Below, in pieces: positions 1-21,223 of a stretch of DNA of 21,223 bases. The notes below the pieces were generated by a model, which did not search any database, was not told where the DNA came from, and saw nothing but the letters and a program-made list of their open reading frames with translations. The stretch is from the IMG/VR virus record IMGVR_UViG_3300006802_000718, positions 1 to 21,223 of that record, one strand, 5' to 3'. This DNA is from a virus. Positions within the stretch are counted from its first letter, which is position 1. Each line of letters starts with the position of its first letter. The position numbers and the translations under genes are program-made.

Positions 1-459
1 ACCGACCCTAACACCATCATAAAATATATATTGTACTTTACTTAGTTGTCCTTTTGCTATCCATTTTGGTATCGTTGAATTTGAACCGAAATATCTAGCT
101 TGCCATCCAACAAGCTTTTCCCCCTCCCAAAAAGGGAAAATTAACAAATCTGTTGCTCTCCCTTTTTGATATAATACACAACCAAATTTACTATATAAAA
201 TATTATTTTTTAACAAATCAGTTTTATCTAATTGATATTTAGATACCCAATTTAAAACAGTATTAGGATATTCTAAATCACACTCAGGTAATATAACTTT
301 TGGTAATATAATATTACCTGGTGTATTTAATTTTTTTATTATATTATAACTACTACTATATCCACATTTAAAACAATATAATCCATCAGGATAGTGTGCT
401 AAATTGTCCCCAGTTCTATCATGGCCTATTGATCTACAACGTGGGCAAGCTGACTGCAT
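1..459 (-). CDS. Zinc-finger primase-like protein, copy 1 (C-terminus beyond left edge)
   Basis: The frame is open from an ATG at 459 to the left edge, giving 153 codons with no stop. The N terminus holds a zinc ribbon with Cys5, Cys8, Cys29 and Cys32 (CPRC and CFKC), around a GDNLA..YPDG segment. Later it has the IFPFW...VGWQAR segment also found in the complete paralog at 2757-3500. These features match the N-terminal zinc-binding primase region of T7 gp4-type proteins, which recognise the priming site. The TOPRIM half would lie outside the window. It is the last visible gene of the leftward operon, starting 5 nt after the stop of the gene at 465-950, with only a weak AAAG ribosome site. 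Relation to the second copy is clear; primase activity is inferred. Confidence 0.75.
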   Translation of the reverse strand, partial: MQSACPRCRSIGHDRTGDNLAHYPDGLYCFKCGYSSSYNIIKKLNTPGNIILPKVILPECDLEYPNTVLNWVSKYQLDKTDLLKNNILYSKFGCVLYQKGRATDLLIFPFWEGEKLVGWQARYFGSNSTIPKWIAKGQLSKVQYIFYDGVRVG

Positions 460-464
460 AATCT

Positions 465-950
465 TTAGTTTTTAAAGATTAAGGGGGCAAGTATTACAAA
501 ACTTTTATCTGATAGAATTACCTTTGCCGGATTTTCCCCATTATATAATATATGGTAATATTTTTTATTTTTATAAGATTTATAAAGTTTGTCAATTATT
601 GACAAATACTTTATATCAAAAGTAGCACCAATATTATTAAATGACTCTGGTATCACTTTTTGATAATTAAGATTATTCTGAGTATAATCATACAGAATAG
701 TAATACCATTTTCATAAATAAATTGTATTTTATTATTATCTTTTAATAATTTAAAGTCTACTAAATTAAAATTAGAAATTAAATCTTTAATCTCTATTTT
801 AATTTGTTGATCTATTTCAAATAGGTGTTTAAATACAAACATAATATTGCCATCAGTACACACTATATTCTCTTTATCTAGTATAAATTTAATTTCTTTT
901 TTTGCTAGGTAATTAATTGTATTTAATTCTGCTTTTGTTAGTATTATCAT
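465..950 (-). CDS. Possible DNA sliding-clamp-like (DnaN-related) phage protein
   Basis: This 161-residue protein follows the hexapeptide-repeat gene directly (TAA then ATG). Its landmarks run in the order expected of short phage proteins related to the DNA polymerase III beta clamp: TDGNIMFVF near residue 32 (compare TDGHRL), YQKVIP near residue 96 (compare the DY..VIP region), a helix-like FDIKYLSIIDKLYK, and a C-terminal PAKVILSDKSFVILAPLI (compare the clamp ending with MPMR). At 161 residues it is less than half a bacterial clamp (about 370), so it would carry one or two clamp domains at most. Placement next to primase-like genes fits a replication role. The assignment rests on remembered motif order, not an alignment, and could be wrong. 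Confidence 0.45.
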   Translation of the reverse strand: MIILTKAELNTINYLAKKEIKFILDKENIVCTDGNIMFVFKHLFEIDQQIKIEIKDLISNFNLVDFKLLKDNNKIQFIYENGITILYDYTQNNLNYQKVIPESFNNIGATFDIKYLSIIDKLYKSYKNKKYYHILYNGENPAKVILSDKSFVILAPLIFKN

Positions 951-1922
951 TTAATTTTGTCCTGTAAAAATTTGTTGATTCCCATACACCCTAGCATATC
1001 CAGACACTAAAGCATTTTCAGACACCCTAGCATTTCCAGACACCCTAGCATTTTCAAACACTAAAGCATTCCCATACACCCTAGCATATCCATATACTTT
1101 AGCATCTCCAGACACTTTAACATCCTCATACACCCTAGCATCCCCAAATACTCTAGCATTATCATACACTTCAGCATTTCCAGACACTTCAGCATTTCCA
1201 GACACTTTAGCATCTCCATACACTTTAGCATCTCCATACACCTTAGCATTATCATACACCCTAGCATTTCCATACACCTTAGCATTATCATACACCCTAG
1301 CATATCCAGACACTAAAGCATTTCCATACACCCTAGCATTTCCAGACACCCAAGCATTTCCATACACCCTAGCATATCCAGACACTAAAGCATTTCCATA
1401 CACCCAAGCATATCCAGACACTAAAGCATTTTCAGACACCCTAGCATATCCAGACACTTCAGCATTTCCAGACACTTCAGCATATCCAGACACTAAAGCA
1501 TTTTCAGACACCCAAGCATTTCCAGACACTAAAGCATTTTCAGACACCCAAGCATATCCAGACACTAAAGCATTTTCAGACACTTCAGCATATCCAGACA
1601 CTAAAGCATTTTCAGACACCCTAGCATATCCAGACACTAAAGCATTTTCAGACACCCTAGCATATCCAGACACTAAAGCATTTTCAGACACCCAAGCATA
1701 TCCAGACACTAAAGCATTTTCAGACACCCTAGCATATCCAGACACTAAAGCATTTTCAGACACCCAAGCATCTTCAGGTTGAGCTAGGTTATCCTCTATT
1801 GCTATCCAACCTCCCAAATCCCCAACTTTAATACCCATACTTGGTATGTCTCTTGTAGCTTGTATTTGGTACAGAATAACACCTTGGTGTGTGATAGTGT
1901 TAGTTGTGAGTTTGTATTTCAT
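951..1922 (-). CDS. Hexapeptide-repeat (left-handed beta-helix-like) protein, 44 repeats
   Basis: The protein has 323 residues. A cap of about 51 residues (MKYKLTTNTITHQG...VGDLGGWIAIEDNLAQPED) is followed by 44 uninterrupted hexapeptides of the form A-x-V-[S/Y/F]-[E/G/D]-[N/Y/D] and an 8-residue tail. Such hexapeptides normally fold as a left-handed parallel beta-helix with three hexapeptides per coil, which would give about 14-15 coils. Proteins with this cap (K-Y-K-L-T...GDLGGW) and VYGNA-type repeats are common in phages and bacteria and have no settled function. No acyltransferase catalytic residues are evident. The start ATG overlaps the stop of the upstream small gene (ATGA). A decayed second copy lies at 2554-2767. 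A rigid rod, scaffold or decoy role is only a guess. Confidence 0.85.
   Translation of the reverse strand: MKYKLTTNTITHQGVILYQIQATRDIPSMGIKVGDLGGWIAIEDNLAQPEDAWVSENALVSGYARVSENALVSGYAWVSENALVSGYARVSENALVSGYARVSENALVSGYAEVSENALVSGYAWVSENALVSGNAWVSENALVSGYAEVSGNAEVSGYARVSENALVSGYAWVYGNALVSGYARVYGNAWVSGNARVYGNALVSGYARVYDNAKVYGNARVYDNAKVYGDAKVYGDAKVSGNAEVSGNAEVYDNARVFGDARVYEDVKVSGDAKVYGYARVYGNALVFENARVSGNARVSENALVSGYARVYGNQQIFTGQN
978..1769 (-). repeat. Coding tandem repeat, 44 units of 18 bp with a 36-bp higher-order period
   Basis: The stretch is 792 bp, exactly 44 units of 18 bp, each encoding one hexapeptide. In the part nearest the gene's 5' end (roughly 1400-1769) units alternate between an EN-type and a GY-type hexapeptide, so the DNA repeats almost perfectly every 36 bp. 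Towards the 3' end the units diverge and become VYGN/VYDN-like. This gradient suggests recent expansion or homogenisation of one half. The repeats create spurious open frames on the same strand. Confidence 0.9.
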
Positions 1923-2080
1923 CTTAGTTTTTCTTGAATTAAATTTAATTTCAATCCAGTATTACACATCTTTATATAATGTTCTGTAGTATAATACTCT
2001 CGAATTTTTTGCTTTAATACCCGCGCTTTTTTAATTAAATATCTAGCACTATCACGTATTTTTGTTTTATCCTTATTCAT
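1919..2080 (-). CDS. Small basic helical protein, copy 1
   Basis: A 53-residue Lys/Arg-rich protein begins at an ATG at 2080 behind a strong AGGAG site about 6 nt upstream. Its stop TGA overlaps the ATG of the hexapeptide-repeat gene (ATGA), so the two are probably translationally coupled. The segment ARYLIKKARVLKQ matches TRYMIQRARRLKQ of the 48-residue protein at 4447-4593, so the two are paralogs. The basic amphipathic character would allow nucleic-acid binding, but no known fold is recognised. Function unknown. Confidence 0.7.
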   Translation of the reverse strand: MNKDKTKIRDSARYLIKKARVLKQKIREYYTTEHYIKMCNTGLKLNLIQEKLR

Positions 2081-2113
2081 AATTTTTCTCCTGTATTCCC
2101 ATACACTAAATAG

Positions 2114-2257
2114 TTAGGAACATAATTTAATTTTCAAAGTAAATGGGATGTTATCTTTTAATAACAATGATATATATTCTGATAAAGTAATAATATCTTT
2201 GATATTAATTTTAATTATTTTATTGTCCATATTATATATTAATATATTTTTATACAT
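2114..2257 (-). CDS. 47-residue phage protein, copy 1
   Basis: The ORF encodes 47 residues starting MYKNILIYNMDNK and containing SEYISLLLKDNIPF. It is co-linear, without gaps, with the 47-residue protein at 4130-4273, which begins with the same MYKNILIYNMDNK and carries SEYISLLLNDNIKF. Conservation of length, start and protein sequence between two separated loci argues that both are real genes although each is very short. The start lies 1 nt after the stop of the gene at 2259-2531. The ribosome site is weak. No known family is recognised. Confidence 0.7.
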   Translation of the reverse strand: MYKNILIYNMDNKIIKINIKDIITLSEYISLLLKDNIPFTLKIKLCS

Positions 2258-2258
2258 A

Positions 2259-2531
2259 TTAATTCATCTTCTCAAAAATATATACATTATTCTTTAGATT
2301 ATCTTTAAAGATTTTATTTTCTATTCCCAAAAAACGCAATAAATACTTCTTAGTCGTAACACTATAATTATAGTAATCGGGATCAAGATAAATAGATCCG
2401 TTTTCTTTTCTTGCGATAATACTATCATAACTCTGGTAGTAAATTATATTATTAATTGAGATAATAAATTGATTTAGCACTGGTTTACCAGATCTACCTT
2501 CCATACTACATACTTGAATATTTTTAGACAT
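2259..2531 (-). CDS. Conserved small phage protein of unknown function (90 aa)
   Basis: The protein starts at an ATG at 2531 behind AAGGAAAGAATA, a good ribosome site. It contains SGKPVLNQFIISINN, then YYQSYDSIIA, GSIYLDPDYYNYS and TTKKYLLRFLG. I recognise this order (a G-K-P/A-V-x-NQF strand, a QSY.S.IA strand, a Y..T..K....FL segment) from small proteins found in many unrelated phages and annotated only as hypothetical. It probably forms a compact beta-rich domain. It sits between the decayed hexapeptide-repeat copy and the small 47-residue gene in the leftward operon. No function is assigned. Confidence 0.75.
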   Translation of the reverse strand: MSKNIQVCSMEGRSGKPVLNQFIISINNIIYYQSYDSIIARKENGSIYLDPDYYNYSVTTKKYLLRFLGIENKIFKDNLKNNVYIFEKMN

Positions 2532-2553
2532 TATTCTTTCCTTATATTAAATT

Positions 2554-2767
2554 TTACAGATACACCTTAGCATTTTCATACACCCAAGCATTTCCAAACA
2601 CCTTAGCATTTTCAAACACCTTAGCATTCCCAAACACCAAAGCATTTCCAAACATCTGAGCATTCCCATCTTGGGAGATGGTTTCCTTCTATCTCAATAA
2701 GAGATAGAATTCTATACAGAGTAGTTTCTCCGTGTAGCTTGATCTCTTCAGTGAGTTTATATTTCAT
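2554..2767 (-). pseudogene. Decayed second copy of the hexapeptide-repeat protein
   Basis: An ATG at 2767 behind AAAGGAG opens a frame starting MKYKLTEEIKLHG and continuing TTLYRI, matching the cap of the 323-residue repeat protein. That frame ends after 48 codons at 2621. From about 2670 the next frame instead encodes six hexapeptides (AQMFGN, ALVFGN, AKVFEN, AKVFGN, AWVYEN, then AKVY) ending in TAA at 2554-2556. Cap and repeats are therefore out of frame, and most of the cap's second half and most repeats are missing. This is best read as a deletion plus frameshift remnant. The 48-residue product could still be made because the ribosome site is intact. The start overlaps the end of the primase-like gene by 11 nt. 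Confidence 0.75.
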
Positions 2768-3500
2768 AAAAATTCTCCTTTATAAAATTAAGTTCTGCAC
2801 AAGTGTGAAGTTTTGGATCACATTTACTAAGTATTGTTGAACATTTTATACCATAATGACTTATTTGTCTAGCTTTTTTTATCGAATATTCGTGCATATT
2901 TTCATCAAGAAATATGATATACTCTTTAAATTGCAACTTAAGCAATTGCAAAGGTTTAAAATTTACACCAAATAGGGGCATAACATACACTCCCAACTTC
3001 GATAATTTAATAGCTGATATGATATCTTCCACCAAAAAAAGCGCACTTGCTTTGTTGTAAGCATGACCGACCTTCCCATTAAAATATATTATATTTTTTT
3101 CTTTAATGTTCCCTTTTGTTAACCATTTGATTTTTTCATCTTTTTTAATGCTACGGGCCTGGTATCCAATTAATTCGCTACCCATCCAAAAGGGAAATAT
3201 AAGTCTACCCATGCCATCACTCCAAAGCACACCATTAAATAGCAAATCATTTTTTGACAAATCAAAGGATGCTATCCAATCGATGATTTTAGCTGGATAA
3301 ACTGTATTGCAATCGTCGGGCAGTGTAATCTTGGGGATAGATTGTGCTTCGGTTTTAGCAACAAAACTATTCTTGCATTGATAATAGCCACAACGAAAGC
3401 AATATTTTGATCCATCGGGATAAATTGCAAGATTATCACCTGCCCGGTCGTTGCCGTTTTTGTGGCAAGCCGGGCATCGTGTGAAGAGTATTCGTGCCAA
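2757..3500 (-). CDS. Zinc-finger TOPRIM primase-like protein, copy 2 (no helicase)
   Basis: This 247-residue protein resembles the primase half of T7 gp4. Cys9, Cys12, Cys34 and Cys37 form a zinc ribbon, a middle segment carries LIFPFW...IGYQARS, and the C-terminal half looks like a TOPRIM domain with FLVEDIISAIKLS (Glu158, residues 155-167) and IIFLDEN (Asp199). The usual DxD pair appears here as D-E-N, so one metal-binding acid may be missing. There is no Walker A motif and no helicase domain. The start is TTG at 3500: no in-frame ATG precedes the zinc finger, and AAAGAG lies just upstream, 2 nt after the previous stop. Copy 1 lies at 1-459. A priming role is inferred from family resemblance. 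Confidence 0.8.
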   Translation of the reverse strand: MARILFTRCPACHKNGNDRAGDNLAIYPDGSKYCFRCGYYQCKNSFVAKTEAQSIPKITLPDDCNTVYPAKIIDWIASFDLSKNDLLFNGVLWSDGMGRLIFPFWMGSELIGYQARSIKKDEKIKWLTKGNIKEKNIIYFNGKVGHAYNKASALFLVEDIISAIKLSKLGVYVMPLFGVNFKPLQLLKLQFKEYIIFLDENMHEYSIKKARQISHYGIKCSTILSKCDPKLHTCAELNFIKENFYEI

Positions 3501-3502
3501 AA

Positions 3503-3694
3503 TTACTCTTTATCTTTTAATAAATTACACAGATCTATTGTTACACTGCTAATATCCCATGCCGAAACCGGCAGCGAATAACACCAATTTCCTCTATCTT
3601 TAAAAAATTGGACATTACCTAATATACCCGGATGATCTTCGGTAGGATTGTCAAAAGCCAAATCCAATAATAAATAAAAATCAGGATCTTTCAT
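3503..3694 (-). CDS. Small acidic protein of unknown function (63 aa)
   Basis: The frame can be extended to a TTG at 3760, but the ATG at 3694 is preceded by AAAGGAGTCGTA, an excellent ribosome site, and using it removes an overlap with the upstream gene. The product starts MKDPDFYLLLDLAFDNPTED and includes DRGNWCYSLPVSAWDISS. Its stop is 2 nt from the TTG start of the primase-like gene, so the two may be coupled. No family is recognised. Between 3695 and 3753 I see no other gene. Confidence 0.65.
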   Translation of the reverse strand: MKDPDFYLLLDLAFDNPTEDHPGILGNVQFFKDRGNWCYSLPVSAWDISSVTIDLCNLLKDKE

Positions 3695-3753
3695 TACGAC
3701 TCCTTTATTTATAATATAATTTAATTTTTTTGTACTTAGTACAATATTCATAA

Positions 3754-4128
3754 TCAACAATTACTAACTAAATAATCAACATCATAAAAAGTAACAATGC
3801 TGTAATCGGGTAACATAATTTCTGCTGTTTGCTCCCAGTCCACTATTATATACCCAGGTAAATTGTAAATAAAATCAAAATCAGATAATAAATCTTTAAT
3901 ATATTCAGTAAAATAGTCAAATCTTATCAGAGTTTCGCCATATTCCCAGTTGGAACAAATCTCACTCGCATCCGCTGCTAATGCTAATAATGCATTTAAT
4001 TCTGTGTCATACTCAAAAAGATCAGTTTTGCCCGCAGTGATATGTATTTGATACATATCTTGCAATTGCTCAATGCGCGTGATAACGTCGCGGCCATCAA
4101 TAAGATTATCAAATTTAGTTATGCTCAT
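3754..4128 (-). CDS. Conserved phage/plasmid protein of unknown function (124 aa)
   Basis: The protein starts at an ATG at 4128 with GGAGGGG at the end of the upstream gene as ribosome site; the two genes are separated by 1 nt. It reads LIDGRDVITRIEQLQ, then ELNALLALAADASEIC, WEYGETLIRFDYFTEYIKDLL, and ends VDWEQTAEIMLPDYSIVTFYDVDYLV. I recognise this pattern (a central W.YGE.LI segment and a terminal I/VDWE.AA..L..DY....F....Y...) from small acidic proteins widespread in phages and plasmids, usually called hypothetical. The acidic composition is shared with DNA-mimic inhibitors, but that role is speculation. Function unknown. Confidence 0.75.
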   Translation of the reverse strand: MSITKFDNLIDGRDVITRIEQLQDMYQIHITAGKTDLFEYDTELNALLALAADASEICSNWEYGETLIRFDYFTEYIKDLLSDFDFIYNLPGYIIVDWEQTAEIMLPDYSIVTFYDVDYLVSNC

Positions 4129-4129
4129 T

Positions 4130-4273
4130 TTATTCCCCTCCCTTGATTTTTAAAGAAAATTTGATGTTATCATTCAAAAGCAATGAAATATATTCTGATA
4201 ATATTACAATATCTTTAGTAACAATTTTTACTACTTTATTATCCATATTATAAATTAATATATTTTTATACAT
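4130..4273 (-). CDS. 47-residue phage protein, copy 2
   Basis: This is the paralog of the protein at 2114-2257, with the same length and the same opening MYKNILIYNMDNK. Its ATG at 4273 follows GGAGTAATA, a good ribosome site. Its last codons (GGA GGG GAA) double as the ribosome site of the next gene. Replacements relative to copy 1 are mostly conservative (I/V, T/S, K/N), which suggests selection on protein sequence. Function unknown. Confidence 0.7.
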   Translation of the reverse strand: MYKNILIYNMDNKVVKIVTKDIVILSEYISLLLNDNIKFSLKIKGGE

Positions 4274-4288
4274 TATTACTCCATTTTA

Positions 4289-4438
4289 TTATATAATATC
4301 AATTTCTTCATCGTTAAAGAGTTCATCAAAAAACTCTACTTCTGTTTTACCGTTTAATTTACCAATAAAAATGTAGCTATTTTGATTACAATCATATAAA
4401 TAAACACTGCCGTACTGATCTACTCTATAGTTATCCAT
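4289..4438 (-). CDS. Small acidic protein of unknown function (49 aa)
   Basis: A 49-residue frame starts at an ATG at 4438 behind AAGGAAAAAC. It begins MDNYRVDQYGSVYLYD and ends with a strongly acidic tail, FFDELFNDEEIDII. It fills the gap between two supported genes in the leftward operon and has a good ribosome site, so it is probably real. No family is recognised and no paralog was found in the window. Confidence 0.6.
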   Translation of the reverse strand: MDNYRVDQYGSVYLYDCNQNSYIFIGKLNGKTEVEFFDELFNDEEIDII

Positions 4439-4446
4439 GTTTTTCC

Positions 4447-4593
4447 TTAATTTTTAAAATTAGCTAATTTGCGTGAACAAGTAACTACAGCTTGATAATG
4501 CCCTACACTATATAATGTGTGTAAATATTGCTTTAGTCGTCTAGCTCTCTGTATCATATAGCGAGTAGCGTTGCGTTTACGAGTATTATCCAT
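4447..4593 (-). CDS. Small basic helical protein, copy 2
   Basis: A 48-residue, Arg/Lys-rich frame begins at an ATG at 4593, 1 nt after the stop of the upstream gene. MDNTRKRNATRYMIQRARRLKQYL aligns with the N-terminal half of the 53-residue protein at 1919-2080, including the RY(M/L)I..AR.LKQ core. The basic helix could bind nucleic acid. It is the second gene of the leftward operon, so it would be among the first expressed. Function unknown. Confidence 0.65.
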   Translation of the reverse strand: MDNTRKRNATRYMIQRARRLKQYLHTLYSVGHYQAVVTCSRKLANFKN

Positions 4594-4594
4594 A

Positions 4595-4858
4595 TTATAT
4601 CTCACTGTAAAATGTTATGCCGCGATTGCGCAAAATCATTTTTAACATATGCTCAAATTGTGCTTGCTCATCTTTTGATTTTGGCATCTTAAATGTAGAT
4701 ATCGGATAATTATCACCAGCCAGGTATAATGATACATAATCACTATCATCATCTATATTGATTAAATCATAATCAATAATTTCTTTGCATAAAGATATGA
4801 AATCATTAGCAAAATAATATTCCTCAGTAACATTAGAATAAGCCATGAATTTAGGCAT
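4595..4858 (-). CDS. First gene of the leftward operon, unknown function (87 aa)
   Basis: The frame could be extended to a TTG at 4927, giving a lipoprotein-like leader. However, a near-perfect sigma-70 promoter overlaps that TTG, so a transcript from it would start only near 4919-4920. The ATG at 4858 is preceded by a G-rich GGGGAAGTGGGG stretch and gives a protein starting MPKFMAYSNVTEEYYF, rich in acidic residues (INIDDDSDY), with a possible C-terminal helix. This start implies a leader of about 60 nt. No family is recognised. Confidence 0.6.
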   Translation of the reverse strand: MPKFMAYSNVTEEYYFANDFISLCKEIIDYDLINIDDDSDYVSLYLAGDNYPISTFKMPKSKDEQAQFEHMLKMILRNRGITFYSEI

Positions 4859-4919
4859 AATATCCCCACTTCCCCAGCAACCGGCTGAGACATCGGTGAT
4901 TAGCAATAGCGCTAAACAT
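4859..4919 (-). promoter_or_regulatory. 5' leader of the leftward operon
   Basis: Between the predicted transcription start and the ATG at 4858 lie about 60 nt that are visibly richer in G and C than their surroundings. They include a short CAGC/GCTG stem around CGGTT close to the ribosome-binding region. They could be the 5' end of a longer protein from another start, or a structured leader that tunes translation. Nothing further can be supported. Confidence 0.35.
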
Positions 4920-4926
4920 GTATACA

Positions 4927-4954
4927 ATTATACTATAGATTTTTTAAAAGTCAA
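4927..4954 (-). promoter_or_regulatory. Leftward sigma-70-type promoter
   Basis: On the minus strand, TTGACT (4949-4954) and TATAAT (4927-4932) are separated by 16 nt. This is the best -35/-10 pair I found in the divergent region, and it points into the leftward operon. The -35 box is abutted by a perfect 11-bp inverted repeat, which suggests repression or activation at this site. Confidence 0.7.
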
Positions 4955-4980
4955 CTATTATTTATCTCTTAAATAATAGT
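4954..4980. promoter_or_regulatory. Perfect 11-bp inverted repeat next to the leftward -35 box
   Basis: ACTATTATTTA (4954-4964) and TAAATAATAGT (4970-4980) are exact inverted copies around TCTCT. The repeat shares one base with the -35 box of the leftward promoter, so a dimeric regulator bound here would contact RNA polymerase. A DNA operator is more likely than an RNA hairpin, since it lies upstream of the predicted transcription start. Confidence 0.6.
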
Positions 4981-5015
4981 ATTATTTTCATATATATATA
5001 TAGCGTGTGATCGAC

Positions 5016-5032
5016 TATATTATGATAATATA
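5016..5032. promoter_or_regulatory. Perfect 8-bp inverted repeat with 1-bp centre
   Basis: TATATTAT and ATAATATA are exact inverted copies around a single G. All-AT palindromes are expected sometimes in such AT-rich DNA, so support is weaker than for neighbouring elements, but it lies within the cluster of dyads upstream of the leftward promoter. Confidence 0.35.
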
Positions 5033-5042
5033 CTATCTATGC

Positions 5043-5061
5043 TATACGGCATTGCCGTATA
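5043..5061. promoter_or_regulatory. GC-containing inverted repeat, possible operator
   Basis: TATACGGC (5043-5050) and GCCGTATA (5054-5061) are perfect inverted copies around ATT. The CGGC/GCCG core is striking in DNA that is otherwise nearly all A and T. No T-run follows on either strand, so an intrinsic terminator is unlikely. It may be a protein-binding site. Confidence 0.5.
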
Positions 5062-5134
5062 ATATAACACATTGTATCTACTCAGTTTATATTGTCAGTT
5101 AATAGGTGTGATTAAAATCAATGACTTAGCACAC

Positions 5135-5155
5135 TTATCCACAGAGTTATCCACA
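5135..5155 (+). promoter_or_regulatory. Two direct perfect DnaA boxes
   Basis: TTATCCACA occurs exactly at 5135-5143 and again at 5147-5155, in the same orientation with 3 bp between. This is the strongest class of the bacterial DnaA box (TTATNCACA). Two exact copies 12 bp apart are very unlikely by chance. An extreme AT-rich tract follows from about 5340, as expected of an unwinding element. It suggests that the element recruits the host DnaA protein to start replication, or uses DnaA as a transcription regulator. Confidence 0.8.
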
Positions 5156-5175
5156 GGTAACATTATTGTTAAATG

Positions 5176-5192
5176 GCTATATTTAATATAGC
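5176..5192. repeat. Small inverted repeat
   Basis: GCTATAT (5176-5182) and ATATAGC (5186-5192) are perfect inverted copies around TTA, about 20 bp right of the DnaA boxes. Its role is unknown; it may belong to the origin. Confidence 0.35.
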
Positions 5193-5310
5193 TCATAAAA
5201 TAGATATAATGAAAAAAGACAATATATTTGTATTATAGAATGTTATTTAAATCGATTTTAAGGGGTCTAGAAGCAACTTTATACTATTAGGGTATATATT
5301 GGTATGTCTT

Positions 5311-5328
5311 AATCAATAATAATTGATT
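5311..5328. repeat. Small inverted repeat
   Basis: AATCAAT (5311-5317) and ATTGATT (5322-5328) are perfect inverted copies around AATA. It lies at the left border of the extreme AT-rich tract. The TTGATT arm could also act as a weak rightward -35 box, with TTATAT at 5346-5351 17 nt away. Confidence 0.3.
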
Positions 5329-5372
5329 GTAGAGCATCCTAGTTATTATATAAAAAAATAAACAGAGGGGGG

Positions 5373-5408
5373 ATAATATGTTTCTTCTTTAACAGAAGAA
5401 TATATTAT
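5373..5408 (+). repeat. Hairpin 0 with two stacked stems
   Basis: An outer stem ATAATAT (5373-5379) pairs with ATATTAT (5402-5408), and an inner stem TTCTTCT (5382-5388) pairs with AGAAGAA (5394-5400), with a small 2x1 internal loop between them and a TTAAC apical loop. It directly follows six consecutive G residues (5367-5372). Its sequence differs from the three downstream hairpins. Confidence 0.5.
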
Positions 5409-5431
5409 ATTAAATAATAATATATTTATGT

Positions 5432-5458
5432 ATAGAAACTACACAAAGTAGTTTCTAT
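5432..5458 (+). repeat. Hairpin A of a three-member family
   Basis: ATAGAAACTAC (5432-5442) pairs perfectly with GTAGTTTCTAT (5448-5458) around ACAAA. The outer ATAGAAA/TTTCTAT portion is identical in hairpins B and C, while the inner stem differs with matching changes on both arms. Confidence 0.6.
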
Positions 5459-5529
5459 TATTATATTACTTAATAATTCATTAGAGAATATTTAATTTAA
5501 TTAATTATTAATATAATATATAATTTAAT

Positions 5530-5558
5530 ATAGAAAACTATTTAAGATAGTTTTCTAT
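5530..5558 (+). repeat. Hairpin B of a three-member family
   Basis: ATAGAAAACTAT (5530-5541) pairs perfectly with ATAGTTTTCTAT (5547-5558) around TTAAG. It shares with hairpin C the upstream TTTAATATAGAAA, the TTTAAGAT loop region and the downstream TTTCTATTAATA. Confidence 0.6.
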
Positions 5559-5581
5559 TAATATATTTAATTATATTTAAT

Positions 5582-5610
5582 ATAGAAATTATCTTTAAGA
5601 TAATTTCTAT
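5582..5610 (+). repeat. Hairpin C of a three-member family
   Basis: ATAGAAATTATCT (5582-5594) pairs perfectly with AGATAATTTCTAT (5598-5610) around TTA. It has the longest stem of the three, 13 bp. No T-run follows, so an intrinsic terminator is unlikely on either strand. Confidence 0.6.
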
Positions 5611-5771
5611 TAATAATATATAATATTATTTAATAATTATAATTAATATTAATAATAATATATTAATATATATTTATATATTAAAAATACACTATAAAAT
5701 ATATCTTGTCAAGAATTAATTTAATATATGTTTATAATACCCTGTCATAATAATTATGTATGTGGTTTTTC

Positions 5772-5816
5772 TGCAACAGGGGTATGGGGGATAGGGGTGT
5801 TCTTTATAGGGTTGCA
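5772..5816 (+). other. G-rich block with quadruplex potential, framed by an inverted repeat
   Basis: Four G runs (GGGG 5779-5782, GGGGG 5786-5790, GGGG 5794-5797, GGG 5809-5811) are separated by 3, 3 and 11 nt. The block is bracketed by TGCAAC (5772-5777) and GTTGCA (5811-5816). In DNA this AT-rich such a strand-biased G cluster stands out. It lies about 75 bp before the first late gene, so it would be in the 5' leader of a rightward transcript, or part of the origin. Confidence 0.5.
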
Positions 5817-5891
5817 TTACAACAAAATATTTTCTACTAAAAATTATCAATATCAAGGGAACTTATTTAATATTTAATAATCAAGGATTAT

Positions 5892-6398
5892 ATGGATAAA
5901 TTTAAAGATGTTCTTGACAGATATAGAACACTATCAATATTTTATGAATATCATAATCCTGAGTATGAATATTATTATTCTATCGGGAACAAAGATATTA
6001 ATGTAGAAGGTAAGAATATTCCATCCTTGTATAAATTATACATGAGCTATGTTCATGTTCCAGGACAAGAATATGATTTTGCTGTAGAACATTTGGGTGG
6101 ATGGAAGCATTGGAAGAAGCTCTGTGATAATGCTAATTTACGCAAGATTATAGCAGAATGGCATAATGAAATGGAAGTGAAGATACGTGCAAGTGCTATA
6201 AAGAATATGCTTTCTCTTTCTACAGAAAATAATGCTGCTGGTGCCAATGCAGCAAAGTGGCTTGCTGAAAAGGGATATGAACTAAAAAGAGGACGTCCAA
6301 GTAAAGCAGAACGAGAAGGCTATCTAAAAAAAGAAGAACAAATAAATTCTGCTATTGATGAAGATTTAGAACGTGTAGGACTAATATTAGTTAAATAA
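5892..6398 (+). CDS. Terminase small subunit-like protein
   Basis: The 168-residue protein starts at an ATG behind AAGGATTAT. It reads SLYKLYMSYVHVPGQEYDFAVEHLGGWKHWKKL, then helical IIAEWHNEMEVKIRASAIKNMLSLS, NAAKWLAEKGYEL and KRGRPSKAER. The last motif, an AT-hook-like GRP in a basic run, and the AAKWLAEKGY helix before it are typical of small terminase or DNA-packaging adaptor proteins of short-tailed phages, which recognise phage DNA and hand it to the large subunit. Being the first gene of the late operon fits. The large subunit is not adjacent but about 2.5 kb downstream. Assignment is by motif and position only. Confidence 0.55.
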   Translation: MDKFKDVLDRYRTLSIFYEYHNPEYEYYYSIGNKDINVEGKNIPSLYKLYMSYVHVPGQEYDFAVEHLGGWKHWKKLCDNANLRKIIAEWHNEMEVKIRASAIKNMLSLSTENNAAGANAAKWLAEKGYELKRGRPSKAEREGYLKKEEQINSAIDEDLERVGLILVK

Positions 6399-6700
6399 TG
6401 GAAAAAAATCAGAAAGTTTTCACAGAGAATGTTGTAAACATTCAAAATAGAAATAGGGAAACAGATTTGTCTGTTAGTGCTGTAGCTTCCCAAACAGCAG
6501 CACTAGCTGCTGGTATATACCATGTCACTAGCACTGTTGATTGCTATATTAAAGTGTCTACTACAGCTAATGATGTTACAACAAATACAGGATATTTATT
6601 GTTAGCCTACAACACTGTTCCTTTTAGAATTCCGGATAGACATAAAATTGGAGCTATCTCTGCTGTAAGTGGAACTATCTATATACATCAGGTGTATTAG
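6398..6700 (+). CDS. Small beta-rich putative virion protein (100 aa)
   Basis: It overlaps the previous gene as TAATG. After a polar N terminus the protein alternates small and hydrophobic residues (AALAAGIYHVTSTVDCYIKVS...GYLLLAYNTVPFRIPDRHKIGAISAVSGTIYIHQVY), as expected of a compact beta-sandwich. Proteins with such a GIYHV..T.DCYI.......GY.L.....V.F..P pattern occur as small structural or capsid-associated proteins in phages. No enzyme motif is visible. A virion role is inferred from composition and operon context. Confidence 0.5.
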   Translation: MEKNQKVFTENVVNIQNRNRETDLSVSAVASQTAALAAGIYHVTSTVDCYIKVSTTANDVTTNTGYLLLAYNTVPFRIPDRHKIGAISAVSGTIYIHQVY

Positions 6701-7440
6701 TGGCTATTCAAACAAGACAATCTCCTTTTATTATTCCAGAAGCTACGGATACTACCGATGCTGGTATAAATGCAGAAAGAAGGGGGTATATAACTCCAGC
6801 AGCTACATTTATAAATAGTACACCCACAGATGCAGGTGGTGGGGAAATATTATTAACTTCAGCAGGAGTACACGGACTAACAGCAGATAATGCTGTTGGA
6901 AGTGCTTTATATATTTCTTCAGGTACAAATTGGACTACAGGCTTCTATCCAATAACAGATATTGCTGTTGACACCACTGGAACCACTATTAAAATTAGTG
7001 GTACTTTTGTAGGTGGAATGGGGAGTCCTACTATTGCTTTAGCAGGCACAGAAGTAACATTTAGAACTATAGCAATTCCTCCTATAGGCCCAAATGGTTT
7101 AATAGAGATTAAACCAAGTTTTAGATATAATAATAGTGCTAATACTAAAAAAGTGGTAGTTAGATTTAATGGAAATGCTATATATCAACCATCAGTTACA
7201 ACTACTTGGACAGTAACTCCTGCATCTGTAATAGTACAAAATAGAAATGCTACAAACTCACAAGCCACGCATCATAATTTAACAACCTTAAATGGAACTG
7301 GTTGTGGCGCAGTGAATGCTCTAGCTGTAGAAACATCAGTGGATACCTCTGTTGCCACCACCATCACTCTAGGAGGACAATCCAACACTGCCAATGATTG
7401 GGTACAAATTGAGGCATATTATATCTATGTTTATAAATAA
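6700..7440 (+). CDS. Beta-rich putative virion or fibre protein (246 aa)
   Basis: The start is GTG at 6700, sharing its G with the TAG stop of the previous gene. The protein is rich in Thr, Ser, Ala, Gly and Asn with few charges, typical of extracellular beta-structured phage proteins. Recognisable stretches are EILLTSAGVHGLTADNAVGSALYI, RTIAIPPIGPNGLIEIKP, VVVRFNGNAIYQP and VQIEAYYIYVYK. The C-terminal half resembles a jelly-roll-like domain. No catalytic motif is seen. It might be a head fibre, decoration or receptor-binding subunit. Its place ahead of the lysis genes, far from the other tail genes, is unusual. Confidence 0.5.
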   Translation: MAIQTRQSPFIIPEATDTTDAGINAERRGYITPAATFINSTPTDAGGGEILLTSAGVHGLTADNAVGSALYISSGTNWTTGFYPITDIAVDTTGTTIKISGTFVGGMGSPTIALAGTEVTFRTIAIPPIGPNGLIEIKPSFRYNNSANTKKVVVRFNGNAIYQPSVTTTWTVTPASVIVQNRNATNSQATHHNLTTLNGTGCGAVNALAVETSVDTSVATTITLGGQSNTANDWVQIEAYYIYVYK

Positions 7441-7762
7441 TCTTTCTTATGCAGAAGCTCTAGCATTACCAGATCCAAAACATATTTGGATGGCTGGAGA
7501 TAAAGTATATGTAGACACAAATCCACATATAGAAATACCTGAAAGTATTTCTAATTATCAAGCAAGAATTGCATTTTTAAAAATGGGTATTTTACCTAGT
7601 ATAGAAAATACTATTGCTGCTGTTGGGGGAGAATTAAAAATTAGATGGGATTTTGCTGCTATTATAAATAGAAATCATCCTGATATAGCTAAAGTACAAG
7701 CGTTGTTAGGTTGGACAGACAAACAATGTGATGAATTTTTTATAGAAGCTGCTAAACATTAA
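7427..7762 (+). CDS. Small phage protein of the tail/fibre-associated type (111 aa)
   Basis: An upstream ATG at 7394 would lengthen the overlap with the previous gene to 47 nt. The ATG at 7427 leaves 14 nt and has GAGG about 12 nt upstream, so I prefer it. After KHIWMAGDKVYVD comes IPESISNYQARIAFLKMGILPSIENTIAAV, then IRWDFAAIINRNHPDIAKVQALLGWTDKQCDEFFIEAA. The order QARIAL..GLL..VE..I, I.WE.A..I.R..P.I, LG.T..Q.D..F..AA is familiar from small helical proteins encoded beside fibre genes in many phages, of unproven function. Chaperone or virion roles are both possible. Confidence 0.55.
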   Translation: MFINNLSYAEALALPDPKHIWMAGDKVYVDTNPHIEIPESISNYQARIAFLKMGILPSIENTIAAVGGELKIRWDFAAIINRNHPDIAKVQALLGWTDKQCDEFFIEAAKH

Positions 7763-8019
7763 TGCCTTTTCAGAAAAATAGAAAAAGAGACTACAAACGA
7801 GAACTTGCTTGGGAAAAAGCAAATGGAAATACTCGAGTCAAAGATAGAGCATTAAGAAATAGTGCAAGAAAGAAAATGAAACTTAAAGTGGGTGATTCAA
7901 GGGAAGTGGATCATAAAACACCATTAGTTGCTGGTGGAACAAATGATAAAAAAAATTTAAGAATAGTTTCAGCTAAAACTAATGCTAGAAAAGAAGCAAA
8001 TAGAAAAAAAGCGAAGTAG
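7762..8019 (+). CDS. Small HNH-type nuclease domain protein
   Basis: The 85-residue, very basic protein starts in a TAATG overlap. After a Lys/Arg-rich helix it has REVDHKTPLVAGGTNDKKNLRIVSAKTNARK (residues about 47-77). VDHK.PL..GG...D..NL is the core of small phage HNH proteins: the DH pair supplies the catalytic His and metal ligand, and the Asn in KKNL is the N of HNH. Flanking zinc-binding cysteines are absent, as in several compact members. HNH proteins near terminase genes can take part in genome packaging in other phages, but an autonomous homing role cannot be excluded. The end overlaps the endolysin gene by 38 nt. Confidence 0.65.
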   Translation: MPFQKNRKRDYKRELAWEKANGNTRVKDRALRNSARKKMKLKVGDSREVDHKTPLVAGGTNDKKNLRIVSAKTNARKEANRKKAK

Positions 8020-8464
8020 TATTGGGATAATCACTGTTAGTTTAGTAGGTGTTTTAGCTATTTCTCAATATGAAGGATTTCGAGAAGAAGCATATTTAGA
8101 TATTGTTGGAAAACCGACAATTGGTTATGGAACTACCCAAGATGTTAAACTTGGTAACACTATAACTAAAGAAGAAGCACAGGAAGTAATGCAACGAGAA
8201 CTTTCTGTTGTTTATGGAAAAGCTTTAACATCCTGTGTTAAAGTGCCCTTATACCAATATGAGTATGACGCCTATATTTCCTTAGCTTATAATATAGGAA
8301 CTAGCAATTTTTGTAAAAGTACATTAGTAAAAAAACTTAATACTAGGGACTACCCCGCTGCTTGTAAAGAAATATTAAGATGGGATTTTGCTAAAGGTAA
8401 GAAAATTAAAGGTTTGACAAAACGTAGAGAACAAGAATTTAAAATGTGTATAGGTGGAAAATGA
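7982..8464 (+). CDS. Endolysin, GH24 lysozyme with signal-anchor-like N terminus
   Basis: The 160-residue protein carries the T4-lysozyme catalytic triad with exact spacing: Glu31 in YEGFREEAYLD, Asp40, and Thr46 in GKPTIGYGTT (E-8-D-5-T). Later LYQYEYDAYISLAYNIG and the C-terminal GLTKRREQE are typical of the lambdoid P21/P22 lysozyme branch. Residues 14-27 (IGIITVSLVGVLAI) form a weakly hydrophobic, Gly-containing segment after a basic start, as in signal-anchor-release endolysins, which are exported by the host Sec system and released when the membrane depolarises. It cleaves peptidoglycan. The start lies inside the HNH gene with a weak ribosome site. The holin follows immediately. Confidence 0.9.
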   Translation: MLEKKQIEKKRSSIGIITVSLVGVLAISQYEGFREEAYLDIVGKPTIGYGTTQDVKLGNTITKEEAQEVMQRELSVVYGKALTSCVKVPLYQYEYDAYISLAYNIGTSNFCKSTLVKKLNTRDYPAACKEILRWDFAKGKKIKGLTKRREQEFKMCIGGK

Positions 8465-8727
8465 AACAAAAAATTTTAAATATACTACCCGAAGTTTTTC
8501 AAAAAGGCAAAGTAGTAGTAAATCCCGAATCATGGAAAAGGGGGCAAGTAACTACTAATGTATTAGCTTCCTTTTTAGCCACTATGGTTAGTTTCGCATC
8601 AATATTTGGATATGACATTCCTGTTACACAGGAACAACTTGTGGAATTATCTAGTTGGTTTTTAGGGGGAGTTGGTGTTTACAATACCATTGTTACTATT
8701 GTTTCAACAGATAAGATAGGAATATAA
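8461..8727 (+). CDS. Holin
   Basis: I start at the ATG at 8461, which overlaps the endolysin stop as ATGA and follows AGGTGG, rather than at 8446. The 88-residue product has two likely membrane segments, about 32-50 (TNVLASFLATMVSFASIFG) and 62-82 (ELSSWFLGGVGVYNTIVTIV), joined by a short YDIPVTQEQ loop, and ends STDKIGI. The order NPESWKRGQ, FGYD.PVT.EQ, TTDKVG(L) is familiar from a phage holin family. It would permeabilise the inner membrane, and with a signal-anchor endolysin a small-hole (pinholin-like) holin would suffice. Function is inferred from topology, size and neighbour. Confidence 0.75.
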   Translation: MKQKILNILPEVFQKGKVVVNPESWKRGQVTTNVLASFLATMVSFASIFGYDIPVTQEQLVELSSWFLGGVGVYNTIVTIVSTDKIGI

Positions 8728-8874
8728 ATGAAAACTCAAAAAAAAGAAAAACCTATATCTACAAAACTATCTAAAACTGGACAAGAATTTAATAAAAAAT
8801 TTAGAGCTACAAGAAAAGAAGGAAAAGCAACTTTATCTTTCAAAGGAAAGTCTTATACTACAAAACTGAAGTAA
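8728..8874 (+). CDS. Basic mini-protein (48 aa)
   Basis: The ATG directly follows the holin stop (TAA-ATG) and the stop overlaps the terminase start (TAATG). The sequence is rich in Lys and ends FNKKFRATRKEGKATLSFKGKSYTTKLK. The pattern F...F...R..GK.TF.(F/W).GK.Y.TK is recurrent in tiny proteins of many short-tailed phages, where its role is unknown. Its place inside the coupled chain between holin and terminase supports it as a real gene. Confidence 0.65.
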   Translation: MKTQKKEKPISTKLSKTGQEFNKKFRATRKEGKATLSFKGKSYTTKLK

Positions 8875-10397
8875 TGCAAGATAAATATGCTGTTATACGA
8901 GAAGCAGCAGAGAGTAATGTACTAACTTTTATTAAATTGGTGGCCCCATATATGTATATGGGGGCTATACATGAAGAACTATTAGCATGGGCAACTAGAC
9001 AAGAAGGACTAGATAATAAACTTATCTTAATGCCTAGGGACCACTTAAAAAGTAAATGTGCAGCTTTTATTGCTGCTTGGTGGATTACTAAAGATCCCAC
9101 TGAAACAATATTATATGTATCTGCTACTGCTTCCCTTGCTGAGAAGCAACTAGGGCAAATAAAGGGAATATTAGAAAGTAATATTTATAGAAGATATTGG
9201 CCAGAGATGGTTAATGCTGAGGAAGGGAAAAGGGCCAGATGGAATACTGAGGAAATTATAGTAGACCATCCTATACGTTGTGCTGAAGGCATAGCAGATC
9301 CTTCTATAAAAGCAATAGGTATTACGGGGAGTGTAACTGGTTTTCATGCTAGTAAAGTAGTACTTGATGATTTAGTAACTCCCCAAAACGCTTATACAGA
9401 AGATGGTAGAAATAAAGTAGCAAGTTTATATTCACAACTTGCTTCTATTGAAAGTGCTACTGCACAAGAACTTGTTGTTGGTACTAGATATGATCCTAGG
9501 GATTTATATAATGATCTTATAGTAATGAAAGAAACCTTTTTTAATAATGAAGGTGAAGAAGAAGAACAAAATGTGTATGAGGTATTTCAAAGGGTAGTTG
9601 AAATAGATGGGGAATTTTTATGGCCAAGAAGTCAAAGGAAAGATGGAAAGGCTTTTGGGTTTGATGCTCAAATTCTAGCTAGGAAGAAGGCAAAATATAT
9701 AGATACTTCTCAATTTTATGCCCAATATTATAATAATCCAAATGATCCGGGTCAACAAGTTATTCAGGATAAATGGTTTCAATACTATGATCCAAAACTA
9801 TTAAATAATAAAGAAGGCGTTTGGTTTATAAAAGATAGGAAATTAAATATCTTTGCTGCAATTGATTTTGCTTTTTCCCGTAACAAAAAAGCAGATAATA
9901 CTGCTTTAGTTGTTGTTGGTATTGATGGGGATAATAATTATTATGTTTTAGATATAAAACGATTTAAAACAGATAGAATAAAAGAATATTATGAGCATAT
10001 ATTAACTACCCATAGTAAATGGGGATATAGAAAAATAAGAGCAGAAATCACTGTAGCACAACAAGCAATTGTAACAGAATTAAAAGAGAGTTATATAAAA
10101 AAAGATGGACTCTCTTTATCCATAGATGAATATAGACCTTCAAGAAATGAAGGAGATAAACGAGAACGGATAGAAGCAGTGCTTTCTCCAAAGTATGAAA
10201 ATTTGCAAGTTTGGCATTATAAAGGTGGGAATTGCCAACTTTTAGAAGAAGAACTTAGACTAGCTAAAGCTCCACATGATGATATTAAAGATGCCTTGGC
10301 TAATGCTATAGCTATATCAAAACCACCAATGAGACAACAAACAATGCAAATACATAATAATGTTTTATATCATAGCAGATTTGGTGGGCTTAGATAA
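8874..10397 (+). CDS. Terminase large subunit
   Basis: The 507-residue packaging motor and nuclease has an N-terminal ATPase with a Walker A-like loop LMPRDHLKSK (residues 52-61, deviant, as in many podovirus terminases), a strand ILYVSATASLAEKQLGQIKGIL, and Walker B VVLDD (162-166), with Asp in place of the usual Glu. The RNase H-like nuclease domain begins near residue 325 with AAIDFAFSRNKKADNTALVVVGID (Asp331) and ends with PHDDIKDALANAI near residue 470. Together these cover both domains expected of the family at normal length. It docks on the portal encoded next door, with which it overlaps as TAATG. The small subunit candidate is at 5892-6398. Confidence 0.93.
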   Translation: MQDKYAVIREAAESNVLTFIKLVAPYMYMGAIHEELLAWATRQEGLDNKLILMPRDHLKSKCAAFIAAWWITKDPTETILYVSATASLAEKQLGQIKGILESNIYRRYWPEMVNAEEGKRARWNTEEIIVDHPIRCAEGIADPSIKAIGITGSVTGFHASKVVLDDLVTPQNAYTEDGRNKVASLYSQLASIESATAQELVVGTRYDPRDLYNDLIVMKETFFNNEGEEEEQNVYEVFQRVVEIDGEFLWPRSQRKDGKAFGFDAQILARKKAKYIDTSQFYAQYYNNPNDPGQQVIQDKWFQYYDPKLLNNKEGVWFIKDRKLNIFAAIDFAFSRNKKADNTALVVVGIDGDNNYYVLDIKRFKTDRIKEYYEHILTTHSKWGYRKIRAEITVAQQAIVTELKESYIKKDGLSLSIDEYRPSRNEGDKRERIEAVLSPKYENLQVWHYKGGNCQLLEEELRLAKAPHDDIKDALANAIAISKPPMRQQTMQIHNNVLYHSRFGGLR

Positions 10398-12169
10398 TGG
10401 TTGGTTCTGTAGCTATTCTTAATAGAATTAAAGATGTTCTTAATAAAGATTCTGATCAACTTGCATTAGAACTTATTACAATTTATAACAATTATGAATT
10501 ACAAAGGGAATCTTGGATAGAAGAAAAAAAGGAGCTTAGAAATTATCTATTTGCTACTGATACCACTACTACCAGTAATAATGCGCTTCCTTGGAGAAAT
10601 AGAACTACTATACCTAAACTTACACAGATTAGGGATAATCTACATGCAAATTATATGGATGCTCTTTTTCCTAATGACGATTGGCTTATATGGGAAGGGG
10701 ATAATGAAGATTCCGTTAATGTAGAAAAGAGAAGAATACTAGAACAATATTCAAAAAATAAAGCAATACAAAGTGGACTTAGGGAAACAGTTAGTCAGTT
10801 ATTATATGATTTTATAGATTATGGTAATGCTTTTGCTGAAGTAATTTGGGTTAATGAAACCCATGTAGATCCTTCTTCCAAAGAAGAAACTACAACCTAT
10901 ATGGGCCCTAAAGCTATTAGAATATCTCCAATGGATATTGTTTTTAATCCTACTGCTATATCATTTAATAAAAGTATTAAATTTAGACGCTATCTAAAAT
11001 CTATAGGTGAGCTTAGAAAAGAATTTAAAACTAGACCAGATCTACAATTTGATTCCAAAGTATTCGAGGATTTATTGGTAAGACGTAGAGAACTCTCATC
11101 TTATAAAAAACGAGATATAGATAAAGCTGCTGGATTTTTAGCAGATGGGTTTGGTACTCTCTCTGAATATTATGGTAGTGGTATTGTAGAACTTATAGAA
11201 TTTGAAGGTGATTGGTATGATAGTACCAATGATATTCTATATGAAAATAGAATTATTACTATTGTAGATAGAACACAAATAATTCGTAATATTGAAAATC
11301 CAAATTGGTTAGGTAAAGATAATAAAGTAGCAGTAGGTTGGAGAGATAGACCAGATAATTTATATGCTATGGGGCCATTAGATAATCTAGTGGGGATGCA
11401 GTATAGACTAGATCATATTGAAAATTCTAAAGCAGATGCTTGGGATCAAATTATATGCCCACCTAAAAAAATTATTGGCGATGTAGAACCTTTCCAATGG
11501 GCACCAAATGTAGATATACATTTACCTGAAGATGGTGATGTTCAGATAATGCCCCCAAATCCAGCAGTGTTCCAAGTTAACTCTGAATTAGCATTCTATA
11601 TGAACACTATGGAGGAAATGGCAGGAAGTCCCAAACAATCAATGGGAATTAGAACACCTGGGGAAAAAACTGCATTTGAAGTACAAACATTAGAGAATGC
11701 TGCCGGACGTATTTTTAATAGTAAAATTTTAAAATTTTCTATTCAAATGTTAGAACCAATTATTAATCTAATGGTAGAAACAGCCAGAAGACATTTAGAT
11801 ACTACTGATATTTTAAGAGTAGTGGATAATGATGTAGGCGTAATTGAATTTATTAATATTACCAAAGAGGATTTAACTGCTAAAGGTAAGCTTAGACCTA
11901 TAGGGGCTAGACATTATGCTGCTAGGGCGCAATTGATTCAGAATTTATCAGGAGTATTTAATAGTCCTATGGGACAAATTGTACAACCAGATCTATCTAG
12001 GAAAGCTTTAACAAATTTACTAGAAGAGGTTATGGGACTTACTAAATTTAAACTATTTCAAACTAATGCTGCTGTATCTGATCAATTGGCTACACAAAGA
12101 ATGATGAATGAAGGTACGCAAACTCTCCAAGAAGAAATGCAAGTTCCTTTGGAAGAAGGAATGATTTAA
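10397..12169 (+). CDS. Portal (head-to-tail connector) protein
   Basis: The 590-residue protein lies between terminase and scaffold, the standard portal position. Recognisable stretches include ALPWRNRTTIPKLTQIRDNLHANYMDALFP near the N terminus, YAMGPLDNLVGMQYRLDHIEN in the middle, and KQSMGIRTPGEKTAFEVQTLENAAGRIF followed by ILEPIINLMVETARR-like helices. The MGIRTPGEKTA.E.Q segment is typical of podovirus portals. A Gln/Glu-rich tail ends the protein. It should form the dodecameric ring through which DNA enters and leaves and to which the adaptor ring binds. It is coupled to both neighbours by TAATG overlaps. Confidence 0.88.
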   Translation: MVGSVAILNRIKDVLNKDSDQLALELITIYNNYELQRESWIEEKKELRNYLFATDTTTTSNNALPWRNRTTIPKLTQIRDNLHANYMDALFPNDDWLIWEGDNEDSVNVEKRRILEQYSKNKAIQSGLRETVSQLLYDFIDYGNAFAEVIWVNETHVDPSSKEETTTYMGPKAIRISPMDIVFNPTAISFNKSIKFRRYLKSIGELRKEFKTRPDLQFDSKVFEDLLVRRRELSSYKKRDIDKAAGFLADGFGTLSEYYGSGIVELIEFEGDWYDSTNDILYENRIITIVDRTQIIRNIENPNWLGKDNKVAVGWRDRPDNLYAMGPLDNLVGMQYRLDHIENSKADAWDQIICPPKKIIGDVEPFQWAPNVDIHLPEDGDVQIMPPNPAVFQVNSELAFYMNTMEEMAGSPKQSMGIRTPGEKTAFEVQTLENAAGRIFNSKILKFSIQMLEPIINLMVETARRHLDTTDILRVVDNDVGVIEFINITKEDLTAKGKLRPIGARHYAARAQLIQNLSGVFNSPMGQIVQPDLSRKALTNLLEEVMGLTKFKLFQTNAAVSDQLATQRMMNEGTQTLQEEMQVPLEEGMI

Positions 12170-12393
12170 TGAAAAATCTTATTAAAGATGAAAAAGAATT
12201 TGAAAAACTAACTAAAAGAGATCTTTTATACCATATTGAGGATCAAATAAATGAATTGAAAAATATAAGTATAAGGAATACTTTAAGCAGAACTAATTTT
12301 GAATTAGCTTCTTGGGCATATCAACAAGCTTATGAAGTTGGTTACCAAAAAGCATTACGACAACTAGAAGAATTTATACATTATGACAGATAA
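12169..12393 (+). CDS. Small helical protein between portal and scaffold (74 aa)
   Basis: It starts in a TAATG overlap with the portal and overlaps the scaffold gene by 11 nt. It reads as almost all helix, with charged FEKLTKRDLLYHIEDQINELKNI and then FELASWAYQQAYEVGYQKALRQLEEFI. Small genes of this size and position, with W...A...G.Q.AL..L..F, occur in other short-tailed phages. No function is known to me. A minor capsid-assembly role is possible. Confidence 0.6.
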   Translation: MKNLIKDEKEFEKLTKRDLLYHIEDQINELKNISIRNTLSRTNFELASWAYQQAYEVGYQKALRQLEEFIHYDR

Positions 12394-13081
12394 TATTTTT
12401 GAATCGGCTGACCAGCCTACAACTGAAACAACCACTAATATTTCACAACCACAACCAGAAATTCCACCAGAATTAACTGAGCTTGTTGGTGTTGGTAAGA
12501 AATATAGTAATTTAAATGAAGTATATAAAGCTTTTCCACATGCTCAACAGCATATAGCAAATCTTGAAGAAGAAAATAAAAAAATAAAAGAGGAATTGGA
12601 AAAACGTAAATCAGCAGAAGAAGTGCTAGCTGATTTACAACAAAATTTTACAACCAACCAACCTGAAACAAAACAGGTGATGCCTGACATATCTAGTTTG
12701 GTTCGTAAAGAGCTTGAGAAAGTAGCTACGGAGACACAAAGTAAGCAAAATCAAAATCAAGTTGTTACTGAATTTAACACGAGATTTGGCGAAAAAGCAC
12801 AAGAGCAATTTAATAAACTTGCAGCAGAACTTAATGTATCTGTTTCAAACTTAAATCAACTTGCTGCTACTTCTCCAAAGGCATTATTTAAACTTGCTGG
12901 TTTTGATTTACAAGTACAACAAACTAAATCAGGAAGTATTCAGAGTGATGTAAGAAACATTTCAACCACTTCTCAACAAGAAGAGGATCCATTTAAAGTT
13001 TCTTTAAATGGTGGTGCTAAAGAAGATGCTATTGCTATAGCTAAAGCTAGGGAAATGATTAAAAAACAATATAATTTATAA
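12383..13081 (+). CDS. Head scaffolding protein
   Basis: The 232-residue protein is highly charged and polar, begins with a disordered Thr/Gln/Pro-rich stretch, and has a coiled coil around HIANLEEENKKIKEELEKRKSAEEVL (about residues 54-79). Helices follow, and the C-terminal segment EDAIAIAKAREMIKKQYNL is basic, as in scaffold tails that bind the capsid protein. No enzymatic motif is present. Its position just before the major capsid gene is the classic place for a scaffold, which guides shell assembly and then leaves. Low sequence conservation is normal for the family, so the call rests on position and composition. Confidence 0.82.
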   Translation: MTDNIFESADQPTTETTTNISQPQPEIPPELTELVGVGKKYSNLNEVYKAFPHAQQHIANLEEENKKIKEELEKRKSAEEVLADLQQNFTTNQPETKQVMPDISSLVRKELEKVATETQSKQNQNQVVTEFNTRFGEKAQEQFNKLAAELNVSVSNLNQLAATSPKALFKLAGFDLQVQQTKSGSIQSDVRNISTTSQQEEDPFKVSLNGGAKEDAIAIAKAREMIKKQYNL

Positions 13082-13095
13082 TATAGGAAATAAGA

Positions 13096-14082
13096 ATGAC
13101 ACAACTTACAAGTAACACTACTGCATTTATTGATGCACAAGTTTATAGTAAATATATTCTAGCAAACTTAGAACCATATTTACTTCCTGAAATTTTTTGG
13201 CGAGATGTTTCTGATTTTCAATCAGGTACAACTCTGAATATTAAATCTGTTGGTGATGTTGTTTTACAAGAAGCAACAGAAGATGTCCCACTTTCTTTTA
13301 ATCCAATTGACACCGATACTATTACTCTAACCATCTCTGACTATGTTGGCGATGCTTGGGCAGTGTCGGATGATTTACGTGAAGATGGTTCACAAATTGA
13401 TCAACTTATGGGACTGCGTGCACGTGCTTCTACTCGTGCCTTAGCACAACATCATGAATCTCGTTTTCTAGCTAAAGCAGCTACTATCCAAACTAATGCT
13501 AATGTTAACTTGGTTAATAGTGCCCCCCACCGATGGGTAGCTGGTGGTGCAGGTGCTACCAATCGTGTAATGACCATTGAAGATTTGATTGTTATGAATT
13601 ATTCTTTCAATGAAGCAGACGTTCCACAAGAAGGACGTGTACTATTTGTACCCCCTATTGTAGCCGCTACTTTGGATATTACTACAAATTTAGTGAATGT
13701 TTCTAATAATCCTATGTTTGAGGGTATTATTACTACAGGCTTTACGCGTAATCATAAATTTGTACGAAACATTGCTGGTTGGGATATTTGGACTTCTACA
13801 CGTCTACCTAGAAAAACTGCAACTGAAGCACTAGATGCTTCTAGTTATGGCTTGGCTAATGATACGGCTGAAGTTGGGGATATTGCCTCTATCTTTATGT
13901 GTGTAGCAGATGATAATTGTAAACCAGTTATGCACGCATGGCGTAAAATGCCTAGTGTTGAGGGTTGGCGAGATCATGATTTGCGTATGGATAAATTCCA
14001 AACTTTAAGTCGTTTTGGTTTTGGTGGTCAACGTTCTGATACACTAGGTGTTATTTGGACTTCACCTACAGCACGTAGTTAA
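13096..14082 (+). CDS. Major capsid protein (HK97-fold type)
   Basis: The 328-residue protein follows the scaffold after a ribosome site AGGAAATAAG. AFIDAQVYSKYILANLEPYLLPEIFWRDVSDFQSGTTLNIKSVGDVVL matches the N-arm and start of the E-loop region of phage capsid proteins, followed by TLTISDYVGDAWAVSDDLREDGSQIDQLMGLRAR (the spine helix region) and a beta-rich C-terminal half with VLFVPPIVAATLDIT. Eighteen of 19 Arg codons are CGN, while neighbouring genes mostly use AGA or AGG, consistent with codon selection in the most highly expressed gene. It has no cleaved protease domain and no visible protease gene nearby, so it probably assembles without a maturation protease. Confidence 0.88.
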   Translation: MTQLTSNTTAFIDAQVYSKYILANLEPYLLPEIFWRDVSDFQSGTTLNIKSVGDVVLQEATEDVPLSFNPIDTDTITLTISDYVGDAWAVSDDLREDGSQIDQLMGLRARASTRALAQHHESRFLAKAATIQTNANVNLVNSAPHRWVAGGAGATNRVMTIEDLIVMNYSFNEADVPQEGRVLFVPPIVAATLDITTNLVNVSNNPMFEGIITTGFTRNHKFVRNIAGWDIWTSTRLPRKTATEALDASSYGLANDTAEVGDIASIFMCVADDNCKPVMHAWRKMPSVEGWRDHDLRMDKFQTLSRFGFGGQRSDTLGVIWTSPTARS

Positions 14083-14100
14083 TTTTAAAGGGAATATAAA

Positions 14101-14604
14101 ATGAGTTTAGAAAATCAGGTAGTACGTGGTGTATCCAAATATTTTGGAGTAAGAACCACAGATCAAAAATATGGTGGCAGGATTGATGATGACTATATTA
14201 AAACGGCAATTTGGACTTTTAGTTATAGTGACCTCCCTACCTCAGATGCTAATAATTTAAACACATTATCTTTACCAGCGGGTAGTGTACCAATTGAAGC
14301 TTATTTTCAAGTGCTTACTGCTTTTGCTGGTGGTACCAGTTATGATATTGACTTCGTGGATAGTGCTGGTAGTGCTATTGGTTCTGGTTCTGATAAGTTA
14401 TGGGATGCAATTACTACGGCAGAAATTGATGCTACTGTCACTGTTTTGCCTTCTTCTACCCATGCCGGAACTAATTCTGGTAATGCTTTATTTGTTCCAT
14501 TAGCTTCTGCTGGGCAACTAAAAGTAGCTGCTACAGGTACATTCACTGCTGGTGTAGGTGTAGTAGTAGTTAAATATCTATCACCAGGTGGTTTGCCTGC
14601 ATAA
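14101..14604 (+). CDS. Capsid decoration-like protein (167 aa)
   Basis: It follows the capsid gene with AAAGGGAA as ribosome site and is closed by an intrinsic terminator. The protein reads FGVRTTDQKYGGRIDDDYIKTAIWTFSYSDLP, then LPAGSVPIEAYFQVLTAFAGGTSYDIDFVDSAGSAIG and a final GVVVVKYLSPGGLPA. It is rich in Ala, Gly, Ser and Thr and is probably a beta-sandwich. Position directly after the capsid gene and inside the same terminator-bounded unit points to an abundant head protein. A role as decoration protein is inferred; no direct motif proves it. Confidence 0.6.
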   Translation: MSLENQVVRGVSKYFGVRTTDQKYGGRIDDDYIKTAIWTFSYSDLPTSDANNLNTLSLPAGSVPIEAYFQVLTAFAGGTSYDIDFVDSAGSAIGSGSDKLWDAITTAEIDATVTVLPSSTHAGTNSGNALFVPLASAGQLKVAATGTFTAGVGVVVVKYLSPGGLPA

Positions 14605-14609
14605 TAACC

Positions 14610-14632
14610 AAAAGGGGAGAAATCCCCTTTTT
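14610..14632 (+). terminator. Intrinsic terminator after the capsid unit
   Basis: AAAAGGGGA (14610-14618) pairs perfectly with TCCCCTTTT (14623-14631) around a GAAA tetraloop, and the 3' arm ends in five T residues. This is the only strong rho-independent terminator I see in the plus-strand operon. It would cap transcripts of the capsid genes while allowing some read-through to the tail genes. Because it is nearly symmetric it could work weakly in the other direction too. Confidence 0.85.
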
Positions 14633-14649
14633 AATTAAAAGGAAAAATT

Positions 14650-15045
14650 ATGGCTATTTTACCAAGAGAAAGACAACAAAATTTTAGCAAGCAAGAAGTA
14701 CTTTGTCAGGCAGTTAGTTTAAATCCAAATGCTACTACAAGTACTGTAACACAAGCTACCAATAGATCTACAGGAGTAACTCTAAATACTACTTGTGGAC
14801 AAATTACAACTGATACAACATCATTAGCAGCAGCAGCAGAAGCTACATTTGTAGTTACTAATAATAAAGTAACAGCAAAAACAGTACCAGTAGTAGCAAT
14901 TGCTTCTGGTGCAGTAGCAACTCCAATTGCATTTGTTTCTGCTGTAGCTGCAGGTCAATTCAGTATTACTATTTCAAATTTACATGCTTCTACTGGAGAA
15001 ACAGGAGCATTAGTTATTAATTTTGCATTACTGGGTGTTGAGTAA
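14650..15045 (+). CDS. Putative virion surface protein (131 aa)
   Basis: The start ATG lies behind AAAAGGAAAAATT just after the terminator. The protein has TSTVTQATNRSTGVTLNTTCGQITTDTTSLAAAAEATFVVTNNKV, then a run of short hydrophobic strands ending SITISNLHASTGETGALVINFALLGVE. The segment TQATSRTTGVT.N..CG.IT...., followed by a FTVTN strand, is familiar from small structural proteins of many phages. It is probably a beta-sandwich on the head or tail. Exact location in the virion is unknown. Confidence 0.6.
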   Translation: MAILPRERQQNFSKQEVLCQAVSLNPNATTSTVTQATNRSTGVTLNTTCGQITTDTTSLAAAAEATFVVTNNKVTAKTVPVVAIASGAVATPIAFVSAVAAGQFSITISNLHASTGETGALVINFALLGVE

Positions 15046-15602
15046 TGACTGCCCATTCCACTTTAACAGGTACAGATTTGCATGAATGCAAAGGTGCATC
15101 TACAGCAGTAGTAGATAAAACTATTATAGCAGGGGGGGCTGGTACTGCTACTTTTAAATATGCAAATCCCCATGGGGGAGTTTATTTTAGCAATATTGGT
15201 ACTCCCACTGTAATTACTTATCCTTCTGCCTATACAAAATGTGGGCCAACTACAGTTGCTAGTGGAGTAGCTGTAGAATATACAGAAGCAACAACAGCAA
15301 AACTTACTTATACTGGCACTGATTCTCTTGATACTAGAATTATTGCTAATATCTGTTTAGATCAAGCTTCTGGTGCAGATAGAGATATATATTTTAAAAT
15401 ATACAAAAATGGTAGTGCTATAACTGGTACAGAAACAGCAGTAACAACACAGTCAGGTAAAAAAGTTAATATACAGGTAGCATTTGATGTCGCTAATTTA
15501 GCAACAAATAATTATATTGAAATATATCTTAAAAATAATGGTGCATCTGGTGATGTTAATATTTACAGTTTTTATCTTACTGCTTTAGGGTTGCGTGGAT
15601 AA
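15045..15602 (+). CDS. Putative virion surface protein with jelly-roll-like C-terminus (185 aa)
   Basis: It overlaps the previous gene as TAATG. HSTLTGTDLHECKGAST near the N terminus is a short phrase I recognise from phage structural proteins, where it precedes variable surface domains. The rest (SLDTRIIANICLDQASGADRDIYFKIYKNGSAITGTE...VNIQVAFDVANLATNNYIEIYLKNNGASGDVNIYSFYLTALGLRG) has the alternating strand pattern of a jelly-roll or C1q-like domain. It probably decorates the head or helps bind host or surface. Function inferred from composition and context. Confidence 0.55.
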   Translation: MTAHSTLTGTDLHECKGASTAVVDKTIIAGGAGTATFKYANPHGGVYFSNIGTPTVITYPSAYTKCGPTTVASGVAVEYTEATTAKLTYTGTDSLDTRIIANICLDQASGADRDIYFKIYKNGSAITGTETAVTTQSGKKVNIQVAFDVANLATNNYIEIYLKNNGASGDVNIYSFYLTALGLRG

Positions 15603-15604
15603 TA

Positions 15605-16381
15605 ATGGCTAGAATGACTTTGTTAGAGATGGTAACAGACATTTTATCTGATATGGATAGTGATCCTGTTACTACTTATACTGAAACAGTTGAAAGTAAA
15701 CAAATAGCACAGATTATTAAAACATGCTATTTTAATATAGTAGATAGTAGAGAATGGCCTCATTTTATGAAAACCTTTACTATAACAGAGTCATCTGTTG
15801 CAACACCTACCCATATGACATTAGCAACAACAGTTAAAAGTTTAAAATATGTTAAGTATAATACACGAACTTCAGGCGGAAGTTATGATACCTATAATTT
15901 GGTTCGTTTTTTAGAACCACAAAGATTTATGGATATATTAGATGCTAGAACAAGTGGAGCTAGCATCACTGTTATTACAGATGCAAATAATATAAAATAT
16001 AAGATATTAACAAATATAGCACCTACATATTACACTACATTTGATGAACAAACTATTATCTTTGATAGTTATGATAGTGGAATAGACACCTATTTAAGAA
16101 CAACAAAAACACAATGCTATGGTATGGTATATCCGTCTGTTACTCTAACAGATGGGGTTTATTTTGATCTTCCTACAAATATGTATAGTTTACTACTTGC
16201 TGAAAGTAAAGCAACAGCTTTCCAAGTTTTAAAACAAGTTAAAAATCCACTAGCTGAATTCTTTGTTACTACTCAAAGAGCTAAATTCCAAGATCAAGAT
16301 TGGAAAGTACGTAAAAATTTTAAAAGTAAAGATTTTAATATATTATTTACACAACCAAGTAATGAGAATGTAAATGGCTAG
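15605..16381 (+). CDS. Head-tail adaptor (T7 gp11-like), paralog 1 of 3
   Basis: This 258-residue protein begins MARMTLLEMVTDILSDMDSDPV, with a helix IAQIIKTCYFNIVDSREWPH. The pattern of an N-terminal helix pair ending in R-x-W matches the T7 gp11 (tail tubular protein A) adaptor family. ATPTHMTL, PTYYTTFDEQTIIFDS, KTQCYG and YFDLP follow and are shared with the next two genes. The adaptor forms a 12-subunit ring between portal and nozzle. Position before the nozzle gene fits. Its last 8 bases (ATGGCTAG) are the start of the next paralog. Confidence 0.7.
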   Translation: MARMTLLEMVTDILSDMDSDPVTTYTETVESKQIAQIIKTCYFNIVDSREWPHFMKTFTITESSVATPTHMTLATTVKSLKYVKYNTRTSGGSYDTYNLVRFLEPQRFMDILDARTSGASITVITDANNIKYKILTNIAPTYYTTFDEQTIIFDSYDSGIDTYLRTTKTQCYGMVYPSVTLTDGVYFDLPTNMYSLLLAESKATAFQVLKQVKNPLAEFFVTTQRAKFQDQDWKVRKNFKSKDFNILFTQPSNENVNG

Positions 16382-17141
16382 AATGACCTTACTAGAAATG
16401 GTTAGAAATATTCACTTAGACTTAACTGAAGGTGAGTATATTTTTACTATAAATCAAAATATGTTATCTACACATATTACAGAAATTATTCGTACTAGCT
16501 ATTTTGATATTATTGATAGTCGTGAGTGGCCACATTTATTAAAATCGTTTCAACTTACAGAAACATCAGCCAGCACTCCTACTCACATGACGTTACCTAC
16601 AACAAAAACAAATTTACACTATGTAAAATATAATACTAAAACATCAGGAGGGGCAGCTAATCAATTTACATTAATTAAGTATTTACCTCCACAAAGATTT
16701 ATGAATTTGGTAGATGCTCGAGATAGTACACTTGGTACTGTAACAAGTATTACTGATTCATCCGGAATTCTAATTAATATTACTAATAACGCAGCACCGA
16801 CATACTATACATCATTTGATGAACAGACAATCATTTTTGATAGTTATATTGTTGCTTTAGAATCCTATTTAGTTACAACAAAGACGCAATGTTATGGGAT
16901 GATATATCCAACATTTACTGAGAGTGATACATTCTATTTTGATTTACCTCCAGAAATGTTTAATTTATTACTTCATGAATCTAAGTCAAAAGCCTTTTTG
17001 ACTCTAAAGGGTGTTCCTAATATTAAATCTGATCTTATAGTTGAAACTATACTATCTAAACTTGATACAGATAGTTGGAAAATCAGAAAGAACAAGAATT
17101 ATCAAAGTAGGCGTACTAGAATGGATAATAATAATGGCTAG
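16374..17141 (+). CDS. Head-tail adaptor (T7 gp11-like), paralog 2 of 3
   Basis: The 255-residue protein shares with its neighbours the opening MARMTLLEM, IIDSREWPH, STPTHMTL, PTYYTSFDEQTIIFDS, KTQCYGMIYP and YFDLP. It starts inside the previous gene with an 8-bp overlap ATGGCTAG and ends with the identical 8-bp overlap into the third copy, so all three copies share the same boundaries. Similarity runs from end to end, weakest around residues 15-30 and at the C terminus. It may be a distinct subunit of a mixed adaptor ring or a redundant copy. Confidence 0.7.
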   Translation: MARMTLLEMVRNIHLDLTEGEYIFTINQNMLSTHITEIIRTSYFDIIDSREWPHLLKSFQLTETSASTPTHMTLPTTKTNLHYVKYNTKTSGGAANQFTLIKYLPPQRFMNLVDARDSTLGTVTSITDSSGILINITNNAAPTYYTSFDEQTIIFDSYIVALESYLVTTKTQCYGMIYPTFTESDTFYFDLPPEMFNLLLHESKSKAFLTLKGVPNIKSDLIVETILSKLDTDSWKIRKNKNYQSRRTRMDNNNG

Positions 17142-17892
17142 AATGACTCTTTTAGAAATGACTAAGGATATAATGTATGAGTTAGATCCTAGTCACCCTG
17201 TATATACTATTTATCAAACAATAGAAAGTGAAAAAATAGTAAATATAATCATATCTACTTATTATAATCTAATTGATGGTAAGGATTGGCCTAATTTATA
17301 TAAACCTTTTCAACTAACACAAAGTAGTGCTAGTACTCCCACCCACATGACTATTAGTAATAGTGTATTGGATTTTCAATATGTTAAATACAATTGTAGA
17401 AGTAGTACAGATACTAAGGATAAATTTGTAGAAATAAAATTTCTACTCCCAAAAGATTTTATGAAGCAACTTGATTCTAGAGATAGTAGTGCATCTAATA
17501 TAGATGTAATTACGGATGCTTCTGGAATATATCTTAATATTCTTAATGATAGAGAACCTACATATTATACATCATTTGATGAAAAAACAATTGTTTTTGA
17601 CTCCTTTGATAGTGATGTAGAAACATATTTAAAAACTATTAAAACTCAATGTTATGGGAAAGTATATCCTTCTGTTACTATAGATGATAGTACTTATTTA
17701 GATTTGCCCATTGAAGCCTTTTCCTTATTATTAAATGATGCTAAATCTCAAGTGTATTTAACAATATTGAATACTCCAAACGTTAAAGCAGAACAAAATG
17801 CTGTTACTCAAAGAAGGAGAATGAGCCAAGAAGCTTGGAAAATACGAAATGGAATTTCTTACCCTGATTATGGACGAAAAGGTAAAAAATAA
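17134..17892 (+). CDS. Head-tail adaptor (T7 gp11-like), paralog 3 of 3
   Basis: An in-frame ATG at 17041 exists, but the ATG at 17134 reproduces the MARMTLLEM start of the other two copies and the same ATGGCTAG overlap, so it is chosen (252 residues). Family landmarks are LIDGKDWPN (KDW in place of REW), STPTHMT, PTYYTSFDEKTIVFDS, KTQCYGKVYP and YLDLP. It is the most diverged of the three. The end overlaps the following mini-gene as TAATG. The role is as for the other copies; which copy contacts the nozzle cannot be told. Confidence 0.68.
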   Translation: MARMTLLEMTKDIMYELDPSHPVYTIYQTIESEKIVNIIISTYYNLIDGKDWPNLYKPFQLTQSSASTPTHMTISNSVLDFQYVKYNCRSSTDTKDKFVEIKFLLPKDFMKQLDSRDSSASNIDVITDASGIYLNILNDREPTYYTSFDEKTIVFDSFDSDVETYLKTIKTQCYGKVYPSVTIDDSTYLDLPIEAFSLLLNDAKSQVYLTILNTPNVKAEQNAVTQRRRMSQEAWKIRNGISYPDYGRKGKK

Positions 17893-17995
17893 TGCCCTTA
17901 AAGAAAGGAAAATCAAAGAAAGTAATTATCCACAAGAACAAGCAATAGCTATTGCTATAAATAAAGCAGGAAAACAAAGGAAGAAAAAGAAATAA
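17892..17995 (+). pseudogene. Frame-broken mini-gene of a common podovirus small-protein type
   Basis: From the ATG at 17892 the frame gives MPLKKGKSKKVIIHKNKQ and stops after 18 codons. In the frame one base back (-1), downstream sequence reads NYPQEQAIAIAINKAGKQRKKKK up to the TAA at 17993-17995. Small podovirus proteins with MPLKKG.S....I at the start and P..QAVAIA..KAG....K at the end are familiar, so the two halves look like one gene disrupted by a deletion or frameshift. No obvious slippery heptamer is present. The downstream gene starts in the TAATG of the second frame, so translation in that frame would still be useful for coupling. Confidence 0.55.
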
Positions 17996-18234
17996 TGAAA
18001 ACTTTCATAACACCTAAAGGAAAAGAAATAGAACTTTATAATGAAGGCTTTTTAGTTAAAGCTAAATTTAAAAATGGTGGGGAACTTCCAGAAAGACTTC
18101 AAGGTGGCTGGACAGATGTTGCTAAGGCAGAAGAAGCAATTAAATTATATTTGAATGATAAAGAACCATTACATATTCAAGTTAAAGATGAAAATGGAAT
18201 TTACCAAAAAGTAAAAAATCCAAATAAAAAATAA
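17995..18234 (+). CDS. Small phage protein of unknown function (79 aa)
   Basis: It starts in a TAATG overlap and ends in a TAATG overlap with the nozzle gene. The protein opens MKTFITPKGKEIELYNEGFLVKAKF and continues KNGGELPERLQGGWTDVAKAEEAIKLYL, then a basic tail. The GGELPE.LQG.WTD...A..AI..YL phrase looks like a short conserved domain seen in phage small proteins, but I cannot name it. Function unknown. Confidence 0.65.
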   Translation: MKTFITPKGKEIELYNEGFLVKAKFKNGGELPERLQGGWTDVAKAEEAIKLYLNDKEPLHIQVKDENGIYQKVKNPNKK

Positions 18235-20885
18235 TGGCTATTAGTAAAGTAAATCAACCTATAGCAAGATTTGATAAAGGTATTATAACGGAAGTTAGTC
18301 CGTTAAATTACCCTGAAAATGCTTCTTTAGATGAAATAAATTTTAAACTTCACAAAGATGGTACAAGGGATAGAAGGCTTGGTCTTGATCTTGAAGAAGG
18401 ATATGTTTATGTTGATACTGGGTTAAGTAATAATGTTATCCCAACGGCAAGAGTTTCATCTTATAGATGGGTAGTACCTAATGGACATTTTGAGTATGAA
18501 ATTGGTGTTATTCAAATAGGTAATGCTCTCTGGTTTATTGATTTATTAACAGAATCCCCTTCAGCTAATGTTCTAAATGGTGGAGTTCCTTTAACTGCTG
18601 TTGGAATTAGAAATGATTATGTAATGGAATTTGCAACAATTAATAATTATTTAGTAGGTATTTCCAGGGGATTAGAAAGTCCCTACTTATTTAGTTATGA
18701 CCCAGATACAGATATAATTAGTTATGAAACTGCCCGCATTACTATCCGTGATTTATATGGAGTTGATGATGGTTTAGCTGTCAGTGCTAGACCTACAACA
18801 CTATCAAATGAACATAAATATAATTTAAGAAATCAAGGTTGGAATAGTTTCATTGAAACTACTTGTGGTGTTGGTGTAGATGCTCTTGACTGTACTTATA
18901 ACACCTTTGGTTTATATCCTAGTAATTCTGATCAATGGGTTATTGGGCGTATAGCAGATTTAACTAATGCTGATGTAGATAAGTATGATCCTAATCTAGC
19001 TAAAAGAAATATAGTTGATTATGGACAAGTACCAAAGGGACATTTCATCATTGATCTATTTAATAGGGGATCTTCTCGCACATCTGAATCTGGAATTACC
19101 CTTCCAAATGACAGGGAGCTTACTTATGTATCAACTATAGCTACTTTTGCAGGTAGAGTTTGGTATAGTGGTATTTATGGTGATATTCAGGGGGGTGATA
19201 ATCGGAGTTTACATTTAAGTAATGCTGTTCTATATTCACAAGTTTTTACTGATAAAATAAACTTGGTAAAATGCTATCAAGAAGCAGATCCTACTTCCTG
19301 GAAATTTAATAAAGTTGTTGATACTGATGGAGGTGTAATTCATATCCCAGGTTGTAGTTTAATATTTAAAATAAAACAAATAAAACAAAGTTTGTTTGTT
19401 TTTGCTTTAAATGGGATATGGGAAATTAGTGGGGATGCACAGGGATTTAGAGCTACTTCATTTCAGGTTAAAAAAATATGTAGTGTTGGAGTTTATAGTA
19501 AAGATTCTGTAGAAGAAGTAGATGGTATTATCTATTTTTGGGGTAGTAGTGGTATTTATGCTGTCATTCCAAATGATCAGGGTACTTATGATGTACGTAA
19601 TTTAACATTAAATTCTATACAAAGAATCTATAATGAAATTCCAGATTCTTCTAAGAATAATGCTAGAGTGCTATATGATGAGCATACAAATAGTTTAAGA
19701 TGGCTTTATTATTCTCCGTATGATAAAGAAGTAGGGGTACCCATAGAAACAGGAACCTTACCTAAATTAGGGGAAACAACTAATATAAGTGTGGATTGTT
19801 ATTATTTAACAAGTGTTGTTCTAAATGCTACTACTTATGTATTTATATATTCTGATGTGGCAACAGGTGATCTTAAGGGAGTTGTTTGTACTTTAGATGC
19901 AATAGATAGTACTGTAGTAACAATGGGGCCAGTGAATACCTTAAATAGTTCTGGAAATTGGACTACATGCTTTAGTATAGAGCGCTATAGTGATTCAGAA
20001 GTTATTATTATTGGTAAACCCACAGTGTCAGGACAAGACATATGGGCAAGTTTAGCTTCTGTTTCTGGTACTACTATCACTGCGGGAGTATTTAATTTAA
20101 TAGCAACTGAAATTTTCTTAAATGATACATATAATCATACCCCCTATATACGTTATATAGAACCTACTAAGTATTTAGTTGGTTTTCCTAGACAAGCAAG
20201 TCCAAAGTATTTAGGTTTTGCTGTACTCACTGTTACAGATAGTAGCACTATGAGTCTGGGAACGATTAGTTATAGAACTACTGGTAGTTTTGTGTCAGAA
20301 GGCTTGGGAATTATTTCTACTGGTACCGCTAATCAATTTTATGCAAGTCACTATTCTGGTACATATAAAGGTTTATTGCCTGTAACAGTGTCAGGTAACA
20401 CTGTATCTATTGGTGTTAGAATAGAATCTACACTATTACTTTCTACATCAAATAGTGATAATTATAGAGCATTTTCTAAATTGAATACAAATGAATATAT
20501 ATTAAGTAGACAAGTAGGTGGATCCTCTCCACAATTAGCTGTATATAATATAGATACAAATACAACTACAAATTATACGTATCCTACTACTGAACAAAGT
20601 GCAGATGGAACAGTTATTGCTACAACAAATGATAGATTTGCTTTTCTTTGGCGTGATTGGAATAATGGGAATTTAAAATTAGACTATTTTCAATTTGCTA
20701 ATAGTACTATTACTAGATATGAATCTTCAGTAGTTGATACTGATGCTACTTCATGGACAAGTTATGCAGTAGTAGATATACCTAGGGTAGGTTTTACTTC
20801 TACAAAATTTCCAGCAGTCTACCATGCTGATTATGGTGGAACTTCTAAAATAAGTACTTTTGTTTTTGATATGGGTTCTATTTAA
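18234..20885 (+). CDS. Tail nozzle (T7 gp12-like) N-terminal part joined to a beta-rich domain
   Basis: The 883-residue protein starts ISKVNQPIARFDKGIITEVSPLNYPENASLDEINFKLHKDGTRDRRLGLDL, matching the start of T7 gp12 (a K-G-G-I...P...YP.....E..N......G...R.G pattern). The first ~500 residues keep nozzle-like stretches (LTYVSTIATFAGRVWYSGI, SLFVFALNGIWEISG, VEEVDGIIYFWGSSGIYAV, ARVLYDEHTNSLRWLYYSPYD). From about residue 505 the sequence changes to Ser/Thr/Gly-rich strands (ATTYVFIYSDVATGDLKGVVC, TTCFSIERYSDSEVIIIGK) resembling beta-propeller-like repeats of fibre proteins, up to the stop. The nozzle forms the hexameric tail tip. The rest of the nozzle seems to follow in the next gene. Confidence 0.7.
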   Translation: MAISKVNQPIARFDKGIITEVSPLNYPENASLDEINFKLHKDGTRDRRLGLDLEEGYVYVDTGLSNNVIPTARVSSYRWVVPNGHFEYEIGVIQIGNALWFIDLLTESPSANVLNGGVPLTAVGIRNDYVMEFATINNYLVGISRGLESPYLFSYDPDTDIISYETARITIRDLYGVDDGLAVSARPTTLSNEHKYNLRNQGWNSFIETTCGVGVDALDCTYNTFGLYPSNSDQWVIGRIADLTNADVDKYDPNLAKRNIVDYGQVPKGHFIIDLFNRGSSRTSESGITLPNDRELTYVSTIATFAGRVWYSGIYGDIQGGDNRSLHLSNAVLYSQVFTDKINLVKCYQEADPTSWKFNKVVDTDGGVIHIPGCSLIFKIKQIKQSLFVFALNGIWEISGDAQGFRATSFQVKKICSVGVYSKDSVEEVDGIIYFWGSSGIYAVIPNDQGTYDVRNLTLNSIQRIYNEIPDSSKNNARVLYDEHTNSLRWLYYSPYDKEVGVPIETGTLPKLGETTNISVDCYYLTSVVLNATTYVFIYSDVATGDLKGVVCTLDAIDSTVVTMGPVNTLNSSGNWTTCFSIERYSDSEVIIIGKPTVSGQDIWASLASVSGTTITAGVFNLIATEIFLNDTYNHTPYIRYIEPTKYLVGFPRQASPKYLGFAVLTVTDSSTMSLGTISYRTTGSFVSEGLGIISTGTANQFYASHYSGTYKGLLPVTVSGNTVSIGVRIESTLLLSTSNSDNYRAFSKLNTNEYILSRQVGGSSPQLAVYNIDTNTTTNYTYPTTEQSADGTVIATTNDRFAFLWRDWNNGNLKLDYFQFANSTITRYESSVVDTDATSWTSYAVVDIPRVGFTSTKFPAVYHADYGGTSKISTFVFDMGSI

Positions 20886-20886
20886 A

Positions 20887-21223
20887 ATGGCTAATAATGA
20901 AACCTATCAATATGATAGTTTTAATAGAGAACTCATCTTGGATTTAACTCTAGGTGCTTTCACTATATATACTATTACAAGTGATGAAACTAATTTCGAT
21001 TTTCCTTTAGTAAGAGAATATGTAAAACTCCCTTCTTTTTACAAACAAGCTGTAGCTGTTCAAATTTATTCTGGAAATGATTTAATTGTCGATGGATTGG
21101 GAGATCCGGTAACTTTTAATCAGTATATAGTAAAATCACGTACAACCGATGAAAGAAGAGAAAATTTTAAATTTGTAACTACTGGTGGTACAGTGTTTAG
21201 TTTATCTGAATATAGGGACTATA
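20887..21223 (+). CDS. Apparent continuation of the tail nozzle (cut by right edge)
   Basis: An ATG 1 nt after the previous stop opens a frame that stays open to the right edge (112 codons). It begins MANNETYQYDSFNRELILDLTLGAFTIYTI and continues LVREYVKLPSFYKQAVAVQIYSGNDLIVDG. In single-chain nozzle proteins, a strand pair of the type Y.YD..L.LDL.LGAF.. follows soon after the (V/L)YDE...R(W/L).Y segment that sits at about residue 480-495 of the preceding protein. The order suggests that one ancestral nozzle gene was split here. No strong ribosome site is seen, so expression may depend on re-initiation. Confidence 0.6.
   Translation, partial: MANNETYQYDSFNRELILDLTLGAFTIYTITSDETNFDFPLVREYVKLPSFYKQAVAVQIYSGNDLIVDGLGDPVTFNQYIVKSRTTDERRENFKFVTTGGTVFSLSEYRDY

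Follow-up and report, generated by a model that had tools for sequence, protein, structure and literature searches.

Gene layout and the gap between the divergent operons

The window analysed here is the whole of a 21,223-base virus record. Its ORF map divides into two arms, one of replication-type genes running leftward and the other a rightward packaging and structure operon that encodes the large terminase subunit (TerL), a head-tail adaptor and tail genes (Table 1). The closest relatives of the TerL are found in Zobellviridae and their allies, with identities of 62% to Methylophilales phage MEP401, 53–56% to cobaviruses and 52% to ICP2, and an identical TerL is carried by one 30.7-kb IMG/VR contig. 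Judged from its sequence, the phage is a lytic Zobellviridae-type podophage. An earlier sequence-only reading of this DNA had spoken of primase-like proteins, and the matches of the ORFs at 2757–3500 and 1–459 to phrog_47/239 DNA primase bear this out; the two genes, both on the minus strand, are similar to each other and possibly paralogues. The same arm holds an early gene (951–1922, minus strand) made of near-identical repeats (VSENALVSGYA...), with a strong local GC skew and a match to the YdcK beta-solenoid repeat (E = 1.5e-45). On the opposite arm, three consecutive genes with MARMTLLEM and look-alikes (15605–17892, plus strand) appear to be a tandem triplication, the first of them matching the tail protein phrog_7592.

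Table 1 Features of the window and box pairs in another phage group (positions are those of the window unless a contig is named)
Feature	Position	Strand	Basis
Second primase-like ORF	1–459	−	phrog_47/239 DNA primase match
Primase-like early gene, zinc-finger motif and primase core	2757–3500	−	phrog_47, E = 7.5e-19; 40% to ctOsX528
First ORF of the leftward operon	4595–4927	−	ORF map
Likely early sigma70-type promoter, TTGACT-16-TATAAT, 11/12	4927–4954	−	consensus scan, by itself no proof of function
DnaA box 1, TTATCCACA	5135–5143	+	exact match
DnaA box 2, TTATCCACA, repeated in the orientation of box 1	5147–5155	+	exact match
Conserved noncoding block, ATTTAAA...TTTTAAGGGGTCTAG...AATAATTGATTGTAGAGC	5239–5346		pairwise alignment with L018 1200–1320; block also in L017
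AT tract	5381–5720		composition, GC 0.094 (9%)
Perfect hairpin, 11-bp stem	5432–5458	+	
Perfect hairpin, 12-bp stem	5530–5558	+	
Perfect hairpin, 13-bp stem	5582–5610	+	
G-rich block adjoining the terminal-repeat edge	5778–5799	+	18-sequence alignment
Conserved genome-end element, TGCATTACAAC|AAAATATTTTCTACTAAAAATTATCAATATC	5813–5854	+	predicted terminase cut or DTR edge near 5823/5824
First rightward (late) gene, phrog_8035	5892–6398	+	PHROGs E = 1e-40; terminase-small-subunit-like by position
Terminase large subunit (TerL)	8874–10397	+	near Zobellviridae, 62% to MEP401
Box pair upstream of TerL-like gene, other phage group	L157 5356, L235 2286, L193 3550, L167 8313, L207 3422		
Box pair upstream of TerL-like gene, other phage group	L188 4149, L223 5306, L194 4894, L238 2856		

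The two operons diverge from a gap of 964 nt (4928–5891) with a GC content of 0.20. Within it, two exact DnaA boxes stand as a direct repeat, their starts 12 bp apart and a 3-bp spacer between them. An exact-box pair within 25 bp arose in none of 20,000 order-1 Markov simulations of the gap, in 1 of 20,000 at order 2 and in 13 of 20,000 at order 3, the last figure being inflated because the boxes themselves feed the model. A chance origin of the pair is unlikely. Single boxes, expected at ~0.1 per kb, are too weak for comparison, and only clusters were used for that purpose. A third exact TTATCCACA occurs at 17926–17934, in a short gap between genes that end at 17892 and start at 17995. The promoter-like site at the start of the leftward operon is ~180 bp from the boxes. 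The cumulative GC-skew minimum of the window, at 5154, coincides with the divergence of transcription, which explains it; we rejected it as origin evidence since box-less phages show the same minimum at this place.

The AT tract contains the 300 nt of lowest GC in the window (5399–5698, 0.077), and the RNA fold of 5360–5730 has a z of −6.3. The DNA that leads to it from the boxes is moderately AT-rich (GC 0.18 at 5156–5237 and 0.27 at 5238–5380). Of the hairpins, considered as intrinsic terminators, only that at 5432–5458 fits a terminator-like rule, and an Rfam search of 4800–6000 gave no match. The sequence-only reading had described TTATCCACA as present twice, in direct orientation, 12 bp apart and between divergent operons, all of which holds exactly; it had also placed an extreme AT tract with hairpins beside the boxes, and here the tract and its three hairpins are real, but the tract begins ~225 bp downstream of the boxes and is not directly adjacent to them. 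Arrays of short perfect hairpins with differing stems and AT-rich spacers occur in the window (5432–5610), in L018 (1672–1696) and at the ends of contig G006, and were not found in the other relatives scanned. One end of G006 (L112 411–758) has ten hairpins in 350 nt, with an RNA fold z of −17.6, and the other (L113 19076–19399) has six.

A genome-end junction recognised by homology

When the gap served as query in a distant DNA search, ~5775–5855 matched noncoding DNA of other Zobellviridae; the remaining matches were short and in unrelated phages. When window 5778–5854 was aligned with 17 other sequences, the G-rich block followed by TGCAnnACACC..AAAATTTTCT...AAAAATTAT proved common to all 18 phages, and the annotated DTR edges of ICBM1, ICBM2, VpV262 and RIO-1 align at this element. 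Termini of the ICBM phages have been mapped from PacBio reads, and cobaviruses are described as having a conserved G+C-rich region at the DTR end (PMC6775973). The annotated repeat of Klyazma, 711 bp long and verified by Sanger sequencing (PMC9960094), stops 78 bp short of the element instead of ending inside it. Several deposited contigs start or end within ~150 bp of the element, and a degenerate pattern written for it retrieved, among viral contigs, close relatives only.

The divergent early and late arms and the related TerL (53–62% identity to several Zobellviridae isolates) place the window among phages with a Zobellviridae-type junction. By homology, the gap at 4928–5891 is the concatemer junction, or packaging site, of such a podophage, first of all a genome-end junction, which escaped the sequence-only reading when it took the gap for a control region. 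The terminase cut is predicted near 5823, a boundary drawn by alignment to the four annotated DTR edges, so that the boxes would lie ~670 bp from that genome end, on its early side. With the junctions of the cobaviruses and other Zobellviridae (ICBM1–3, VpV262, RIO-1 and Klyazma) the window shares the two-arm layout, the G-rich block and the terminal-repeat-edge element, but those junctions, unlike that of the window, have no DnaA-box clusters. The element permits genome-end prediction in metagenomic contigs of Zobellviridae-type phages.

DnaA-box clusters in related phages

Relatives were gathered through the first late gene (window 5892–6398), with the boxes disregarded; they include L030, a freshwater group and L042/L044. 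A cluster was defined as two or more boxes within 40 bp, and in ~1.4 Mb of TerL- or TerS-related, redundant records all clusters fell in the junction (window, L030, L042/L044, L055/L057 and G048). As the junction makes up roughly 1 kb of a 40–50 kb genome, this agreement, uncorrected for phylogeny, is not expected by chance. L030 has six boxes in mixed orientation and L042/L044 an inverted pair. The freshwater group (L054, L055, L057 and L060, with the contig parts L094, L096 and L098) has a single box or a pair at the same position of the alignment, next to an AT-rich block that is highly conserved and lies on the early side; the box closer to the AT tract reads TTAT[A/C]CACA in 7 of 8 sequences. 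G048, whose TerL is 54% identical to that of the window, came from a search for box pairs that took no account of position; its three TTATNCACA sites, the only ones in its 45.8 kb, lie within 32 bp and ~200 bp from the element. A second box-pair search yielded L291, probably a further case, in which the boxes immediately precede a G-rich block and late genes and the cut element is less clear.

In all box-bearing lineages the boxes are upstream of the early operon. How many there are, which way they point and how far they lie from the AT tract differ between lineages: they are in plus orientation in the window and in minus orientation in G048 and the freshwater group, L044 has an inverted pair, and the six of L030 are mixed. 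The relatives support selection acting on the boxes.

Many lineages are box-less. The nearest relatives, the partial contigs L017 and L018, have no boxes in the available part of the junction (423 nt analysed for L018, a contig with 1.5 kb before the element, where by eye the small genes run rightward). Nor were there boxes in L080/L081, MEP401, ctOsX528, CW02, 1.264.O, VpV262, RIO-1, ICBM2 and Klyazma; Saratov-12 and MJW have one TTATACACA each, and none of the cultured Zobellviridae checked has a cluster. The strength of the AT tract does not track with the boxes across relatives, L080 having a tract without boxes, and G048 and L044 boxes without a strong tract. The search of related phages for paired boxes at the same position, which the sequence-only reading had proposed as a check, found clusters at the junction in several lineages but left many without them.

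The palindrome-like GTTACTAGTAAC/T recurs several times around the junction and early genes of L055, L057, L054, L060, L080 and L030 and might be a site for a phage regulator.

Possible roles of the boxes

A DnaA gene was found in none of the ten Zobellviridae-type records searched, so any DnaA acting at the boxes would be that of the host. Among the proteins of G048 are a T7-like PolA, an exonuclease and a primase-helicase fusion, while the 13 of its early proteins that were scanned included no recognised initiator. The lack of both a phage DnaA and a recognised G048 initiator favours a junction origin, or a site of origin control, that would work with host DnaA. T7-type phage RNA polymerase (PF00940) had no match in ten records, although a control set was likewise without match; no RNA polymerase is reported for Klyazma and SIO1 (PMC9960094, PMC6775973). 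The contrast that the sequence-only reading had drawn with T7-type phages was overstated, given that the box-bearing G048 has a T7-like PolA and primase-helicase.

We consider it possible, at somewhat short of an even chance, that the boxes bind host DnaA and serve an origin at the junction, or its control. In the virion the junction would be split, so that the early and late operons come to lie at opposite ends, each beside a terminal repeat. The terminase would cut at the conserved G-rich/TGCA...AAATT element near 5823, and the host-DnaA binding cluster would be carried on the early side of the cut. Host DnaA may then bind the paired boxes and help to open the neighbouring AT-rich junction DNA, or mark it, as the replication start, after which phage primase, helicase and PolA-type polymerase would take over. 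A cluster of consensus boxes, as expected of an origin, is present in the window as two exact, non-random copies, whereas the AT-rich element that an origin would have beside them is ~225 bp off and, across relatives, uncoupled from them. The host-DnaA origin proposed from the sequence alone stands in part: the boxes are non-random and recur at the junction of phages in which no DnaA gene was found, but the nearest relatives and cultured phages are without clusters and the AT tract does not go with the boxes. DnaA binding, duplex opening and origin activity are what we infer from boxes that are present, a junction architecture recognised by homology and clusters that recur.

Like bacterial oriC and DnaA-dependent plasmid origins, the window has boxes that match the consensus exactly, two of them in direct repeat at a spacing of about one helical turn, and AT-rich DNA on the side to which the boxes point. 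It differs from them in having two boxes only and ~225 bp before the extreme AT tract; no DnaA-trio array is evident in the window by eye, and other lineages have reversed boxes. The element is a candidate origin. Coliphage 186 and P1 oriR reportedly need or use host DnaA, a case of phage replication drawing on the host initiator as proposed for the window; these phages are temperate, have their own initiators and are not known to use DnaA at a packaging junction. At oriLambda, host DnaA sites lie in a phage control region near promoters, as in the window, but lambda has its own O/P initiator, none being recognised here, and it resumes DNA synthesis in dnaA mutants (PMC11853086).

The main rival to the origin reading is that DnaA acts as a transcription regulator near the early promoters, activating or timing the early operon and perhaps origin transcription, in the way that it does near the origin of lambda. 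In its favour, every box-bearing lineage has its boxes upstream of the early operon, a strong promoter-like site is present in the window (4954–4927), and the freshwater boxes adjoin the highly conserved AT-rich block of the early side; lambda gives a precedent, with DnaA footprints near the promoters of oriLambda and transcription stimulated by DnaA (PMC3985674). How far the boxes lie from the likely promoter, and how they are oriented to it, is, however, not fixed between lineages, and we regard this role as unlikely, though a serious contender. The boxes vary in number, orientation and distance, which suits neither the set geometry of an oriC-like origin nor an activator bound at a set position and leaves room for titration: the cluster might sequester host DnaA as a datA-like decoy, stopping initiation of the host chromosome as phage copies rise. 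The six boxes of L030 and three of G048 speak for it, and a number and orientation that vary suit a binding sink better than they suit a fixed origin, but two boxes per genome are a weak sink, and a sink needs no placement at the junction, where every cluster was nevertheless found, which makes this explanation rather improbable.

The likeness to DnaA boxes might also be secondary, the sequence being read by a phage-encoded protein or belonging to the terminase, packaging or concatemer-resolution machinery. The junction is by homology the packaging site, and other motifs (GTTACTAGTAAC, hairpin arrays) recur there too; yet in 7 of 8 freshwater sequences the box departs only in a way that the DnaA consensus allows (A for C at the variable position), and the same 9-mer returns in lineages that share little else in this region. 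We judge this improbable, and very improbable the idea that an AT-rich region just happens to hold two functionless boxes. Most isolates and the available junction part of the nearest relatives are without boxes, and one exact box also stands at 17926, as such an accident would have it, but simulated pairs were very rare and, across several lineages, every cluster lies in a region that takes up roughly 1 kb of a 40–50 kb genome.

More broadly, and tentatively, as a proposal well short of established, a group of lytic T7-like podophages devoid of an RNA polymerase of their own may use host DnaA to start replicating at the packaging junction, the cluster being repeatedly gained and lost and the cut and the start sharing one control region. 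How Zobellviridae-type phages start replication is not settled in the literature found, and those described have no T7-like RNA polymerase; the recurrent cluster at the genome-end junction provides a specific, testable site. If true, infection would be tied to the availability of the host initiator, a dependence already known from plasmids and from a few temperate phages. DnaA boxes have been given for phages as a software prediction (PMC11512268), and a survey of Alphaproteobacteria phages saw no positional bias of DnaA sites (PMC9437464). In the literature searched, mostly outside subscription papers, no description of DnaA clusters at the junctions of Zobellviridae came to light.

Beyond this family, at least 120 viral contigs (L123–L242) have direct pairs (TTATCCACANNNTTATCCACA), compared with 6 that have the reversed pattern. 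Of 130 pairs, 94 are not within ORFs of at least 100 aa, although these ORFs take up 68% of the DNA, and none of 40 tested viral records with direct pairs had a DnaA gene. We do not count this excess as proof for the family, because it spans many phage groups and codon bias may differ between the two patterns. From the exact box string no host was inferred, its 17 bacterial-genome stretches being in unrelated taxa. Another phage group has a direct box pair ~300–850 bp upstream of a distantly TerL-like gene (27–30% identity; Table 1). Finally, in the box-bearing relative G022, an early-arm ORF (L120 5886–6401, minus strand) looks by eye like an ECF-type sigma factor and could redirect the host RNA polymerase.

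Follow-up and report, generated by a model that had tools for sequence, protein, structure and literature searches.

We found that two adjacent open reading frames (ORFs) in a viral genome fragment most likely encode, to judge from their homology, a two-chain tail nozzle (gp12 / tubeB-like) of a Zobellviridae-related podovirus, with a domain of predicted beta-propeller fold lodged at the break between the chains. The nozzle is the gate that holds the DNA in short-tailed phages, and it is usually a conserved, one-piece protein. We put the probability at about 0.7 for the full reading, in which the two chains, made by coupled translation, would co-fold into a nozzle whose six outward propellers would contact the host. 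The analyzed window, meaning the whole stretch of DNA studied, is a 21,223-base IMG/VR fragment with a podovirus structural operon. A second IMG/VR record, IMGVR_UViG_3300025889_000607 (locus L001), represents nearly the same phage and is 99.97% identical. The window features relevant to the nozzle are these:

17134..17892 (+), adaptor (tail tubular protein A), the copy nearest the nozzle; 47-48% identical to the first copy, which matches phrog_7592
17995..18234 (+), 79-aa gene immediately before the nozzle gene, sharing one base with its start; phrog_9082, E 8e-7
18234..20885 (+), ORF1, 883 aa (P0001), the N-terminal two thirds of the nozzle plus the predicted propeller insert; same ORF in L001
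18234..19706 (+), nozzle N part, residues 1-491, from alignment to undivided nozzles
19707..20882 (+), insert, ~392 aa, C-terminal in chain 1, predicted beta-propeller of ~7 blades (AlphaFold2, Foldseek, HMM)
20883..20889 (+), junction TAA-A-ATG, with the ORF1 stop and ORF2 start 1 nt apart (read from the sequence)
20887..21223 (+), ORF2, the nozzle C-terminal third, first 112 codons in the window; PHROG_8094 match

Two reading frames with homology to one nozzle

PHROG_8094 is the Zobellviridae tail nozzle ("tail appendage," tubeB) family, and its profile has 769 positions. In a profile search, residues 1-494 of ORF1 match positions 1-516 (E 7e-119), while residues 10-261 of ORF2 match positions 522-768 (E 1e-47). 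A preliminary description of this DNA had the nozzle-like sequence ending near residue 500. The end is real, but it falls at residue ~491-494; the homology in P0001 stops at residue 494, directly after ARVLYDEHTNSLRWLYYSPYD. The same description held that the next gene continues the nozzle, and this was borne out, as the opening residues of ORF2, MANNETYQYDSFNRELILDLTLGAF, line up with the stretch that comes next in undivided nozzles, for example SETNYINNYTKELNLDLALQAF. In ctOsX528, GX1-k141_326647, and MEP402, the nozzle is a single chain of 738-749 aa that is uninterrupted across the break site, and the N part in the window is 42-51% identical to these undivided nozzles. Two findings would have spoken against a divided nozzle. 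One, a following gene that is an unrelated fiber, was looked for in relatives and did not occur; the other, a C-terminal ORF lacking nozzle homology, is countered by the strong match above. ORF2 runs off the end of the window and is complete in L001 (8654-9442; P0006, 262 aa). A single continuous chain is a usual, though not a defining, trait of nozzles, and in its place ten contigs have a stop followed by a restart.

The nozzle genes follow the adaptor and precede the internal virion protein genes, which is the neighborhood of undivided Zobellviridae nozzles as well (adaptor, small gene, nozzle, internal virion proteins); small genes also precede the undivided nozzles at the position of the 79-aa gene. 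The window has three tandem, overlapping adaptor paralogues (15605-16381, 16374-17141, and 17134-17892, + strand) that are 47-54% identical, the first of them matching phrog_7592. Contig G006 has two copies, and a single copy is present in the other relatives checked, whether split or undivided. The adaptor of single-copy relatives mostly finds its best match in the 17134..17892 copy, which marks that copy as the canonical one among relatives. Since the long tail of PhicrAss001 is built of paralogous ring proteins (PMC10172136), stacked or mixed adaptor rings are possible in the window phage. In the gap between the third adaptor and the 79-aa gene, at window 17924-17928, L001 has ~34 extra bases (between its 5661 and 5691).

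Several other genes of the window deserve mention. Between the terminase genes (6398-8727, + strand) there are six small ORFs only, the largest of 246 aa, and this inter-terminase region is the shortest among the genomes compared (2.5 kb). A short-repeat protein (SENALVSGYARV-like; 951-1922, - strand) has 323 aa in the window; its counterpart in G001, a near-identical contig, has 299 aa, so that the two differ in repeat number. Two similar zinc-finger, primase-like ORFs (1-459 and 2757-3500, - strand; CP.C....DR.GDNLA.YPDG...CF.CGY) lie a few kb apart and are probably the result of a duplication.

A split shared by ten contigs

Profile-guided scans of viral contigs located nozzle homologues on clearly more than 80 contigs, and the ~230 loci in the first round of testing contained overlapping copies of these same contigs. 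At the break site, a stretch of 1.14-1.37 kb separates the N part from the C part in nine contigs, including one of the window's own type; almost every other nozzle locus runs on uninterrupted. A later scan brought in a tenth split contig, L304, and L264, which has a partial C-chain match at its contig end. The split layout with an insert at the same site is thus found in ten contigs, all uncultured, down to ~45% identity, and ORF2 is conserved in every one of them. No contig with the insert in a single unbroken ORF was found among the nozzle loci scanned. A scan of a genome collection returned four MAG contigs, which are distant and uninformative about the host.

In a tree of the N and C parts, built by a quick method and with L304 left out, the nine split nozzles make up one side of a 100%-supported branch, versus 38 undivided nozzles on the other. 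Outside the close group of L093, L094, and L097, the N part is 45-68% identical across split lineages. Identities of the N and C parts correlate over pairs (r 0.88 without the close trio), which argues that both genes descend together. Within the close group of L093, L094, L097, and L304, dN/dS is 0.06-0.21 for the N and C parts versus 0.18-0.47 for the insert. All three segments are therefore under purifying selection, and the insert changes fastest. Taken with the coupling suggested by the junction (see below), this conservation and selection have a natural reading, namely, that the two chains would reassemble into a nozzle.

A predicted beta-propeller at the break

The nozzle gene had been described at the outset as interrupted by a beta-rich, Ser/Thr-rich segment resembling a propeller, and our analysis agrees on both counts, the second at the level of predicted fold. 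Serine and threonine make up 25% of the insert versus 14-16% of its flanks. An AlphaFold2 model of the insert from a nine-row alignment (pLDDT 73.6, pTM 0.76) has 30 strands of at least 3 residues; it is moderate in confidence, with 28 residues above pLDDT 90. The named top Foldseek matches in the PDB are almost all propeller proteins (7esk, TM 0.64; 5muk, TM 0.59), and the insert is predicted to be a beta-propeller of about seven blades.

By sequence, the insert (~390 residues) matched no Pfam or PHROG family and no PDB sequence. No homologues appeared in phage genomes (tblastn) or, by pattern, in viral contigs, and an insert HMM run over all fetched loci found nothing beyond the split nozzles. 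The inserts are 22-30% (~25%) identical across lineages, compared with 39-68% for the flanks (close trio aside). Leave-one-out HMMs recovered every insert (E 1e-25 to 9e-3), with decoys scoring at most 5.2 bits. These profiles place the inserts in one family, with one likely origin followed by rapid change. Two other candidates for the origin of the insert were rejected. An intein, intron, or homing element as the interrupter was set aside because none of the nine inserts has an intein or endonuclease domain match in Pfam or PHROG. Nor does the insert look like a copy of the nozzle's own propeller, to which it has no profile similarity (hhalign probability 0.2%).

What might such a propeller do? 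Recognition of the host is plausible, and we infer it from the fast divergence of the inserts, the shorter fiber module of the split genomes, and the existence of propeller receptor-binding proteins. The fiber region between TerS and TerL has a median length of 4.5 kb in split genomes (n=6) versus 7.1 kb in undivided ones (n=16; p 0.0024), and since all split genomes are one clade, this shortening counts as one event. The largest gene in the region is not smaller in split genomes (p 0.49). A shorter fiber region is what would be expected if adhesin work had partially shifted to the nozzle.

The fold alone does not decide the function, because the Foldseek matches of the insert comprise receptor binders as well as glycan-active enzymes, including the glycan lyase 7esk, the glycoside hydrolase BT3686 (TM 0.59), and sialidases. 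With lyase, glycosidase, and sialidase propellers among the matches, an enzymatic or docking role also fits, and the same two-chain nozzle could carry a glycan-degrading enzyme, a fiber dock, or a structural collar in place of a receptor binder. There is a precedent for docking in SU10, where a loop extended from the edge of a propeller blade docks the short tail fiber (PMC9509320), and the fiber region of the split genomes still contains genes. However, conserved residues that would suggest an active site are absent from the nine-insert alignment, which has only two invariant columns, both proline. The inserts have also diverged in a way that suits a recognition surface better than a docking site for a conserved partner. 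We keep an enzyme, dock, or collar as a tentative alternative that deserves consideration, with host recognition as the preferred role of the propeller.

The insertion site and a model of assembly

The evidence here is sequence and monomer prediction, and the fold around the site was modeled on an undivided relative, L166 (39 sequences, pLDDT 77.4). The top 24 Foldseek matches of this model are all phage tail or nozzle entries, including those of cyanophage A4 (9k09), Pa223, VP1, Carin 1, SU10, T7, and P22, and the central beta-propeller of the nozzle fold is present in this model of the undivided homologue. The insertion point corresponds to an unstructured loop of L166 (492-507) between strands 486-491 and 508-513, held in a four-stranded unit (477-523) that precedes the C-terminal part. 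The loop is predicted to join two strands in the nozzle propeller's last full blade. The cyanophage A4 nozzle (9k09_U), the only structure that covers the site, aligns over this stretch, to its residue 665. A profile alignment with T7 gp12 gave nothing reliable, so the site was not mapped residue by residue on T7.

In T7, the chain past the propeller continues to the platform and the fiber dock, and a different insertion, in blade 3, makes up the tip (PMC6702177). Considering the insertion in a blade loop together with the T7 and SU10 layouts, it seems probable that the extra propeller projects from the flank of the nozzle and not from the tip. The preliminary description suggested that the insert might have placed a host-recognition domain on the tail tip; that placement is not supported, as the modeled site is a loop in the last full blade, near the C-terminal part, and not the tip domain.

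The model that we favor begins in an ancestor of the clade, where a beta-propeller domain would have entered the loop between strands of the last blade of the nozzle propeller. The reading frame would have been closed after the inserted domain and reopened at the next ATG. ORF1 would encode the N part, ending C-terminally in the extra propeller, and ORF2, begun by coupled stop-start translation, would supply the final strands of the last blade together with the C-terminal platform part. Because chain 2 would provide the remaining strands of the interrupted blade plus the platform, the two chains may co-fold into the equivalent of one protomer of the relatives. Six protomers would build the nozzle, and six extra propellers would project from its side. 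The rapid divergence of the propellers suggests contact with the host surface; they may bind structures there, probably glycans, and may assume part of the adhesin work of the fiber genes. We infer the coupling of translation, the co-assembly, the copy number, the exposure of the propellers, and the ligand.

The chain break could even be part of the mechanism. In that case, an outer, receptor-bound propeller would pull open the blade closed by the second chain's strands and free the DNA gate, so that receptor binding and gate opening would be one mechanical step. We consider this extension of the model improbable.

In another reading, the N chain would by itself suffice as a short nozzle like P22 gp10, and the C chain would have taken up a different role. 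P22 gp10 has ~471 aa, near the 491 residues of the N part, and the undivided nozzle model matches it (8u10, TMt 0.61). However, the C chain is conserved with the C part of nozzles over its whole length, it keeps pace with the N part, and the remaining strands of the interrupted blade would come from it; in T7, moreover, the platform requires both termini (PMC6702177). A self-sufficient N chain seems highly improbable to us, and a nozzle built from both chains is the reading that we carry forward.

The stop-start junction

ORF1 ends with the TAA at 20883-20885, and ORF2 starts with the ATG at 20887, in the +1 frame. In the split contigs, the ORF2 ATG lies at -3, 0, +2, or +3 nt from the ORF1 stop (-3 in L304), the frame of ORF2 relative to ORF1 varies among contigs between +1 and +2, and the sequence around the junction shows no conservation. 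Read from these sequences, coupled re-initiation at the stop-start junction would be the natural mechanism of translation.

Programmed ribosomal frameshifting, which would fuse both ORFs into one long chain in some products, could draw on the +1 frame of the window, which is open across 20854-20882, ahead of the ORF1 stop. However, such frameshifting would call for a conserved frame relation and a slip site, and every junction has instead a start codon at the stop. The variation in frame relation among relatives argues that frameshifting is not the mechanism, and we give it very little credence. Sequencing error, assembly error, or decay, whereby the two ORFs, which in the window lie in different frames with a single base between them, would really be one ORF or a broken pseudogene, is already refuted: a blastn comparison of L001 with the last 3.3 kb of the window has one mismatch and no indel, which excludes the missed frameshift that the preliminary description had flagged for checking, ten contigs share the layout with varying frame relations, and dN/dS is well below 1 in both ORFs.

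Comparison with other nozzles and propellers

The undivided Zobellviridae nozzles, such as those of Methylophilales phage MEP402, ctOsX528, Pseudomonas phage PA11, and Roseobacter phage SIO1, are homologous to the window nozzle over the full length, N and C parts alike. They differ in being one ORF (~740-750 aa in close relatives) without a propeller at the site. Split nozzles were known before in the Zobellviridae. In cultured phages with Melvirus nozzles (Pseudoalteromonas phages HP1 and RIO-1, and also Vibrio phages 1.293.O and 172P1), the nozzle likewise occupies two genes, but the split is at profile position ~280/327 versus ~516/522 in the window, which is accordingly not of the Melvirus type. 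The N chain of Melvirus nozzles has no fused insert, and separate genes lie between the two parts in HP1 and RIO-1; the depositors of the RIO-1 record themselves equate gp44 with the N portion of PA11 gp38 and gp40 with its C portion. Vibrio phage VpV262 (ORFN/ORFO/ORFP) is like the window in having an N chain with an added C-terminal region and a C part in a later small gene. It differs in the site (~642/657 of the profile), in the added ~220 residues, which are of other sequence, and in the 359-aa gene between the parts. The breaks of the window clade, the Melvirus type, and VpV262 therefore represent three different split sites in one family. New here are the other site, the predicted propeller cargo, and the strict stop-start adjacency; our literature search, thin on subscription papers, found no published description of a propeller-carrying split nozzle. 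An undivided nozzle of 901 aa in Vibrio phage PS32B-12 (L235:3001-5706) has ~150 extra residues near profile position 190.

Farther afield, T7 gp12 and SU10 gp17 share the seven-bladed propeller nozzle fold with the undivided homologue (Foldseek), and their extras, the T7 tip domain and the SU10 fiber-dock loop, likewise grow from blade loops (PMC9509320, PMC6702177). Unlike the window nozzle, both are single chains without a second propeller. The phi11/80alpha receptor-binding protein offers a parallel for the insert, as it is a five-bladed beta-propeller on a phage tail that is suggested to bind surface glycans (PMC7048315). The insert shares the beta-propeller fold by prediction, and searches of Pfam, PHROG, and the PDB turned up no known propeller family and no solved structure that resembles it in sequence. 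Unlike the insert, the phi11/80alpha protein is a separate trimeric protein of a siphophage baseplate, outside any nozzle. Within a related family member, Lentibacter phage ICBM2, gp49 (515 aa) matches the insert in fold (BFVD A0A3G2YRE6, equated with gp49 by protein length; TM 0.68). In contrast to the insert, gp49 is a free-standing gene in the TerS-TerL fiber region and is missed by the insert HMM. It lies at L356:34452-35999 (- strand) and is annotated as hypothetical.

Implications

The assembly of a nozzle from two chains is directly testable. The Zobellviridae have broken the nozzle gene at three sites, and in the window clade a fast-evolving, predicted propeller would sit in a blade of the nozzle itself. 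Inserts in nozzles may be a new place for receptor-binding domains that annotation misses. If the propeller does recognize the host, this clade would illustrate a possible route by which podoviruses move host recognition from fibers to the nozzle.
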